From contig JNKP01000001.1 of NCBI GenBank assembly GCA_000702085.1, positions 930,001-994,000 of the forward strand: DNA of 64,000 nt, written 5' to 3'. Made by a program: the position numbers and the translations under genes. Below, piece after piece: positions 1-64,000 of the stretch; position 1 is the stretch's first letter; every line of letters starts with the position of its first letter. Under the pieces are notes generated by a model. It searched no databases and was not told the origin of the DNA. It saw only the letters and a program-made list of their open reading frames with translations. Origin of the DNA: Lachnospiraceae bacterium P6A3. GTDB taxonomy: Bacteria; Bacillota; Clostridia; Lachnospirales; Lachnospiraceae.

Positions 1-415
1 TGTCCATTCTGCTTGCAATATCGTTTACGTAAGAAATGAGTCTTGCAACGGTCAGTGAATTATTTGCGATATAAACATTTGCCTCATACCAGGTATCTTC
101 AAGCTTCTGTGAAATTTCGGGAGCAAGGCCCTGAACGCTTGAGTTCTTGATCTTGTCTTTATAAGAGATCAGGTAGCTGTATGCATCCTGTCTGTCCGCA
201 TCGGTAATTACTTCGTTTCCGCTTGCGTGAACGGTTGTAAGATATGAGGTTCCGAAGCCTGATCCTCCCGAGACATAATTTGCGGGAGTCGAATCATTTC
301 CGGACACATCATTTGCTGCCTTAACAGGCATAGCCCCGATAAGTACGGCAATAAAAAGTGCCGCGATCATTGTAATAAGTCGAATACTGTTTGATTTGAT
401 GTTATGCATTTTCAT
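1..415 (-). CDS. Secreted protein of unknown function, truncated by the window edge
   Basis: The visible 138 residues begin with a basic stretch and a hydrophobic core (about residues 12-30) followed by PVKA/A, a typical Sec signal peptide. The mature part starts with a Ser/Gly/Asn-rich linker and continues as an amphipathic, probably helical region. The ATG at 413-415 is preceded by an AGGAG about 8 bases upstream. It overlaps the end of the ABC ATPase gene by 14 bases, so the two are probably translationally coupled, and it may be an exported accessory or membrane-fusion-like part of that transporter. That role is inferred from position only. The 3' end lies outside the window and no domain was recognised. 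Confidence 0.72.
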   Translation of the reverse strand, partial: MKMHNIKSNSIRLITMIAALFIAVLIGAMPVKAANDVSGNDSTPANYVSGGSGFGTSYLTTVHASGNEVITDADRQDAYSYLISYKDKIKNSSVQGLAPEISQKLEDTWYEANVYIANNSLTVARLISYVNDIASRMD

Positions 416-1193
416 ATGGATTAATCTCCTCACCGGGTACTGCCAATGTTCCGCCCGGATAATAACCGGCTTCAGCCTCTCCCTCATTTACTTTCGCGCC
501 GCCGGGATGTTCATCTATTCCGGTTATCTTGCCGTCGCGAATATGTATTACTTTATCTCCGAAAGATGCCAGGTAATTGTCATGGGTTACCATTACCATT
601 GTCTGGCCCTTTTCATGAACTATCTTCTGCATGAGCTTAAGCACTTCAAGCGTCGTATTGGAATCAAGATTTCCCGTAGGCTCATCCGCGAATACTATCT
701 CGGGATTTACGACCAGTGCTCTTGCTATACCGACTCTTTGCTGCTGACCTCCGGACATCTGTCCCGGTCTGTGATTCATAAACTTCCCGAGGCCTACCAG
801 TTTAAGCATCCGCCTCGCTCTCTTTTCCCTCACAGCTTTCGGAACTCCCTGGAAGGTAAGCGGAAGCGCCACATTCTCCACAGCGGTCAGATTCGGCATC
901 AGATTATATGACTGGAAAATAAAACCGACATGCTCCTGCCTGAATACTACAAGCTTGGCTTCATTCTTTTTCTCAATGTGCTCACCGGCAATGATTATCT
1001 CTCCTCTTGTGGGAGGTTCAAGACCGGCCATCATATTCAAAAGAGTGGATTTACCCGAACCGGATGTACCGACAATGCAACAGAATTCGCCTTTTGAGAT
1101 TGTGAAGTCTACACCGTTTAAAGCTTTGACTTTATTCTCTCCTATGCGGTAGATCTTATATAGATTTTTAACCTGAATAACAGGTTTTTCCAT
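402..1193 (-). CDS. ABC transporter ATP-binding protein, MacB/LolD/FtsE type
   Basis: A 263-residue nucleotide-binding subunit that would power a FtsX/MacB-type mechanotransmission transporter at the cytoplasmic face of the membrane. Visible motifs are Walker A GTSGSGKST near residue 42, the Q-loop FIFQSYN, the signature MSGGQQQRVGIARAL, Walker B EIVFADEPTGNLD and the H-loop MVTHD. The spacing and the EPTGNLDS sequence after Walker B are characteristic of the LolD/MacB group. The last 30 residues are an acidic, Gly-rich extension beyond the usual end. The downstream gene overlaps by 14 bases and encodes a secreted protein. The permease is not in the window and probably lies to the left. Substrate unknown. 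Confidence 0.88.
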   Translation of the reverse strand: MEKPVIQVKNLYKIYRIGENKVKALNGVDFTISKGEFCCIVGTSGSGKSTLLNMMAGLEPPTRGEIIIAGEHIEKKNEAKLVVFRQEHVGFIFQSYNLMPNLTAVENVALPLTFQGVPKAVREKRARRMLKLVGLGKFMNHRPGQMSGGQQQRVGIARALVVNPEIVFADEPTGNLDSNTTLEVLKLMQKIVHEKGQTMVMVTHDNYLASFGDKVIHIRDGKITGIDEHPGGAKVNEGEAEAGYYPGGTLAVPGEEINPYENA

Positions 1194-1240
1194 AGAACTG
1201 TTTCTCCGAACTGTATTAAATCAAACCATACACCTTGTTC

Positions 1241-1268
1241 ATAATATCACACAGGCTAAAAAAGGCAA
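1241..1268 (-). promoter_or_regulatory. Sigma-A promoter for the ABC ATPase gene
   Basis: Reading the minus strand, TTGCCT (1263-1268), a 16-base spacer and TATTAT (1241-1246) with an upstream TG (extended -10) lie about 50 bases before the ABC ATPase start. Assigned by eye. Confidence 0.5.
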
Positions 1269-1376
1269 CGATGTTAAAGAAATCATAAAGAGTTTAAATC
1301 TATCTTAATATTTTGTCTTTACGTGCCTCTACACTATAGACGCATAAGCACCAAGCAAGGTCACGTTTATAAATAT

Positions 1377-1410
1377 AAAAAAACAGGGACGCGAATGTGA
1401 TTGCGTCCCC
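1377..1410 (-). terminator. Intrinsic terminator after rplL
   Basis: A perfect 7-bp stem (1386-1392 with 1403-1409, GGGACGC/GCGTCCC) is followed on the minus strand by a seven-T run at 1377-1383, 23 bases beyond the rplL stop codon. It closes the rplJ-rplL transcript. Confidence 0.85.
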
Positions 1411-1432
1411 GTAATGATTAAAGATATCGGAA

Positions 1433-1804
1433 TTATTTAAGGGTAACCTTAGCTCCAACTTCCTCGAGCTTCTTCTTGATATCCTCAGCCTCTGCCTTAG
1501 CAGCTGCCTCTTTGATAACCTTGGGAGCAGCTTCAACTGCGTCCTTAGCTTCCTTAAGTCCAAGTCCGGTGATCTCACGAACAACCTTGATAACCTTAAC
1601 CTTCTCAGCGCCTGCCTCAGTAAGCTCAACGTCGAACTCGGTCTTCTCCTCTGCAGGGCCTGCTGCGGGGCCTGCTGCTACTACAACGCCTGCTGCTGCA
1701 GATACACCGAACTCATCCTCAACAGCCTTTACAAGATCATTGAGCTCAAGAACGCTGAGCTCCTTAATTGCATCAAGAATTTCCTGTGCAGATAATTTAG
1801 CCAT
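1433..1804 (-). CDS. rplL: Ribosomal protein L7/L12
   Basis: A 123-residue stalk protein of the 50S subunit that recruits translational GTPases. It has the family layout: an N-terminal dimerisation helix ([13 protein letters not shown]), an Ala/Gly/Pro-rich hinge (about residues 35-52) and the conserved C-terminal factor-binding domain (EKTEFDVEL, then [19 protein letters not shown]). Length matches the family. The ATG is preceded by GGAGG at 8 bases. It is the last gene of rplJ-rplL and ends just before a strong terminator. Confidence 0.98.
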
Positions 1805-1819
1805 TTTATTCCTCCATTC

Positions 1820-1865
1820 GCCGCTTAAGCGGCATTAATTTAGTTTGCGAAAGCAAAGCTTTCGC
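1820..1865 (-). promoter_or_regulatory. Two hairpins in the rplJ-rplL spacer
   Basis: The 113-base gap between rplJ and rplL holds two perfect small hairpins: GCGAAAGC/GCTTTCGC (1847-1854 with 1858-1865) and the palindrome GCCGCTTAAGCGGC (1820-1833), which ends 16 bases before the rplL start. Neither is followed by a T run on the minus strand, so they are unlikely to terminate. An RNA-processing, stability or translation role, giving the excess of L12 over L10, is an inference. Confidence 0.45.
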
Positions 1866-1917
1866 CATGCCTCCATAAAAGATTTAGATATTTACAAAAT
1901 TAAGATTGCCGAAACAA

Positions 1918-2466
1918 TTATGCTTCAGCGGGAGCCTCAGCGGGTGCTGCTTCTTCAGCAGGTGCTTCAGCGGGAGCTGCTTCTCCACCTTTTTCTGCAA
2001 TCTGCTTTACGCAGCGAGCAAAATTGGTGATGGGGCTCTGGATGCTTCCAAGGAATTTGGAAAGGAGCTCTTCTCTTGAAGGGATCTGGGAAATGCTCTG
2101 CATTCCGGTTGCATCATAGAATGTTCCCTCGACAACGCCTGCCTTGATCTCAAGTGCGGGTGCGGTCTTAGCGAACTTTGCAAGTACTCTTGCGGGAGCG
2201 GTTGCGTCCTCTTTAGAGATAGCAACTGCGGTAGGTCCTTCGAGAACTTTGTCGAGCTGTGCGAAATCGGTTCCCTCGAATGCTCTTGTAAGGAAAGTAT
2301 TCTTGTAAACCTTGTAGACAACTCCTGCTTCACGAAGGCTCTTACGAAGCTCGGTATCCTGGGCAACGGTAAGTCCGCGATAATCTACCGCAACAACTGA
2401 CTGTGCGCCATCGATAAACTCGCTGATCTCAGCGACTATCGGCTTCTTCTCTTCGATCTTTGCCAT
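1918..2466 (-). CDS. rplJ: Ribosomal protein L10
   Basis: A 182-residue protein that forms the base of the L7/L12 stalk on 23S rRNA. It has the typical N-terminal RNA-binding part (EEKKPIVAEISEFIDGAQSVVAVDYRGLT, residues 5-33, with the V..DYRGL motif) and C-terminal L12-binding helices. The tail ends in a low-complexity Ala/Glu/Pro repeat (APAEAPAEEAAPAEAPAEA), longer than in many homologues. The ATG at 2464-2466 was chosen because AGGAGG lies 7 bases upstream; a longer in-frame reading to 2529 would run into the leader terminator hairpin. Controlled by the L10 leader at 2503-2614. Confidence 0.97.
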   Translation of the reverse strand: MAKIEEKKPIVAEISEFIDGAQSVVAVDYRGLTVAQDTELRKSLREAGVVYKVYKNTFLTRAFEGTDFAQLDKVLEGPTAVAISKEDATAPARVLAKFAKTAPALEIKAGVVEGTFYDATGMQSISQIPSREELLSKFLGSIQSPITNFARCVKQIAEKGGEAAPAEAPAEEAAPAEAPAEA

Positions 2467-2502
2467 TTTCTTACCTCCTGTTAGATTTTTAATACGAGGC
2501 CG

Positions 2503-2614
2503 AAAAAAATCTCCCGCATCTGAAGACACGGGAGATGAAGATGATCATGTATTCATCACCTCGGCTGGACTTACAACGTTTTACGTCTGCCTGCTGTCTT
2601 CGGCTTATTTAGAC
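2503..2614 (-). ncRNA. Ribosomal protein L10 leader (autoregulatory attenuator)
   Basis: Upstream of rplJ the minus-strand RNA contains the features of the Firmicute L10 leader: an AGCCGAAGACAGCAGG segment near its 5' end, the complementary GCCGAGGTGATGAATAC segment, and a terminal hairpin CTCCCG/CGGGAG (2529-2534 with 2511-2516) followed by a T run at 2503-2509. In this known class, surplus L10(L12)4 binds the leader and favours the terminator. The start was placed just downstream of the promoter at 2622-2651. Confidence 0.85.
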
Positions 2615-2621
2615 CTTGCAC

Positions 2622-2651
2622 AGAATATCACATTACTGCGATATACGTCAA
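2622..2651 (-). promoter_or_regulatory. Promoter of the rplJ-rplL operon
   Basis: On the minus strand TTGACG (2646-2651), an 18-base spacer and TATTCT (2622-2627). The predicted start falls a few bases before the L10 leader. It lies between the end of rplA and rplJ, giving rplJL its own promoter. Confidence 0.75.
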
Positions 2652-2673
2652 GGACAAATACATATTGATAAAA

Positions 2674-3366
2674 TTATGAGTACTTAGCGGTGGTTACGTG
2701 GATGCCGGGGCCCATGGTAGTAGCAAGAGTAACGCTCTTGAGATACTGTCCCTTGATGGTGCTGGGCTTAGCCTTAAGGATTGCATCGATAACCGCATTG
2801 TAGTTAGCCTGAAGCTGATCCTCGGTGAAAGAAACCTTTCCTACGGGAACGTGTACGATGTTTGCTTTGTCGAGTCTGTACTCAATCTTACCTGCTTTGA
2901 TGTCTGCAATAGCTTTTGCAACATCCATGGTAACGGTTCCTGCCTTAGGGTTAGGCATGAGACCCTTAGGTCCGAGAACCTTACCGAGACGTCCTACAAC
3001 ACCCATCATGTCGGGAGTTGCAACAACAACGTCGAATTCAAACCATCCCTCGTTCTGAATCTTGGGGATGAGCTCTTCTCCACCTACGAAATCAGCTCCT
3101 GCATTCTGAGCCTCGGTCAGCTTATCGCCCTTTGCGAATACCAGTACTCTTACGTCCTTACCGGTACCACTGGGGAGAACTACTGCACCACGGATCTGCT
3201 GGTCAGCGTGTCTTCCGTCGCAACCTGTGCGAATGTGAAGTTCTACAGTTTCATCAAACTTAGCGGAAGCGGTCTTCTTAACAAGTGCTACTGCATCAGC
3301 GGGATCGTAGAAAGTTCCGCGCTCGACGAGCTTAGCAGCTTCCGAATATTTCTTGCCATGCTTCAT
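2674..3366 (-). CDS. rplA: Ribosomal protein L1
   Basis: A 230-residue protein of the L1 stalk that guides deacylated tRNA out of the E site. It shows the family motifs: [13 protein letters not shown] near residue 34, [12 protein letters not shown], and the signature [24 protein letters not shown] near residues 121-144. Length is normal. The ATG follows AGGAGG by 8 bases. It is 22 bases downstream of rplK in the usual L11-L1 pair. L1 commonly represses its own operon by binding the mRNA; a candidate site lies upstream of rplK. Confidence 0.98.
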
Positions 3367-3388
3367 TATTTTTTCCTCCTACGAAAGT

Positions 3389-3814
3389 TTACTCGCTGAT
3401 TGTAATACCCATGCTGCGTGCGGTTCCCTCGATCATGCTCATAGCTGCCTCGATGGATGCTGCGTTAAGGTCGGGCATCTTGTACTCTGCGATCTCTTTG
3501 ACCTGAGCCTTGGTGATGCTTCCTACCTTGTTCTTGTTGGGTACACCTGAAGCCTTCTGAACCTTAGCTGCCTTCTTGATAAGAACAGCTGCAGGGGGAG
3601 TCTTGGTGATGAAGCTGAAAGATCTGTCTGCATAAACTGTGATGACAACGGGGATAATGGTATCTCCCTTGTCAGCGGTTCTTGCGTTGAACTGCTTGGT
3701 GAACTCTACAATGTTAACACCATGCTGTCCAAGTGCAGGACCTACCGGGGGCGCGGGTGTAGCCTTGCCGGCCGGAATCTGTAACTTGATATAGCCTTCT
3801 ACTTTTTTTGCCAT
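3389..3814 (-). CDS. rplK: Ribosomal protein L11
   Basis: A 141-residue protein of the GTPase-associated centre. The N-terminal domain with [20 protein letters not shown] (residues 17-36) and the C-terminal RNA-binding domain with [19 protein letters not shown] are clear. Length is as expected. AGGAGG stands 9 bases before the ATG. It follows nusG by 115 bases, a spacer that carries a likely L1-binding hairpin. Confidence 0.98.
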
Positions 3815-3855
3815 AACGGCACCTCCTGTTATTATTCCGTATTATCTACGGATCC

Positions 3856-3884
3856 GTGGTGATCGTGCCGGAGCACACTCCCAC
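3856..3884 (-). promoter_or_regulatory. Probable L1-binding site in the rplK leader
   Basis: The minus-strand RNA between nusG and rplK can fold as GTGG....CCAC around an inner GGAG-TGTG-CTCC hairpin with an asymmetric unpaired GGCACGAT strand. This stem-loop-stem layout and its place just before L11-L1 fit the L1 translational operator. Assigned from shape and context only. Confidence 0.45.
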
Positions 3885-3929
3885 TGTTTAAATTACATAT
3901 ATTAACGGGATAATCCCGAAAATACCTTA

Positions 3930-4487
3930 TTAACCCATTCTTCTGACGTTGTCGAGAGGAACTTCAAGAGGAGTTTCTCTTCCGAACATCTCTACATTGA
4001 TGGTAACGGTCTGCTTACCGTCATCGATCTTAAGAGCCTTGCCCTCGGTATCTTTCCAGGTACCGTCAACAACCGCGATAAGATCACCGACCTTAATGCC
4101 GTAATCTCTCTTGGGTGCCTTCTCCTCAACGGATCCGGGTGCGGGCTTTCCTATCTTAAGGTTTACAAGCTCCTGCTCGGTAAGGGGAACAGGGCTGCTT
4201 CCGGGTCCTACGAATCCGGTAACGCCTCTGGTATTTCTTACGACATACCATGTCTTGTCATTGAGTTCCATGTGAACAATGACATAACCGGGGCACATCT
4301 TGCGATCTACGACCTTCTTCTTGCCGTCCTTAACTTCCATAACACTCTCGGTAGGAACTTCAACACCGAGAATCTTTTCAGCTAATTCTTTATTGTTGGC
4401 AATGGTCTTCTCAAGATCCAGCTTTACTTTATTCTCATAGCCGGAATAAGTGTGGACCACGTACCATTTTGCTTCTGCTTCTGCCAC
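3930..4487 (-). CDS. nusG: Transcription termination/antitermination factor NusG
   Basis: A 185-residue factor that binds RNA polymerase and modulates pausing and termination. The N-terminal NGN domain begins with KWYVVHTYSGYENKVK (residues 7-22) and includes the PGYVIVHMELND strand; the C-terminal KOW domain is present (GIKVGDLIAVVDGTWKDTEGK, residues 131-151). Length is normal. It is 12 bases downstream of secE, the standard secE-nusG-rplK order. Confidence 0.98.
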   Translation of the reverse strand: MAEAEAKWYVVHTYSGYENKVKLDLEKTIANNKELAEKILGVEVPTESVMEVKDGKKKVVDRKMCPGYVIVHMELNDKTWYVVRNTRGVTGFVGPGSSPVPLTEQELVNLKIGKPAPGSVEEKAPKRDYGIKVGDLIAVVDGTWKDTEGKALKIDDGKQTVTINVEMFGRETPLEVPLDNVRRMG

Positions 4488-4499
4488 GAGTGGTCCTCC

Positions 4500-4700
4500 T
4501 TATAAAGATGTAAGCCAGTTGACACCGTTCTTAGCGCAATAGTCGATAAGAGCGATGATAAGGCCTGCAACAACCGAAATAACGATAACAGCAACAGACT
4601 GTCTGAAAGCGCCTTTTCCGTTCGGCCATACGATCTTTCCGAACTCTGCCTTCACACCGTCAAAGAAGCTGATCTTGTTTTCTTTATTAGAATCTGCCAT
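4500..4700 (-). CDS. secE: Preprotein translocase subunit SecE
   Basis: A 66-residue single-span subunit of the SecYEG channel. The sequence has the amphipathic FFDGVKAEFGKIVWPN segment, with the conserved W-P, followed by one transmembrane helix (about residues 35-57). The short one-helix form is normal for Gram-positives. It sits between rpmG and nusG. Confidence 0.96.
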   Translation of the reverse strand: MADSNKENKISFFDGVKAEFGKIVWPNGKGAFRQSVAVIVISVVAGLIIALIDYCAKNGVNWLTSL

Positions 4701-4727
4701 CAGCCGATCTCCTTCTATAGGATCTGA

Positions 4728-4877
4728 TTACTTTGTTTCCTTATGAAGTGTATGCTTCTTGCAAAATCTGCAATACTTCTTGATCTCCATGCGGTCAGGC
4801 ATGGTCTTCTTATCCTTGGTGGTGTTGTAGTTGCGCTGTTTGCACTCGGTGCAAGCAAGTGTAATCTTTGTACGCAT
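4728..4877 (-). CDS. rpmG: Ribosomal protein L33, zinc-ribbon form
   Basis: A 49-residue protein, [12 protein letters not shown] to THLHKETK-like end (exact end HTLHKETK). All four zinc ligands are present: C9, C12, C36 and C39 in two CxxC pairs, so this is the zinc-containing (C+) form. It is the first gene of the rpmG-secE-nusG cluster and has a promoter at 4943-4972. A second, zinc-poor L33 gene lies at 34581-34742 next to znuA. Confidence 0.96.
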
Positions 4878-4942
4878 AATCTTTCCTTCCTGCCCGTTAA
4901 AACTAGAGCGAAAAAAATAGGCCTATAATCAGCCGCTAAAGT

Positions 4943-4972
4943 AATGTATCACACCCCAACTCATATCGTCAA
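4943..4972 (-). promoter_or_regulatory. Promoter of rpmG-secE-nusG
   Basis: On the minus strand TTGACG (4967-4972), an 18-base spacer and TACATT (4943-4948), about 65 bases upstream of the rpmG start. The -35 matches that of the rplJ promoter. Confidence 0.7.
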
Positions 4973-4997
4973 GCACTTTTTTCCGACCCGCTCCCAC

Positions 4998-5015
4998 CTT
5001 GGGCTTCAGCCCAAG
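4998..5015. repeat. Small perfect hairpin in the rpmG upstream region
   Basis: CTTGGGC-TTCA-GCCCAAG, a 7-bp stem with a four-base loop and no adjoining T run. It lies between the rpmG promoter and the first large palindrome. Together with the two palindromes it occupies the 603-base gene-free stretch 4878-5480, in which I see no credible coding sequence. Confidence 0.5.
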
Positions 5016-5059
5016 ACCACGCATGCTCCAAGCCTTTCATTCACAGTTCCTGAAGTCAC

Positions 5060-5215
5060 GGACGTCTTTCGCTTTTAATATTCAACACGCACGCGCCTCC
5101 CGGCTCCGCATTTTCACGTAACGGTACTAAATTCGAACTTCGCACAGCTCGTTCTCATTAAGTACCGACGCGAAAATAAGGGTGCGCTTTTGAATATTAA
5201 AAGTGAAAACCGTCC
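5060..5215. repeat. Large imperfect palindrome, copy 1
   Basis: A 156-base element whose ends are inverted repeats (5060-5085 against 5190-5215, 23 of 26 matching). The pairing continues inward: an arm with GCGCCTCCCGGCTCCGC, absent from the other arm, then CGGTAC/GTACCG. It is homologous to the element at 5309-5467 in inverted orientation. The outermost arm sequences differ between the copies, yet each remains self-complementary. No coding capacity, transposase or clear target duplication is visible. Confidence 0.75.
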
Positions 5216-5308
5216 TGTTTGCAGCAATGAAAGAAAGTACAGATATTTCCGTGCCCTTGTTGCATACGAGGAGGTAAAGGAAACGGAACGTCAAATTGGA
5301 ATAATCAA

Positions 5309-5467
5309 GGGCCGGCCTTTGCTTTATATGTTTATAAGCACACCCTTGTTTTGCCGTCAGCACTTAGCGAATGCAAGCGTCAGCGTGGCATGAGCTTAGT
5401 ACTGCTACGGCAAAACGCGGAGCCGAGAGGCGCGTGTGCGGTAAACATATAAAGTGAAGACCGGCCC
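5309..5467. repeat. Large imperfect palindrome, copy 2 (inverted relative to copy 1)
   Basis: A 159-base element with 26-base ends (5309-5334 against about 5442-5467, 23 of 26 matching). One arm carries GCGCCTCTCGGCTCCGC, matching copy 1, and the inner stem is CAGTACT/AGTGCTG where copy 1 has CGGTACT/AGTACCG, so paired positions change together. It ends 14 bases from the stop codon of the acyl-CoA synthetase gene and could also help end that transcript. Confidence 0.75.
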
Positions 5468-5480
5468 GTAAGCATTTCTA

Positions 5481-7112
5481 TTACAGTTCGTTTTCTTTTC
5501 CGACGAGGCCCTCTACGCTGTAGCGCTTACGAAGGAGGGGCTTTTCGATCTTGCCGGTAGGGTTGCGGGGCACTTCATCGAAGATGATCTTGCGGGGACG
5601 CTTGTAACGGGGCAGTCCGTTGCAGAATTCTTCGATCTCCGCCTCGGTACAGGTCATGCCGTCTTTTATGGAAATAATGGCGCCGGCAATTTCCCCGAGT
5701 CTGGGATCCGGAAGTCCGATAACCGCAACATCCTTGATCTTGTCATGCTTTCTGAGATAGTCCTCGATCTGGACGGGATAGAGATTCTCACCGCCGGATA
5801 CGATAACGTCTTTCTTACGGTCTACGAGATAGATGAATCCGTCCTCGTCGCGCATTGCAACGTCACCGGTGTAAAGCCATCCGTTCTTGAGAACTTCTGC
5901 GGTAGCTTCGGGATTTCTGTAGTAGCAGGTCATGACACCGTCGCCCTTTACGCAAAGTTCGCCTGCTTCACCCTGCTTTACTTCATTGTCGTTCTCGTCT
6001 ACGATCTTGCACTCCCATCCGTAACCGGGAACACCGATTGCACCGACCTTGTGTATGTTCTCCATTCCCAGATGTACGCAGCCGGGTCCGATGGATTCGC
6101 TCAGACCGTAGTTGGTATCGTACTTGTGGTTAGGGAAATATGCCATCCATCTGCGGATAAGTGAAGGAGGCACGGGCTGAGCGCCGATGTGCATGAGTCT
6201 CCACTGTGACAGTTCATAATCTTCGATCTTGAGGTCTCCGCTGTCGAGGGAATCAAGGATATCCTGAGCCCAGGGCACAAGGAGCCATACAATGGTACAT
6301 TTCTCTCTCGATACGGCATCAAATATATAGGAAGGTTTTGTTCCTTTTAAAAGCACGGCACGTGAACAGCTTACAAGGCTTCCCATCCAGTGCATCTTGG
6401 CTCCTGTGTGATAGAGAGGAGGAATGCAAAGGAAACAGTCATCGCGGGATGTCTGATGATGATTCTGCTCAACCTTGGCTGCGGTCATAAGGCTTAAATG
6501 CTTATGAAGGATTGCCTTGGGAAATCCTGTGGTTCCCGATGAAAAATAAATAGCCGCATCATCGTCGTCTTTTAATTCGATTCCGGGATTTGCGCTTGAG
6601 CAATCCGCAACGAGCTCGCGGTAGCTTTCAGCGAATGTGGGGCAGGTCTCCCCCACGAAGATAAGTACTTTATTGGTAAGCTTATCGAGAGACGATTCGA
6701 TTCTTCCGATAAACTCGGGTCCGAAAAGGAGAACATCAACTTCGGCAAGATCCGCACAATATACGATCTCGTCAGCGGAATAACGGAAGTTGAAGGGAAC
6801 CGCAAGAGCGCCGCTCTTAAGGATACCCATGTAAATGGGAAGCCACTCGAGACAGTTCATCATAAGGATGGCAACCTTATCGCCTCTTCCCACACCTCTG
6901 CTGAGAAGCATGTTGGCAACGCGGTTTGCTTTCTCGTCAAACACGCTCCAGGTGATCTCTCTTCTGTAAGGCTGTGCATCGGTCTGCTCGATGAGTGAAT
7001 ACTCTTTCCAGCTGACCCTTCTGGTCTCTTTCTGCTCGGGGTTAAGCTCGATAAGAGCAACCTCGTCCCCGTGTTCCCGTGCATTCTTTTCCAGATAGCT
7101 TGTAATAGGCAT
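5481..7112 (-). CDS. AMP-forming acyl-CoA synthetase / AMP-dependent ligase
   Basis: A 543-residue member of the ANL adenylate-forming superfamily, which activates a carboxylic acid as acyl-AMP and then usually forms the CoA thioester. Core motifs are complete: the phosphate loop YFSSGTTGFPKA near residue 187, NYGLSES, YTGD, the hinge RKKDVIVSGGENLYP and the catalytic lysine in NPTGKIEK near residue 517. The form resembles medium/long-chain fatty acyl-CoA or carnitine/crotonobetaine CoA ligases; the substrate cannot be read from sequence. Cytosolic, no targeting signal. The next gene upstream (M23 hydrolase) is 27 bases away. Confidence 0.88.
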   Translation of the reverse strand: MPITSYLEKNAREHGDEVALIELNPEQKETRRVSWKEYSLIEQTDAQPYRREITWSVFDEKANRVANMLLSRGVGRGDKVAILMMNCLEWLPIYMGILKSGALAVPFNFRYSADEIVYCADLAEVDVLLFGPEFIGRIESSLDKLTNKVLIFVGETCPTFAESYRELVADCSSANPGIELKDDDDAAIYFSSGTTGFPKAILHKHLSLMTAAKVEQNHHQTSRDDCFLCIPPLYHTGAKMHWMGSLVSCSRAVLLKGTKPSYIFDAVSREKCTIVWLLVPWAQDILDSLDSGDLKIEDYELSQWRLMHIGAQPVPPSLIRRWMAYFPNHKYDTNYGLSESIGPGCVHLGMENIHKVGAIGVPGYGWECKIVDENDNEVKQGEAGELCVKGDGVMTCYYRNPEATAEVLKNGWLYTGDVAMRDEDGFIYLVDRKKDVIVSGGENLYPVQIEDYLRKHDKIKDVAVIGLPDPRLGEIAGAIISIKDGMTCTEAEIEEFCNGLPRYKRPRKIIFDEVPRNPTGKIEKPLLRKRYSVEGLVGKENEL

Positions 7113-7139
7113 GATTTGTACTCCCTGTTTTGTTTTACG

Positions 7140-8720
7140 CTACGTAATGTAATTCAGCGGATTAACCGGCGATCCGCCCATAATAATTTCAAAGTGCAGG
7201 TGAGGTCCCGTGGACCTTCCCGAGTTACCGCTTCGTCCGATAACCTGACCCTGTGTTACGGTCTGTCCCACGGATACACCTATGCTGGACAGATGCGCAT
7301 ATCTGGTCTGGGTTCCGCCGGGATGAGTGATCAGGATCATATATCCGTAGCTTCCCGACCATCCGGCCTGTGTTACGGTACCGCCGCAGGATGCCATGAC
7401 GGATGTTCCGGTAGGTGTTGCCCAGTCGATACCTCTGTGATAGGTGGTTGCGCCCGCGGTTGGTGCGTTTCTGTATCCGAAGTAAGAGCTTATTCTTCCG
7501 CCGTAAATAGGCTTGATATAAGTGGGAGGAATCTTGGTTCCGCGTTCCATGATCTTGGGAACGGCTTCGATATCAACTTCCTCTATAAGAACTTCTCTTT
7601 CCGCTTCGGTATCATTAATGAAATGCTGATCGACGATAGCTCTGTGATGTCCCGCGGAGGGCTGCTGGATGACATTTGTCTCCGTGGTGTACCAGTCGTC
7701 CCTGGGGATAATGATGATCTCAGCATCATAATCTTCATCAACATAGTTTCTCTCGACATGCTCAATGGAAAGCTCGGGCTCGGTCTGAGTGATTATGAGA
7801 GTATCGTTCAAATGAAGAGTGGCATTTGCGGTCGGGAGTTTGTCAGGATTGTTTTCCATTATCTCGTCGACAGATACGTCATACTGAAGGGAAATTCCGC
7901 TGAGGGTATCTCCGGACTGAATTACATGCTCAAAAGGTTTGTCGTTTTCGGCGGTAACCTGTTCGATTGCTTCTTCAAGCGGTGTAAGCTGTGATGCGGG
8001 AACATAGCCTTCCGCTATCACTATATTTTCCACAAAAGAGATGGATATAAGTCCGGTCTCGTAATCCTGGAAATTGATCTCCTCGTTTGTTTCGATTTCA
8101 AAATCGCACTGTGCATCGAGATATGTCTGAAGTCCGCCTTCGGGAAGAAGATCTCCCTTATATGATTCGCGGTATTTTTCGGTATCAACGACTTCTGCCG
8201 TAAGCACTCCGAAATTTCTCTCGGTATCTCTTACAAGTCTTACCCTGAATCTTCCGCCGGGATTGTATCTGTCGATTGCTTCATTAAGAAGAGTTTCGAC
8301 TTCCGTCTCTCCCGCAAGCGTTACCATGTAATCACCCATCTTGACGGTGTAGGAAGGTGACAGCGTTTCTTTAAGGGACGCGATCATAAGTTCCTCTGCC
8401 GCAGCAAGCGCCTGGCTTCTGGGAGTAACATCACCCGTAAGTACATTCTCGGATTCTATGCGATAATCAAAATCCATGAAAGCCGTGCCCGCATATCCGG
8501 AAGCCACATTTCTGCGTGCTTCAAGAAGGAGGTTTAAAGCCTCCTCTTCATCGGAAAAATCTCCGACCTTCACATCATTAATATACATGTGGAAATAATC
8601 ATCGGATCCTTCGGAAAAAGGAGAATATCCGCGTACGAAAATAAAACATGCAAATATGGTGATGGCTGTAGAGAGTATAAAGATTAATTCTCTTTTTTTG
8701 GAATTAAATAAATTCTTCAC
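7140..8720 (-). CDS. LysM-G5-M23 cell-wall metalloendopeptidase
   Basis: A 526-residue membrane-anchored or secreted peptidoglycan hydrolase. Order of parts: short basic tail and one transmembrane/signal segment (about 10-30); an extracellular region; a LysM domain (HVIQSGDTLSGISLQYDVS, about 263-310) that binds glycan; a G5-like segment (about 320-400, with VLIEEVDIEAVPKIMERGTK); and a C-terminal M23 peptidase (about 413-526). The zinc and catalytic residues are present: H and D in YHRGIDWA, H in RYAHLSS and HxH in GPHLHFEI. It probably cleaves peptide cross-links. It follows the coiled-coil gene by only 12 bases, so the two are likely one transcript. Confidence 0.93.
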   Translation of the reverse strand: MKNLFNSKKRELIFILSTAITIFACFIFVRGYSPFSEGSDDYFHMYINDVKVGDFSDEEEALNLLLEARRNVASGYAGTAFMDFDYRIESENVLTGDVTPRSQALAAAEELMIASLKETLSPSYTVKMGDYMVTLAGETEVETLLNEAIDRYNPGGRFRVRLVRDTERNFGVLTAEVVDTEKYRESYKGDLLPEGGLQTYLDAQCDFEIETNEEINFQDYETGLISISFVENIVIAEGYVPASQLTPLEEAIEQVTAENDKPFEHVIQSGDTLSGISLQYDVSVDEIMENNPDKLPTANATLHLNDTLIITQTEPELSIEHVERNYVDEDYDAEIIIIPRDDWYTTETNVIQQPSAGHHRAIVDQHFINDTEAEREVLIEEVDIEAVPKIMERGTKIPPTYIKPIYGGRISSYFGYRNAPTAGATTYHRGIDWATPTGTSVMASCGGTVTQAGWSGSYGYMILITHPGGTQTRYAHLSSIGVSVGQTVTQGQVIGRSGNSGRSTGPHLHFEIIMGGSPVNPLNYIT

Positions 8721-8732
8721 GTCAAATATTCA

Positions 8733-10196
8733 TCAAAGCAAGAAAGCCGCAAGGAAAGGAGCCGCTACGGCAAGAACCGAAACGATAACTGCAAATACGG
8801 CTATTTTCTTGACACTCTTTACTTCGTCTTCAAGTCTGGAAGTTTCTGTTTTGATGCTGACCAGGACTTTGGCATTCTCCTCACGAATATTTTCAACCTG
8901 TTTGCTGTTGTCGTTTCTGAGGCTGCCGAGGAGCTTTGCGCTCTCCTCCCTGATGGCGGTAAGGTTTCTCGCACCTTCGTGCTTGATGCTCTCAAGCTGG
9001 GCTGCATTCTCCTGCTTGATGCTTTCGAGCTGCTTTGCGTTCTCATCCTGAACGGATGCCTGAACGTTACGATATACGCGTACGCACTCTTTATGAATAT
9101 CGGTATTTCCGAGAGTCTGTGACAGAGAATTCTGGCTCTGGATCATCTGCTCCTGGCCTCTTCTGAGATTGCTCTGCATTGTCTGGAGATACTGATCGTT
9201 GCTGGTCCTGATGTTCTCCGTCTGGATCTTCATTGCGGATACTTCATCACGAAGAACTTCGATAAGCTCGATTACCTGTGAATCGTCGGATCCCTTTGAA
9301 AGAGCTCCCTCCATTCTGTTAAGAAGCTCCTCGTTGGAAGACTTGACTGCTCCCATCTGAAGATCTACGCCCTGCTGCATATCGCCGAATTTTGCGCCGA
9401 TGCCGGATTCAAGGTTGCCCATTCCGGACGCAATCTGTGACTCGATATCTCCGAATCTGTTTCCGATTCCGTTTTCGATATCGCCCAGCCTGTTGCCGAG
9501 GCCGTTCTCGAGATTTCCGAGCTTAGATGCGAGTTCTGATTCAAGTGAATCGATCTTGGAGGCAAGTTCGTCGTTTCTGCTCTCCGCGATTTCCATGCGG
9601 ACTCTCTCGAGCTGTTCATTATAATATACCTTGATCTCTTCGATCTTGGCTTCGATCTGAAGAGCAAGATTATCAAATCTGCTTGCAAGTTCGTCTCCGC
9701 CGTTACCGCTTCCTTCGATATCGCTGCGGAGTCTCTCAAGGTGCTCCTCATTGGATACCTTGATTGCTTCGATCTGCTCTCTGAGTTCGTTGTTGCGGCT
9801 CTCGAGCATCTCGCTCTGTCTGCTCATAAGTTCATTCTGACTCTGGGCAAGATCCTGCTGACGGGTGATGAAATCATTCTGGCTGGCAAGGAGATCGCCC
9901 TGCATCTTCTGCAGATACTCCTCGTTCACCCTGTTCATGTTCTCCATCTGAGCCTTGAGATCCTCAAGTGCTCCTTCGTCTATTCCCACACCGCTGCTGA
10001 GGTCGGGAAGAGCGGCTATGGTCTGCTGAAGTCCTCCGAGTTCGTCGGCAACGTTTTTCATACGATCAAGGCAGTCCTGATACTCGCGTACCTGTGCCCT
10101 CATCACTCCCATGGCCTCGGATTCGGCCTCGCCGTTTGCCCTTATGATCTGCTGTGCATTCAGCTTCTGTGATAATTGATCCATGAATGTATCCAT
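8733..10196 (-). CDS. Tail-anchored coiled-coil protein built from 11-residue repeats
   Basis: A 487-residue, almost wholly helical protein ending in one hydrophobic segment (IAVFAVIVSVLAVAAPFLAAFLL), so probably anchored by its C-terminus with the bulk in the cytoplasm. Two arrays of perfect 11-residue (hendecad) periodicity are visible. One has five units of the form NRLGDIENGIG (middle of the protein, Gly-rich); the other has six units such as AAQLESIKHEG and SKQVENIREEN just before the membrane segment. A third motif, (S/V)NEEYLQKMQ-like, recurs about five times between them. No enzymatic domain is seen. The start ATG follows GGAGG by 6 bases and a good promoter lies at 10236-10264. Co-transcription with the M23 hydrolase suggests an envelope or division role, which is an inference. 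Confidence 0.8.
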   Translation of the reverse strand: MDTFMDQLSQKLNAQQIIRANGEAESEAMGVMRAQVREYQDCLDRMKNVADELGGLQQTIAALPDLSSGVGIDEGALEDLKAQMENMNRVNEEYLQKMQGDLLASQNDFITRQQDLAQSQNELMSRQSEMLESRNNELREQIEAIKVSNEEHLERLRSDIEGSGNGGDELASRFDNLALQIEAKIEEIKVYYNEQLERVRMEIAESRNDELASKIDSLESELASKLGNLENGLGNRLGDIENGIGNRFGDIESQIASGMGNLESGIGAKFGDMQQGVDLQMGAVKSSNEELLNRMEGALSKGSDDSQVIELIEVLRDEVSAMKIQTENIRTSNDQYLQTMQSNLRRGQEQMIQSQNSLSQTLGNTDIHKECVRVYRNVQASVQDENAKQLESIKQENAAQLESIKHEGARNLTAIREESAKLLGSLRNDNSKQVENIREENAKVLVSIKTETSRLEDEVKSVKKIAVFAVIVSVLAVAAPFLAAFLL

Positions 10197-10235
10197 AAAT
10201 TGCCTCCGAAAAAACTACTGTCACGCATCCCTATG

Positions 10236-10264
10236 ATTATACTTCATAAGGCCCTTTTTTGAAA
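10236..10264 (-). promoter_or_regulatory. Promoter of the coiled-coil/M23 operon
   Basis: On the minus strand a perfect TATAAT (10236-10241) with TTTCAA (10259-10264) at 17 bases, about 40 bases upstream of the start at 10196. Confidence 0.6.
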
Positions 10265-10399
10265 GTTAAAGACCGTACAAAGATGATCATTTTTTGTGTG
10301 TTTTGTCTATATTAACGTCCGAAAAAGCTCCGTATATGTAAACATTTACCGATTCTTTACAGCACGTTCATATTTTATTCATAAAGCATTACTATAATG

Positions 10400-10499
10400 A
10401 CCTTGTAAGCAGACGAAAGAAAGAAATCGATCATTTTTTCATAATAGCCCGGGAGCCGAAAGGTTTCCGGGCACTCCTCATTTTATGGGGAGTTTTTTT
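10400..10499 (+). ncRNA. Candidate plus-strand small RNA
   Basis: Among minus-strand genes, a plus-oriented unit is visible: a perfect TATAAT at 10393-10398, a purine-rich stretch (AGACGAAAGAAAGAAA), a GCCCGG/CCGGGC hairpin (10447-10452 with 10467-10472) and a terminator with a seven-T run. Predicted length is about 95 bases with no open reading frame of note. The -35 region is weak (TTCATA at 20 bases spacing). The rest of the 307-base gap (10265-10392) holds no recognisable feature. Not matched to any RNA family that I know. Confidence 0.4.
10473..10499 (+). terminator. Plus-strand intrinsic terminator
   Basis: ACTCC/GGAGT stem (10473-10477 with 10489-10493; GGGG allows slippage) and then T7 at 10493-10499. 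The T run lies only on the plus strand, so it does not serve the flanking minus-strand genes. Confidence 0.65.
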
Positions 10500-10503
10500 A
10501 TGC

Positions 10504-11172
10504 TCATAACAGGTCTTCCGGAAGTCCGGATATGCCGCTGAGCTTGATGATCTCATCATTCAGGCTGAGCATCTTCTCGTCAAGATCCGATACGAGATGA
10601 GCGCACTCCACAAGTTCATCCTTGATATGCTGGGGCGCATCTCCCTCGAACTTATAGTGAATCTTATGCTCGAGACTTGCCCAGAAGTCCATGGCAACGG
10701 TACGGATCTGTATCTCGACCTTGGTGTCGACGACCCTGTTGGAGAGATATACGGGAACCGTAACTATCATATGATAGCTCTTGTAACCGCTTGCCTTGGG
10801 GAAGGTAATATAGTCCTTAACCGTCAGGATCTTAATATCCTGCTGGTGCTCGATCATGTCTGCGATTCTGTATATGTCGGATGAGAAGGAACAGATGATC
10901 CTGACTCCGGCAATATCATTAACATTATTGACCATGTTCTCGATGGTCGAATCCAGTCCATGGCGCTTGAGCTTTTTAACGATGCTCTCGGGCGTCTTCA
11001 TCCTGCACTTGATATGCTCAATGGGGTTATACTGATGTATATGCTGGAACTCCTCATTGAGGATCTCAATCTTGGTTTGGACCTGTCTCATGGCGGCATT
11101 ATAAACAAGCATGACTTCCTGCCATGTCTCTATGCCGTCTCCCTGTGCTATTTCATTGATATCATTATCCAT
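10504..11172 (-). CDS. Small alarmone synthetase (RelQ/YjbM type)
   Basis: A 222-residue single-domain (p)ppGpp synthetase that transfers pyrophosphate from ATP to GDP/GTP. It has the RelA/SpoT synthetase core: RMKTPESIVKKLKRHG near residue 57, NDIAGVRIIC with its conserved D and R, FPKASGYKSYHMIV with the G-loop tyrosine, and VEIQIRTVAMDFWASLEHK. There is no HD hydrolase, TGS or ACT domain, and the C-terminal helices match the RelQ tetramer type. It stands alone, with convergent or non-coding neighbours, as is common for RelQ in Firmicutes. Confidence 0.9.
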   Translation of the reverse strand: MDNDINEIAQGDGIETWQEVMLVYNAAMRQVQTKIEILNEEFQHIHQYNPIEHIKCRMKTPESIVKKLKRHGLDSTIENMVNNVNDIAGVRIICSFSSDIYRIADMIEHQQDIKILTVKDYITFPKASGYKSYHMIVTVPVYLSNRVVDTKVEIQIRTVAMDFWASLEHKIHYKFEGDAPQHIKDELVECAHLVSDLDEKMLSLNDEIIKLSGISGLPEDLL

Positions 11173-11303
11173 TGCTTAATTCCGGTCTTTCAAATATAAT
11201 CACCAGTGTATAGTTTCTTCTTGTGCGCATACAAAGTTATTTTAACACACTAAAGCGTGTATGTGTAGCAAATTACCATTTCGGTCATTTTACAGGAAAA
11301 AAG

Positions 11304-11579
11304 ATGTTCAGACTCTGGGTCAGAGAATTCAAAGAAACACATATGGTCCGGGATATCGTTATAGAGGACGATTCCGAAGATACCCGTACTCATAAGATCA
11401 TGAATGCGCTGGAAAAAGCCTGCACCGCATTCGATCTTGCAGTCCCCATCTGGCTGGATAACAATATCAGCGATTTTAAACGTACAGCCAAGACCAGGTT
11501 CAGAAAAGGTTCCTTCATAGAAGACGTTCCCTTCGATTATCTCGAGATACAGGTCATAGAAGAAGATCCCACATATTAA
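11304..11579 (+). CDS. Conserved hypothetical protein (91 residues), plus strand
   Basis: A small soluble protein beginning MFRLWVREFKETH, with VIEDDSEDTRTHKIMNALEKAC in the middle and ending FDYLEIQVIEEDPTY. I recognise it only as a type common in Lachnospiraceae; no function is known to me. The ATG at 11304 follows an AGGAAA, a better start than an upstream in-frame ATG at 11223. It is one of only two plus-strand genes here and converges on the DUF1294 gene, sharing the palindromic terminator at 11585-11607. Confidence 0.8.
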   Translation: MFRLWVREFKETHMVRDIVIEDDSEDTRTHKIMNALEKACTAFDLAVPIWLDNNISDFKRTAKTRFRKGSFIEDVPFDYLEIQVIEEDPTY

Positions 11580-11584
11580 AAGAA

Positions 11585-11607
11585 AGCCGGATGATGATCA
11601 TCCGGCT
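11585..11607. terminator. Bidirectional palindromic terminator
   Basis: A perfect 11-1-11 inverted repeat, AGCCGGATGAT / ATCATCCGGCT, lies six bases past the plus-strand gene and overlaps the last codons of the minus-strand DUF1294 gene. TTTT follows on plus and TTTCTTTT on minus, so it can serve both convergent genes. Confidence 0.8.
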
Positions 11608-11879
11608 GTTTTAGTGAAAATATATATTGCAAGCGCCGCCTCCGCCATAAGCATGAAAGGAACTCCGATATAAAACTTCGGCTTCCTGATCTTATGTCTG
11701 AAAACAAACATGGCAGCCAGTGCTCCGGGCGCACCGAGAACCGCGGCACCCATCAGATTCTTTTCGGGTATTCTCCACTCGTTTCTTACGGCTTTGGCTT
11801 TATCGATGCCGTACATCGCAAATACCGCAAGATTAACTATGAGATACGCTATAAGTAATACCTTGCCGACCGGGTTCAT
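11598..11879 (-). CDS. DUF1294 small membrane protein
   Basis: A 93-residue protein with three hydrophobic segments (about 7-24, 44-61 and 71-88) and the DUF1294 signature: [38 protein letters not shown]. Function unknown. Its ATG overlaps the galE stop codon (ATGA), so translation is probably coupled to galE. The 3' end is built into the shared terminator. Confidence 0.88.
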
Positions 11880-12895
11880 TCGTCATACCCGTTAGGATTG
11901 TTCTTCTGCCATCTCCAGGAATCCTCGCACATCTCGCGTATTCCGTACTGTGCGGTCCAGCCCAGTTCCTTATTTGCAAGTGATGCATCCGCATAGCACT
12001 CGGCAATGTCTCCGGGTCTTCTTTCCTTGATGGAATAAGGGATCTTTACTCCGTTTGCTTCCTCAAAGTTCTTAACTATGTCAAGAACGCTGTATCCCTG
12101 TCCGGTTCCGAGATTGTAAATCTTAAGTCCGCACTTTTCTTCGATCTTGTCGACTGCCTTAACATGTCCGATGGCGAGATCGACAACATGGATATAGTCT
12201 CTTACTCCGGTTCCGTCGTGAGTATCGTAATCATTGCCGAACACTCCCAGCTCTTTAAGCTTGCCTACGGCAACCTGGGTGATATAAGGCATCAGGTTGT
12301 TGGGGATGCCGTTGGGATTCTCTCCCATGGTTCCCGACTTGTGAGCTCCGATAGGATTGAAATATCTGAGTAGGATCACGTTCCACTCTTTATCCGCATT
12401 CTGGATGTCGGAAAGGATCTGCTCCAGCATTGACTTGGTCCATCCGTAAGGATTGGTGCACTGTCCCTTGGGACACTCTTCCGTAATGGGAACGAATGCG
12501 GGATTTCCGTAAACGGTTGCACTGGATGAGAAGATGATGTTCTTGCATCCGTGCTTTCTCATAACATCTACAAGAGTAAGAGTTCCGGTGATGTTATTGT
12601 CGTAATACTCCCAGGGCTTGGCAACCGATTCTCCCACTGCCTTAAGTCCCGCAAAGTGAATGACACATCCGATGTCTTCTTTGGAAAAGATATCTTCAAG
12701 TGCCTGTCTGTCTCTGATATCGGCCTTGTAAAAAACGGGCTTCTTTCCGGTGATGGCCTCTATCCTTCCGAGAACCTTCTCGCTTGCGTTGGAAAGATTA
12801 TCAAGGATGACAACTTCCCTTCCGCAATTCTGAAGTTCCACAACAGTGTGACTTCCGATGAATCCGGCACCGCCGGTAACAAGTATCTTGCTCAT
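11876..12895 (-). CDS. galE: UDP-glucose 4-epimerase
   Basis: A 339-residue short-chain dehydrogenase-fold enzyme that interconverts UDP-glucose and UDP-galactose with tightly bound NAD. It has the N-terminal Rossmann motif GGAGFIGSH, the DIRD adenine-pocket motif, catalytic S-S-A-T-V-Y and YGWTK (Tyr and Lys of YxxxK), and the RYFNPIGAH segment. Length is typical. The start follows GGAGG. The UDP-sugar pyrophosphorylase gene lies 79 bases upstream in the same direction, so the pair could supply UDP-Glc and UDP-Gal for surface polysaccharide or for galactose use. No galK or galT is in the window. Confidence 0.96.
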
Positions 12896-12974
12896 AAAAC
12901 CTCCTTTAGATAAATAATCTTTACTCTGATCCTAAATCATTCCCCAAGGGCAGAGTCAACAGATTATTTTCTAC

Positions 12975-14201
12975 TTAAAGAACAACCCCGTTCTTCTCAA
13001 GAAGCGCCTGCGCACTCTCAACGGAGTCAACACCGGTCTTATTCTTGATGGGAGCAAATTCCTTCTCTCTTTCAACTTCGAAAGGAAGACAGCTGTCACA
13101 CTGATGGATCATGTCGAGAACGAGGTTCTCATACTTATATCCGTTGGGTGATTCGGGCTTGAAAAGATTGCCGTTTTCATCAAGGCAGGGGATCTTCTTT
13201 TCAACGATGTGAAGAGGAAGTGCTCCGTTTAAGATTCTCTCAAGCTGCTCGGTGGTAAACAGATAGTTAAGGATAACGCCGAAGTTATAAGCGGGATCTC
13301 CCTTATCGTTCTTGGCATTCATAAGATCCTCGGTAAGATCGTAGTACTCGACGATCGAAGGTCTTCCGTCCTCAAGGCAGATAACGCCCACCTTCTCATC
13401 GGGGGCAGCTTTTCTTACAACCTTTGCGCCTACGGTGCACTTCTTTGCGATGGTGGCACCTACGAATACGGGATCCGCAATTCTCTGAAGTACGTTATCT
13501 ACCGCAAATACATTGAACCACTCGATGCCGTTTGCATGTACATGATCGAGAAGTCCGGCATTTACAAGGCTTACGAACCAGCCGCCGTTACCGTTGGGAG
13601 ATGTAGCCATGCGTCCCTTTTCTTCAAGATAGATCTTACCGTCGTAATCGGTAGCCGCTGCCATTGCCTGCATAAAGAAATGAACGTGATCTTCGGGATA
13701 TCCGAAGTAATTCTTCTCCTTGAAGAATTTGGTGGTGGCGTCGTTATTTTTCTCGGAAGTCATTACATATATGTGTACGAATGCACCGGCCTTATCGGTA
13801 ACTTCCTTGAGATTATTGATGAGGCACTCGAAAATAAAGAGCTCTCTGGTCTTGCCTACATTGTACATTCCCTTGGGATTGTCGCTGCCGAGTCTTGTTC
13901 CCATTCCGCCGGCAAGAAGGAGTGCCGCAACCTTGCCCTGCTTAATGGCATCAAGGCCTATGGCTTCATATTCCTTCTCATGCTCTTTGATCTCGGGAAG
14001 TTCCATGCAGTCAAGAGGAGAAATAACTCCTCTCTTCTCAAGGTCTTCCTTATTCTTGCAGGATGCAAGAATGCTCATATCGGTTCCGTCAATCTGAGCG
14101 ATAAGCGCTTCCTTACCCGCATCGTCCAGTTCGTCATAATACTTAAGAACCTGCATCTGTCCGAATTTTTCAAGTTTAGCTTTTGCTTCTTCTATATTCA
14201 T
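12975..14201 (-). CDS. UDPGP-type UTP:sugar-1-phosphate uridylyltransferase
   Basis: A 408-residue enzyme of the eukaryotic-like UDPGP/UAP family rather than the usual bacterial GalU family. The nucleotide-binding motif LLAGGMGTRLGSDNPKGM (about residues 95-112) is followed by NGNGGWF and the conserved N-terminal helical region. It makes UDP-glucose or UDP-N-acetylhexosamine from the sugar 1-phosphate and UTP; the substrate cannot be fixed from sequence, but galE next door favours UDP-Glc/UDP-Gal (or UDP-HexNAc) use. The ATG follows GAGGAG by 7 bases. Confidence 0.85.
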   Translation of the reverse strand: MNIEEAKAKLEKFGQMQVLKYYDELDDAGKEALIAQIDGTDMSILASCKNKEDLEKRGVISPLDCMELPEIKEHEKEYEAIGLDAIKQGKVAALLLAGGMGTRLGSDNPKGMYNVGKTRELFIFECLINNLKEVTDKAGAFVHIYVMTSEKNNDATTKFFKEKNYFGYPEDHVHFFMQAMAAATDYDGKIYLEEKGRMATSPNGNGGWFVSLVNAGLLDHVHANGIEWFNVFAVDNVLQRIADPVFVGATIAKKCTVGAKVVRKAAPDEKVGVICLEDGRPSIVEYYDLTEDLMNAKNDKGDPAYNFGVILNYLFTTEQLERILNGALPLHIVEKKIPCLDENGNLFKPESPNGYKYENLVLDMIHQCDSCLPFEVEREKEFAPIKNKTGVDSVESAQALLEKNGVVL

Positions 14202-14272
14202 TATGATTCTCCTCTTAATAATTCATATCTATAAAAATATAACACAAAAAGAAAGCAATATATCTTAAAAAA

Positions 14273-14310
14273 ATGAAAACACCCGGGTATCGCTACCCGG
14301 GTGTTTTCAT
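14273..14310. terminator. Strong terminator after the pseudopilin gene
   Basis: A perfect 17-bp stem (14273-14289 with 14294-14310, core ACCCGGGTA-TCGC-TACCCGGGT, with A4/T4 at the base) lies 22 bases past the pilin stop. It can form on either strand. Confidence 0.85.
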
Positions 14311-14331
14311 ATAGGGTTTTCTTCCAAGATA

Positions 14332-14745
14332 TTAAGCCGCTTTGTAAGCAGCGATACCTGCTTCGGTAGTAAGATTGTAAGACTGTGAGCCGTCATAATC
14401 CTGAGTTACGTATACGCCTACCTCATTGGTATCGGCATTGTATACTGCGGTGAATGTTCCGCCCGCTGCAAATACATGACCCGATACGGTAGGAGTCTCA
14501 TTGATCGTTCCGGGAAGATGTGCGGCATCGATCTCTACTTGAACGCTTCCGGTTCCTACGGTGCTTCCTTCCGCAATGTCGGCAAGAAATGCCTCTCTTA
14601 TCTGGTCGGCAGTCTGAATATCTCTTGAACGTCTTGACTGCTCAACATATCTGATAAAAATCGGTGCGAGTATTCCGACGAGCACTGCCATTATCGCTAT
14701 GACGATTATCAGCTCAACCAGTGAAAATCCTTTATCGTTCTTCAT
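14332..14745 (-). CDS. Type IV pilin-like / pseudopilin protein
   Basis: A 137-residue protein with a class-III prepilin leader: MKNDKG followed by FSLVELIIVIAIMAVLVGIL, with the conserved Glu at +5 of the processed form and the hydrophobic helix that inserts in the membrane and packs in the pilus core. The rest is a small globular domain. The ATG at 14743-14745 was chosen because GAGGAGAGGG lies 7 bases upstream; the upstream in-frame ATG is part of that ribosome site. No prepilin peptidase, ATPase or other pil/com gene is nearby, so it is an orphan here. Confidence 0.9.
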   Translation of the reverse strand: MKNDKGFSLVELIIVIAIMAVLVGILAPIFIRYVEQSRRSRDIQTADQIREAFLADIAEGSTVGTGSVQVEIDAAHLPGTINETPTVSGHVFAAGGTFTAVYNADTNEVGVYVTQDYDGSQSYNLTTEAGIAAYKAA

Positions 14746-14839
14746 AAACCCTCTCCTCATAGAAAAAATAAAACAGGTTCCAACCCCTTCATTAATAATA
14801 TAATTCGTGAATTGTAAAAGAACAATAGTTATTTTAAAA

Positions 14840-14897
14840 AATATTAATCAAATCTTAAGAATTGGTTTTGTGCAATTCTTAAGAAATTATTAATATT
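14840..14897. repeat. AT-rich inverted repeat, probable terminator of the LRR operon
   Basis: Two 24-base arms (14840-14863 with 14874-14897) match at 21 positions, including a perfect CTTAAGAATT/AATTCTTAAG core around a 10-base loop. On the minus strand the arm is followed by a T6 run, so it may terminate the gene ending at 14927. An operator for the pilin gene is the alternative. Confidence 0.5.
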
Positions 14898-14926
14898 TTT
14901 GTCTTCGGAAGGATTATTTTTACTTT

Positions 14927-15808
14927 TTATATCTCCAAAGAAGAGAAAAATCTGTCCGAAGCCTCCGTTCCGGAACTCTTTACCAGCAAACTTTTAAGTT
15001 CCTGTTTGTCATCTCCGAGCTGTCTTATCATAAGATCTCTGTTGGAATCATCTATGCATCCCAGTTTTGACAGAAGATTGAAGTGTTTCTTATCCGGATA
15101 AAGATCCTTGACCGCAATCCAGCTTTCGCTTCCGGCCTCGGCTCCCATCCTGTGTTTATATATGTAGTCGGTGTATATTACCGATGCTTTTTCGGACAGT
15201 TCTTCGGGATGCAGGAGTCTTAGCATGGAAAGAGAAGCCTTCAGCACTCTTCTGGAGCTTTCGTAAGCACCCTTATCCGAGCTTCCGTAATCCTCTTCAC
15301 CGCAAAGTATCTGATTGAGGAATCCTTCGTCATCCGGAGCATCCAGAACGGATATCACCCAGGCATCCCACTTCGCAATATAATCGTCGCCGGTATTTTC
15401 GATATCCGTCAGATGTGAAGGTGCACCGTTTCTTACAGCACCCGCGATGAGCACCTGTTTGTCATAGCTGCAGCCGGGAAGCGATATCTGCTCAAGCGAT
15501 CTGCATCCGGTAAATATCCCGTCTCCCGTTTTGCATACCGGCATCTCAACCTCTTTCAGGTTAATGCAGTGTGCAAAGCAAAAATCCCCCACAGATTCCA
15601 CGGAACCCGGAAGTATTATTTTTTTGACAGTCCTCTTACCCAGGAAGGCTTTCTTTAAAACCGCGGTTACGGGAAGTCCGAAAGCTTCTGCAGGAACGGA
15701 TAGCACCGAGAAATTTCCCATTACCCTGCCGAGAGTAAGTCCGTCCCCCTTTTCATCAAACACGAGACTTCCTTCGGGTAAAACCAATTCTTTTTCCAAA
15801 TCATTCAC
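14927..15808 (-). CDS. Leucine-rich-repeat (LRR_5/BspA-like) protein of the MoxR-VWA operon
   Basis: A 293-residue cytosolic protein. Residues about 30-125 contain BspA-type LRR units (VKKIILPGSVESVGDFCFAHC, LKEVEMPV..., LEQISLPGC). The C-terminal two-thirds is helical, with no domain that I recognise. It starts with GTG at 15806-15808, directly after an in-frame stop, with a weak ribosome site, 17 bases after the MoxR ATPase gene. No signal peptide, unlike most BspA-like surface proteins, so an intracellular binding or substrate-selector role is likely. That role is inferred. Confidence 0.75.
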   Translation of the reverse strand: MNDLEKELVLPEGSLVFDEKGDGLTLGRVMGNFSVLSVPAEAFGLPVTAVLKKAFLGKRTVKKIILPGSVESVGDFCFAHCINLKEVEMPVCKTGDGIFTGCRSLEQISLPGCSYDKQVLIAGAVRNGAPSHLTDIENTGDDYIAKWDAWVISVLDAPDDEGFLNQILCGEEDYGSSDKGAYESSRRVLKASLSMLRLLHPEELSEKASVIYTDYIYKHRMGAEAGSESWIAVKDLYPDKKHFNLLSKLGCIDDSNRDLMIRQLGDDKQELKSLLVKSSGTEASDRFFSSLEI

Positions 15809-15825
15809 CTATGAAAAATAAAACA

Positions 15826-17343
15826 TTACAGATCAAGCTTTAAGATCTCCTGCTTCAGATCGTTACCTCTTTCCGACAATTCCATATCCTTGGAAAGAGT
15901 CTCGTAATCGCTGCTTCCGAAGGTTCCTATAAATCTGGAAGACCAGGGATCCGAGGTAAGTCTTGCCGCAAGGATGACAGGTTCGTTTCCTCCGTCGTAA
16001 GCTTCGCGGACAAATGCGATCATATTAGAAAGCTTGGATCCGGTATTGTCCGAATCGTTTTTTAGTGCATGGACCTTCTTCTCGTATATACCGGACGAAA
16101 CCTTAAATACGCCGTCACCGTCCGCACAGGATGCGGCATTTGCCGCACGGATCATATCATCATAAACAGCGATGCAGCCCTTAAGTTTCTTTCTGTCCTG
16201 ATCACTGAGCGCGCCCGCAGCCTTAAGATTGTGAAGTCTTTTTCCGTCAGCATCCGATGCACTCTTAAGTATTCCCACAGCATCTTCAAATCCCGCACCT
16301 TCCGCAGCCTTAGCCTTGAGAGCTCTCAAAACGGGAGTGATCCGGGAAATCATGTCCGCCTTTTCCATGACATTTCTCATATCGGCATTTACCGAATCAA
16401 GCAGCATTCCCAAAACGGACAGCTTCTCATCGAAGCCGGCCTCCGATGCTCTTGCGAAGATATTCGGAGGAGGATTTCCCGCAAGAATATCCGCGATGCG
16501 GTAATCCTTCTTATACTTCTTATACATATCAAGATATGCCGCAAAGTCCTTGGCAACCCTGTCGCACCTCAGGTACTGACTTATGAGGGATTCATCCGTG
16601 GCAATATCTTCCTCATCACATAAAAGCAGCATGTCCGAAAGATCTTCCCAGCCTCTTGCGGTAACATAGCTTCTTCCTTCGGGAGACATCTCCATTACAT
16701 AGAAATCGTCTTTCTTGACTTCAAGGTATCCCATTACGGCACCGTGGATATTTCTTCCGGATGCATATTCACGCCACACCTTAAGGTCGGGTTCAACGGA
16801 TATGACTTTCAATCTGTCCAGGGTTGCAACATCGAATTCCCTGACGGATCTGTTGTATTCGGGAGGGTTTCCCGCGGTAACGATTATCCAGCCTTCGGGA
16901 ACCGCATGACGTCCGAAGGTTTTATACTGAAGGAACTGAAGCATGGAGGGACCGAGAGTCTCGGACACACAGTTTATCTCATCGAGAAAAAGAATCCCTT
17001 CGCTGATGCCGCTCTCTTCTATTGCATCGTAAACAGATGCAATGATCTCACTCATGGTGTATTCGGTTACGGAGTATTCTTTTCCGCCGAATTCTTTTTT
17101 CGTGATATAGGGAAGCCCCAGTGCGGACTGTCTTGTATGATGCGTCATGGAATAGGACACAAGAGCTATTCCGAGCTCCGATGCGATCTGTTCCATTATG
17201 GCAGTCTTTCCGATACCGGGGGCACCCACCATGAATATGGGACGCTGTCTCGATACGGGAATATGGTATTCTCCGTCATCATCTTTCTTGAGATATAAAG
17301 AGACAGTGTCTTTGATGACCTGTTTTGCACGGGATATATTCAT
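15826..17343 (-). CDS. MoxR-type AAA+ ATPase
   Basis: A 505-residue ATPase. The AAA+ module occupies about residues 30-290: Walker A GAPGIGKTA near 40, Walker B ILFLDEINCVSE near 118, sensor 1 in IVTAGNPPEYN near 155 and RLKVISVEPD. The second half is helical and divergent. MoxR proteins usually act as chaperones that load metal or reshape a partner carrying a VWA domain. Here the VWA gene overlaps it by 4 bases (ATGA) and an LRR gene follows, so the three are surely co-expressed. Client unknown. Confidence 0.88.
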   Translation of the reverse strand: MNISRAKQVIKDTVSLYLKKDDDGEYHIPVSRQRPIFMVGAPGIGKTAIMEQIASELGIALVSYSMTHHTRQSALGLPYITKKEFGGKEYSVTEYTMSEIIASVYDAIEESGISEGILFLDEINCVSETLGPSMLQFLQYKTFGRHAVPEGWIIVTAGNPPEYNRSVREFDVATLDRLKVISVEPDLKVWREYASGRNIHGAVMGYLEVKKDDFYVMEMSPEGRSYVTARGWEDLSDMLLLCDEEDIATDESLISQYLRCDRVAKDFAAYLDMYKKYKKDYRIADILAGNPPPNIFARASEAGFDEKLSVLGMLLDSVNADMRNVMEKADMISRITPVLRALKAKAAEGAGFEDAVGILKSASDADGKRLHNLKAAGALSDQDRKKLKGCIAVYDDMIRAANAASCADGDGVFKVSSGIYEKKVHALKNDSDNTGSKLSNMIAFVREAYDGGNEPVILAARLTSDPWSSRFIGTFGSSDYETLSKDMELSERGNDLKQEILKLDL

Positions 17344-18647
17344 CCGAGTTCATCCTCCTCTATTATCACTTTGGTGCTCCACGCAGGGGGAGCGGGTCTT
17401 ACCGTATCATTGTTCAAAAAAGCAAATATGACATCTTCGTCAGGTTTCTTCTCCGGATAGATTCCGTATCCGTCAGTGAAATATATGATTCCTTTCAGAT
17501 CGTCGAACTCATGCTTTTCCTTCAGTTCTTCCACATAATTAAATACCGGTCTGAAATCCGTGGCACCGCCTCCGACAATCTTCATCTCTTTCAGATAAGA
17601 ATCCAGTGCTTCGGAATCGGTTATCTTATCATCCGTTTTCACTTCGCTGTCGCATTGGATTATGTGGACATTTATCTTCCGGAAAAAGTTCTCGGAATTC
17701 TTAAGAAGATCAAAGGTCTGCCTGATAAACTTCCTTACGATCTCTCCGCTTGTGGATGCCGACGTATCAATGGCGATGACAAAATCCCTTATTCTTTTTT
17801 CATCTCTGTATTCCAGAGGTTCTATGAAGGGCATTCCGTCATATTCTTCAAGTCCGTACACATAGTAGATATAATCGAATTCCTCGTCGCTGAGTCTGTT
17901 CGTTTCTCCCGATACCACAAAATGCTCCAGAACTTTGGAATAATCGAACTTGACCTCTGCGCCCTCCGCAAGATTTCTTTCCAGAGCTTCTCCGGTGGTT
18001 TTGCTTTCCGAAAAATTCTTTATCTCCGCAAGGACCTGCCTGGATATCTTCTTCCATTCTTCTTCGGATATTATCATCTCGGTCTCGGAAGATGACGAGT
18101 GCCAGAGCTCATGCGAATCTTTCTTAAATGCCCTTTCATATTCCAGCACTCTTGAGGTCGTCATGGGATTTTTCCTGAAGTATTTATATATCTTCTCTGC
18201 GGAAAGAGGCCCGATATCTTCTCTCAAAACCTTAAGCATTCCCGCTGTCGAAAGATCCGCATCAAGAGTTATGCAAGGCTCCGAAAGCTCTGCGATAACA
18301 TTTTCAACTGCGATGTCGCATGCTAGATCCCACAAAACCATATCGGTCTTCTTGCCCGAGAAAGGGTGTGCGAATATGTGATGAAGGAGCACGTGGAAAA
18401 GCATCCTTGCCGGGTATTTAAAATCGTGCGAGGACGCCTTCAGGATAAATACCGGATCGTAGTACATGATGCCCATATCGGATCTGACATCGCCTATCCC
18501 CGGTCTTGCTTCCCATTTAAGTTCCATAAGGCTTCTTGAAAGAAACCTGAAGGACATAAGTATCTCATCCCTCGCAAGTCCCAGAACGCGCTGCGCGAGA
18601 GCATTTATCTTTTCCGTGTTTTCTTGTGCGGATAATCTTTCTTCCAT
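17340..18647 (-). CDS. VWA-domain protein with DUF2201-type putative metallopeptidase N-domain
   Basis: A 435-residue soluble protein. The N-terminal half matches the DUF2201 putative metallopeptidase layout, but the expected HExxH reads HVLLHHIFAH (about residue 95), so zinc hydrolysis is uncertain. The C-terminal half is a VWA domain with a MIDAS motif DTSAS (near residue 290) and a later D-G pair (FTDGYGIYP). ATG 18645-18647 was chosen because the alternative GTG at 18675-18677 lies inside the upstream terminator stem; no good ribosome site precedes either. First gene of the VWA-MoxR-LRR operon. Confidence 0.82.
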   Translation of the reverse strand: MEERLSAQENTEKINALAQRVLGLARDEILMSFRFLSRSLMELKWEARPGIGDVRSDMGIMYYDPVFILKASSHDFKYPARMLFHVLLHHIFAHPFSGKKTDMVLWDLACDIAVENVIAELSEPCITLDADLSTAGMLKVLREDIGPLSAEKIYKYFRKNPMTTSRVLEYERAFKKDSHELWHSSSSETEMIISEEEWKKISRQVLAEIKNFSESKTTGEALERNLAEGAEVKFDYSKVLEHFVVSGETNRLSDEEFDYIYYVYGLEEYDGMPFIEPLEYRDEKRIRDFVIAIDTSASTSGEIVRKFIRQTFDLLKNSENFFRKINVHIIQCDSEVKTDDKITDSEALDSYLKEMKIVGGGATDFRPVFNYVEELKEKHEFDDLKGIIYFTDGYGIYPEKKPDEDVIFAFLNNDTVRPAPPAWSTKVIIEEDELG

Positions 18648-18652
18648 ATATG

Positions 18653-18682
18653 CAAAAAGGGAGTGCCACACCGGCACTCCCT
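18653..18682 (-). terminator. Terminator of the chemotaxis/c-di-GMP operon
   Basis: Perfect 10-bp stem AGGGAGTGCC/GGCACTCCCT (18673-18682 with 18658-18667) followed on minus by T5, eight bases past the small-protein stop. It separates that operon from the VWA operon, whose first ATG is only 6 bases downstream. Confidence 0.8.
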
Positions 18683-18690
18683 AAATTATA

Positions 18691-19029
18691 TCATGTAAAC
18701 ACATCAAAAATCCTGCCTTCGGCCTCATATCCGAAGGGTTCTCCCTTGGGGCCGTAGTGCGTAGTTTCACCGTAGTGGTCGCTGGCAATCTTGTTGAACG
18801 CCTGCTCCATCTGCCTGGCTTTATCCGAGCCTTTCCGGGGGCCCGAACTGACCGCTGCGGAATCCGCATATACCACGGGGCGGGCCGCTCCCACCGCATA
18901 CTTCCCTGCATTTCTCCTGACGCTTTCGGAATAAACGGCAGACGTATCCGAAGTATTATCAACGGAATAATTCAGAGGCCTTATATAAGATTGGAATCCG
19001 GAAGAGCCGGATATCGGATCTATTCTCAT
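18691..19029 (-). CDS. Small conserved protein coupled to the EAL gene
   Basis: A 112-residue hydrophilic protein starting MRIDPISGSSGFQSYIRPL and ending GEPFGYEAEGRIFDVFT. No signal peptide or membrane span. The N-terminus recalls small flagellum-associated proteins of Lachnospiraceae, but I cannot assign a family. The ATG overlaps the stop of the EAL gene (4-base ATGA), so it is translated with a c-di-GMP enzyme and an MCP, suggesting a role in motility control by context. Confidence 0.7.
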   Translation of the reverse strand: MRIDPISGSSGFQSYIRPLNYSVDNTSDTSAVYSESVRRNAGKYAVGAARPVVYADSAAVSSGPRKGSDKARQMEQAFNKIASDHYGETTHYGPKGEPFGYEAEGRIFDVFT

Positions 19030-21377
19030 GATTTTTTACCCATGAACTTTTCTTCAAATTCTTCAACAGGTATAGGCTTGGAGAAGTAGTAACCCTGGAA
19101 ATTGCGGCAACCGCAGCCTTCAAGGAACGTCTTCTGTTCTTCGGTCTCCACGCCTTCCGTGATGACCGTAAGTCCCATCTCAAGTCCCATATTTATTACG
19201 TTCGACAGTATAATGGTCGACTTAAGATATGTATCCGCATCGGTAATATTTCTCAGGAACAGCATATCTACCTTTATAACATCAACAGGCAGATTCTTAA
19301 GAGTGTTAAGTGAAGAATATCCGCTTCCGAAGTCATCCATCTCAACTATGAAACCGTCTCTTCTCAACGCTTTGATGGTATCCACAACGGACCCTTCATT
19401 GTTAAGCATTGCCGTTTCCGTTATCTCGAGCCTGAGCTGTTCGGGCTTGATGCCGTATTTTCCCACGTATCCCGTTATATCTCCGTACACATCCGTAAAA
19501 TAGAAATCCTTGGGCGAAATATTTACGGAAAGATACATGTCTTCTTTTCCTTCGCTGTTCCACCTGCCCAATATCTTACAGCAGGTTTCCCACATATATC
19601 TGTCCACTTCGACGATAAGTCCGGTCTTTTCCAGCAGGCCGAGGAATTTTCCCGGAGGAAGAAGACCTTCCTGTTTATGATTCCATCTTATGAGAGCTTC
19701 TCCGCCCTTTACTTCATCTTCCGAAACCTGAGCCTGGATGTAAGGGATGATGTCACCGTCTTTTATGGCATCATGTATGCTTCCTGTTATCATCTGCTCC
19801 CATACTATGGAGTCGCGGACCGATTCGTCATAATATGCCATTACGCGCTGCATATCATTCCTGATACCGTCGATTGCAAAAAAGGCCCTGTCATAAATAG
19901 TCTGTGACGTGATCTCCCCGCTTCCGCTTCCGCATATTCCTATATGCATTGTTACGGGATATTTATAATCGCCCCTGTCCATGTACAGGGATTTGCAAAG
20001 GGCGATAAAACGCGAAGGATTAAAGTCTTCCTTTTTGATAAATACACCGAATCTGTCTGCGGTGATTCTTCCCACAATATCTTCGGGACCCGTAATCTCG
20101 TTCAGCTTGACCGCAATCTGTTTAAGAAGATCATCTGCTCTGTCGGTTCCGAACACGTCATTTATGACCTTAAATCCGCTTATATTCGAAACTACGGCAA
20201 TGTATTCCGTATCACCTCTTGTTGAAAGCTTCTCATCGGTGAGTCTGTACAAAGCGGATATATTATACAGGCCGGTAAGAGAATCATGGCTTGCCAGGAA
20301 TCTTTCTTTTTCCAGCTCCACCTCTTCATCGGTCCTGTCATTTACCTTGACATAGAAACCGCAATACTCATGTCTGTTGTCATATACATCCGAAACCTCA
20401 ACCTCGTATATAACATCATAGCCGGTCTTTTCATCCGCAAGTCTCCTTACGAACCTGTAGGAACCGGAAGGTATCTCGGCATTCCCAACAAGCTCTTTAA
20501 AAATTCCGGCGGCCGCCTTATTGTCTTCAACACTAATATCGAACATTTCCGCAAAGCTCTGATTCAGGAAGACAACTTTACGGGTATTGTCAAACAGAAC
20601 GATTCCGTTATCCGAAGATCTGATGGATGCGGATAACAGGTTATTTATAAGCGTCGCAGGCTTGTAATAGAAGGTGAAAAATACTATCAGCAGTCCCGTG
20701 ATGGCATAACCGACTAAAGAGGCATCCACCGGAGAATTGGAGATAAGTACGCTGACGGTCCATATGGCAGCGACCAGCAGCGAAACCGTGATAAGGAAAT
20801 ATCTTATCCAGTAAATCGCAGCATTTCTGCTGGCTTTCCACAGGAGGATCGAAACGCCCGTCAAAACGGCCAGGATTACCAGTACAAAGTGGACGTAATA
20901 GTACGGACCACCCTGGACTCCGTAATAAATCCTGTCCGCATACCAGCCGGTTCCCGCGGTTAACGCATCCACCTCGCCGGAGACTTTGGGCTCGGGCACT
21001 ATCGTAATAATGGTATATACATGATGATATTTGAAATTACACAGTATTGATGCCGCATCCAGGGTAGTCAATATGCGGAATATCCACACATACCATCTGT
21101 ATCTGTAAGGGATCTCGCAATAAAACAAAACAAACCTGAGGAGGAAGAAAAGCATGATATCCATGCCGATGTAAAACACGGCATATCCCACTTCCGCAAC
21201 CATCTCATATCTCGTCATGGTTACCGCTCCGTCCGCAATAAAGGGGACGAAACTGCTGACGAGGAGACAGAGGATAAAGCCTCTGTAGGGATTATCCTTG
21301 TGCCACACGGTATATATACTTATCAGGTACAGTATCATAAAGATACTGAGCAAGATCATGAAAGTATACGAGATCAT
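19026..21377 (-). CDS. Membrane c-di-GMP phosphodiesterase with degenerate GGDEF (7TM-PAS-GGDEF-EAL)
   Basis: A 783-residue signalling protein. Residues 1-240 form about seven transmembrane helices of the histidine-kinase-like 7TM sensory type; a PAS domain follows (about 250-350). The GGDEF domain (about 375-520) has lost its active-site motif (ITADRFG in place of GGDEF), so it probably cannot make c-di-GMP but may bind GTP and regulate. The EAL domain (about 535-780) keeps its catalytic set: EALIRW, EITE, MDDFGSGYSSL, IKVD and GVET. Predicted activity is c-di-GMP hydrolysis. It is 15 bases downstream of the MCP gene. Confidence 0.9.
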   Translation of the reverse strand: MISYTFMILLSIFMILYLISIYTVWHKDNPYRGFILCLLVSSFVPFIADGAVTMTRYEMVAEVGYAVFYIGMDIMLFFLLRFVLFYCEIPYRYRWYVWIFRILTTLDAASILCNFKYHHVYTIITIVPEPKVSGEVDALTAGTGWYADRIYYGVQGGPYYYVHFVLVILAVLTGVSILLWKASRNAAIYWIRYFLITVSLLVAAIWTVSVLISNSPVDASLVGYAITGLLIVFFTFYYKPATLINNLLSASIRSSDNGIVLFDNTRKVVFLNQSFAEMFDISVEDNKAAAGIFKELVGNAEIPSGSYRFVRRLADEKTGYDVIYEVEVSDVYDNRHEYCGFYVKVNDRTDEEVELEKERFLASHDSLTGLYNISALYRLTDEKLSTRGDTEYIAVVSNISGFKVINDVFGTDRADDLLKQIAVKLNEITGPEDIVGRITADRFGVFIKKEDFNPSRFIALCKSLYMDRGDYKYPVTMHIGICGSGSGEITSQTIYDRAFFAIDGIRNDMQRVMAYYDESVRDSIVWEQMITGSIHDAIKDGDIIPYIQAQVSEDEVKGGEALIRWNHKQEGLLPPGKFLGLLEKTGLIVEVDRYMWETCCKILGRWNSEGKEDMYLSVNISPKDFYFTDVYGDITGYVGKYGIKPEQLRLEITETAMLNNEGSVVDTIKALRRDGFIVEMDDFGSGYSSLNTLKNLPVDVIKVDMLFLRNITDADTYLKSTIILSNVINMGLEMGLTVITEGVETEEQKTFLEGCGCRNFQGYYFSKPIPVEEFEEKFMGKKS

Positions 21378-21392
21378 CTTAAAGCTCTTTAC

Positions 21393-23186
21393 TTAATCCA
21401 AAACAAATTTCTTAATAACTTCTTCCAATCTGTCCACACAATCATGGCACTGAGTGACCATGATCTCGGTATCGCTCATACCCTGAACAATATCGGTGGT
21501 CTTACCCGCTATGTCGGATACATCGTTTGCCGATTCGCCTATGGCGGTGTTTATGGATCCAATTGCACCGACGATATCTGCGATTATCTCTGTCAGTTCA
21601 TCGGTACTGTTCTTAATGCTGGACATACTGTCTTTAAATATATCCGCATCATCCTGATACTGGTCTCCCACCTTTTGGAATTCCTCATAGTCCTTAAGGA
21701 CTGTATTTTCTATGAAATCTCCCATTTCGGTAAGACAATCCTGCATCTGGCTGATAGCCGAATTAACCTCATCAACGATACCGTTTATATTGGCAACTGC
21801 CGAGGATGTCTGACCTGCCAGATTACCGATCTCGGTTGCGACAACCGCAAAGCCTTTGCCCGCCTCACCGGCTCTTGCAGCCTCAATCGATGCATTAAGA
21901 GCAAGGAGTGAAGTCTGTGAGGAGATTGCCATAATGGTATTTGTAAGTTCGTTAATCTTCTCGGCGGCTTTTGAATTCTCGATGGCATCGTCCGCCATGA
22001 CTTTAACGTCGTTATATTTATCCCTGGTGGTACGTGATGCGATTTCCGTAGTTTTCTTGAGATTGGTGGCTCTTTCCATAATCTCATCGGATACGGTGGT
22101 TCCGTCATTGGCCTGCATCTCGATCTGATGAGCGGAATTCTGAATTCCCGCAATATCATTGTTGATGCTCTCGGAAGAAGCGGAGCATTCCTGCATGGAA
22201 GCAGCCAGCTGTTCCGTGGTAGCGGAATTGTCGGTACACATGGTGTTGACCACATTTGCGGTCTCATTGAGAACGCTCATATTATTTTCAATCTCACCAG
22301 AATTGGTCTCGATCTTACCGACTATATCCCTGAGACTGCTTCTCATATCGCGTACGGAATTGGCGATAAGTCCGAACTCATCTTTTCTCTTACATACGGC
22401 ACCCGATTTGGGATTATGTCTGAGATCAAAACGAGCGGTATCATCGAGTATCTCAACAAGAGTATTAACGGGCCTCAGCATCGATGAGATGATCACGTAG
22501 AAAGCAATGATAGTTACTATGAGAAGGATCGTTGCGGTTATCGTAAGCAGGATCCTGAGCGCTCTCATAGGCGCCATTACGAGATCGTAATCTCCCGTTA
22601 CGACCACAATGTTTCCGCCGTTTGTGAAAGCATATCCTGCGAATTTATCCGATCCTTTGTATTCGTAAACAACGGATCCGTCACCTATGGAAGAAGCGCT
22701 CACACCGGATGCCAGTTTCGTTGTGATGCTTTTTACGGCAGCATTTTCAACGGCAGCACCTATCTTCTCGGGATTTGAATGATATACCATCATTCCGTCC
22801 GCGCTGACAAAATACGCATATGAGCCCTCAACTCCGGTAAGTTCGATGTCACCGAGGACACCTCCGAAATACTCATTAAGGACTTCCCTGTTATTCTCGG
22901 GATCGGATTCCAGGAGCTCTATCATGGCAGTTTCTTTGGCAATGCCTGCCTGAGGATCTCCCGATCCCTCCTGACAGAGTGCATCGATACCGTCTGCTGC
23001 GGCCTGTGCCACATTCATGGTGTACTTTTTGTACGCCTCAACAAGAGTATCTTCAGCGTTTTCGATTGCCATCGCCGACAGAATAAGTCCGGATACGGCA
23101 AAGGTAAGTGCCACTGCGGCAACGGTCCTGGTAATGCTCGAGTGAATAAACTTTACTTTGGTTTTGCTATTGTCCACCTTAAGCAC
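21393..23186 (-). CDS. Methyl-accepting chemotaxis protein
   Basis: A 597-residue transmembrane receptor: basic N-terminus and first membrane span (about 17-39), extracellular Cache-like sensor (about 40-215, with [23 protein letters not shown]), second span (about 217-240), HAMP (about 240-290) and a long cytoplasmic signalling coiled coil. The conserved hairpin tip [16 protein letters not shown] near residues 434-449 binds CheA/CheW. No C-terminal CheR/B pentapeptide was seen. It heads an operon with the EAL protein, joining chemotaxis to c-di-GMP. Ligand unknown. Confidence 0.93.
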
Positions 23187-23200
23187 CTCTCTCGTATAGG

Positions 23201-23239
23201 ATAAAAAAGGGTAAGAAATTTCCGATTTTTCTTACCCTT
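23201..23239 (-). terminator. Terminator after putP
   Basis: A perfect 12-bp stem AAGGGTAAGAAA/TTTCTTACCCTT (23228-23239 with 23207-23218) and a following T run on the minus strand, 62 bases past putP and 15 bases before the MCP start. If the MCP promoter lies upstream of it, it would act as an attenuator instead. Confidence 0.7.
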
Positions 23240-23241
23240 AT

Positions 23242-23274
23242 TTATAACGCTATGTATACAGTATAAAGTTATAA
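23242..23274. promoter_or_regulatory. Inverted repeat between putP and the MCP gene
   Basis: TTATAAC (23242-23248) and GTTATAA (23268-23274) flank a smaller TATAC-A-GTATA palindrome. A candidate operator/promoter region for the MCP operon. No regulator is suggested by the sequence. Confidence 0.3.
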
Positions 23275-23300
23275 AACTGATTTCTCAAGTGACTATTTCA

Positions 23301-24818
23301 TCATTTTTCCGATGCTTTATCGAAATCTTCGAGTATTTTTCCTTCGGGAGCGGGAGTCAGGAGACTTACCACCACTATAAATACCAGTGAAACGATAAAT
23401 CCGGGGAAAAGCTCGTAAATTCCGAATACTCCGCCGAGGGGCTTAACAAGGAACTTCCAGATGAAGATCATGGCTCCTCCGCTGATCATTCCGGCAAGAG
23501 CACCGTACTTATTGGTCCTTTTCCAGAAAAGAGCAAGGATCATAAGAGGTCCGAATGCCGCTCCGAAGCCTGCCCAGGCAAAGGATACGATCTGGAAAAC
23601 AGAACTGTCGGGGTCGGAAGCGATGAAAAGAGCGATGATTGACATTACGACAACCGCGATCCTGGCGATAAGCATATTTTTCTTGTTATCCATGCCTTTT
23701 GCGAAAAATTTACCATAAATGTCATCAGAGGCACTGGATGCTGCGGCAAGAAGCTGCGAATCAGCGGTGGACATGGTAGCTGCCAGGATTCCTGCAAGGA
23801 TCAGTCCGGCAACGCATGCGGTAAATACTCCGTGGGATGAAAGAAGCTCGGAAATCTTGATAATTGCGGTCTCGGGATCGTCAAGAGGGGCGATGGCACC
23901 GTTAGCCACCATGCCGCGTGCGATAAATCCTATGATTATTGCGGTAAACATTGCGATAACCACCCAGACGCTGGCAATCCTTCTGGAAAGCGAAAGCTTC
24001 TCTTCCTTCTCGATAGCCATGAATCTGAGGAGAATGTGAGGCATTCCGAAATATCCGAGTCCCCATGCCATTGTTGAGATCTTGGTCAGGAGATTATAAG
24101 GAACAATCTTCTCCGAAGAAAGCATCTTGTTGAAGTCAAGATAGCCGTACAGACTCTTGGCATTGTCAAATACAGCGCCCCAGCCGCCTGCCTGAGTTGC
24201 TCCGTAGAAAAGAATGGTGGCAAGAGCGATGGTCATAATTATGCTCTGAATAAGGTCTGTTGTGGATGCAGCAAGAAATCCGCCAAGCGTAGTATAAGCG
24301 ATGATTACAAGCGCGAAGATGATCATTGCAACCATGTAATCTACGCCGAACAGTGAATTAAACAGCTTTCCGCATGCAGAGAATCCGCTGGCGGTATAAG
24401 GCACGAAGAAAATAATGATAACGATTGCGGAGATAAGGGACAGAATATTCTTGTCATCACCGAATCTGTTTGAAAAGAAAGCAGGAATGGTAGCAGAGTT
24501 ATTGATCTGGCTGTATCTTCTCAGTTTCTGTGCAACAATGAGCCAGTTAAAATATGTTCCAATCGCAAGTCCGAGGGAAGTCCAGAAAGGATCCGCAAGG
24601 CCCGAAGCATAAGCAAGTCCGGGGATTCCCAGAAGAAGCCAGGAGCTCATGTCGGATGCTTCCGCGCTCATTGCCGTAACAAGGGGACTCAGTTTTCTGC
24701 CGCCGAGATAATAATCCTCGGTAGTCTTATTGGTCTTGGAAAACCTGATTCCAACGAACAAAACAAAAAGAAGATAAAGAACGATTACAGCCAAAATACA
24801 GATTTGTGACAACGTCAT
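23301..24818 (-). CDS. putP: Sodium/proline symporter
   Basis: A 505-residue SSSF (solute:sodium symporter) protein with about 13 membrane helices. Matches to PutP include the N-terminal TTEDYYLGGRKLSPLVTAMSAEASDMSSWLLLGIPG region, with the Na+/proline-site residues, and LAGILAATMSTADSQLL near residue 340. Imports L-proline with Na+. ATG 24816-24818 was chosen because GGAGGGTGGG lies 7 bases upstream; an upstream TTG in frame is less likely. It is the last gene of degV-C39-like-ldh-putP and follows ldh by 17 bases. Confidence 0.92.
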   Translation of the reverse strand: MTLSQICILAVIVLYLLFVLFVGIRFSKTNKTTEDYYLGGRKLSPLVTAMSAEASDMSSWLLLGIPGLAYASGLADPFWTSLGLAIGTYFNWLIVAQKLRRYSQINNSATIPAFFSNRFGDDKNILSLISAIVIIIFFVPYTASGFSACGKLFNSLFGVDYMVAMIIFALVIIAYTTLGGFLAASTTDLIQSIIMTIALATILFYGATQAGGWGAVFDNAKSLYGYLDFNKMLSSEKIVPYNLLTKISTMAWGLGYFGMPHILLRFMAIEKEEKLSLSRRIASVWVVIAMFTAIIIGFIARGMVANGAIAPLDDPETAIIKISELLSSHGVFTACVAGLILAGILAATMSTADSQLLAAASSASDDIYGKFFAKGMDNKKNMLIARIAVVVMSIIALFIASDPDSSVFQIVSFAWAGFGAAFGPLMILALFWKRTNKYGALAGMISGGAMIFIWKFLVKPLGGVFGIYELFPGFIVSLVFIVVVSLLTPAPEGKILEDFDKASEK

Positions 24819-24835
24819 AAAAACCCACCCTCCGA

Positions 24836-25780
24836 TCAAAGATTTGCATCCAAAATTTCTTTAAGTGTCTCTCCCGATTTGCGCAGTGCCGCAAGTTCCT
24901 CATCGGACAGCTTGGCGGGAACGGGAGCCTCCACACCGCCTTTTCCTACTATTGCGGGAAGCGAAAGAGCCATTCCGTCAAGTCCGTACTCACCGTGGAG
25001 CATACGTGATATGGGAAGGATCGACTTTTCGTCCCTTATAACAGCCTCACATATTCTGCGCACACTCATTGCTATGCCGTAATAAGTGGCCTGTTTTTTC
25101 TGAATGATCTCGTAAGCCGCATTCTTAACATTGTCCGCGATCTCTTTCATGGCCTTCTCATGCTCGTAGTGACCCTTGAGCTCGCAGAATTCGTTAACGG
25201 GAATGCCGGAAATATTGGCACTTGACCATACCGCTATCTCGCTGTCGCCGTGTTCGCCGAGAATAAATGCATGAACGTTTCTTGCATCAACATCAAGATG
25301 CTCACCCAGCAGATACTTAAATCTTGCGGTATCGAGAACGGTACCGGATCCGAATACCCTGTTCTCGGGAAGTCCGGAAAGCTTCTGTGCGGCAGCGGTC
25401 AGGATATCAACGGGATTTGCAACAATGAGAAGAATTCCCTCAACCTTTACCCTGTTAAGCTCTCCCATTATGGATCTGAAAATGGAAATATTCTTCTTAA
25501 CAAGATCGAGTCTCGTCTCTCCTGGCTTCTGGTTTGCACCTGCGGAGATAACTATGATGGCGGCATCCGCAATGTCTTCATATTTGCCGGCATAGATCTG
25601 CATGGGCTTTGCATATGAAAGACCGTGTGCGATGTCCAATGCCTCGCCTTCGGCTTTGTCGGTATTTGCATCGATAAGAACCATCTCGGAAAAGAGACCG
25701 CTCTGCATCAGTGCAAAAGCCGAAGCACTTCCTACGAAACCGCAACCTATAAGAGCTACTTTTCTGGTATCAACTGCCAT
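24836..25780 (-). CDS. ldh: L-lactate dehydrogenase
   Basis: A 314-residue NAD-dependent enzyme that reduces pyruvate to L-lactate. Visible: Rossmann motif GCGFVGSASA (residues 12-21), substrate loop NQKPGETRLDLV, with Gln and Arg that favour LDH over malate dehydrogenase, NPVDILT, and the catalytic-histidine motif GEHGDSE near residue 178. ATG 25778-25780 has GGAGG 8 bases upstream. The preceding C39-like gene overlaps it by 11 bases. Its operon partners are a proline symporter and DegV, an unusual setting for a fermentation enzyme. Confidence 0.94.
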   Translation of the reverse strand: MAVDTRKVALIGCGFVGSASAFALMQSGLFSEMVLIDANTDKAEGEALDIAHGLSYAKPMQIYAGKYEDIADAAIIVISAGANQKPGETRLDLVKKNISIFRSIMGELNRVKVEGILLIVANPVDILTAAAQKLSGLPENRVFGSGTVLDTARFKYLLGEHLDVDARNVHAFILGEHGDSEIAVWSSANISGIPVNEFCELKGHYEHEKAMKEIADNVKNAAYEIIQKKQATYYGIAMSVRRICEAVIRDEKSILPISRMLHGEYGLDGMALSLPAIVGKGGVEAPVPAKLSDEELAALRKSGETLKEILDANL

Positions 25781-26438
25781 TTGATTTCCTCCGTTTTTTC
25801 TCATAGATTTTGTAGAATCTTGTAGTAAAAGGATATGCATATTTGGAATAAGAAACCATATCCTTAAGCTTCATACAATAAATATTTCCCCACGAAGCGG
25901 CTTTTATCCATATCTCATCGCCTTCTTCGATAATACCTGTGACCGTCATGTAATGTGATTTGACCGTCTGCTTGCATGGCTTTAGATCTTCGGTATACAT
26001 GGCGATGGTCTTATCCTTGAAAAGAAAAGGAATTCGCGGGCCTGCCGTAAAGATAACGGGATAATCGTTTTCAAGAAGTTTTTTGATATCGGCGGCTTTT
26101 CTGCGCAGCTGGTTTCTCGCCGTATGACCCCATCCCACTCTTAAACCGACCGAATGCCTGATAAGATACAGGTCACATAAAAGAGGATAATAATAAGGAG
26201 CTATCCCAAGCCCCGGGACGATATACATACCGCCCCGTTTCATCTTACGGATCTGCTCCTTATAATCATCGCGCTCTTTGGGCGCTTTTATATAACCTTT
26301 GTACTGTGCAAGATCGTGCAAAGCAATTACTCCGCATCCACTCTTGCGGAGATTCTTGTCGAAGGTGTTTTCATCGGAAAACCACATCTGGGATCCTGCA
26401 TTATACTTATTTTTCAAGGAATATGTTTTGCTCTGCAA
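25770..26438 (-). CDS. C39-like (papain-fold) protein of unknown function
   Basis: A 222-residue protein without a clear signal peptide. SGCGVIALHDLAQY near residue 33 resembles the catalytic-Cys helix of bacteriocin-processing-like cysteine peptidases, and SHYMTVTGIIEEGDEIWIKAASWG near residue 160 resembles the His and Asp/Asn strands of that fold. A peptidase-like fold is therefore likely; substrate and activity are unknown. It begins 16 bases after degV and overlaps ldh by 11 bases, so it is surely in that operon. Confidence 0.7.
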   Translation of the reverse strand: MQSKTYSLKNKYNAGSQMWFSDENTFDKNLRKSGCGVIALHDLAQYKGYIKAPKERDDYKEQIRKMKRGGMYIVPGLGIAPYYYPLLCDLYLIRHSVGLRVGWGHTARNQLRRKAADIKKLLENDYPVIFTAGPRIPFLFKDKTIAMYTEDLKPCKQTVKSHYMTVTGIIEEGDEIWIKAASWGNIYCMKLKDMVSYSKYAYPFTTRFYKIYEKKRRKSNGS

Positions 26439-26454
26439 CGACTTACTCCCGAAA

Positions 26455-27342
26455 TTATCTTACTCTTTCGTCTCCCCAGAAGAAAAGTGCAACGGTTCCG
26501 GGGCCGGTATGGCTTCCGATGGTGGCGCCGATATCATAGATCTGAACTTTTCCATCCATCTTGGTAAATTTCTCTTCGATAAGATCCGCAACGGCTCTTG
26601 CATCCTCATAGCAGTCGGAATTGCTGATGAATACCTTGCCGCTGTAATCAAGTCCGTCCTGAGCATGTGCTTCCATCATCTCAACGATACGCTTGATTAC
26701 TTTCTTCTTGCCTCTGATCTTCTCACGTGGGATCAGCTTTCCCTCATCATTTACATTAAGAAGGGGGCATATTCCGAGTACGGTACCGATGGCACCGGCG
26801 GTCTTGCTGACTCTTCCTCCTCTGATATAAAAGGTAAGATCTGTCGAGAAGAACCAGTGATGAGCTTTATTCTTGTTGGCTTCGAGCCAGTCCCTGACTT
26901 CATCGATGCTCTTTCCTTCGTCGCGTAGATCCGCTGCCTTATCCACAACAAGTCCGTGTCCGGTTGATGCAGCAAGTGAGTCGACGACATAAAGCTTTCT
27001 GTCGGGATACTTGGGAGCCAGCTCCTCCATTGCAAGCCTTGCCGAATTATACGATCCGGAAAGGCCGCTTGAAAATGCGATGTGAAGGACATCCTTGCCT
27101 TCTTTTAACAAGGGTTCGAAAAACTCGATGTACTCGCCCATGGTAACCTGGCTTGTCTTGGTCTCCTCACCTTCTATCATTCTCTTGAACAGCTCCTTGG
27201 GAGGAACGGTTTTACCCATATCATCGGGATAATCTTTTCCTCCGAGCTCAAAGTGAAAATAGATAACTCCGATATTTCTTTTTTCAAAATATTCATGCGA
27301 AAGATCGCTTGTGGAACAACAGGTTAATTGAAAAGCACTCAC
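26455..27342 (-). CDS. DegV family fatty-acid-binding protein
   Basis: A 295-residue member of the DegV/FakB family, which binds a fatty acid and can present it to the FakA kinase. It has the family features: TSQVTMGEYIEFFEPLL near residue 62, IAFSSGLSGSYNSARLA, VVDSLAASTGHGLVV and FYIRGGRVSKTAGAIGTVLGICPLL. No FakA is in the window. A good promoter lies at 27381-27409, so it is the first gene of the operon ending in putP. Confidence 0.92.
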   Translation of the reverse strand: MSAFQLTCCSTSDLSHEYFEKRNIGVIYFHFELGGKDYPDDMGKTVPPKELFKRMIEGEETKTSQVTMGEYIEFFEPLLKEGKDVLHIAFSSGLSGSYNSARLAMEELAPKYPDRKLYVVDSLAASTGHGLVVDKAADLRDEGKSIDEVRDWLEANKNKAHHWFFSTDLTFYIRGGRVSKTAGAIGTVLGICPLLNVNDEGKLIPREKIRGKKKVIKRIVEMMEAHAQDGLDYSGKVFISNSDCYEDARAVADLIEEKFTKMDGKVQIYDIGATIGSHTGPGTVALFFWGDERVR

Positions 27343-27380
27343 CTTTATTAATCCTCCGTTATGAGATATACAGCACTAAA

Positions 27381-27409
27381 ATTTTAACACACTTTATTAT
27401 GCTAAACAA
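27381..27409 (-). promoter_or_regulatory. Promoter of the degV operon
   Basis: On the minus strand TTGTTT (27404-27409), a 17-base spacer and TAAAAT (27381-27386), about 38 bases before the degV start. Confidence 0.6.
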
Positions 27410-27430
27410 GGAAAGCAGCCTCTCCCGTCA

Positions 27431-29872
27431 TCAGATTTCGGGAACAACTTCCGTCCAGTATTCTCCGCCGTAAATATCGGTGAATCTGTACATCGCAAGG
27501 TAATCCCCTCCGACGTATGTATAGCTGAGTCTGATATTATCGGGATTCTTGACTATAAGCTGTTCTCCGAGATAATAGCTGTCAACATACTCACCGGCAT
27601 AGGTGTAGTAATCACAGACAAAATCAATGGCATCGCCCATCTGAAGTTCGATCAGGCCTCTTGCTTCGGTCTCGTTATCGGTTCCTTCATAATCGATGCG
27701 TGCACCCGCAATGTATCCGTCGGGATGCTTATCGTCAAAGATTATCTCAAGCTTGACAAGCTCACCGTTTAAGAATGCGGGAACGTAAGCCGTGGTGATC
27801 CATTCCTCTCCCACCTGATAACAATCGGTCACATAAAGTGCAACGGGCTGATTCTCGATTGAAAACCACGATCCGTCCACATCCGCGATCAGGTTGCCTA
27901 GTACATCTATATCAAAGATGTTATCAAGTCCCAGATCGATGTATCCCGAACCGTCGTCATAATACATTGCAAGATTAAGTGAATTAACAAGCTCCCACTG
28001 ATCGGACGCAATGGGGATATACACCTTGCTTCCGTCATCCTGCCAGGAAAGAACGGAAGCGTCGAAATAATTCTCCGCAATATAATCCGCAGTCTCCTGA
28101 TCGGTCATGGCTCTTCCGCTTGACAGATCCGATGAAGAAAAAGCGGAGATAAGCTGGAGAATATCGTTCATTCCAAGGGAACCGTATGTTGATGATGCGG
28201 ATCCGCCGGACAAAAGCGAAAGAGGATTGGGATTTGCATTGCCCTGATTTCCGACTGCCTGTCCGGAAGCTTCGAGGGAAGCAAATTCTCTTATGCAGTC
28301 CGAATACTCATCTCCCAGTCCGAGTCTGTCAAAGGTATTGATTGCCTGGGTTACTTTGGCGGACTTGCTGTTGTACGGGAAGTAGATCGATATTCCGTAA
28401 GCATTGGTCATCGCGGATGAAGTACGGTTGTATTTAACCGCGGAAAGAACCGCCCTTGCCAGAGCGTTACCTTCTTCGCTTCCGATGCCCTGTGCAAAAT
28501 CAACCAGGTCGATCTGATCTATTCTCGATGAGGTGGCAAATTCTCTCGATCCCGTTCTTGCGTCCGCAACAACCATGTACTCGCCGCCTGCGATAAGTTC
28601 CTGGGTATCGGTACAGAAAGCTTTGAACTCATCGGGAATGGTTTCCTGAAGCTCCGCAAGGTCTACGATGGAAAGTGTGGTCTTCTGACCTCTGCACTGC
28701 TTATCGCAGGTGTCTACGAAATCATCGATGATCTGCTTTCCTATCTCGATTGTTTCCATGGAAGGATTCTTGGAAAGAGCGTTCAGCCAGTCCGTATAAT
28801 ACCATCCGATGCCGGGCTCGGTTTCCTCGGAGCCAATCAGATAATCAGCATACTGACATGCCATAAGATCGGTATCCACCGTTGCCATAAGACATGCGTC
28901 AAAACCGATAAAGTCGTATTTGATTCCCGCATCCGAAAGAGCGGAATCTATCTCCGCAAGATCCATGGAGCCCGCAGAAGGATTCTTTTCATCATATCCG
29001 TAACCGGAAACTGATCCGCCGCCGTGATCCCAGAAGATAAGCATATTTCTGTTGGCGGGATAATTGGTATGGGCGTAATCGATAAACTCGGTAAGAGTCT
29101 TGGGATCGGTCATTGCTCCGGTACCCATATTGTCTTCAAGGCATTCGATCTTACCGCCGCCCACTACTCTGTAGATCTGGTTTACGGAAGAAGAAACAAT
29201 GCTGTTTTTCCAGTTCTTGCAGCCGCCGGTATAGACAATTACGTTTACATTGTCCGACAGAGTTGCCTTAGCCATCTCCATCAGATCGTTTGATGCCATG
29301 CCGCCCTTTGATTCAAGGTCGGTTCCGCACATATAAACCATAATGGTAACGACGTCTTTTCCGTCACCCAGAATGGTGGTGTATCTGTCTCTTGCTTCGG
29401 GTGCTACGGAGGTATTCAAAACTCCCGTATTCTTATCGGGGCCCCAGTCACTTGCGGTGGAGTTAAGTCCCGCAGCATAAGGTGAGCTCCAGTTTGAAAG
29501 AATACTTGAAGCGGGATCGATACTCGGTAAGGTAGTATTCTGGAGAACCTGGGATCCCGTCTGATATCCGGAATTTCCGCTGTTCGAAGAAGCCATCTTG
29601 ATAATGGCAATAACTATCGCCGCAATGACGGTAGTGATAAGTCTGATTTTGCCTAAACCCATTCCGGGACCGCGGGAATAATTGTTTCCGGAATAATTGT
29701 GGCCCGACGAACTGTGACTCGGCCTGGGTTCCACTCCGCTGCTCGAATGATGAGATCCTCCGCCGCCGAAGCTTCCGCTTCCCACGGGGCCTGTTCCGAG
29801 ACCGGATCCTCTTCTGTGAACTCCGCTTCCGGAACCTGTTACATTTCTCGATCTACCATGTGGTGTAGGCAT
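27431..29872 (-). CDS. Clostripain-family (C11) cysteine protease, membrane-anchored
   Basis: An 813-residue protein. Residues 1-73 are a low-complexity Gly/Ser/His/Arg-rich head; a hydrophobic segment (about 77-93) follows, so the head is probably cytoplasmic and the protease outside. The C11 domain (about 165-510) has the catalytic His in LIFWDHGGGSVSGYG near 280 and the catalytic Cys in DFIGFDACLMATVD near 326. The C-terminal 250 residues are beta-rich and probably bind or regulate. ATG is preceded by AAGGAG. Role in extracellular proteolysis after Arg/Lys is a family inference. Confidence 0.9.
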   Translation of the reverse strand: MPTPHGRSRNVTGSGSGVHRRGSGLGTGPVGSGSFGGGGSHHSSSGVEPRPSHSSSGHNYSGNNYSRGPGMGLGKIRLITTVIAAIVIAIIKMASSNSGNSGYQTGSQVLQNTTLPSIDPASSILSNWSSPYAAGLNSTASDWGPDKNTGVLNTSVAPEARDRYTTILGDGKDVVTIMVYMCGTDLESKGGMASNDLMEMAKATLSDNVNVIVYTGGCKNWKNSIVSSSVNQIYRVVGGGKIECLEDNMGTGAMTDPKTLTEFIDYAHTNYPANRNMLIFWDHGGGSVSGYGYDEKNPSAGSMDLAEIDSALSDAGIKYDFIGFDACLMATVDTDLMACQYADYLIGSEETEPGIGWYYTDWLNALSKNPSMETIEIGKQIIDDFVDTCDKQCRGQKTTLSIVDLAELQETIPDEFKAFCTDTQELIAGGEYMVVADARTGSREFATSSRIDQIDLVDFAQGIGSEEGNALARAVLSAVKYNRTSSAMTNAYGISIYFPYNSKSAKVTQAINTFDRLGLGDEYSDCIREFASLEASGQAVGNQGNANPNPLSLLSGGSASSTYGSLGMNDILQLISAFSSSDLSSGRAMTDQETADYIAENYFDASVLSWQDDGSKVYIPIASDQWELVNSLNLAMYYDDGSGYIDLGLDNIFDIDVLGNLIADVDGSWFSIENQPVALYVTDCYQVGEEWITTAYVPAFLNGELVKLEIIFDDKHPDGYIAGARIDYEGTDNETEARGLIELQMGDAIDFVCDYYTYAGEYVDSYYLGEQLIVKNPDNIRLSYTYVGGDYLAMYRFTDIYGGEYWTEVVPEI

Positions 29873-29901
29873 ATTGGTTAGTCTCCTTCTTTTACGTAAG
29901 A

Positions 29902-30111
29902 TCAGATGTCTTCGATATCTTCAAAGACCGTCTCGTTAATCACCTTATTCATAACATCCTCGGCGGCATCATCCACCACCTGTTCGAATCCCGTAAGTGC
30001 GGCAAAAGGTGCGAACTGTGCAGCCCTTGCCTCACGGCTCATCCTGGGATGCTTATCCGGATCCGGTTCGTGCACGGGAAGACCGATTATATCGCTGTAA
30101 TCGTTTTTCAT
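29902..30111 (-). CDS. Small partner protein of the Y-family polymerase
   Basis: A 69-residue protein with the conserved MSREARAAQFAPFAALTGFEQ block seen in small proteins encoded next to Y-family polymerases in Firmicutes (YolD-like group, from memory). Its ATG overlaps the polymerase stop (ATGA), so expression is coupled. Function unknown, possibly a modulator of the polymerase. Confidence 0.8.
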   Translation of the reverse strand: MKNDYSDIIGLPVHEPDPDKHPRMSREARAAQFAPFAALTGFEQVVDDAAEDVMNKVINETVFEDIEDI

Positions 30112-31688
30112 GCTTTATGTCCTCCGACCTGACCGTTCCTTTCGGCCGTCATTGCACCCTCTTCGAGATTCATGCCCTTTAGTATAGCATTTTTCCCGTA
30201 TTTTTGCTGAATACTCAGTACCGCCTCCTGAAGCCTGCGGTCTTTCTCCTCATCCTCTTCATTCTCTTCTCTGATCCTTGCCTCTTCATCATAATCCGTA
30301 AACAGATCCAGCTGTACATATTCAACTGCTTTGGCATTTTCCTTTTTGCCTTCTTCTTCGGGAAGGGTATGGTTTGCCACAATATTGACGCGCCTTATGA
30401 GAAGATTCATGTCGATGATCTCTTCATAGAGCTGTGCGGCGGTTGAGACCAGAGTTCTGGTAGACGAGGTATAGTGTCCCAGGTTCATGCTTCCGCCCGC
30501 AGGTGCGGGTACAAGCCTTCCGTAATAATCCCTGACGATCTCGCCCCTGTAATCCTTCATGCGCTCCTTATCGGCAAAATTATCGATGTCATATCCCACA
30601 TAGATTACAAGCTGGTCCGTCACCAGTCCTTTTTTTACCAGATCCAGTGAAAGGAGTTCGGTCATCTCCTTGACAATAAGAAGTCCCTTTTCCGCGGTAT
30701 AGGGGCATTTCAGGACCTGTCCCGTTGAGATTGACGTACTCTTGGGAACATATCCCTTAACATCCGCGATCTCACAGGGTTCATATCCCCAGGCATGATC
30801 TATAAGAAGCTCCGCATTTATTCCGAAGAGCTTATACAGAAGATCTTCACTGTAATGATTGCCTTTGGCTCCCACGGAGCATCTTGCAACATCACCGAGA
30901 GTGTACATGCCGTTTTTCTCAAGCTTACGTGCGGTTCCCGAACCGATCCTCCAGAAGTCCGTAAGAGGCCTGTGGTCCCAGAGTATCTCGCGGAATTTTT
31001 TCTCATCCAGTTCCGCAACTCTCACACCGTCCTTATCCGCAGGCATATGCTTTGCAACTATATCCATTGCGATCTTGCACAGGAACATATTGGTACCGAT
31101 CCCTGCGGTTGCTGTTATACCCGTTTCGGCCAGAACTTCTCTTACCATCTTCATGGCCAGTTCGTGCGCCGTCATTTTATATGTCTTCAGATAATGAGTC
31201 ACATCCATGAATACTTCATCTATGGAATAAACATGCATATCCTCGGGTGCAACATACCTTAAGTAGATGCTGACAATCCTCGCACTGTATTCCATGTAAT
31301 AGCGCATTCTGGGTGGAGCGATTTCATACCCGAGTTCCAGAGTCTTATCGCTTTTTACATCGGGATCGTATGAGCTCTTTCCGGAAAAATCCGCACCGCC
31401 CAGGGCTCTTTTTCTGGCGGAATTTATCTCCCTGACTCTTTGCACCACTTCAAAAAGCCTTGCTCTTCCTGATATACCGTAGGATTTGAGAGAAGGCGAA
31501 ACCGCGAGGCATATTGTTTTTTCGGTACGTGTGGGATCGGCTACCACAAGATTTGTCTTGAGAGGATCGAAGCCTCTTTCGACACATTCGACGGAGGCAT
31601 AGAAAGATTTTAAGTCTATGGCAATAAAGGTCCTTCTGTCGGGGCCCTCGTCCGAGTATATTCGCTTTTCGCCATGCTCCATAGCCAT
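30108..31688 (-). CDS. Y-family translesion DNA polymerase (UmuC/YqjW type)
   Basis: A 526-residue error-prone polymerase. Palm motifs are complete: FIAIDLKSFYASVE with the first catalytic Asp (residue 25 or so), VYSIDEVFMDV with the second catalytic Asp-Glu, and TATAGIGTNMFLCKIAMD. It continues with a helix-hairpin-helix segment and a little-finger domain; the C-terminal 90 residues are charged. The UvrX/YqjW-like length and the small partner gene fit a mobile or SOS-type polymerase, but no LexA box (CGAACnnnnGTTCG) was found. The ATG at 31688 has no ribosome-binding site; a TAGAAT lies just 6 bases upstream, implying a leaderless mRNA. Confidence 0.93.
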   Translation of the reverse strand: MAMEHGEKRIYSDEGPDRRTFIAIDLKSFYASVECVERGFDPLKTNLVVADPTRTEKTICLAVSPSLKSYGISGRARLFEVVQRVREINSARKRALGGADFSGKSSYDPDVKSDKTLELGYEIAPPRMRYYMEYSARIVSIYLRYVAPEDMHVYSIDEVFMDVTHYLKTYKMTAHELAMKMVREVLAETGITATAGIGTNMFLCKIAMDIVAKHMPADKDGVRVAELDEKKFREILWDHRPLTDFWRIGSGTARKLEKNGMYTLGDVARCSVGAKGNHYSEDLLYKLFGINAELLIDHAWGYEPCEIADVKGYVPKSTSISTGQVLKCPYTAEKGLLIVKEMTELLSLDLVKKGLVTDQLVIYVGYDIDNFADKERMKDYRGEIVRDYYGRLVPAPAGGSMNLGHYTSSTRTLVSTAAQLYEEIIDMNLLIRRVNIVANHTLPEEEGKKENAKAVEYVQLDLFTDYDEEARIREENEEDEEKDRRLQEAVLSIQQKYGKNAILKGMNLEEGAMTAERNGQVGGHKA

Positions 31689-31694
31689 GGGATT

Positions 31695-31703
31695 ATTCTA
31701 ACA
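31695..31703 (-). promoter_or_regulatory. Extended -10 element placed for a leaderless polymerase mRNA
   Basis: Minus strand TGTTAGAAT (TGn plus TAGAAT), then AATCCC and ATG. The start of transcription should fall at or within a base or two of the ATG. A matching arrangement precedes the GH13 gene (34520-34528). Confidence 0.5.
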
Positions 31704-31704
31704 C

Positions 31705-31735
31705 AAAAGGTCCGGGGACTATCCCCGAACCTTTT
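31705..31735 (-). terminator. Terminator behind the D-2-hydroxyacid dehydrogenase / ABC remnant
   Basis: Stem of 14 pairs (31705-31718 with 31722-31735); the one C.A mismatch on plus becomes a G.U pair in the minus-strand RNA, which is then followed by TTTTGTG. It ends the minus-strand transcript coming from 32873. Confidence 0.7.
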
Positions 31736-31742
31736 CTTAAGA

Positions 31743-31886
31743 TTATCCCATTTTCCAATCCGGTGCCTGCTGCCTCATGTTTACAAATCTGCTGTAAATC
31801 TTATTTGTTGTCATAAGTTTTCATGCGTTCCGGATTCAATCTTGCCTTCGCTTATCACTGCGATCTTATCAGCATTCTTAATTATC
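31743..31886 (-). pseudogene. 3' remnant of an ABC exporter ATPase gene, frameshifted
   Basis: Translation of the minus strand gives KNADKIAVISEGKIESGTH then ENL and a stop; after a one-base shift it continues as MTTNKIYSRFVNMRQQAPDWKMG and a stop. Together this is the typical C-terminal end of a fused ABC exporter (after the H-loop: NADKI-V-EGKI-E-GTHEEL, then IY..FV..R....W). A base is missing at the ENL/M junction and all upstream domains are gone. It directly abuts the stop codon of the dehydrogenase gene. Confidence 0.7.
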
Positions 31887-32873
31887 TTAAGATTTGATTT
31901 CAAAGGGGTTTTCTTTTCCCTCATCCATCTCGAGAATCCCTTCGACGCAATGCTCCACCATCTCTCTTACGGCAACGTCCGTATAGAAGGCCATATGCGA
32001 TGTGAGAAGTACATTGGGATAGGATTTAAGAATAGCCATATCATGGTTATCCAGAATGTCGCCTTTTCTGTCGAGGTAATACAGACCTGCTTCATGTTCT
32101 ATGGTATCGAGTCCGGCAAATCCGATCTTGCCCGATTCGATACCGTCTATCATAGCCTGGGTATCGATGAGCATTCCTCTTGCGCAGTTTATGATCATGA
32201 CACCGTCTTTCATCATCTCAATCTGTTCCTTACCTATCATGTGATAGTTTGCATCAAGTCCGGGAACATGAAGCGAAATGATGTCGCAGTTTTTATATAT
32301 AGTCTCAAGATCCGTATACTCCGCATACTTTGCAGCGGATTCATTTTGTCTTATGTCATAGCAGAGCATCTTGCATCCGAAGCCAGAAAGATGTTCTATC
32401 ACTTTGGTTCCGATCCTTCCGGTTCCGATTATGCCTACGGTGCAGTCCTGGATATGTCTTCCAAGTTTTCCTTTTAACGAATAGTCCTGGATATTTCCTC
32501 TTTCGATTATGGGCATGATCTTGCGAAGCCCCATAAGCATCATCATGATGGAATAATCCGCAACTCCGGTAGGATCGTATGAAATGGATGCGGTACGGAT
32601 ACCGATCTTATGCGCATATGCATTGTCGATGTGATCGTAACCTATGGTACGGGTGGAGATATACCTGATACCCAGACTCTTAAACTTATCGAGAAGTGTG
32701 GGATCCATGGTGTTGGTCAGAATACTGAGGGCGTCATAGCCTTCGCACAGATGAGCATTCTCAAGAGAAGGATACTCGGATGTAAATCCGTACTCTATTC
32801 CTTTTTTCTTACAGATGTCTTCAAAAAATCCCTGCTCGTCATAGGGTCTTAATGAATATGCAAATATCTTCAC
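31887..32873 (-). CDS. D-2-hydroxyacid dehydrogenase (D-lactate dehydrogenase-like)
   Basis: A 328-residue NAD-dependent enzyme of the D-isomer-specific family, reducing a 2-keto acid such as pyruvate. Visible are the catalytic Arg in STRTIGYDHID, the Rossmann motif GTGRIGTKVIEHLSGFG (about 150), CDIISLHVPG, NCARGMLIDT and the late catalytic His in LTSHMAFYTD near residue 295. It resembles LdhA/VanH-type D-lactate dehydrogenases. Its 3' end is fused to the remnant of a lost ABC gene, so a deletion brought it here or removed its neighbour. Confidence 0.88.
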   Translation of the reverse strand: MKIFAYSLRPYDEQGFFEDICKKKGIEYGFTSEYPSLENAHLCEGYDALSILTNTMDPTLLDKFKSLGIRYISTRTIGYDHIDNAYAHKIGIRTASISYDPTGVADYSIMMMLMGLRKIMPIIERGNIQDYSLKGKLGRHIQDCTVGIIGTGRIGTKVIEHLSGFGCKMLCYDIRQNESAAKYAEYTDLETIYKNCDIISLHVPGLDANYHMIGKEQIEMMKDGVMIINCARGMLIDTQAMIDGIESGKIGFAGLDTIEHEAGLYYLDRKGDILDNHDMAILKSYPNVLLTSHMAFYTDVAVREMVEHCVEGILEMDEGKENPFEIKS

Positions 32874-32902
32874 GTCCGTAGATCTCCTTTATGCTTTCCG
32901 CT

Positions 32903-34513
32903 TCATGCAGCGGTTATAATGGCAATGTCATATGCGGGAAGAGTTATCTTTCCGCCGCCAAGTTTTATCTTATCCTTGGAAGTATTGAGTACTCCGCCCA
33001 GAACGGAATATGATGAATAGTTTTCCGGAATCTCTATTGCAACATCTTCGCTCGAGAAATTGATTGCGATAAGTACAGGTTCGAATCCTTCCGCTTCTTT
33101 CAGATACAGTACATAATTCTCCGATGATGCGATCACTTCGGTTATCTGCCCTCTTGATATGGAGGGATAAATTCTCCTGAGTCTTATGGCCTGCCTGTAG
33201 TAATTATATATGGACAGTTCATCCTTAACCTGCTCTTCGAAGGATCCGTATTTCATTGCAAAAGAGTCCATGCCCGAAGGCCCTGCGCACATGCCGGCTG
33301 CCGATGCATCCGTGTTCCACTGCATGGGTGCGCGCTTATTTTCATCCTTCCCGGAGCCCTTCATTCCCAGCTCTTCGCCGTAATAGACGAATGCACTTCC
33401 GCTCATAAGAAGATTCAAAGCGCCTGCAAGCTTTACTTTGCTGTCGACATTTTCTCCGGCGTAATAACCTGCGCTTCTTCCCATGTCATGATTGGTATAG
33501 AAAGGAGCGTTGATATAATCGGGATTGTAGCTGAGGTAGAGTTCGTTCTCCGCAATCTGTGAGTTTACGAATTTCTCGGGTGAAACCGTTCCTCTTACCG
33601 CGCCCGCTATAAGGCCGTCGGAATCCGCATATGCAAAATCAAACATGCTGTCGACGCCGCTCTCATAGTACCTGCTGTAATCATTCTGTGAAGACCAGCC
33701 TTCACACACAATATATGCATCGGGTTTTATGCTCTTAACATCTTCCGCAAATCTTCCCAGAGCAGCGCAGCTTCCCGCCGTATCATTAGTATAATAGCTT
33801 GTTACGGCATCCATTCTAAATCCGTCACAGCCTTCGGAGAGCCAGAATGCGGCTATATCTTTGAACTCAGCCCGCACTTCTTCATTGTCCAGGTTAAAGT
33901 CAGGCATCCCGCTCCAGAATCTTGCCTCATAGAACCAGTCGGTTCCGGGAACTCTTGAATATCCGCCGGATTCGGTGGTCGTAAAATTATAATAATTCAG
34001 ATACTTGCATTCGGAATAATCGGGCTCTTCGCCGGGAGCCAGAGCCTGAAGATAATCGCAGGCTTCGACAAACCAGGGGTGCTCGGACGAGGAGTGATTC
34101 ATGACCATATCGTTATAGACATGAATATTCCTCGCATGGCACTCTGCTATAAGGGCTTCATAGTCCGCAAGCGTTCCGTACTCCGGATCTATATCCTTAT
34201 AATCCGTCACATCGTATTTATGATATGTAGGAGAAGGACATATGGGACTCAGCCATATGGCATCAAAACCCATGTCCTCGATATAGTCCAGCCTTGAAAT
34301 TATTCCCTGAAGATCGCCTACACCGTCTCCGTTGCTGTCGCAAAAAGAATACACGAAGATTTCGTAAACGGTTCTGTAATTATCTTCCGATGAATAAAGG
34401 TCATGGGCGTCATTTACCTTGCTCATCTGAAGTGAGCAGGCGCTTAAAATGACGGACATGACCGCAGCTGTTATTACATGTAAAATTTTGCCTGATTTGA
34501 TATTCTTACGCAT
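32903..34513 (-). CDS. GH13 alpha-amylase-family lipoprotein
   Basis: A 536-residue surface lipoprotein. A signal peptide ends in the lipobox LSAC (Cys near residue 26). The (beta/alpha)8 barrel has the four GH13 regions: DMVMNHSS near 138, GFRMDAV near 233 (nucleophile Asp), CEGWSS near 274 (acid/base Glu) and FYTNHDMGR near 343. The C-terminal beta domain is present. It probably cleaves alpha-1,4-glucans or malto-oligosaccharides outside the cell. No ribosome-binding site precedes the ATG; a TAGAAT lies 6 bases upstream, so its mRNA may be leaderless. Confidence 0.92.
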   Translation of the reverse strand: MRKNIKSGKILHVITAAVMSVILSACSLQMSKVNDAHDLYSSEDNYRTVYEIFVYSFCDSNGDGVGDLQGIISRLDYIEDMGFDAIWLSPICPSPTYHKYDVTDYKDIDPEYGTLADYEALIAECHARNIHVYNDMVMNHSSSEHPWFVEACDYLQALAPGEEPDYSECKYLNYYNFTTTESGGYSRVPGTDWFYEARFWSGMPDFNLDNEEVRAEFKDIAAFWLSEGCDGFRMDAVTSYYTNDTAGSCAALGRFAEDVKSIKPDAYIVCEGWSSQNDYSRYYESGVDSMFDFAYADSDGLIAGAVRGTVSPEKFVNSQIAENELYLSYNPDYINAPFYTNHDMGRSAGYYAGENVDSKVKLAGALNLLMSGSAFVYYGEELGMKGSGKDENKRAPMQWNTDASAAGMCAGPSGMDSFAMKYGSFEEQVKDELSIYNYYRQAIRLRRIYPSISRGQITEVIASSENYVLYLKEAEGFEPVLIAINFSSEDVAIEIPENYSSYSVLGGVLNTSKDKIKLGGGKITLPAYDIAIITAA

Positions 34514-34519
34514 GTGGTT

Positions 34520-34528
34520 ATTCTACCA
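34520..34528 (-). promoter_or_regulatory. Extended -10 element placed for a leaderless GH13 mRNA
   Basis: Minus strand TGGTAGAAT followed by AACCAC and ATG. It aligns with the element before the Y-family polymerase. The block also forms a short TGTGGT/ACCACA inverted repeat around the -10. Confidence 0.5.
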
Positions 34529-34580
34529 CAAATCATGAAACCCTACTAAGTTTCTCCAAATCCAAATGCCATACTCCTCC

Positions 34581-34742
34581 TCACTTAACTTCCTTGTGGA
34601 GGGTATGTCTTCTGAGTCTCGGGCAGTACTTTTTTATTTCAAGTCTTTCAGGGTGCGTCTTCTTATTCTTAGTAACGGTGTAATTTCTGTCACCGCACTC
34701 AGTGCACGCAAGGGTGACCCTAACTCTCTGATCTGTAGCCAT
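34581..34742 (-). CDS. rpmG: Ribosomal protein L33, paralogue with an incomplete zinc ribbon
   Basis: A 53-residue L33. The first pair C13/C16 (ACTEC) is intact, but the second CxxC is CPRL, so C40 remains and the fourth ligand is Leu43. The protein at 4728-4877 keeps all four. Bacteria often keep a zinc-independent L33 under Zur control to replace the zinc form in starvation. This gene lies 22 bases behind znuA in the same direction, after a Fur-family operator, which fits that scheme. Too short to be listed by many gene finders, but the match to L33 is unambiguous. Confidence 0.93.
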
Positions 34743-34764
34743 ATATACCTCACAAAATCATCCG

Positions 34765-35763
34765 TCAGTTAAGAGCCTTCTTAAGAACCTCAAGGTTATC
34801 TGTCATAACAGAAAGATAGGTAACTCCGTTCTTAACATCTGCAGATGTGGTTGCCTGCATTGAATCAAGTGCATAGATTTCCTGATCCTTGTCTGCAGTA
34901 TTGTCACGAATGGTCTGTGCAATCTTCTGATCGCTGTTTTCGATAGTTATTATGGAATTAAGACCGAGTTCATCAACCTTGGTTGAAAGGAAAACAACAG
35001 TTTCAAAGCTTGCTTCGGTCTCTGCGGAGCAACCTACGAATGCAGCATAATAATTTAAGTTGTAATCATCGGTAAGATATCTGAAAGGGAATCTGTCTCC
35101 GAATAATACGGTATCGAATGCAGCACCCGAAACAGCTGCCTTGTACTCTTCATCAAGTGCGGAAAGCTGAGCTTTGTATGCATCATTGTTTGCCTGATAT
35201 GCGGATGCATTGTCGGGATCTGCCTTAGCAAGTCCGTCTGCAATTGCATCACAAAGAACGGAAGCATTTCTGAGAGAAAGCCATACATGCTCGTCGTATT
35301 CAACTTCCTCTTCCTCGCCTTCTTCTCCTTCTTCCTCCTCTTCTTCAGCCTGCATACCCTCGACTACCTCTTCCTCCTTGACACTGTCGCCGAGAACTTC
35401 AAGAAGATTGATAACTACCATATCGGGATTAACAGACTCTTTAAGAGCATCATCTACCCATCCGTCGGACTCTCCGCCAACATATATAAAGATGTCACAA
35501 TCGGATATCTTAAGAATATCGGAAGCAACCGGCTGATAGCTGTGAAGATCCACACCGTTATCAAGAAGCATGGTGACATCAGCATCCGCAGCTTTATCAC
35601 CGAGGATCTGCATAACCCAGTCATACTCGGGGAAAATAGTGGTGACGATGGAAAGCTTATCGGAACCGTTTGAAGCAGCAGCGCCCGAGCCCTGTCCTGC
35701 GCAAGCCGTAAGCAAACATGCTGCGCAAAGCATAGCGGTTATTTTAGCGATCATTTTTTTCAT
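34765..35763 (-). CDS. znuA: Zinc/metal ABC transporter substrate-binding lipoprotein (ZnuA/AdcA family)
   Basis: A 332-residue lipoprotein with signal and lipobox LTACAG (Cys near residue 19). It belongs to the cluster-9 metal-binding family: SIVTTIFPEYDWVMQILGD, then D-LHSYQPVASD with a His ligand near 68, and DEHVWLS with the second His near 158. Between them the usual His-rich loop is replaced by a run of Glu with few His (about 128-155). The third His of the family is absent (FGDRFPFRYLTDDY). ATG 35761-35763 has GGAGG upstream. No permease or ATPase gene adjoins; the next gene is the L33 paralogue. Confidence 0.88.
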   Translation of the reverse strand: MKKMIAKITAMLCAACLLTACAGQGSGAAASNGSDKLSIVTTIFPEYDWVMQILGDKAADADVTMLLDNGVDLHSYQPVASDILKISDCDIFIYVGGESDGWVDDALKESVNPDMVVINLLEVLGDSVKEEEVVEGMQAEEEEEEGEEGEEEEVEYDEHVWLSLRNASVLCDAIADGLAKADPDNASAYQANNDAYKAQLSALDEEYKAAVSGAAFDTVLFGDRFPFRYLTDDYNLNYYAAFVGCSAETEASFETVVFLSTKVDELGLNSIITIENSDQKIAQTIRDNTADKDQEIYALDSMQATTSADVKNGVTYLSVMTDNLEVLKKALN

Positions 35764-35791
35764 AATTACAAAAAACCTCCATAAATCAATT

Positions 35792-35806
35792 TGAAAACCA
35801 TTCCCA
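35792..35806. promoter_or_regulatory. Degenerate second Fur-family half-box
   Basis: TGAAAAC-C-ATTCCCA: left half matches the primary box at 35842-35856, right half is poor. It lies 50 bases nearer to znuA. Confidence 0.3.
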
Positions 35807-35841
35807 ATTTTAACCGTGAGGTCCTTTTCTGTCAATAGAAA

Positions 35842-35856
35842 TGAAAATCATTTTCA
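35842..35856. promoter_or_regulatory. Fur/Zur-family operator of znuA-rpmG
   Basis: A perfect 7-1-7 inverted repeat TGAAAAT-C-ATTTTCA, the architecture of Fur-family boxes (Fur consensus TGATAAT-n-ATTATCA). It is 79-93 bases upstream of znuA, where a promoter is expected. The cargo (zinc-binding protein and zinc-poor L33) argues for Zur. Confidence 0.7.
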
Positions 35857-35881
35857 AATTTTCACATAAAGTCTGTCAGGG

Positions 35882-35920
35882 CAAAAGAAATCCCCTCCAA
35901 GTCTTACACCGGAGGGGATT
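35882..35920 (-). terminator. Terminator of the galactoside operon
   Basis: Perfect 10-bp stem AATCCCCTCC/GGAGGGGATT (35911-35920 with 35889-35898) and then TCTTTTG on the minus strand, six bases after the GH36 stop. Confidence 0.85.
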
Positions 35921-35925
35921 CCAGC

Positions 35926-38322
35926 TTATTCTTTTTCCATAAAATAGATCCTTGATGCGAAATCGGGGAAATGTCTGACCTCGGAATTAAATCCCGTACC
36001 GCCGAAAGCAGCTTTCAAATGAACTCCGGAGTACATAAGTGCCGAGCCGGATGCTTTCAGATCTTCATTCTCCGTATCCATCTTAACGAACTTTGCCACA
36101 ATGTCGATCAAAAGGCCGTCCTGTTTCAGATGTATGGGAGATGCGGTATTTACCAGATCTCCGAATTCCCTGACATCGATCTTAAGCGAGCGGTTGTAGA
36201 AATGATACATCTCATCTTCTTTCAGTCCCTTTGCAAAGTAGGTATGGAACTGGGAATTGGGAACAACCAGCTTTTGCATCAGGAAGCCCACAGCCTTTTC
36301 CTTATCATCGCTTACAACAGTCCACTCCGTAAGATTTCCTTCCGCATTGGGATCTGCCGATACACCGTTTACGGGAAGCGAACCGGCATTCCTTCCGCGG
36401 TGGAATTCTCCGAACTGTAAAACGGGTCTCCACTTTTTATAAAGCTCTATCTGGGCCTTGATCGCAGCAAGGTCTTCTTTTTTCATATCGCAGAGATTGC
36501 ACTCGTAACCGAACACACCGAATGCAGCCACATTGAATCTGGTCTCAAGAGATGTCTCACGAAGAGTCTGATGATTGGGACTTGCGGATACATGTGCGGA
36601 AAGTACCGACATGGGATATCCGTAGCTGTAACCTGTCTGAATCGCTGCTCTGCAAACGGGATCCGTATCATCGCTTGCCCAGATCTGAGGGAAGTAACTT
36701 AGTATGCCCAGGTCGAATCTGTTTCCGCCGGATGCGCAACCTTCAAAGAGGATATGAGGGAACTTTTCCGTCAGTATCTTCATTACCGAATACAGGCCGC
36801 AAATATATCTGTGGAATACTTCACCCTGTTTTTCTGCGGGAAGATGCTGCGAATAAATATCCGTAAATGTCCTGTTCATATCCCACTTTACATAAGAGAT
36901 ATCCGCAGAGGAAAAAACTTCGCTGAGTTTATCAACGATATAATCACACACTTCGGGATTGGTCAGATCCAGAATCCTCTGCCATCTTCCTTCCGAATGA
37001 TCTCTTCCGGGAATCTGGATTGCCCAGTCGGGATGTGCTTCGTAAAGCTTGGATTTTTCGGAAACCATCTCCGGCTCCACCCATATGCCGAATCCCATTC
37101 CGAGAGCCGTGATCTTATCCGCAAGAGATTTAAGTCCTCCGGGAAGTTTCTTAGGATTAACGTCCCAGTCACCGAGGCTGGAGTGGTCGTCATTTCTTTC
37201 TCCGAACCATCCGTCGTCCATAACGAGAAGTTCTATTCCTACTTCCTTACCTGCTTTGGCAAGCTTAACCAGCTTCTTTTCATCAATGTCAAAATATGCA
37301 GCTTCCCAGCTGTTTAAGAGAACGGGACGCTCTTTCTTTTTCCATTCGCCTCTTACTACATGTTCACGTACGAAGCGGTGCATATGAGAGCTGAGACCGT
37401 TGAAGCCTTCCGCGGAATATGACATTACTGCTTCGGGAGCTTCGAACTTTTCTCCGGGAGAAAGCCTGAACTCAAAACCGTCGGGATTTATGCCTGATAA
37501 AAATCTTGTTTTTCCGAAAGGTGATACCTCTGCAGCTTCATAGTGATTACCGCTGTAGATCAGATTAAAACCGTACACATCTCCGAAATCCTCGGAAGTA
37601 CCTGCAGGATGTATCATCACGAAAGGATTCGCCCTGTGGGATGATTCTCCGCTTCTTGATGAGTTTACAAATTTACCTCTGACAAGAGGAATGGAAGTTT
37701 TCTGCATCTCCCTTGCCCATGCGCCGCCAAATGTTGTAAACACATAACCCGAACGGTCAAGATCGATCTGCGTACTCATCAGTCTCTTAAGAACAATCTC
37801 TGAACCGGAAGTATTTTCAAGAACAGGCATCCTGCATATACAGTCGCAATCCTCGTATACGTAATAGTGAAGATGCAGCTTAACACCCTTTACCTTCTCG
37901 GAAAGAGTAATGCACAGATGCTCACACTTTCCGCTCTCATCATAGGAAACGGGAAGAGTGTCCGATGCAGGTTCTTTATCGTCTATAACAAAGCTTTCAT
38001 ATTGAAAATCACATGTGGATGACCCGTCGGAAAAAGTGATATCCGCAAAAGGATCCCTTAAATCTCCCTTTCCGTATGAACTCATCTCGAGTCTCACATC
38101 TTCAAGTGAATACCCACAGTGATCATTGTCATATATACATGTGTTACCCGGAGCAAAGGCATGCTTTTCAATAAGAGCATCAAGCGCTCCTTCACCCTCT
38201 TTTACGGTAATCTTTCGTCCGTAGTAAAGATGCTCAAGCTGCCCTGTGGGAAGCAATGCAAAAGCATATGTGGTTTTAGGAGTATCAAGAACCCATGCAT
38301 GATCATATATATGACGTATCAT
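35926..38322 (-). CDS. GH36 alpha-galactosidase
   Basis: A 798-residue intracellular enzyme (no signal peptide) that removes terminal alpha-galactose from melibiose, raffinose-type sugars or galactomannan fragments. An N-terminal beta-supersandwich (about 1-330) precedes the barrel. Motifs include LLVMDDGWFGERNDDHSSLGDW near 365, nucleophile Asp in YVKWDMNR near 480, FEGCASGGNRFD, and the acid/base Asp in SDDTDPV near 551. Length is that of the large tetrameric GH36 group. Last gene of the TetR-GH2-GPH-GT-B-like-GH36 operon. Confidence 0.94.
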   Translation of the reverse strand: MIRHIYDHAWVLDTPKTTYAFALLPTGQLEHLYYGRKITVKEGEGALDALIEKHAFAPGNTCIYDNDHCGYSLEDVRLEMSSYGKGDLRDPFADITFSDGSSTCDFQYESFVIDDKEPASDTLPVSYDESGKCEHLCITLSEKVKGVKLHLHYYVYEDCDCICRMPVLENTSGSEIVLKRLMSTQIDLDRSGYVFTTFGGAWAREMQKTSIPLVRGKFVNSSRSGESSHRANPFVMIHPAGTSEDFGDVYGFNLIYSGNHYEAAEVSPFGKTRFLSGINPDGFEFRLSPGEKFEAPEAVMSYSAEGFNGLSSHMHRFVREHVVRGEWKKKERPVLLNSWEAAYFDIDEKKLVKLAKAGKEVGIELLVMDDGWFGERNDDHSSLGDWDVNPKKLPGGLKSLADKITALGMGFGIWVEPEMVSEKSKLYEAHPDWAIQIPGRDHSEGRWQRILDLTNPEVCDYIVDKLSEVFSSADISYVKWDMNRTFTDIYSQHLPAEKQGEVFHRYICGLYSVMKILTEKFPHILFEGCASGGNRFDLGILSYFPQIWASDDTDPVCRAAIQTGYSYGYPMSVLSAHVSASPNHQTLRETSLETRFNVAAFGVFGYECNLCDMKKEDLAAIKAQIELYKKWRPVLQFGEFHRGRNAGSLPVNGVSADPNAEGNLTEWTVVSDDKEKAVGFLMQKLVVPNSQFHTYFAKGLKEDEMYHFYNRSLKIDVREFGDLVNTASPIHLKQDGLLIDIVAKFVKMDTENEDLKASGSALMYSGVHLKAAFGGTGFNSEVRHFPDFASRIYFMEKE

Positions 38323-38342
38323 AAGCTTCTCCTTACGGGATA

Positions 38343-39842
38343 TTATTTGTTCTTCATTCCCATTGCTATCTCGACAACTTTGTAAGCGCCATCATAAATT
38401 CCGGATTTCTTATTGGCGATGATCTGTCTGCTCATATCATCAAGAAGCGATGTTCCGAGGAATCTGTCGATCATCTGAAGGGTATGAGGAATGTCCCTGC
38501 ACTCGAGAGTTCCGTCCCCTATCTCCGCAGAATGAATCGCACCCCACATCTCATGCTTTCCCACTCTTCTGATAAAGAGTTTGGGTACGGGATAAAATGC
38601 AAGCTCCGAAGGTTTTGTTACAAGAACGTCACTTCCTCTCATCAGGAGGTTGGTGCAATAAACCGCTTCAAAAATATTTTTGTGCCAGAATCCGTGGATA
38701 CCTGCGATATCTTTATCGGGGTCGAGTGTCTTTTCTGCAAACTTCTCGGTATCCTCCCAGTTATCCATATGCTCTGTGCAAAGAGCCTCCATGCCGGGAA
38801 TTTCCTTTTTGAGTTCATCCCATACATTTCTGTAATCGCCAACATTTACAAACAGAGCCGCATTGCCGGATCTGATCTGAGGAAGCAGGTAATCAATTAT
38901 CGCAGCGAAGATTTCCTTCTGAGCTCCTGCTCCTCCGATGGTAAGAAGGAATCTCATGGGCTTTCCGTTCGCTCTTCTCTTCATCCTGGCTTCGCAGTCT
39001 GCTTCGATATTACTTACAAGCTCGTGATCGATATAATGACCGGTGTATTCCAGCGATCCTTCGGGCATGGGCTCGCATACTTTGTCCTTGTTCATTCCGT
39101 TCAATATGCTGTAACCCATATATGCGTTATGGCACTGTACGGTATGAACCGCGCCCTCGGCAAAATGAAGTGCCATGGGCCAGTTATCGGGAATCGCATT
39201 GACAACATATTTCATTCCCGCATGAAGAGCTGCCTGAGCGGGCCATACATGAGTTCCGACTACAGGAATATCCTTGGGAACATTTCTGTAAACCGGTGCC
39301 ATGAGTTCCGCATTCTTCTGATCGGATGCGTTGTATGATATAGCCCTGAACCCTTCATAGTTAACAGGCTCCCAAACGAGCTTGTTGAATATGGGATTCT
39401 TGGACATTCTGGATCCCAGCGAATACAGATCGTTCTGGGCTCCTATAACCTTGGTACAGGTCGTCTCACCGTAGGAATTCAGATCCATCCAGTAAGGAAC
39501 ATATCCCATGGACTTTGCGGCAGAGGCTATAGCCATTGAGATACGGTAGTGTCCGAAGCCCATACGGATATTTCCGACGATGATACCTTTTTGAAGGTCC
39601 CAGCCTAAAGCCTCGGCATTCCTTGCGGGATCGTAGTGGGCATTCTTGGAAAGGTCTCCCACCAATACATTGTTTACCCCGAGACTGTCTCCGATATACT
39701 TATTCTTCTCTATCCTTACGGGATAGTCTTTTTCGGAATCGTCTCCGAATTTCTTGATAAATTTCTTTTTTGACTTAAGTGCTTTCTTATAATCACGGGA
39801 ACTGATCCTGTTCCCGAAAATCATTTTTGATCTGTCAGCCAT
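38343..39842 (-). CDS. GT-B-like protein of unknown function in a glycoside operon
   Basis: A 499-residue soluble protein. GIIVGNIRMGFGHYRISMAIASAAKSMG near residue 85 resembles the GxGH loop and first helix of GT-B glycosyltransferases of the MurG/MGDG-synthase type; FLLTIGGAGAQKE (about 300) matches the start of the second Rossmann domain, and LLMRGSDVLVTKPSELAFYPVPKLFI (about 395) the sugar-nucleotide-binding loop. Yet the C-terminal part is unusual and its neighbours all degrade or import glycosides. It may be an inverting glycosyltransferase, an epimerase-like protein of the same fold, or a phosphorylase-like enzyme. Activity not assignable. Confidence 0.65.
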   Translation of the reverse strand: MADRSKMIFGNRISSRDYKKALKSKKKFIKKFGDDSEKDYPVRIEKNKYIGDSLGVNNVLVGDLSKNAHYDPARNAEALGWDLQKGIIVGNIRMGFGHYRISMAIASAAKSMGYVPYWMDLNSYGETTCTKVIGAQNDLYSLGSRMSKNPIFNKLVWEPVNYEGFRAISYNASDQKNAELMAPVYRNVPKDIPVVGTHVWPAQAALHAGMKYVVNAIPDNWPMALHFAEGAVHTVQCHNAYMGYSILNGMNKDKVCEPMPEGSLEYTGHYIDHELVSNIEADCEARMKRRANGKPMRFLLTIGGAGAQKEIFAAIIDYLLPQIRSGNAALFVNVGDYRNVWDELKKEIPGMEALCTEHMDNWEDTEKFAEKTLDPDKDIAGIHGFWHKNIFEAVYCTNLLMRGSDVLVTKPSELAFYPVPKLFIRRVGKHEMWGAIHSAEIGDGTLECRDIPHTLQMIDRFLGTSLLDDMSRQIIANKKSGIYDGAYKVVEIAMGMKNK

Positions 39843-39866
39843 ACTTTCCTCCTTGTCTTATCCGGA

Positions 39867-41318
39867 TTAATACTGTGCGGACCAGGGATCGGTTGTTTTC
39901 TTGGCTTCAAGTTCTTTGGTTATCTCGGAAATCTTGGCATCGTTAAGAATGTACTTCTTATAAAATACGATAAGTGCAACGATGAGTCCCGCAACGGGAA
40001 TTATTGCCATTGTCATTCTGAGTCCGAGCTTGGAAGATGCGGATACGGCCAGTGAATAATCGATTGCTTCACCCGTGTCTTCCACATCCTTCTGGAGATT
40101 ATTGATCTGAAGGCAGATTGATGCTGCGAATGCTGCAACACCGCTGGCAAGCTTAACCACGAATGTCTGCATTGAGAAAATGACACTCTCGTCACGTCTG
40201 TTGTTCTTGAGTTCACCGTAATCTACGGTGTTAGCCAGAAAGACGGTGGTGATAACCTGAAGAACTCCGTTTGCCGCAAAGATGAAGAATCCGGGTATGA
40301 AGAGAACATATACGGAAGTCATATTCGTAAATGCGATAACAAAGAGAGTCGCATATCCGGTGATGGCACTGATGATACATACGTAGAAGATCTTTACATT
40401 GCTAAGGAATCTTCTCAACAGAGGATAGAATACCATCATGGATATGATCTGGGTTCCGCCGCCGAACATGTTGAATAATGTATAGCTGTCACCCCAGGTC
40501 GTTCCGCCGAAATCGTACTTGAAGAAATAAATTACGAGGTTCGAAGTAAGGTAGATTGATGAGTTGATGAGAACTATGGCGATAACAACGGTCATTGCCT
40601 GATCGTTTGATATAAGTGCCTTAAACATATCGCCTACTGATGCGGTCTTCATATCAACAAGGCTCTGCTCTTTAACTGCAAGGCAGGTGATGGCTATGAA
40701 GACAACAAAGAGTATCGCGATGATAAGCGCAAAATATTTAAAACCTAAGATTTCCTTTACGGTGTCGCTTGCTCCGGTGCCTGCAAAGCTGTTACCGAGA
40801 GTCTGAACAAACTTTACGGTGAAGATGGTAACAAGCGCACTTCCTACTCCGGCGCAGCTTCTTGCGAGAGTGGTAAGACCTTCTCTTTCTTTTCCGCCCT
40901 TAGTAAAAGCGGGGATCATTGACCAGTAAGGAATATCCATCATGGTATATGTAACGCCCCAGAGGATATATGTGATCGCAGCATATGCCACAAGTCCCTT
41001 TGCATCAAGAGAAGGAGGGCACGCAAACATTGCAAATAAAACCACCGCGTTGGTGAGTGTTCCGATCATAAGCCAGGGGCGGAATCTCCCCCACCTGGTA
41101 TGAGTCTTTGCCACAACGACTCCCATGATGGGATCGTTGAATGCATCAAATACTCTCGCAATGAGAAGAATGAGTCCCATTGCAACCGAGTTCACTCCCA
41201 AAAGGTCCTGAAAATAATACAGAACATAGCTTGCGGAAAGCATGTACACCATGTCTTTTCCGACTGCCCCAATACCGTATGCGGCTTTTTCGCCGATTGT
41301 TAAACCCCTATTATTCAT
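39867..41318 (-). CDS. GPH-family glycoside:cation symporter
   Basis: A 483-residue protein of the MelB/GPH branch of the MFS, about 12 membrane helices. The N-terminal ARVFDAFNDPIMGVVVAKTHTRWGRFRPW has the conserved cation/sugar-binding Asp pair and the R-WGR-RPW loop. ATG 41316-41318 was chosen because AGGAGG lies 6 bases upstream. It sits between GH2 and GT-B-like genes, so it probably imports the galactoside or glucuronide that they process. Confidence 0.92.
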   Translation of the reverse strand: MNNRGLTIGEKAAYGIGAVGKDMVYMLSASYVLYYFQDLLGVNSVAMGLILLIARVFDAFNDPIMGVVVAKTHTRWGRFRPWLMIGTLTNAVVLFAMFACPPSLDAKGLVAYAAITYILWGVTYTMMDIPYWSMIPAFTKGGKEREGLTTLARSCAGVGSALVTIFTVKFVQTLGNSFAGTGASDTVKEILGFKYFALIIAILFVVFIAITCLAVKEQSLVDMKTASVGDMFKALISNDQAMTVVIAIVLINSSIYLTSNLVIYFFKYDFGGTTWGDSYTLFNMFGGGTQIISMMVFYPLLRRFLSNVKIFYVCIISAITGYATLFVIAFTNMTSVYVLFIPGFFIFAANGVLQVITTVFLANTVDYGELKNNRRDESVIFSMQTFVVKLASGVAAFAASICLQINNLQKDVEDTGEAIDYSLAVSASSKLGLRMTMAIIPVAGLIVALIVFYKKYILNDAKISEITKELEAKKTTDPWSAQY

Positions 41319-41332
41319 AATGCCTCCTTTGA

Positions 41333-43759
41333 TCAAATCTGAGGTGCTCTGTCCACCTTAATATTAAATGTGATCTTGATCTCCCCGGCCTGCATATTAA
41401 CTATATGAAGTACTGCTTCCCCTGCTTCTCCGACGGTTTTAATATAAGTTCCTCCCATGCCGCCTTTGAGTGAAACGGCTGAAGGGCCGATTATCTTCAC
41501 GGGACCGTCAGCCCTCAGAAGAACAGGTTCATTGAAATAAGGAATGTGATTTCCGTTCTGGTCCTCGGCTCTGATCCTTACGGCTGCGACATCGTAAGTT
41601 TCTCCCTCGACCAGTTCGGTCTTATAACACTCGGCGGTAATTCTGATCTGTCTTGCAACCTCTTTGGTAATGCTCTTTACGACTTCACCGTCTTTTAATG
41701 CATCAAATCTGTAGGTTACCGCATCACCGCCCCAGTTACCGACATATTTTCCGTAGAGCTGGTTGGCCTGCTCCATGGTCATCCTGTAAACGGTAAGGCA
41801 TTTTGCCGCGATGGCCTTAGCCTTGGTACCGAGATCGTCCATTCCGTAAAGTGCGTACTGGTTAAGAAGGAATTTAACATCCTCTGCCTGTGCGGGTGTG
41901 AAATCCTCACCCTTTCTGATGGCATCACCCACATAATCGTCAACGAGTATGGGACCGTGTGAGAGATGCTTATAAGGCGAATCGGAAGGGAAGTATTCCT
42001 TGATAAGGATGTCATTCTTATACATCTTTACGCTGTCGGCATTTGTATAGATCCAAGCCTCTCCGATCCTGCTCTCGGGATGTTCTCCGATATCCATGGA
42101 GGACGAAAGTTCAAGAACGGGTTCGTGTGATCCCAGCGCCGCGTATACATATGCGGCAAGCTTCGGGTTCCTGAACATATCGGTTACACCGTGATAGCAG
42201 ATACGGTCACCGCTTCCGAAATCTTTATGTGTGTTGTAGTCGAACATACACCATCCGAAGGATCCTGCGATGTCTCCTTCCGATGCCACACCGTCAAGAA
42301 CCTTGGCATGTCTGAGAGAATGCTCTTTTCTGTGCTCCTCATCATCGAAAGCTTTGGTGGGATATATATGTCCGCCGTACTCGGTAACGATATAAGGCTT
42401 GGTTACATCGGAAGTAACCGATTTCTTGGGATTACATCCGTCGGTCTTTCCGCCGGTATGCGAGAAATCATTGAATGTATATACATCCTCCAAAAGCTCG
42501 CTCTTCTTAAAGCACCTTACACCGCCGGTCTGTCTCGAAGGATCCAGGCTTCTTGCGCAGGAGTTTGTTTCAACATAGAAATCGTGATCGTCTGCGGATT
42601 CGTTGATCCTTACGCCCCAGAGAATAATGGAAGGATGATTCCTGTACTGAAGGATCATATCCTTGGTGTTCTCCACTGCCTGCTTCTTCCAGTCATCTCC
42701 GCCGATATGCTGCCATCCCGGAATCTCGGTGAAAACAAGAAGTCCGATCTTGTCACACTCCGAAATGAATGCATGGGACTGAGGATAGTGAGAGGTTCTT
42801 ACGGCATTGACTCCGAGTTCATCCTTGAGGATCCTTGCATCCTCTGCCTGAACGGAATCGGGCATCGCATATCCCACATAAGGATAGCTTTGATGGCGGT
42901 TAAGTCCTCTTATCAGATATTTTTCTCCGTTCAGATAGAAACCGTCAGTCTTCCATTCGGCGCTTCTGATACCGGTGGTAACAACCTGTTCATCAAGAAC
43001 CTTACCTTCTTTATTGATAAGCTTTACCTTTACATCGTATAAAACAGGCGCTTCGGGATACCACTTTTCCACTTCACCGGGATCGCAGTCAAAAGAGATT
43101 GCCGAGCTTTCTGCCGGAAGTTCCCATGAAGCGATTTCTTTTTCGGACTCATCGCTGCCATGCTTTTTGATAAATTCTTTAACTACGATGCCTTCTTCGG
43201 TTTCACCTTCGGCATAAGCGGTTGTGATAAGTTTGACACCAGTGTCATTTATCTCTGAGTATATGAAAAGTCTCTCCATATGGGCAGCATCATATACATC
43301 CAGATATACGTTTCTGTAAAGACCACCGTATGTCATGTAATCGATGACATGTCCGAAGGGAGGCTGATCAAGGTCTTCCCTGCTGTCCAGCTTTACGGAT
43401 ATAAGGTTTTCGCATCCGTACTTTAGGAGGGAAGAAACATCTATGGTAAATGCGGTATATCCGCAGTAATGTCTTCCGGCTCTGTCACCGTTTACGTAAA
43501 CATCCGCATAATGAGCGGCTCCGTCAAAGGTAAGCTTTATGCATTTTCCTTCCCATTCCGCAGGCACATCGATATGCTTCCTGTAAAGGGTAAGCAGCTG
43601 GTATTCGGATTCGTCAAAATAATTAAATGCGGTTTCTTTTACCGTGTGGGGAATCCTTACGGTCTCAAATGCGGAATCGTCATATTCGGGAAAAAGCATT
43701 CTGTCTTCATAGTTAGAAGTGAATTTCCAATTCTCACTTAAGAAAAATCTTTCCTTCAT
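41333..43759 (-). CDS. GH2 beta-galactosidase/beta-glucuronidase-type hydrolase
   Basis: An 808-residue intracellular enzyme. Sugar-binding jelly roll (about 1-170), immunoglobulin-like domain, TIM barrel (about 275-560) and a C-terminal beta region with DUF4982/Ig-like character. The acid/base Glu is in GVRINES near 386 (usual form NE) and the nucleophile Glu in VTEYGGH near 458. The barrel start GLNRHQSYPYVGYAMP fits GH2. Beta-galactosidase is favoured by the alpha-galactosidase in the same operon; glucuronidase cannot be excluded. It is 11 bases after the TetR gene. Confidence 0.9.
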   Translation of the reverse strand: MKERFFLSENWKFTSNYEDRMLFPEYDDSAFETVRIPHTVKETAFNYFDESEYQLLTLYRKHIDVPAEWEGKCIKLTFDGAAHYADVYVNGDRAGRHYCGYTAFTIDVSSLLKYGCENLISVKLDSREDLDQPPFGHVIDYMTYGGLYRNVYLDVYDAAHMERLFIYSEINDTGVKLITTAYAEGETEEGIVVKEFIKKHGSDESEKEIASWELPAESSAISFDCDPGEVEKWYPEAPVLYDVKVKLINKEGKVLDEQVVTTGIRSAEWKTDGFYLNGEKYLIRGLNRHQSYPYVGYAMPDSVQAEDARILKDELGVNAVRTSHYPQSHAFISECDKIGLLVFTEIPGWQHIGGDDWKKQAVENTKDMILQYRNHPSIILWGVRINESADDHDFYVETNSCARSLDPSRQTGGVRCFKKSELLEDVYTFNDFSHTGGKTDGCNPKKSVTSDVTKPYIVTEYGGHIYPTKAFDDEEHRKEHSLRHAKVLDGVASEGDIAGSFGWCMFDYNTHKDFGSGDRICYHGVTDMFRNPKLAAYVYAALGSHEPVLELSSSMDIGEHPESRIGEAWIYTNADSVKMYKNDILIKEYFPSDSPYKHLSHGPILVDDYVGDAIRKGEDFTPAQAEDVKFLLNQYALYGMDDLGTKAKAIAAKCLTVYRMTMEQANQLYGKYVGNWGGDAVTYRFDALKDGEVVKSITKEVARQIRITAECYKTELVEGETYDVAAVRIRAEDQNGNHIPYFNEPVLLRADGPVKIIGPSAVSLKGGMGGTYIKTVGEAGEAVLHIVNMQAGEIKITFNIKVDRAPQI

Positions 43760-43770
43760 ATCTGCCTCCG

Positions 43771-44343
43771 TTATTTAACGCTGATACCGTCAACGATAAT
43801 ATCCACGACTTCGTTCAGTGCCTCTATGTAGCTGATATCGTTCCTTACAAGAATGTCTCTTGAGAAGAACTGTTCAAGGGAAGCTTCAAACATCATCTTT
43901 ACCAGTGCGATGTTAACGGGTCTTACGACTCCTTCGGCTATTCCTTTCTCTATAAGAGAAATGGTCAGATCCCATCCGGTCTCCAGTCTTTCCTCGACCT
44001 TTACGTAAATATCGGGATATTTCTCACGGAGGATATAGAGCTGGTTAAGATCCACATTCTTGTAACTGTCGGGAAGAACGCCCAGGATCTTTCTGATCTT
44101 CTCAACGGTTGATAATGAAGAATCACTAACAACCGCCTTCTCGCTCTCCTTGATGGAATCAAATACATAATCAACCATCGCCATGAACAGGGTTTTCTTT
44201 TCACGATAGACAGTGTAGATGGTCTTCTTGCTCATTCCGAGATGCTTTGCCAGATCATCCATCGTGAACTTGATCCCTTTTTCACCGTAAACTTCAATGC
44301 AACCTTCCAATATGGTCTTTCTGAGTTTTGCGAAATCCTGCAT
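43771..44343 (-). CDS. TetR-family transcriptional regulator
   Basis: A 190-residue repressor. The N-terminal helix-turn-helix is FTMDDLAKHLGMSKKTIYTVYREKKTLF (about residues 26-53); the remainder is the helical ligand-binding/dimerisation domain. It is the first gene of the galactoside operon, so it is likely autoregulated and responds to a sugar or metabolite. A candidate operator lies over its promoter at 44466-44495. Confidence 0.92.
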   Translation of the reverse strand: MQDFAKLRKTILEGCIEVYGEKGIKFTMDDLAKHLGMSKKTIYTVYREKKTLFMAMVDYVFDSIKESEKAVVSDSSLSTVEKIRKILGVLPDSYKNVDLNQLYILREKYPDIYVKVEERLETGWDLTISLIEKGIAEGVVRPVNIALVKMMFEASLEQFFSRDILVRNDISYIEALNEVVDIIVDGISVK

Positions 44344-44465
44344 ATTAACCTGCCTTTCGAATTATGAAAGAGAACCGAAACAGTTACTTAATGAAACGCC
44401 GATAACGGGTCAGAATGTATCGATTGATCCGCTGCCGGATATTACATCGAAAAAAGAGAAATCTG

Positions 44466-44495
44466 TGGAAACGATTTTTAGTTTTCACGTTTCCA
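44466..44495. promoter_or_regulatory. Candidate TetR operator
   Basis: Perfect 8-base arms TGGAAACG (44466-44473) and CGTTTCCA (44488-44495) with a 14-base spacer, just downstream of the -10. A third TAGTTTCCA half-site lies at about 44543-44551. Binding here would block initiation. Confidence 0.55.
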
Positions 44496-44523
44496 TTATA
44501 AAATAAGGGCTTTATGAGTACAA
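44495..44523 (-). promoter_or_regulatory. Promoter of the TetR-galactoside operon
   Basis: On the minus strand TTGTAC (44518-44523), a 17-base spacer and perfect TATAAT (44495-44500). The transcript would have a leader of about 145 bases before the TetR ATG; the rest of the 303-base gap 44344-44646 holds the operator and the next terminator only. Confidence 0.7.
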
Positions 44524-44572
44524 GAAAACCATTTGCTAAAAATAGTTTCCATCTTTTGTGCAAATCCGCCAA

Positions 44573-44612
44573 CAAAAAAACTCTGTACCGATCTCCTGGA
44601 TCGGTACAGAGT
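44573..44612 (-). terminator. Terminator of the surface repeat protein gene
   Basis: Perfect 14-bp stem ACTCTGTACCGATC/GATCGGTACAGAGT (44599-44612 with 44580-44593), with seven T on the minus strand at its base, 35 bases past the stop. Confidence 0.9.
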
Positions 44613-44646
44613 CCGTAATCGGAATATTCAGTTCAGGCTTCGGGGC

Positions 44647-45795
44647 TTACAGCCACAAAGCATATATACCCATTCCCGAAACATTAGCGTACGCGCTGTC
44701 CCAGTCGAATATGCCGAGGCCTACGATGGTTCCCTGTACGGTGATGTTACTGGAGGTGCAATATCCTCCGGGAGCTGCTCCCGAATAAGAGGTAGCGATA
44801 CCTGCGTTGGTGTTCTGGGTCTGCCAGAAGAATACTCTGTCTCCGCTGGTTCCGGAAGTTCCGGCCTTCTTGAATCTTACGTTGGAGAAGTTAGCGATGA
44901 CGGTATCTCCGTCGATTCTTGCCGCGCCTTCAACGCATGCACTGAGCTGGCCCTGAAGAAGGTTGGTATTTGCAACCTGTCCTACAAGAGTTCCGTTAAC
45001 ATACAGATCAACCATTCCGGTCTGAGTATCAAGAACGATCATGATGTTGGTGGGAACGCCGAGCTCTGCAAATCCGTGTCTGGTGTAAACCTGTCCGCCG
45101 GGAAGGTTGTTTACTACGTTCTCACAGAGGTAAACGGTCTTTCCGTTGTAAGGCTTAGCTCCGAAAAGGTCATACTGAATACCGAATGAAACTGCGCTTC
45201 CGATTCCGTTCATAAGGGAGATCTTTGCGTGATATCCGGTACCTGATCCGTTGAGCATCATATCTGCGGAAACTGCAGCATATCTGGATCCGAGAGATGA
45301 AATGGTAACTCCGGTGGTGGGAGTTGCGGTATTTCCGGCTACGGGAGCGGTCACTGCCGCTGCGCCTGCTGCATTCTCTGCTGCCGCATTGGGGAATCTT
45401 CCCTCTGCCTTGCCGTACAGATCGTAGTGCATCTTAAGAACGGTAGGATCGTTTCCGAGAATTCCCGCTACATCGGGATATCTGGTAGCATAGTAAGCTG
45501 CGTCGAAGTCTCCGGTAGCTGCGGTGTTTCCGGTAGCAAGTGAAGGTGCTGCGGATGAAGGAGCAACCGCAAGTCTTCCCTCTGCCTTACCGCAAAGCTG
45601 ATAGTGCATATAGAGCAGATCCGCACTGGTTCCGAATACTGCCGCTACATCGGGATAAGCTGCCGCATAGTATTCAGCGTCGAACATGGTTCCGTCAGCC
45701 ATTTTGACGGGTGCTGCCTGTACTTCGAAAGCTGATACAAATATGGCAAACAGTGCCGAAGCCATGGCAATTACAAGATTTCTTATAATTTTCAT
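44647..45795 (-). CDS. Secreted protein with two FD..YY..YPDV repeats and a C-terminal beta domain
   Basis: A 382-residue exported protein. Signal peptide about residues 1-28 (cleavage near VQAA). Two ~40-residue repeats follow (FDAEYYAAAYPDV... and FDAAYYATRYPDV..., each ending HY-L-GKAEGR), joined by Ala/Thr/Pro-rich linkers; such repeats are common in Lachnospiraceae surface proteins and are of unknown role. Residues about 165-382 look like a beta-sandwich of the lectin/LamG kind (VSADMMLNGSGTGYHAKISLMNG, MIVLDTQTGMVDLYVNGTLVG). No sortase motif or membrane anchor. ATG 45793-45795 has AGGGGG upstream. Confidence 0.8.
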   Translation of the reverse strand: MKIIRNLVIAMASALFAIFVSAFEVQAAPVKMADGTMFDAEYYAAAYPDVAAVFGTSADLLYMHYQLCGKAEGRLAVAPSSAAPSLATGNTAATGDFDAAYYATRYPDVAGILGNDPTVLKMHYDLYGKAEGRFPNAAAENAAGAAAVTAPVAGNTATPTTGVTISSLGSRYAAVSADMMLNGSGTGYHAKISLMNGIGSAVSFGIQYDLFGAKPYNGKTVYLCENVVNNLPGGQVYTRHGFAELGVPTNIMIVLDTQTGMVDLYVNGTLVGQVANTNLLQGQLSACVEGAARIDGDTVIANFSNVRFKKAGTSGTSGDRVFFWQTQNTNAGIATSYSGAAPGGYCTSSNITVQGTIVGLGIFDWDSAYANVSGMGIYALWL

Positions 45796-45839
45796 AGAGC
45801 CCCCTTTCAACACATAAATGTTTTAATTTGATAACAGAC

Positions 45840-45868
45840 ATTATAACAAATTCACGGTTTTGTTTCAA
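45840..45868 (-). promoter_or_regulatory. Strong promoter of the surface repeat protein gene
   Basis: On the minus strand TTGAAA (45863-45868), 17 bases, TATAAT (45840-45845), about 45 bases before the start codon. One of the best promoter matches in the window. Confidence 0.8.
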
Positions 45869-45927
45869 TTTGAGCTTTTGACAAATAACGGGAATTCTGA
45901 CAAATACGGTAAATACGGAAACCGCCG

Positions 45928-48900
45928 TCAGCCTTCAAGTTTCATGACCTGCATATCGTTAAGGAGCATCTCGGTGAGCGCCATCAGGTTCTGTTCTTCT
46001 TTTTCCACCAGAGTCTCGGGTGTGTACAGATACCTGAATGCGGGAACCTTGCCGTTTGCGGAGAAGCTGAGGTGCCTCTTGTGCTTGGCCAGTATCTCGG
46101 GGATCTTGTTCGGATCCACTTTGGCATCCGCCTTAAAAGAAAACGTGATCTCGCCTTTTCCGCCCTTGATCTCGGTCATATATATATTGTGACCGAGCCT
46201 TCTCATATATGCGACTCTCAGGAGATTTTCTGCGGAAAGTGGAAGCTTTCCGAATCTGTCCAGGAGCTCATCCTTCATATCACCCAGATCCGCCTGCGTT
46301 TCGACGGATGCTATTCTCTTATACATATCCAGCTTCTGCTCTTCGTTGAATATATATTCCTGGGGAATGTACGCATCGATGTCAAGATTGATGACGGTGG
46401 AGAAGTCATCATAAACCTCTTCGCCCTTAAGCCTTCCCACCGCTTCTCCCAGCATCTTGCAATACAGATCGTATCCCACGGCTTCCATATGACCGTGCTG
46501 GGTCTTTCCCAGCAGGTTTCCTGCGCCTCTTATCTCCAGATCCCTGAGCGCGATTCTGTATCCGCTTCCCAGGTCCGTAAATTCCCTTACGGCTCCCAGT
46601 CTCTTTTCGGCTATCTCGGAAAGAATCTTGTTTTTCCTGTACATCAGGAATGCAAAAGCAACTCTCGATGATCTTCCCACGCGGCCTCTGAGCTGATAGA
46701 GCTGTGAGAGTCCGAAGTTATCTGCATCATATATGATCAAAGTATTTACGTTAGGTATATCCATACCGGTTTCGATGATGGTGGTACTTACCAGAACGTC
46801 GATGTCGCCGTTTACGAAATCGTACATGACGTCTTCCAGTTCCTTTTCCTTCATCTGACCGTGAGCAAATTCTATCCTGGCATTCGGAAGCATTTCACGA
46901 AGCGCATCCGTGTGCTCGGGGATGGTCCTTACATTATTGTAGAGATAGTAGACCTGGCCTCCTCTTGCAAGCTCCCTGCTGATTGCCTCTCTTACCATCT
47001 CCTCATTGTATTCGCATACAAATGTCTGAATAGGCTGTCTGTCCGTAGGAGGCTCTTCAAGAAGACTCATATCCCTTATTCCCGCAAGGCTCATTTCAAG
47101 AGTTCTGGGAATGGGAGTCGCGGATAGAGTAAGGACGTCAACATTCTCGCGGAGCTTTTTGATCTTCTCCTTATGTGCGACTCCGAATCTCTGCTCCTCG
47201 TCGATTATAAGTAATCCCAGATCCTTGAATGCAACATCGTTCGAAAGCAGTCTGTGTGTTCCGATAACGATATCCACCAGACCCTTTCTCAGATCGTCCA
47301 ATGTCTTTTTGATCTCTTTGGTAGATCTGAATCTGGAAAGGAGTCCGATTCCTACGGGGAAATCCTTCATTCTCTGGGTAAAAGTAGAGAAATGCTGCTG
47401 GGCTAAGATAGTAGTGGGAACCAGGCACGCAACCTGCTTTCCTTCCTGAACCGCCTTGAACGCCGCACGTATCGCAATCTCTGTTTTTCCGAAACCGACA
47501 TCGCCGCAGATAAGTCTGTCCATTACCTTGCCGCTTTCCATGTCGGCTTTGGTATCCCTTATGGCATCCAGCTGGTCTTCGGTTTCTTCAAAAGGAAATG
47601 TCTCTTCAAACTCTCTCTGCCATACGGTATCGGGTCCGTAGATGAATCCGGGTGTAGCCTGTCTCTTTGCGTACAGCTCCACAAGATCTCTTGCGATGCC
47701 TTCCGCGGATTCTCTTGCCCTGGTCTTGGTCTTCTCCCACTCCTTGGTTCCGAGTCTGTTGATCTTGGGCTTTTTATCAATATCCGCAGAAGCATATTTC
47801 TGGACCATATCAAGTTCGGTGGCAAGCACGTACAGCACTCCGCCGCCGGAGTATTCCAGCTTAATGTAATCCTTTACCGAATCACCTGAAGAGATCTTCT
47901 CGATTCCCTTATATACTCCCAGTCCGTATGTTTCGTGAACAACGTAATCTCCGGGATGCAGATCTTCCAATGCGGCGATCCTGCTGCCGGTATAGGTGGA
48001 CGATCTTTTCTTCTTTTTCTTTTTGATGCGTCCGCCGAAAATATCATTCTCCGCAATTACCGCAAATCCAAGCATCGGATATTCGAAGCCTCTCTCCACA
48101 TATCCGTGCATTATGGTTATGCTGCCTTCGGCAAGAAAGTCCCCGGGCTCTTCGGTATAGGTACAGGGAATCCCGTCCTTCTCCAGTTCCTGACGCATGC
48201 GGTCTGCTCTGGTTCTGGACTGCGAGAAGATAACTACTCTGTAGCCTCTTTTCCTGAATGAAAGAAGATCTTTTTCAAGAAGCTCCGCGTTGCCGTTATA
48301 TGACTGAACGTTTCTTCCGCCGATGTCATATTTATATCTCGGAGAAAACCCCTCTTTGGAAGAATCGAACACGGACAGTCCGATAAGTCCCGCAGCTTCC
48401 ATCTCTTCCATTATCAGTCCGGTTCCGAAAATAAGATCCGCCTGTCCGGGAAGTGCATAGCCTTTCTCAAGCCTGGAAGATACGCTCTCCCTGAATTCCG
48501 TTTCAACGGCCTTGCCCTGACCGATACATCTTACGGGCTCATCCGCAAAAAATCTCACTCCGTCACCGAAAAGTGTTCTTATCCATGCGGGAAAAGAAAG
48601 CGTCTCCTCGGGATAAAAGTACAAAAGATAACTTTCGAGATTAAGCTTTCTTCCTATCTCGGTAAGATCTTCCTTAAGCCTGTTTGCATCGGCTAAAACT
48701 CTTGCGCCTTCTTCGGTGCGGAATTCCTTCTTAAGCTTTGCACTTCTGTCCTGCGCATCCTTCATGATGCGCTCCAAGCCGGCATTTAATCTCTCATCAT
48801 CCATGAGCATCTCGGATGCGGGATAAATGCTTATACTCTCAAGCTGTTCTATGGATCTCTGGGAATAAGGATCGAAGGTTCTGATGGATTCGATATCATC

Positions 48901-49506
48901 TCCCCACACCTCGATTCGGTAAGGGTTATCTTCCGTTAGATCGTATATATCGATAATGTCTCCGCGGATAGCAAACTGTCCGGGGCTCTGAGCCTGGGCG
49001 CATCTCTCATATCCGAGGAAAGTAAGTTTCTTTGCAAGCTTTGAAGAATCAACACTTCCGCCTGCTTCCAGTTTTACGACAGCTATGTCATTATTTACAG
49101 GGATCTGTCTTGTCATAAGTGCGGCAAAAGTGGTGACCACGGTCACTTCCTCTTTTTCAAGTAATCCTCTGTAAGTTCTGATACGGTCTCTTACAAGATC
49201 GTTACTGTTTATATCCGACTGGAAAAAAATAAGGTCCTTCGCGGGAAAATAAAATGTGTTCTCATCATAGAGTCTGAATTCGTCCGCGACTGCCCTTGCT
49301 CTCAGATCATCATATGTAAGGATGATACGGCACTTAACCCCCTCTGAGATACCCGCTGTCATGTGGAGCTTTTGTGAATCTCCGCAGCCTGCGATAGAAA
49401 CGGTACCCTTCGGAAGCCTTACGCTTTTTCCTTCGATGATCGTTCTTATATTGTCAATATCCGCCAGTCCCTTTACGGGTTCCAGCAATGCATTGTTATG
49501 CTTCAT
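45928..49506 (-). CDS. mfd: Transcription-repair coupling factor Mfd
   Basis: A 1192-residue SF2 translocase that displaces stalled RNA polymerase and recruits UvrA. Domains in order: UvrB-like N-terminal region (about 1-330), RNA-polymerase-interacting domain (GDYVVHETYGLGVYKGIEKI near 520), helicase motifs I (GDVGFGKTEIAIRA near 667) and II (DEEQRFGV near 768), QLRGRVGR in motif VI, and the C-terminal domain that masks the UvrA site. Length is normal. Its start overlaps the pth stop by 11 bases, the common pth-mfd arrangement. Confidence 0.98.
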   Translation of the reverse strand: MKHNNALLEPVKGLADIDNIRTIIEGKSVRLPKGTVSIAGCGDSQKLHMTAGISEGVKCRIILTYDDLRARAVADEFRLYDENTFYFPAKDLIFFQSDINSNDLVRDRIRTYRGLLEKEEVTVVTTFAALMTRQIPVNNDIAVVKLEAGGSVDSSKLAKKLTFLGYERCAQAQSPGQFAIRGDIIDIYDLTEDNPYRIEVWGDDIESIRTFDPYSQRSIEQLESISIYPASEMLMDDERLNAGLERIMKDAQDRSAKLKKEFRTEEGARVLADANRLKEDLTEIGRKLNLESYLLYFYPEETLSFPAWIRTLFGDGVRFFADEPVRCIGQGKAVETEFRESVSSRLEKGYALPGQADLIFGTGLIMEEMEAAGLIGLSVFDSSKEGFSPRYKYDIGGRNVQSYNGNAELLEKDLLSFRKRGYRVVIFSQSRTRADRMRQELEKDGIPCTYTEEPGDFLAEGSITIMHGYVERGFEYPMLGFAVIAENDIFGGRIKKKKKKRSSTYTGSRIAALEDLHPGDYVVHETYGLGVYKGIEKISSGDSVKDYIKLEYSGGGVLYVLATELDMVQKYASADIDKKPKINRLGTKEWEKTKTRARESAEGIARDLVELYAKRQATPGFIYGPDTVWQREFEETFPFEETEDQLDAIRDTKADMESGKVMDRLICGDVGFGKTEIAIRAAFKAVQEGKQVACLVPTTILAQQHFSTFTQRMKDFPVGIGLLSRFRSTKEIKKTLDDLRKGLVDIVIGTHRLLSNDVAFKDLGLLIIDEEQRFGVAHKEKIKKLRENVDVLTLSATPIPRTLEMSLAGIRDMSLLEEPPTDRQPIQTFVCEYNEEMVREAISRELARGGQVYYLYNNVRTIPEHTDALREMLPNARIEFAHGQMKEKELEDVMYDFVNGDIDVLVSTTIIETGMDIPNVNTLIIYDADNFGLSQLYQLRGRVGRSSRVAFAFLMYRKNKILSEIAEKRLGAVREFTDLGSGYRIALRDLEIRGAGNLLGKTQHGHMEAVGYDLYCKMLGEAVGRLKGEEVYDDFSTVINLDIDAYIPQEYIFNEEQKLDMYKRIASVETQADLGDMKDELLDRFGKLPLSAENLLRVAYMRRLGHNIYMTEIKGGKGEITFSFKADAKVDPNKIPEILAKHKRHLSFSANGKVPAFRYLYTPETLVEKEEQNLMALTEMLLNDMQVMKLEG

Positions 49507-50074
49507 CTTTTTTCGTATTAAACCTGGTCATAGCAAGCTCGGGACCGTCGGTTACCAGACACTTTATTGCATCTGCGGCTTTTCCGATCGCTTCGTCCAT
49601 TTTCTTTGCATCTTCGGATGAGAATCTTCCGAGTACATGTCCTACCATATCCTCACCGGGGCCGCCGACTCCGACTCTTACCCTTGTGAACTCTTCGCTT
49701 CCCATATGCTGAATGATATTCTTAAGGCCGTTATGCCCTCCGGCGCTTCCCTTTACACGGATCCTTATATGCCCCGTGGGGAGAGCCACATCATCGGATA
49801 TCACGATAAGATCGCTTACACCTTCAAGCTTGTAATAATCATTCAGTGCGCGCACCGCTTCTCCGGAAAGATTCATGTAGGTCTGAGGCTTAACGAGAAT
49901 AACCTTCTCAGTTCCTATCATTGCCCTCGCGGTGTGTGCTCTGTGCTCCGCTTTCCACGCGCCTGCTCCTATATCAAGATCCTTCGCAAGCCTGGTGATG
50001 ACATCAAAGCCTACGTTATGTCTTGTGTGTTCATAATCCTTGCCCGGGTTACCGAGTCCGACTATCATCTTCAT
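49496..50074 (-). CDS. pth: Peptidyl-tRNA hydrolase
   Basis: A 192-residue enzyme that frees tRNA from abortive peptidyl-tRNA. Motifs: IVGLGNPGKDYEHTRHNVGFD (residues 4-24, with catalytic His20 region), KPQTYMNLSGEAV, and DDVALPTGHIRIRVKGSAGGHNGL. Length is typical. Overlaps mfd by 11 bases. Confidence 0.97.
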   Translation of the reverse strand: MKMIVGLGNPGKDYEHTRHNVGFDVITRLAKDLDIGAGAWKAEHRAHTARAMIGTEKVILVKPQTYMNLSGEAVRALNDYYKLEGVSDLIVISDDVALPTGHIRIRVKGSAGGHNGLKNIIQHMGSEEFTRVRVGVGGPGEDMVGHVLGRFSSEDAKKMDEAIGKAADAIKCLVTDGPELAMTRFNTKKDEA

Positions 50075-50151
50075 ATCATAAATCTCCGTTATTCGGGAAT
50101 TGTGTCCGTTTATTTATACATGGGTTTTTTATTATAAAGTATTTTTCCGCA

Positions 50152-50192
50152 TAAAAAAAGCCTTTGGCAACGGCGTAAGCGCCCTGCCAAAG
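50152..50192 (-). terminator. Terminator after glgD
   Basis: Outer stem CTTTGGCA/TGCCAAAG and inner GGCG/CGCC, followed on the minus strand by seven T (50152-50158), 47 bases past the glgD stop. Confidence 0.85.
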
Positions 50193-50238
50193 ACTTTTTC
50201 TTCCCCCTCATCCAGCTTCGTATTTCAGTCCCTGAATG

Positions 50239-51360
50239 TTACATAACAAACCGTTCTCTTTGTTCCACCACGACTTTGATCCGTCCCCCCTCGCCTCTGT
50301 GGACTTCTCCGCCGTTTACGGTACTGTGACTTTCAACGATGCAGTTTTCTATGACGGCATTGTCACCAATATAAACATCGTTGAGGATAATGGAATTTCG
50401 GATCACGGTATTGTTTCCGATGTAGCTCGATTTGAAGAGTATCGAGTTCTCTACGCTTCCGTTTACTATACAACCGCTCGATACAAGGGAGTTCTTAAGG
50501 CTCGCGCCCGGATTGTATTTTGCGGGAGGAAGGTCATCAACCTTGGAATAAATATTCGGATACTGATTGAAATAATAATCTCTGATCTCTGGATTGAGGA
50601 AATCCATATTGGTCTCAAAATAATCCTCTACCGATGCGATGTTCTTCCAGTAAGAAGTGATCTTGTATCCGAAGATCCTCTTTACGTCTTTGTATCTTAT
50701 GATGACGTCTCTTACGAAATCATATCTGTCTTCTTCCGCACACTTCTCGATAACATCGATGAGAAGTCTTCTGCGGATAATGTAGATACCGCAGGAGATG
50801 GTCCTGGTCTTGGGCTGGAGAGGCTTCTCCTCAAATCCCACCACCCTCATCTCTTCGTTCATCATAACGGTACCGTATCTGGACATATCATAGCCCTCAG
50901 GCAGATCCTTGCAGACTACGGTAATATCCGCCTTCTTGTCCACATGATACTCAAGGAGAGTATTGAAATCCATTTTGTAGACGCAGTCGCCGGGGGCGAT
51001 TATAACGTAAGGCTCGTGACTTTCCTTGAGAAATCCAAGATTCTGATAAATGGCATCCGCGGTTCCTCTGTACCAGCTGCTGTTGTCGCATGTCATTGCA
51101 GGAGTGAGTACATAAAGTCCGCCCTGTTTACGTCCGAAGTCCCACCACTTGGATGAGTTCAAATGTCTGTTAAGACTTCCGGCATTGTACTGAGTAAAGA
51201 CCGCAACCTTCTGAACATGCGAATTGGACATGTTACTGAGGGTAAAGTCTATGCTGCGATAGCTGCCCGCTATAGGCATGGCACAGACCGCCCTCTTCTG
51301 GGACAGCTCAGCCATTCTGTGATTGTTTCCGCCGGCAAGTATTATTCCGATCGCTCTCAT
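50239..51360 (-). CDS. glgD: Glucose-1-phosphate adenylyltransferase regulatory-type subunit GlgD
   Basis: A 373-residue GlgC-like protein. The nucleotidyltransferase fold and left-handed beta-helix (hexapeptide pattern near 290-350) are there, but the N-terminal loop is GGNNHRMAELSQKRA rather than GG-G-RL--LT--RAKPA, as in Firmicute GlgD, which is poorly active alone and modulates GlgC. It is 10 bases downstream of glgC. Confidence 0.95.
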   Translation of the reverse strand: MRAIGIILAGGNNHRMAELSQKRAVCAMPIAGSYRSIDFTLSNMSNSHVQKVAVFTQYNAGSLNRHLNSSKWWDFGRKQGGLYVLTPAMTCDNSSWYRGTADAIYQNLGFLKESHEPYVIIAPGDCVYKMDFNTLLEYHVDKKADITVVCKDLPEGYDMSRYGTVMMNEEMRVVGFEEKPLQPKTRTISCGIYIIRRRLLIDVIEKCAEEDRYDFVRDVIIRYKDVKRIFGYKITSYWKNIASVEDYFETNMDFLNPEIRDYYFNQYPNIYSKVDDLPPAKYNPGASLKNSLVSSGCIVNGSVENSILFKSSYIGNNTVIRNSIILNDVYIGDNAVIENCIVESHSTVNGGEVHRGEGGRIKVVVEQRERFVM

Positions 51361-51370
51361 ATCCTACTCC

Positions 51371-52639
51371 TTACTCTTCAGCAGTGATAAGGGTCTTACC
51401 GCATCCGAGATAATCATCCTGATAATCATCCTTTGTGGTCACTCCATATACAACGGAGTTCTTGCCTATTCTCACTCCGTCGGGAATAACACTTCTTTCT
51501 CCGATCGTTACAAGTCCGTCGGTATAGATCTGAGGTGCGGTGTCATTGGGTGCCTCATCTCCGAATCCCATCACCACATTGTTTCCGACCTTAACGCGTT
51601 CGGCAACAATGCCCTTGGTGATATCGCATCCTTCGCCGATCACGGTTTCGTTCATGATTATCGAATCCCTGATCACCGTATTCTTGCCGATCCTTACGCC
51701 GCATCCGATAACGGAGTTGTATACCTTACCGCATATCTCACTTCCGACACCTATGATGCATTTTGATACTTCGGAATCGGGTCCGAAATACTGAGGCGGC
51801 TGAATATCGCTCTTGGTATAGATCTTCCAATACTCTTCATAGAGATTGAACTCGGGAACAATATCAATAAGCTCCATATTGGCCTGCCAGTAAGAATGAA
51901 GAGTTCCTACATCCTTCCAGTACGAATTGAATTCGTATGCATACAGTCCCGCACCTTTGTCTCTGCAATAAGGGATGATGTGCTTACCGAAATCAAGACC
52001 GGGGAGATCCTTGAGTGCAAGCATTCCCTCTCGTAATGTTTCCCAATTGAAAATATAGATACCCATTGAAGCAAGATTGGAACGGGGATTCTTGGGCTTT
52101 TCTTCAAAGTCTATGATCCTCTTGTCTTCGTCGGTTATCATGATTCCGAATCTGCTTGCTTCTTCAAGGGGAACGGGCATTACGGCAATCGTAAGATCCG
52201 CACCCTTTGCCTTGTGGAAATCAAGCATGACCTCATAATCCATCTTATAAATATGGTCACCGGATAATATCAGAACATAATCGGGATTGTAATTCTCGAT
52301 ATATTCCATATTCTGGTAGATCGCATTTGCGGTACCCGAATACCACTCACTTCCCTGAACACTTTCGTAGGGAGGAAGTACGCTTACACCACCGATGTTT
52401 CTGTCGAGATCCCAGGGAATACCGATACCTATATGGGAGTTAAGCCTGAGGGGCTGATACTGGGTAAGTACGCCTACCGTATCAACACCGGAGTTGATGC
52501 AGTTTGACAGAGGGAAATCGATTATTCTGTATTTTCCTCCGAAAGATACGGCGGGTTTAGCGACTTTGGAGGTGAGAACCCCGAGTCTTGAACCCTGTCC
52601 GCCTGCCAGAAGCATGGCTATCATTTCTTTTTTTACCAT
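51371..52639 (-). CDS. glgC: Glucose-1-phosphate adenylyltransferase catalytic subunit
   Basis: A 422-residue enzyme making ADP-glucose for glycogen synthesis. [24 protein letters not shown] (residues 8-31) has the catalytic loop and Lys; [12 protein letters not shown] and the glucose-1-P site [10 protein letters not shown] are present; hexapeptide beta-helix at the end. First gene of glgC-glgD; no glgA or glgB nearby. A terminator-like leader lies at 52680-52729. Confidence 0.97.
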
Positions 52640-52679
52640 CTAAAGAGCCTCCCGCTTCAGTACTTGATGAAACTTTTTC

Positions 52680-52729
52680 AAAAAAATCCGACGTTTACGA
52701 GAATACGTTTTCTTGTAGTGCTCATCGGA
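52680..52729 (-). promoter_or_regulatory. Possible attenuator hairpin in the glgC leader
   Basis: The minus-strand RNA can pair TCCGA (52725-52729) with TCGGA (52687-52691) and TACAAGAA with TTCTCGTA inside it (one A.C mismatch), then runs into T7 at 52680-52686, 41 bases before the glgC start. Placed inside the leader, it could terminate conditionally. The stem is broken by internal loops, so this is weak. Confidence 0.35.
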
Positions 52730-52754
52730 CGTTTCGTCTATTTATATAATGTAC

Positions 52755-52976
52755 TATAGCACTATAATCTGAAAAATTGAATAGTTTTCGCTAAAATTAT
52801 CAAACAATTTATAAAATTTCACATAATTTACTATATTTTGTGGCCATATAGCTTAATATACACAATTCGAAACGCCTTTTATAACGAGCGTTTCCTGCCG
52901 TAAAAATGCTCTCAGGATTCTCCGAAACCCGCATATTTACAGGCTTTGACGCAAAGTCATAACGCCACAGCGCTCA
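52755..52976. other. AT-rich divergent spacer between glgC and bioY
   Basis: No gene. Contains several TATA-like stretches for glgC (for example minus-strand TTCAAT, 17 bases, TATAGT near 52753-52781), a GAAACGC/GCGTTTC hairpin near 52869-52894 and a CTTTG-ACG-CAAAG palindrome near 52944-52956. No riboswitch class was recognised. Confidence 0.4.
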
Positions 52977-53009
52977 ATTGTCAACCTCATGTATTTTATG
53001 GTTGACAAT
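52977..53009 (+). promoter_or_regulatory. BirA operator 1 of bioY
   Basis: Perfect inverted repeat ATTGTCAACC (52977-52986) and GGTTGACAAT (53000-53009), 13-base spacer, the BirA-box pattern (TTGTNAACC...GGTTNACAA). Its right arm contains the -35 hexamer of the bioY promoter. Confidence 0.85.
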
Positions 53010-53030
53010 TGTATTTTCTAATGTTAACAT
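53002..53030 (+). promoter_or_regulatory. bioY promoter
   Basis: Consensus TTGACA (53002-53007), 17-base spacer, TAACAT (53025-53030). The -35 lies in BirA box 1 and the -10 in box 2. Confidence 0.75.
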
Positions 53031-53053
53031 CATCATCGTTTGAGTTAACAATT
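53020..53053 (+). promoter_or_regulatory. BirA operator 2 of bioY
   Basis: TGTTAAC (53022-53028) and GTTAACA (53044-53050), 15-base spacer, a second and slightly weaker BirA-like box, ending just before the ribosome-binding GGAGG. Its centre is about 43 bases (four turns) from that of box 1. Confidence 0.65.
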
Positions 53054-53069
53054 CGGAGGTACTACAGAA

Positions 53070-53621
53070 ATGGAAAAAAGTAAACTTACACAGACGGTAT
53101 TCATCGGCTTATTCGCAGCTCTCATCGCTGTCTGTTCACAAATACAGATTCCCGGCGCCGTTCCTTTTACATTGCAGACCTTTGCCATCTTTCTTGCCGC
53201 AGGACTTCTCGGAGGCAAAAGAGGCACCATATCGGTTCTCATATATATTCTTCTTGGCGCAATCGGTCTTCCCGTGTTTGCGGGATTCAAAGGAGGCATA
53301 GGTGCACTCTTCGGGACAACGGGCGGATACATAATCGGATTTGTTTTTTCGATGCTTGTCATGTGGCTCTTTGAACATTTTTTCATCAAGGAAAAAACAA
53401 AAAAAATATTCCTTCTCGGAATATCCATGGTAACAGGTCTCATTATATGCTATACCTTCGGCACGGCATGGTTTATCATTGTTTACACCAATACAAAAGA
53501 ACCGATCGGTATCATCACGGCTCTTTCCTGGTGCGTATTTCCTTTCATCATTCCCGATATCATCAAGATCGTGCTGGCTCTTACTCTGACATCAAGACTG
53601 AAAAGATATATTCCTTTTTAA
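53070..53621 (+). CDS. bioY: Biotin ECF transporter substrate-binding protein BioY
   Basis: A 183-residue membrane protein with about six helices, the S component that captures biotin for an ECF transporter. The family block IPGAVPFTLQTFAIFLAAGLLGGKRG (about 27-52) and the GGTGGYIIGF-like GTTGGYIIGF near 83 are clear. The energising EcfA/A'/T genes are not adjacent, as usual for group II S components. One of two plus-strand genes, controlled by biotin through the two BirA boxes. Confidence 0.97.
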   Translation: MEKSKLTQTVFIGLFAALIAVCSQIQIPGAVPFTLQTFAIFLAAGLLGGKRGTISVLIYILLGAIGLPVFAGFKGGIGALFGTTGGYIIGFVFSMLVMWLFEHFFIKEKTKKIFLLGISMVTGLIICYTFGTAWFIIVYTNTKEPIGIITALSWCVFPFIIPDIIKIVLALTLTSRLKRYIPF

Positions 53622-53627
53622 AATATC

Positions 53628-53653
53628 AGGGGCGGATAATCCGCCCCTTTTTT
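53628..53653. terminator. Shared terminator of bioY and the Bce-type operon
   Basis: Perfect 9-bp stem AGGGGCGGA/TCCGCCCCT, then T6 on plus. The histidine kinase gene ends inside the T run from the other side, so it may serve both. Confidence 0.85.
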
Positions 53654-54653
53654 AAAACATTATCTTAACTGTGGTTCCTTCGCCCTCTTTGGATTCTATG
53701 GCAATCTCATGCTCGAGTCTTAAGCAAAGCTTCCTGCACAGATATAATCCGATGCCCGTGGATGCTCTTCCGCTTCTTCCGTTGGTTCCGGTAAAGCCCT
53801 TTTCAAAAGCTCTCGGAATTTCCGAAGACTTCATACCCACTCCGTTATCTTCAAGATTCAAAACCTGTCTTCCTGCTTCTTCCGTCAAATAAAAAGATAA
53901 CTTCAGATTACGATCCGGCGATGCATATTTAATGCTGTTATCTACTATCTGGCTTACGATAAAGGAAAGCCACTTTCCGTCACTGAGAATCTTCTTATCG
54001 CCCTGCAGCGTGCCGATATCGATGGATGCATGCATGGGGATGAGAGTTTTTCGTCTCTTGGAAATAATTCCTTTTATTATTTCCTCAAGATCAACTTCTT
54101 TGATGAAAAAGTCTTTCTCCACATAAGAGCTTCTCGCATAGAAAAGCGCCTGATCCACATAGCCTTCCAGTCTGTCCAGTTCATCCGCAATCCCGCTTTC
54201 GGATACACTGTCTTCTCCGTGATTTTCAATGATCATCCTTGATGCGGATATGGGAATCTTTATCTCATGAACCCATGTCTCGATATAATCCCTGTATTCC
54301 TCCGAGCCCCTGCGATACTTCGCAACATTTTCGCTCATGGACACTTCGGCTTTCTTAAGCAGAGACCAAAGGCTCTCGCTTTCCTGCGTGCCCTGATCTT
54401 CCAAAACTTCCGACAGCAGATATTTCTTATCCAGTGCTTCGATTCCCGACTGTGCATCATCGAATAGATTTTTCAATTTCCTGTAATCGACGTACATACA
54501 TACAAAAAAGGAAAAAGCACATATCGCGGCAACATAGATCATAAGTGCCGTCGATCCTTTTATGGTCATAAGTAATATGTCCGTCGTCACTATGATAAAC
54601 AGACATGCGATCACATGGATAAAGTGTTCTTTTATATATCGGAGAAAATTCAA
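53652..54653 (-). CDS. Bce-type intramembrane-sensing histidine kinase
   Basis: A 333-residue kinase with two membrane helices (about 11-30 and 36-53) and almost no extracellular loop, typical of BceS-like kinases that sense through their ABC transporter. H-box WVHEIKIPISASRM near residue 128 (a variant with HEIK), N-box QIVDNSIKYA, G-boxes LEDNGVGMK and STGIGLYLCRKL. Overlaps the response regulator gene by 4 bases. Last gene of the six-gene operon. Confidence 0.93.
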   Translation of the reverse strand: MNFLRYIKEHFIHVIACLFIIVTTDILLMTIKGSTALMIYVAAICAFSFFVCMYVDYRKLKNLFDDAQSGIEALDKKYLLSEVLEDQGTQESESLWSLLKKAEVSMSENVAKYRRGSEEYRDYIETWVHEIKIPISASRMIIENHGEDSVSESGIADELDRLEGYVDQALFYARSSYVEKDFFIKEVDLEEIIKGIISKRRKTLIPMHASIDIGTLQGDKKILSDGKWLSFIVSQIVDNSIKYASPDRNLKLSFYLTEEAGRQVLNLEDNGVGMKSSEIPRAFEKGFTGTNGRSGRASTGIGLYLCRKLCLRLEHEIAIESKEGEGTTVKIMF

Positions 54654-55363
54654 TTCAGCAGATACCCCATTCCTCTCTTGGTAGTAATGGCACCCATGAT
54701 GCCAATCTGTTCAAGCTTGCCTTTAAGGCGTGTCATGTTAACGGTAAGAGTATTGTCATCCACGAATGCTTCGTTGTCCCAAAGTTCTTCCATGATCCTG
54801 TCTCTTGATACGATCTTGCCCTGCTGAGAAACAAGCAATTTGAGAATATGGAATTCATTCTTGGTAAGTTCCGTATCTTCTCCGCTTTCAGATCTTATTT
54901 TCCCCTTTGACATATCAATGGTAAAAGTCAAACCGTCCGCAGTCTTAACTGTCTTCGTATCCGATACGGAAGATGCTGCGGCATAAACTCTTCTTATGAC
55001 GTTTTCGATCCTTGCAAGAAGTATCCTTGTGTTAAAAGGCTTGGGAACAAAATCATCCGCACCGTTTTGAATGCTCATAAGTTCCGTAAGTTCGCTGTTA
55101 TCGCTGGTGATCATAATGACGGGAACTCCGGTACGTTCCCTGAAAGCCTTACAGATCCTTATCCCGTCAAATCCGGGAAGAGATATATCAAGCAGCAAAA
55201 GTGACAGATCCGCTTCCAATAGCAGATCTGTCATCTTATCTTCACTTATTCCGGCATAACTTTCGGGAGTGATAAACTCCGCTTCGTATCCGTTTTTTTC
55301 AAGAAATATTTTTAATTCGGAACCGATCTTAAGATCATCTTCCAAAATTCCGATTCGGTACAT
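54650..55363 (-). CDS. OmpR-family response regulator, BceR-like
   Basis: A 237-residue regulator. Receiver domain with acidic pocket and phospho-Asp near residue 57 (LLLLDISLPGFDGI), conserved Thr/Ser (VIMITSDN) and Lys (DDFVPKPFN); C-terminal winged helix (about 140-235). The Bce-type partner kinase and ABC genes suggest that it binds TNACA-N4-TGTAA sites; one such site lies at 59605-59620 before the operon. Confidence 0.94.
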   Translation of the reverse strand: MYRIGILEDDLKIGSELKIFLEKNGYEAEFITPESYAGISEDKMTDLLLEADLSLLLLDISLPGFDGIRICKAFRERTGVPVIMITSDNSELTELMSIQNGADDFVPKPFNTRILLARIENVIRRVYAAASSVSDTKTVKTADGLTFTIDMSKGKIRSESGEDTELTKNEFHILKLLVSQQGKIVSRDRIMEELWDNEAFVDDNTLTVNMTRLKGKLEQIGIMGAITTKRGMGYLLN

Positions 55364-55381
55364 AAGTGCATCTCCATCTTT

Positions 55382-57361
55382 TTATATACCGACTATTTTT
55401 CTACATCCCTCGTATGTTGTCAAGAAATAGCCGCCATATATAAGTACCATTATGAAAAGAGAAAGCATGATGCCCTGCCCCATATTGATCATACCGATAG
55501 AGTTCATGAAGCCCTTTACAAATCTCACTCCGAATACGGTATCGAGGATCGCAAGTGCAAGAGGAAACATGAAGAAAGAAAACACCCTGGTAAACAAAGC
55601 TTTTTTCCGTTCGAATCCGCTCGCTCCGATATTTTTAAGGATCTTAAAATTCGATGCGGAGTCAATGGAATCGGAGAGCATCTTAAGTCCTATGATCGCA
55701 GCACTTGATATTACAAATACAATACCCAGATACAAAACCACAAATACGATTATTACGGTCATGCCTATGCTGCTTGCTCTGATCTCCTTTTTGGCAGTGT
55801 AGTAAACATCATCGTAAAGCTCGCTCAATATAGCTTCCGTTTTTTCACCCGCTTCCTCGCTCACATAATCTGCGGCTATGAAATTGCTGACCTGTTTAAG
55901 TGTCCGTTCGGGTGAATCGATTACTCTGTCGGGAAGAACAACTATGCCGAGATTGGCTTCCAGTCCCGACATAAGCACGCATTCGGATATTACATGATCG
56001 TATGCGGGATTAAGACTCGCGCCTGATACGGTAAGTACATTTCCGTCCTCAAGTGCACTGTTTGCAAAAGACCCCATCAGATCGAAATCCAGGATGAATG
56101 CATACTGATCATCCGTCATTTCAAGTCTGTTCCGGTCGTACATATCCTCTATAAGGTTGTAATCCGAAAGACGCATGACTCCGACCATGGAATCCCATTC
56201 AGCCATCCTGAATGTTTCGGATGCCTCTTCGATATGGTCACCCAGAAGCGTCCTTAAGGTAACTTCCTCTCCCTTATAAATGGGAATCGTAATGTAATCC
56301 GATGACCACTCTTCCATGGGAATACCATGCTCTTCGAAAAAGCTTTCCGGATCGAGTGAAAACAGATCCATGGTAATATCCACTGGAGTGTGATTACCGA
56401 GTCTTGCATTAAAATAATTCCTGATGGAAAAACCGGTTGAGAAGAATAAAAGCGCAAGGAATAAAAGCAGTGATATGACCGCCATGGATATGGATGAACT
56501 GTTTACACCTGCAGTGAACTGTCTTACCACGAATGAATTGAGTCCCTTCGTATAAAACTTTCTGCAGGAGGAACCTGCCTTTTGTAAGAATCCTCCCGCC
56601 GAGCGGAAGAATATAAAAGTACATACAAATCCGATGACAACGCATACCATAAAAGATTTCATGGTAAGGTTTTCCGCATAAAAACCCACACGGATCCAGG
56701 CATATACAAGTCCGATAACGGAAACAATAAACAGAGAAAGAGATGCGGATGTATTTCTGATAACTTCCTTCTCATTCTTTTTCGAAGCGGTAAGAAGATC
56801 TATAAGCTTATTTTTCCGGACGGATCTTTTATTGAGCAAAAAGACCACTACATAGATTCCCGCAAAACAAAGAAGCGTTTTAACAAGAGCCTGTCCTGAT
56901 ATATCGAAGGCAAATCCGGAAAGATCCATTACAAACATCTTTGCCACAATAACGGACAGACACTGTGATGCCACGATGCCGAGGAGTATTCCAATCACCA
57001 GAGAGAAAACTCCGACAATACATGTTTCGTATAAGAGAATTCTCGCCACCTTGGAAGAGCTCATACCGAGAAGCATGTATATACCGAATTCTTTTTTACG
57101 TCTTTTGATCAGGAAATTATTCGCATAGATAATAAGCAGTCCGAATATGATGGCAACGGCTACGGAAACCATTCCGATGACGGTGACGAAATTATCAACC
57201 GCCACATTGGAAGAACACATGGCTTCTTTCATGATACCCTGGGTGCCCACAGCGTTAAACATATAGAAAATGGTGACGCCCAGTATCAGGGTAAAGAAAT
57301 ATATGGAATAGTCGCTGCGGCTTTTTTTGATATTCTTAAGAGCTATATCAAACGATCTCAT
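55382..57361 (-). CDS. Bce-type ABC transporter permease
   Basis: A 659-residue FtsX-domain permease with about ten membrane helices and a large extracellular domain between helices 7 and 8 (about residues 320-520), the layout of BceB, used to sense and detach peptide antibiotics from lipid II-cycle targets. ATG 57359-57361 was chosen because GGAGGTGAA lies upstream; an upstream in-frame start is not needed. It overlaps the ATPase gene by 14 bases. Confidence 0.93.
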   Translation of the reverse strand: MRSFDIALKNIKKSRSDYSIYFFTLILGVTIFYMFNAVGTQGIMKEAMCSSNVAVDNFVTVIGMVSVAVAIIFGLLIIYANNFLIKRRKKEFGIYMLLGMSSSKVARILLYETCIVGVFSLVIGILLGIVASQCLSVIVAKMFVMDLSGFAFDISGQALVKTLLCFAGIYVVVFLLNKRSVRKNKLIDLLTASKKNEKEVIRNTSASLSLFIVSVIGLVYAWIRVGFYAENLTMKSFMVCVVIGFVCTFIFFRSAGGFLQKAGSSCRKFYTKGLNSFVVRQFTAGVNSSSISMAVISLLLFLALLFFSTGFSIRNYFNARLGNHTPVDITMDLFSLDPESFFEEHGIPMEEWSSDYITIPIYKGEEVTLRTLLGDHIEEASETFRMAEWDSMVGVMRLSDYNLIEDMYDRNRLEMTDDQYAFILDFDLMGSFANSALEDGNVLTVSGASLNPAYDHVISECVLMSGLEANLGIVVLPDRVIDSPERTLKQVSNFIAADYVSEEAGEKTEAILSELYDDVYYTAKKEIRASSIGMTVIIVFVVLYLGIVFVISSAAIIGLKMLSDSIDSASNFKILKNIGASGFERKKALFTRVFSFFMFPLALAILDTVFGVRFVKGFMNSIGMINMGQGIMLSLFIMVLIYGGYFLTTYEGCRKIVGI

Positions 57362-58118
57362 CAAGTTCACCTCCGAGAACCGTGGTAACATCGACTATCC
57401 TTCTGAAAAAATCCTTTCTGGTTTCATTTTCGTCTTTTACGATCTCGGTAAAGATCTTACCGTCCTTGATAAAAAGAATACGTCCCGCATAGCTTGCGGA
57501 AAATGTATCATGAGTAACCATAAGGATTGTGGAATGTCTCTCTTTGTTTAATTTACCGAGACTTTCCATGAGGGCCTTCGATGATTTGGAATCAAGCGCA
57601 CCGGTAGGTTCATCCGCAAGAACAAGCTCGGGATCCGTTACGACGGCTCTTGCTGCGGCCACGCGCTGTTTTTGTCCTCCGCTCATCTCGTAAGGAAATT
57701 TATCCAGGATATCCCCTATTCCCAAAAGCTTTGCGATATCCTCTATCTTCGAATCGATCTTACCGAGTTCCTCTCCTCTTACGGAAAGAGCAAGGGAAAT
57801 ATTTTCACGCGCGGTCATGGTATCCAGAAGATTAAAATCCTGGAAAATAAAACCGAGACACTCCGCGCGGAATCTGTCCAGTTCCTTACCCTTAAGTGTT
57901 GCGACATTTTTATCTCTTATAAGAACCCTTCCGGCAGAAAGCGTATCGATGGTGGATATGCAATTAAGGAGCGTTGTTTTACCGCTTCCGCTCGCACCCA
58001 TGATTCCTACAAATTCGCCTTCGCTTACGGTAAAGCTTAAGTCGTTTAATGCGGGTGAGATGTTTCCTTTGTTTCCGTAATACTTCTCTGCGTTTTGTAC
58101 TTCCAGGATAACTGACAT
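57348..58118 (-). CDS. Bce-type ABC transporter ATPase
   Basis: A 256-residue nucleotide-binding subunit. Walker A GASGSGKTT near 40, Q-loop FIFQDFN, signature MSGGQKQRVAAARAV, Walker B LVLADEPTGALDS, H-loop MVTHD. The C-terminal extension (KDENETRKDFFRRIVDVTTVLGGEL) is typical of BceA-like proteins. Co-translated with the permease. Confidence 0.95.
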   Translation of the reverse strand: MSVILEVQNAEKYYGNKGNISPALNDLSFTVSEGEFVGIMGASGSGKTTLLNCISTIDTLSAGRVLIRDKNVATLKGKELDRFRAECLGFIFQDFNLLDTMTARENISLALSVRGEELGKIDSKIEDIAKLLGIGDILDKFPYEMSGGQKQRVAAARAVVTDPELVLADEPTGALDSKSSKALMESLGKLNKERHSTILMVTHDTFSASYAGRILFIKDGKIFTEIVKDENETRKDFFRRIVDVTTVLGGELDEIV

Positions 58119-58177
58119 TTATTCCTCCGAATACCGGCCTGCCGTCGTTAACCGGCAGGCCTGCAATTTATTACTTA

Positions 58178-59158
58178 TTAATGGGAAGAGCTTGTTGCTG
58201 CGGATGTTGCAACAACGACAAGCATAACTTCCATTGCTATGATGGTCTGAAGTGTCTCGACAATGATGGGATCTTTAATTCCTTTTCCTGCAGTACCTTC
58301 GCAATCTGCTACGATAAGGGCTGCAAACATAAGTCTGTCGGATTTGCCCATAATGGACATTCCCATGCCCTTCCTGCTTGCAAGATATCTTTCTGCCTCA
58401 CAGATTTCTTTTACGAGAGTGTCGGGATCTTTCTTACTTCCGATGAGAGCACCGAGAGAAGCAAGTCCGTACTCTCTGCTGTATCTTCTGTGATTTGCCT
58501 TGAAAGCATTGTAGATATCGATAACCTTGCCGGCCTTACGAGCGGGATCACCTTCCTGAAGAGTAAGAACCTCTGCAAGACCCTGTACGGAATCGGAATT
58601 TCCCTTGAAGAAAGTCTTTAAAGTCCTGTAGTTCTCTTCCAGCTCAGCAGCGATCTCCTCCACACTTCTGTCCGTCATCGCAAGGCTGACGACAAGGGGC
58701 ATATCTGCTCTTCCGGTAAGTACGGGATGATCCTTCTTCATAGCCTTCATGATACGGTTGAACTTTGCTACTATCGCATCAGCATCGCTCTGACGACCCG
58801 CATCTACGATATTGGCTGCGGCAACGACCATGAAAGAATCGGCCATCATACGGCCTTTCTTAATCTTACCATATACCGAAACCAGATCTTTAATGTACTT
58901 TTCGGGATCTGCGGAAAGAGCCATCTTACTTACGGTGAAGAGTCTTTCGCTGCTTCTGAAGGGAGAGAACACTCCTGTATTCTTCTTGAGAACCTTAAGG
59001 CTGTTCTTCATCGCATCGATATCGGCTTCCTTGTTTTCCATGGTAAATACCATGCCGGAAAGTACGCTCATAAGATGATAATCCCATACAAATTTCTTAT
59101 GGATCAGATTCTTATTGGAAGCAAACAGGTCTATTTTTCTCATTACATTTTCAGTCAT
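58178..59158 (-). CDS. DUF4003-like protein in the Bce operon
   Basis: A 326-residue, mostly helical protein with no signal peptide; the last 25 residues are hydrophobic (IAMEVMLVVVATSAATSSSH end), perhaps membrane-associated. SERLFTVSKMALSADPEKYIKDL and GNSDSVQGLAEVLTLQEGDP fit DUF4003 as I remember it. Function unknown. It is 59 bases upstream of the ATPase gene and 28 downstream of the 109-residue gene, all behind the BceR-like operator. Confidence 0.72.
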   Translation of the reverse strand: MTENVMRKIDLFASNKNLIHKKFVWDYHLMSVLSGMVFTMENKEADIDAMKNSLKVLKKNTGVFSPFRSSERLFTVSKMALSADPEKYIKDLVSVYGKIKKGRMMADSFMVVAAANIVDAGRQSDADAIVAKFNRIMKAMKKDHPVLTGRADMPLVVSLAMTDRSVEEIAAELEENYRTLKTFFKGNSDSVQGLAEVLTLQEGDPARKAGKVIDIYNAFKANHRRYSREYGLASLGALIGSKKDPDTLVKEICEAERYLASRKGMGMSIMGKSDRLMFAALIVADCEGTAGKGIKDPIIVETLQTIIAMEVMLVVVATSAATSSSH

Positions 59159-59186
59159 TTTAAGTTCTCCTTTTTAATAATAATCA

Positions 59187-59516
59187 TCAGTTGATGGGAA
59201 ATGCGGGCATTAACCAAATCATTCTGTATGCGATCCTGCGGATGAGGCTGTCACCGCCGTCTTCAATATCCACTCCGTCGGAAGCGCTTCTTAAGATCTT
59301 TTTGAAAAGATCAGTTTTGCCAAGCTGCTTAGGAACAAATCTGAAGTTGTAGAAGACATAAGCGTGTGCGAAAATCTCGCATGAAAGCTGGCTTTCGGTC
59401 ATACCTTCGATCCTTCCGGATTCAAGAAGCTTTTCCGCTATGACCTTACAGCCTTTCTTAGCGTACAGCCTCTCGTTCATCGGTATTCTTAATGTCTTTT
59501 TCTTAATGCTCATCAT
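59187..59516 (-). CDS. Hypothetical protein, first gene of the Bce operon
   Basis: A 109-residue basic protein (MMSIKKKTLRIPMNERLY start) with helical character and no membrane span. ATG 59514-59516 follows GGAGATCAAA. No family recognised. Since it is the gene nearest the BceR-like operator, it should be among the genes induced by the module's signal. Confidence 0.65.
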   Translation of the reverse strand: MMSIKKKTLRIPMNERLYAKKGCKVIAEKLLESGRIEGMTESQLSCEIFAHAYVFYNFRFVPKQLGKTDLFKKILRSASDGVDIEDGGDSLIRRIAYRMIWLMPAFPIN

Positions 59517-59583
59517 TTTGATCTCCTTTTGTGTTCCTGTGATCATAGAATATCAATATGTGAGCTTTATATACATCGAATTA

Positions 59584-59620
59584 CCTTACAGTTTTATTCC
59601 TAACCTTACAGTTTTGTAAG
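59584..59620 (-). promoter_or_regulatory. BceR-like operator of the six-gene operon
   Basis: A perfect inverted repeat CTTACA-AAAC-TGTAAG (minus-strand sense, 59605-59620) matches the TNACA-N4-TGTAA motif of Bce-type regulators. Thirteen bases further toward the gene a second AAAC-TGTAAG half (59584-59593 region) repeats the motif. TATA-like sequence follows about 12 bases later. It lies 68-104 bases before the start at 59516. Confidence 0.65.
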
Positions 59621-59622
59621 AT

Positions 59623-59653
59623 AAAAAAAGCGCACGGGAAAAACCCCGTACGC
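59623..59653 (-). terminator. Terminator of the prs transcript
   Basis: Stem GCGTACGGG/CCCGTGCGC (one G.U) with T7 on the minus strand, 19 bases past the prs stop. It isolates the Bce operon promoter from prs. Confidence 0.85.
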
Positions 59654-59671
59654 CATAATTTTATTGATGAT

Positions 59672-60868
59672 TTACTCTGCCATCTCAAGCTCGCCTGCGT
59701 TGTACTTGCGGACAATGCTCTGGATCCTCTCGTTGGGATTGAGAAGGTCGGAAATTGATGAATCGTGATTGAGAGTATCAATGATGTATGCGATATACTT
59801 GCTCAGATCACAGCTGATGTACCACTCTTTCTCGAGAAGCTCGGGAGTCTGGTAGATCAGGTTGGTGGTAAGAACTCTTGAAATGAGTCCCTTCTCGTAA
59901 GCTTCGTCAAATCTTGCAAGACCGCCGGTGAAAAGACCGAATGTTGCAAATACGAAGATATTTCCTGCATTTCTCTTCTTGAGCTCTGCGGCAACCTCAA
60001 GAACGGAATCTCCGGATGAGATCATGTCATCGATGATGATCATATCCTTGCCGGCAACATCACTTCCGAGGAACTCATGGGAGATAATGGGATTTCTGCC
60101 GTTTACGATCCTTCTGTAATCGCGTCTCTTATAGAACATACCCATATCAAGTCCGAGTACGTTGGCGATATAAATGGCTCTTCTCATTCCGCCTTCATCG
60201 GGGGAAATGACCATCATATGGTCCGCATCTATCTTGAGACCCTTAACATGCTTTAAAAGTCCCTTGATGAACTGATAAGGAGTCTGAACGGTCTCAAATC
60301 CGCTGAGGGGAATGGCGTTCTGGACTCTGGGCTCGTGTGCATCGAAGGTGATGATGTTATCAACACCCATTCTTACAAGCTCCTGAAGAGCGATCGCACA
60401 GTCGAGTGATTCTCTGGAAGTACGTCTGTCCTGGCGGCTCTCATAAAGGAAAGGCATGATAACGGTGATTCTTCTTGCCTTACCGCCCACAGCTGCGATG
60501 ATCCTCTTAAGATCCTGATAATGATCATCCGGGGACATGTGATTCTCATGTCCGCAAAGTGAATAAGTCTCGGAATAATTAAGTACATCAACAAGGATGT
60601 AAAGATCGGCTCCTCTTACGGATTCAAGGATTTCTCCCTTTCCTTCACCGGATCCGAATCTGGGTACTCTTGCTTTAAGAAGATACGAATCTCTCTGATA
60701 TCCCGAAAATGCAAGTGAGCCTTTGTGTTCGCTCTCTCTTTCGAAACGCCACTTGACCAGATATGAGTCTACTTTCTGGGCAAGATTCCTGCATCCGTCC
60801 AGGGAAATGATCCCCAGGCTTCCTACGGGAATGCTTTCAAGATTTCTTTTCTCTTCACGCTTGGGCAT
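59672..60868 (-). CDS. prs: Ribose-phosphate pyrophosphokinase
   Basis: A 398-residue PRPP synthetase, making PRPP from ribose 5-phosphate and ATP. The FLYESRQDRRTSRESL flexible-loop region, ITFDAHEPRVQNAI, and the PRPP-binding loop DMIIIDDMISSGDSV are clear. It is about 80 residues longer than classical Prs, mainly at the N-terminus and in insertions, as in the long Clostridia type. It ends the dnaD-dnaC-prs gene series and is 14 bases downstream of dnaC. Confidence 0.9.
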   Translation of the reverse strand: MPKREEKRNLESIPVGSLGIISLDGCRNLAQKVDSYLVKWRFERESEHKGSLAFSGYQRDSYLLKARVPRFGSGEGKGEILESVRGADLYILVDVLNYSETYSLCGHENHMSPDDHYQDLKRIIAAVGGKARRITVIMPFLYESRQDRRTSRESLDCAIALQELVRMGVDNIITFDAHEPRVQNAIPLSGFETVQTPYQFIKGLLKHVKGLKIDADHMMVISPDEGGMRRAIYIANVLGLDMGMFYKRRDYRRIVNGRNPIISHEFLGSDVAGKDMIIIDDMISSGDSVLEVAAELKKRNAGNIFVFATFGLFTGGLARFDEAYEKGLISRVLTTNLIYQTPELLEKEWYISCDLSKYIAYIIDTLNHDSSISDLLNPNERIQSIVRKYNAGELEMAE

Positions 60869-60882
60869 AATATATTCTCCTG

Positions 60883-61842
60883 TTATAGTACGTTCCGGAG
60901 ATCCGGTCCGTATAATCTTAAGACATCATATGACCCCGTTATCCTGGAGAATATCCTGTCAGAATAACGGTCTCTGAGGAGTGCCAGTTCCAGATTCGTC
61001 GATATTATAACGGATCTGCGGGAATTGTACCTCTCATTAATGATCGTAAAAAGCTCCGTTCCCACAAAAGAATTCGTCATCTCCGTACCCAGGTCGTCGA
61101 TGATGAGCAGGTCGCAGTCATAGATCCTCTCCCTTACGGCAGAGATCTCGGGAAGATTTTCCCTGGAAAACTGAGCCTGGGCAAGAGTGTCAAAAAGCGT
61201 CTTGGCGCTCATATAAACAACACTGTGGTATGAATCAAGAAGTTCCGATGCAATACAACAGCTAAGGAACGATTTGCCGGTACCTACTGTACCACAAAAC
61301 AGTATATTTCGGTAGTCCGTATCAAAAGAATCGATATAACCTTTGCAATAATCCACGGCTTTTACGAAGTGATCTTTTGTCTCTTCGTCAAAAATATCCG
61401 TGCGCATTACGGAAAAGTTATTGTCTTTGAGGAGTTCGGACATTCCGGACTGCTCCAAGAGTATCTCGGATTCCCTTTTTCTGAAACATCTGCACTTTTC
61501 CGCGGGCCCGTCAGATTTTACGATAAATCCCGTATCTTTGCAATAAGGACATGTATAAATTCTGTCCTCGTATGAAGGATCCACGCCTGCTGCCTTAACC
61601 AACGTTTCCTTCTCCGCCTTTGCAGCGGCAATCTTATCATCAACCGCCTTCTCATCGTTTCCTTTGAGGGCGGCAAAAGCTTTTTGCGTAAGAAGATCCA
61701 TGATCTTCAAGTCGGCCTCTTTGATCTCAGGGTGCTCGGAATAAACCTTTTCAAGCCTTTCGTCCCTGATTCTTTCATTTTCCATCCTTATGCTGCTGTA
61801 TTCTTCCTGCAGCCTTTCAAAGGCCCCGTTCTGAAGTGCCAT
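60883..61842 (-). CDS. dnaC: DnaC/DnaI-type helicase loader
   Basis: A 319-residue AAA+ protein that loads the replicative helicase. N-terminal coiled-coil; a zinc-binding patch CPYCKDTGF...CRCF (about 98-117) as in DnaI; Walker A FCGTVGTGKSFL near 187; Walker B LLIIDDLGTEM near 245; sensor ISTNLEL. ATG 61840-61842 was chosen for its GGAG spacing of 7. It follows the DnaD-like gene by 14 bases, forming a primosome pair. Confidence 0.9.
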   Translation of the reverse strand: MALQNGAFERLQEEYSSIRMENERIRDERLEKVYSEHPEIKEADLKIMDLLTQKAFAALKGNDEKAVDDKIAAAKAEKETLVKAAGVDPSYEDRIYTCPYCKDTGFIVKSDGPAEKCRCFRKRESEILLEQSGMSELLKDNNFSVMRTDIFDEETKDHFVKAVDYCKGYIDSFDTDYRNILFCGTVGTGKSFLSCCIASELLDSYHSVVYMSAKTLFDTLAQAQFSRENLPEISAVRERIYDCDLLIIDDLGTEMTNSFVGTELFTIINERYNSRRSVIISTNLELALLRDRYSDRIFSRITGSYDVLRLYGPDLRNVL

Positions 61843-61856
61843 AGGCATGCTCCGTT

Positions 61857-63011
61857 TCAGTTCTTGATGAGTTTTTTCTCAAGTTCCTTAAAATCTATGT
61901 CGTTTCTCTGCGAAAATCTGTTGAATCTGTTGGAAGAATTCTCTCCAGCAGAGCCTGATGATGCTGTTTTCTTTTCCGAAGGAGAAGCGTGAAGCTTATC
62001 GAGATTCTCCACATCTCCCAGGCTGCCTACGCCTTTATCCTTCCAGTTTTTAAGAATCTTGTCGGCATACTGGAAACGGTTCTTCTCGGTGGCCATTACG
62101 GTCCTGTCGCAGGCCTCGAGGATGATATCGTCGGAAAAACCGTACTCTCCGGTCCATTTTGTTATGTAAGAGACCTCTTTATCGGTAGGGGTGTTGCCCG
62201 TCTTACCCAGCTGTCTCATGATCTCATATACTTTTCTGTCGTACCTTCCGGGTGCGTTTTCCGCTTCCTCCGGAGTGGTTATCCCGCTCTCTTTCCAGGA
62301 TATCGCAACCTTCTCTATATATCTGAAATCGGACTTATCTTTGGAAGCACAGTATTGGAGGAGGTGATCGAAAAGTTCGTCCGAAAAACCGAGTTCATCG
62401 CAGATATAAATGATGGTGCTGATATCCGAGGGTGAAAGAGGCTTCTTCCTATATTCTTCGGCAAGATAGAAGATATCTATTCCGTTGTCCGAAGCGGTAT
62501 GGGAGGATTTGAATTCCCTTACCATGGAAGGTGTATAGGAAGGCTTGACGGGTATCGCTGCAGCCTTGTTTTCGGCCTCTGCATTACTTTCCGCAGCCTT
62601 TCGTTCGCTTTCGCTGAATACGGTCTGTTTTCCCGGAGTCGATACAATCGTCTGGGGAATTATCAGCGACTGAGGGAAATGAGTGGATTCCACGGAAGGC
62701 TCCACGCTTTCACATTTGCACAGATTCTTCAGATGCACGCCGCAAAGAGCGCCGGAAGCATCATAATCAAGATCCAGTATCCCCTTACCCTGCCAGTATT
62801 TAAATGCTCTGAGAACATCCTTCTCGGTGTAATTGAACCTGTCAGCTATGTCGGTGACCGATGTCTCGAGATTTGCACTCATCATACGCACGGTATAAAG
62901 ATATACTTTAAGCTGTGCATCGTTGGCATCAGTCATGTAATCGTCGATGAACCTGTTTGAAAGGATCGTCGCATTTATATAGCTGTCCTGATAAATAGTT
63001 AACTGTGACAA
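61857..63011 (-). CDS. DnaD-domain primosome protein
   Basis: A 384-residue protein with an N-terminal winged helix (YINATILSNRFIDDYMTDANDAQLKVYLY, about residues 9-37) and two DnaD/DnaB2-type C-terminal modules (about 180-270 and 270-345, each with YIxxI/KWxxxG-like motifs such as VAISWKESGITTPEE and KILKNWKDKGVGSL). It helps to open or remodel DNA for helicase loading. The start is set at TTG 63009-63011: a GTG at 63059 lies inside the apparent -10 of the promoter, and homologues begin near SQLTIYQDSY. Confidence 0.85.
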   Translation of the reverse strand: MSQLTIYQDSYINATILSNRFIDDYMTDANDAQLKVYLYTVRMMSANLETSVTDIADRFNYTEKDVLRAFKYWQGKGILDLDYDASGALCGVHLKNLCKCESVEPSVESTHFPQSLIIPQTIVSTPGKQTVFSESERKAAESNAEAENKAAAIPVKPSYTPSMVREFKSSHTASDNGIDIFYLAEEYRKKPLSPSDISTIIYICDELGFSDELFDHLLQYCASKDKSDFRYIEKVAISWKESGITTPEEAENAPGRYDRKVYEIMRQLGKTGNTPTDKEVSYITKWTGEYGFSDDIILEACDRTVMATEKNRFQYADKILKNWKDKGVGSLGDVENLDKLHASPSEKKTASSGSAGENSSNRFNRFSQRNDIDFKELEKKLIKN

Positions 63012-63058
63012 AAAAGTGACCCCCGTTCGCCGCCTGATCCAAATCAGCGGTAATATCA

Positions 63059-63086
63059 CTTATATCACAAAGAGGTCACCGGCAAA
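63059..63086 (-). promoter_or_regulatory. Promoter of the dnaD-dnaC operon
   Basis: On the minus strand TTTGCC (63081-63086), 16 bases, and an extended -10 TGATATAAG (63059-63067). Transcription would begin near 63050. Confidence 0.5.
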
Positions 63087-63144
63087 ATGGACAAAATGAC
63101 GATTTATCAGAAGCCATGCGGTTTTCGCGGTTAGTCACCAAATG

Positions 63145-63233
63145 TGTGGATTAAGTGGATTAAGTGGATAACGGGTGTAAGGTGCGCATGAATACTGGAT
63201 TTAAATATCCACATAATAATTAAATAATCCACG
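63145..63233. promoter_or_regulatory. Cluster of DnaA-box-like 9-mers upstream of dnaD
   Basis: Three 9-mers lie head to tail without gaps at 63145-63171; on the minus strand they read TTATCCACT, TAATCCACT, TAATCCACA against the consensus TTATCCACA. Two more on plus are ATATCCACA (63205-63213) and TAATCCACG (63225-63233). All differ from the consensus by one or two bases. Confidence 0.55.
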
Positions 63234-63269
63234 GTATTTTCAATCGCTTCCGATCGAAATACCGTGGAT
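63227..63269 (-). terminator. Probable terminator after murC
   Basis: Perfect 13-bp stem ATCCACGGTATTT/AAATACCGTGGAT (63257-63269 with 63227-63239), followed on the minus strand by TATTTAATTATT, a loose T-rich tract, 12 bases past murC. Confidence 0.6.
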
Positions 63270-63281
63270 ATGGTGGATAGA

Positions 63282-64000
63282 TTATCCGTTCAGTAAAGAA
63301 TCGCCTATTTTATATACATCTCCGGCCCCCATAGTTATCAACATGTCTCCCTCTTGGCAATTTTTTCGGAGGAAGTCCTCAATTTCTTCAAAAGAGGGGA
63401 AATAATAACTTGCGGTGCCCCTTTTTCCGACAGCTTCGGATAAAAGTTCGGAACTCATCCCCAATGTATCCGTCTCTCTTGCGGCATATATATCCGCAAG
63501 CACCACGTTGTCCGCCATACTCAGAACATCCGCAAAATCATCAAAGAATGCCTTTGTACGTGTATAGGTATGAGGCTGGAAAACAACCCAGAGCTTCTTA
63601 TGCTTAACAGAAAGTGCCGCTTTCATCGTGGCTCTTATCTCGGTGGGATGATGTGCGTAATCATCCACAAGCATTACTCCGTTTAATATTGTTCCCTTTT
63701 TCTGGAATCTTCTGTCGGTTCCTTCAAATGTATTAAGCGCCTTGGAAACCGCGGTTTCTTCCGCACCAACTGCATCCGCAAAAGCACACGCCGCAAGGGC
63801 ATTCAGTACATTATGCTCACCGGGAACTCCCAGATGGATATGCATCCTGTCTTTTCCGCGGACTTTGAGATCGAACTCGGGACATCCCATATCATCATAG
63901 AAAACATTATCCGCGGTATAATCGGGTTCTTTTCCGTCCCCTGTGGCGAGTCCGAATGTAACCACATTACAATCGAGCCCGTCCGTGATATATCCGGTGT
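63282..64000 (-). CDS. murC: UDP-N-acetylmuramate--L-alanine ligase, C-terminal part
   Basis: The frame is open to the window edge; the last 238 residues are visible. They include the end of the central ATPase domain (HIHLGVPGEHNVLNALAACAFADAVG), DDYAHHPTEIRATMKAA with the conserved His-His-Pro-Thr-Glu, and VVFQPHTYTRTKAFFDDFADVLSMAD, specific to MurC. Adds L-Ala to UDP-MurNAc in peptidoglycan synthesis. The 5' part lies beyond position 64000. Confidence 0.96.
   Translation of the reverse strand, partial: TGYITDGLDCNVVTFGLATGDGKEPDYTADNVFYDDMGCPEFDLKVRGKDRMHIHLGVPGEHNVLNALAACAFADAVGAEETAVSKALNTFEGTDRRFQKKGTILNGVMLVDDYAHHPTEIRATMKAALSVKHKKLWVVFQPHTYTRTKAFFDDFADVLSMADNVVLADIYAARETDTLGMSSELLSEAVGKRGTASYYFPSFEEIEDFLRKNCQEGDMLITMGAGDVYKIGDSLLNG

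Follow-up and report, generated by a model that had tools for sequence, protein, structure and literature searches.

REP sequences and their doublets, the REPINs, are the described systems closest to the elements reported here. According to the accessible text of PMC3116915, REPINs are inverted doublets of intergenic imperfect palindromes, separated by a spacer, in which compensatory changes are common, and some REPs lie directly behind stop codons (accessible text of PMC12306157). The main text of PMC3733652, as far as it is available, contains neither 'clostridi' nor 'firmicutes'. The MITEs and the ERIC, RU-2 and Correia elements are small, non-autonomous and intergenic, and some bacterial elements of the MITE type carry transcribed RNA structural motifs, as stated in the accessible part of PMC2229807. 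A further point of comparison is given by the ribosomal-protein leaders of Rfam (L10, L20, S4-Clostridia), which are structured RNAs of ribosomal-protein operons.

Here we analysed a window of 64,000 nucleotides from Lachnospiraceae bacterium P6A3 (contig JNKP01000001.1), together with the remainder of that genome and with genomes of its genus, family and class. The window elements share with REPINs the intergenic imperfect palindrome, the inverted doublet with a spacer and the compensatory changes. They differ from REPs by their length of about 157 bp instead of 20-40 bp, by a GNRA three-way junction and a variable outer stem, and by a low copy number, with three copies in their own genome and, among the matches listed, 1-26 in each of the 29 genus genomes (of 31) that have any. 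They also lack the unpaired GTAG/CGTC end tag described in the accessible text of PMC3733652; the CGT../..ACG letters of our elements belong to an internal paired segment beside a bulge, and the bulge letters vary among copies. A literature search, mostly outside subscription journals and partly limited to excerpts, returned no description of this hairpin family.

Organization of the locus

A preliminary description of this DNA, made from its letters, had reported two palindromes (156 and 159 bp) in inverted orientation and separated by 93 bp, and both their coordinates and their orientation were borne out by our analysis. The features of the locus are as follows (we call the window's own kind of element type A).

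4728-4877, minus strand: neighbouring rpmG-like ORF, from the sequence, which we take to encode ribosomal protein L33
4943-4972, minus strand: promoter-like site ahead of rpmG, 9/12 matches (1 found in the region, 0.5 expected by chance)
5060-5215, minus strand: copy 1, type-A element of 156 bp; minus is the strand with the GNRA loop and the tandem G.A
5095-5104, minus strand: GNRA mini-hairpin of copy 1, GCC-GGGA-GGC, from the sequence, the folds of both strands and the alignment columns
5122-5167, minus strand: inner hairpin of copy 1 (CTTAATGAG...CGAATTTAG), with tandem G.A and one U.U mismatch; 63.4 bits with hairpin model R1
5216-5308, no strand: 93-bp spacer separating copy 1 and copy 2, without promoter-like site
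5309-5467, plus strand: copy 2, type-A element of 159 bp; plus is the strand with the GNRA loop and the tandem G.A
5358-5404, plus strand: inner hairpin of copy 2; 55.4 bits with model R1
5422-5431, plus strand: GNRA mini-hairpin of copy 2, GCC-GAGA-GGC, from the sequence, the folds of both strands and the alignment columns
5481-7112, minus strand: neighbouring ORF, from the sequence, presumably an AMP-forming acyl-CoA synthetase/ligase

In each copy the 26 terminal bp on either side pair with one another at 23 positions, the end sequences are unlike between the copies, and CGGTAC/GTACCG in one copy corresponds to CAGTAC/GTGCTG in the other, all as previously claimed. The block GCGCCTC(C/T)CGGCTCCGC had been described as unpaired; this does not hold, since most of it is paired, and its opposite strand forms the mini-hairpin GCC-GRGA-GGC, which is capped by a GNRA tetraloop and is part of a three-way junction. 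Both copies fold far better than shuffled sequences, with z of -7.7 and -7.6 on the two strands of copy 1 and of -8.6 and -8.8 on those of copy 2, and 0 of 200 shuffles as good on either strand of either copy. The strand carrying GCC-GRGA-GGC gives the better fold in both cases (copy 1, minus, -76.6 vs -67.4 kcal/mol; copy 2, plus, -90.3 vs -86.2 kcal/mol), and the mean fold energy of 143 collected elements is about -85 on the GNRA strand vs about -79 on the other. The core occurs a third time in the same genome, as copy 3 on another contig, behind a trmU-like gene, where we take the genes to be trmU and tsaA; model R1 finds exactly these three copies in the genome.

A dispersed family of hairpins

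The element is not unique to this locus: searches of genus, family and class with the model showed that relatives carry a dispersed family. With the core of copy 3 as a DNA query, matches were obtained in 35 of 299 genomes of the family. The part common to the elements is a hairpin, CTTARYGAG-NNNN...NNNN-CGARYTTAG, which on one strand has tandem G.A and one U.U mismatch. Model R1 matched, with E of at most 0.01, 134 of the 299 genomes in the family, and it matched 29 of the 31 in the genus (1-26 matches per genome among the matches listed); the best 20 candidates were scored per genome in the family scan, so that higher counts per genome are lower bounds. In a class-wide sample, 14 of 391 genomes matched with E of at most 0.001; as read from a listing sorted by kinship, 10 of these are among the 16 members of the window's own family and 4 among the roughly 375 other genomes. 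A pattern scan of named genome contigs gave at least 115 stretches, whose titles refer to Lachnospiraceae or to other Clostridia; the exceptions are four that give 'bacterium' alone and one 'Bacteroides sp.'. These data show that the hairpins, of type A and of the operon type (type B) treated below, are dispersed repeats of Lachnospiraceae-type bacteria.

One genome of another family of the class (G619) has at least 15 weak hairpin matches, for which a transfer or a deeper age may be considered. The strict hairpin pattern gave 0 matches in viral contigs, and the 17-mer of the mini-hairpin arm gave 12, which is about the number expected by chance on a rough estimate; a phage or plasmid origin was rejected, plasmids and phages being without match.

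Comparison with Rfam gave 0 matches at the gathering score in the window and, with E up to 10, three weak matches at the locus, all far below gathering. Over the hairpins of 20 loci no Rfam match was found, and the matches in these loci fall elsewhere.

Fold and covariation

As read from the sequences, the predicted type-A fold consists of four parts: (i) a variable, paired outer stem, (ii) a three-way junction, (iii) the GNRA mini-hairpin and (iv) the conserved inner hairpin with tandem G.A. Other copies keep this fold and covary, in one alignment of 30 hairpins and in another of 25 whole elements. The hairpin alignment took in 30 of 41 hairpins; 92.4% of its cells are paired, 8 of 14 pairs are changed on both sides (a number reached by 17 of 500 shuffles), and the covariation score is 0.355 against 0.143 in shuffled alignments, 0 of 500 reaching it. 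The whole-element alignment comprises 25 of the 27 listed type-A elements, all from the window's genus, the plus-strand element of L403 and L389 being left out for their differing 3' arm. Here 88.3% of the cells are paired and 50 of 63 pairs are changed on both sides, with 331 cells changed on both sides vs 116 after shuffling. The score is 0.528 vs 0.190 shuffled and at most 0.134 in slid versions of the structure, the structure used being the fold of copy 2, one of the aligned sequences, a choice that in itself gives this structure an advantage over slid ones. Further pair types exceed the shuffles weakly (64 of 500 reach the value). The arms of an element match one another (score of at least 12) in 98 of 143 elements, vs 14 of 600 trials with arms of different elements.

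By alignment column, the loop of the mini-hairpin reads GAGA in 10 elements, GCGA in 5, GAAA in 5, GCAA in 3 and GGGA in 1, which makes GNRA in 24 of 25; the remaining row (L373) is misaligned at the loop and has GAAA by eye. A conserved GNRA loop with varying letters is a hallmark of RNA, and this loop suggests that the fold is one of RNA. An unguided search found, in five rows of the same alignment, a rival hairpin of 3-4 bp with another loop just 5' of the GNRA one and with at least as many pairs. In 271 type-A regions an unguided tetraloop search, which is noisy, gave GNRA in 91 of 267 cases vs 202 of 4880 shuffled ones. In one metagenome-assembled genome (L138, about 6758-6848) a second tandem-G.A hairpin stands at the usual place of the GNRA mini-hairpin.

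Orthologous loci

The relative G309, whose NusG and TrmU are 98% and 96% identical to those of the window's genome, has elements at both loci. Its rpmG and the stretch upstream, including the site at 4943-4972, are nearly identical to ours; the elements themselves differ. In the outer helix of copy 2, 20 pairs are the same as in G309, 9 are compensated, 1 is changed on one side and 2 are paired in one genome only. For copy 1 the corresponding figures are 17 same, 9 compensated, 1 one-sided and 3 paired in one only, with 2 unpaired in both, and for copy 3 against G332 they are 21 same, 6 compensated, 0 one-sided and 3 paired in one only, with 2 unpaired in both. Summed over the three own copies, the outer helix thus shows 24 compensated and 2 one-sided changes, and 8 of its pairs are broken in one of the genomes compared. 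Comparison of G309 with G332, G323, G304 and G324 at the trmU locus yields, in total, 7 compensated and 6 one-sided pairs and 8 that are formed in one genome of the two, so that the signal of compensation in these four further ortholog pairs is weaker than in the three own copies.

Pairs of elements are present at the trmU locus in G323, G309, G332 and G304, and at least one element in G324; none was seen there in G306. In the window's genome this locus holds copy 3 and, behind it, a stem without core (L002, about 1674-1710), which is probably what a deletion of the tip left of a palindrome, the second element present there in G309, G332, G323 and G304. At this locus G309 and G332 have the two elements in exchanged order, as an inversion of the doublet would produce. 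The window pair itself is almost unchanged in G323 (L402). Since elements occupy the same loci in relatives, the copies at both loci are read as old and inherited, with local loss. An origin of the matching arms in an inverted duplication of the flank at insertion was set aside as unneeded at orthologous loci, where the copies differ by compensated changes.

The earlier conclusion that changes on both sides of a stem imply selection on folding is supported by the covariation in relatives and by these orthologous loci, with the caveat that arm-to-arm copying in palindromes could also yield compensated changes in the outer stem. In the case where template switching copied one arm onto the other, the fold would persist without selection and the core alone would be constrained, in its sequence. 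The 24 compensated against 2 one-sided changes, with 8 pairs broken in one genome, are in agreement with such palindrome mechanics, as are the occurrence of all four Watson-Crick types at several outer positions and the apparent tip deletion at a palindrome of the own genome. We nevertheless consider this explanation unlikely, given that the core covaries too, that the GNRA loop is kept despite its varying letters and that the operon type has strand-specific G-U pairs.

The three-way junction, the GNRA loop, the covariation and the presence, in relatives, of copies at both these loci would also suit an independent family of small-RNA genes, the fold then being the gene product and not a structure of the spacer. 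Against it, the 93-bp spacer between the copies contains no promoter, the one weak terminator site, at the foot of copy 2, equals the number expected by chance, and the window elements show no intrinsic terminator in the form of a G+C-rich stem followed by a T run. Copies number 1-26 per genus genome among the matches listed, they are gained or lost at a locus, and they are multiplied in tandem and in inverted arrangement, all of which makes such a gene family quite improbable.

Doublets and mobility

The 18 close type-A pairs of the fetched loci (less than 600 bp apart), several of which are mutual orthologs and five of which come from regions fetched as apparent pairs, comprise 15 divergent, 3 tandem and 0 convergent ones; like REPs and REPINs, type A has in this respect a fixed relative orientation of the doublet. 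Among the genus matches listed there are 19 close opposite-strand pairs, all divergent by eye. The other close pairs are on the same strand in 43 of 44 cases. At four loci (L097, L098, L239, L253) hairpin units form tandem arrays behind genes, with a period of about 116-129 bp. Inverted doublets with compensatory changes are the known design of REPINs; the present elements differ in their GNRA junction, in arms that vary yet pair and in the hairpin shared with operons.

The likeness to REPINs raises the possibility of a purely DNA-level doublet without any RNA part, in which the single-stranded hairpins would be substrates of a trans-acting HUH transposase (Y1/RAYT) and the conserved hairpin its binding site. 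REPINs are likewise inverted doublets that have a spacer and show compensatory changes (accessible text of PMC3116915), type A has no bias of gene orientation, and the own genome contains one Y1_Tnp gene. About 215 kb separate this gene from the window copies; the gene sits amid its own unrelated inverted repeats, and the arrangement of a cognate RAYT flanked by the hairpin repeat is absent there. The mobiliser of RAYT/IS200 type suggested in the preliminary description was looked for in the own genome and in 299 family genomes, and no association emerged: of the 134 genomes with the hairpin 83 have Y1_Tnp, vs 92 of the 165 without it (Fisher p 0.29), and five genomes without Y1_Tnp carry 11-15 hairpins among the matches listed. 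A DNA-level doublet would moreover leave the GNRA loop and the sense placement of type B unexplained. The form with terminal inverted repeats described below makes target duplications, which Y1 transposases are not known to produce. We therefore regard the explanation as having a low probability. At L048 of the own genome (C1:719941-720264 and flanks) a RAYT/Y1_Tnp-like ORF has on either side a copy of a long palindrome that is unrelated to the hairpin family and has the core GTGACAGTGGGGACGCTACTATTTTGTCATCCG, and a separate REPtron-like element stands beside small ORFs.

In two other genomes, G299 and G300, the hairpin lies inside elements of 201-212 bp with the terminal inverted repeat (TIR) TAGGYRATTGCGAAAC. 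Matches to the TIR number 49+50 in G299, 35+41 in G300, 23+23 in G302 and 1 in G301. Among 18 TIR elements collected from three genomes, 11 bear the hairpin by the strict pattern, and target duplications of 9-13 bp, scored with one mismatch permitted, accompany 10 of these 11 vs 2 of the 7 hairpin-less ones. Because of its TIRs and its 9-13-bp target duplications, the TIR form of G299 and G300 is a DNA transposon without genes of its own, and mobility is shown for this form in these two genomes. At the window copies neither terminal inverted repeats nor a target duplication were seen by eye. As for an autonomous parent transposon, none was found: the sole long TIR pair that was read, of 1.9 kb (L442), has no transposase-like ORF by eye.

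Like MITEs and the ERIC, RU-2 and Correia elements, the window elements are small, non-autonomous and intergenic, and some of their relatives have TIRs and target duplications. They are unlike these families, as described, in that the ends of the elements of the window's genus are not fixed inverted repeats and vary from copy to copy, yet pair, the conserved part being the centre. In other genomes (L081-L084 and the CAJTEN loci L127-L194) the core was seen by eye within further MITE-like frames with other ends. Some of the CAJTEN insertions seem, again by eye, to be nested in another palindromic repeat and to have direct repeats of about 9-11 bp.

The operon type and strand preference

The type-B set consists of 108 hairpins that have the same core and miss the strict type-A pattern; by eye it includes some type-A-like copies (L259, L280, L287-L291, L315). 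The kinship of the window type with this operon type is based on one shared hairpin, as judged from its sequence. Genes around hairpins were called with a crude longest-ORF script, which places 6 of 93 and 19 of 112 hits inside its own ORFs. With these calls, 45 of the 108 type-B hairpins have both flanking genes in sense, 26 an antisense gene upstream and a sense gene downstream, 7 both in antisense and 6 a sense then an antisense gene, the others being inside crude ORF calls (19) or at edges (5). For the 53 with a sense gene upstream, 20 start -5 to 13 nt from the stop codon and a second cluster is found at about 68 nt. The 19 upstream proteins that were read have C-termini of ribosomal-protein type and others; we take their genes to be rpsH, rpsL, rpsM, rpsN, rpmJ, pgk, ssb and others. 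Type B shares its setting, the ribosomal-protein operon, with the structured RNAs of the Rfam ribosomal-protein leaders. It is unlike them in that it lies behind the stop codons of many genes, often in tandem, and in that the Rfam matches in 20 loci fall off the hairpins.

Within the loci of the type-A pattern (80 of the 115 pattern-scan loci were used), the 93 hairpins show no gene-strand bias: 29 have both genes in antisense, 22 both in sense, 14 and 8 are mixed, 14 are at edges and 6 inside ORFs. At the variable pairs of the hairpin, G-U cells outnumber A-C cells by 23:6 in type B and by 15:10 in type A. In the outer stem of 25 type-A elements the ratio is 42:34, with 100 other mismatches, and in the type-A core it is 36:15, one pair giving 15 of the 36; G-T pairs in the folds of the two strands number 572 vs 524. 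The strand preference is weak in type A, the window's own type.

Interpretation and significance

The preliminary description had left the choice between a mobile hairpin element and a structured RNA family. The two are not mutually exclusive, and each stands in part: mobility in some relatives (target duplications in 10 of 11), and RNA signatures on one strand (the GNRA loop and the sense placement of type B after stop codons). The best reading, which we hold with moderate confidence, is that the elements are non-autonomous intergenic repeats of REPIN/MITE-like character whose fold is under selection, and for which we infer a role as RNA.

In this reading the window palindromes are two divergently oriented members of a family of intergenic repeats that is dispersed and non-autonomous. 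The fold would form as RNA, on the GNRA strand, in transcripts that cross the spacer. For the doublet of the window, transcription reading through from the ligase gene would yield copy 1 in the GNRA sense. By analogy with the REPs of E. coli (accessible text of PMC12306157), the folded RNA may be a stable structure of the mRNA end or of the spacer, involved in protection, in processing or in the slowing of terminating ribosomes. Insertions with the type-A fold would be tolerated or useful between genes, which would explain a drifting sequence in which the pairing is kept.

A more speculative and rather doubtful extension is that the tandem-G.A hairpin would be the putative site of an RNA-binding factor of Clostridia. 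The host would use it in the stop-codon-proximal spacers of its ribosomal-protein operons, and small mobile elements would have acquired the same RNA module, with its GNRA three-way junction and drifting paired arms, so that their insertions would be handled by the factor and tolerated.

If the favoured reading is true, a bacterial family common in animal guts would harbour an as yet unnamed class of intergenic repeats that fold and covary strongly, and two features that are usually separate, a transposon-like spread and an RNA hairpin directly behind the stop codons of ribosomal-protein genes, would be joined in this class. It would offer a direct way to study stop-codon-proximal hairpins outside E. 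coli, and it would let one ask whether selection or arm-to-arm copying keeps the arms of palindromes matched.
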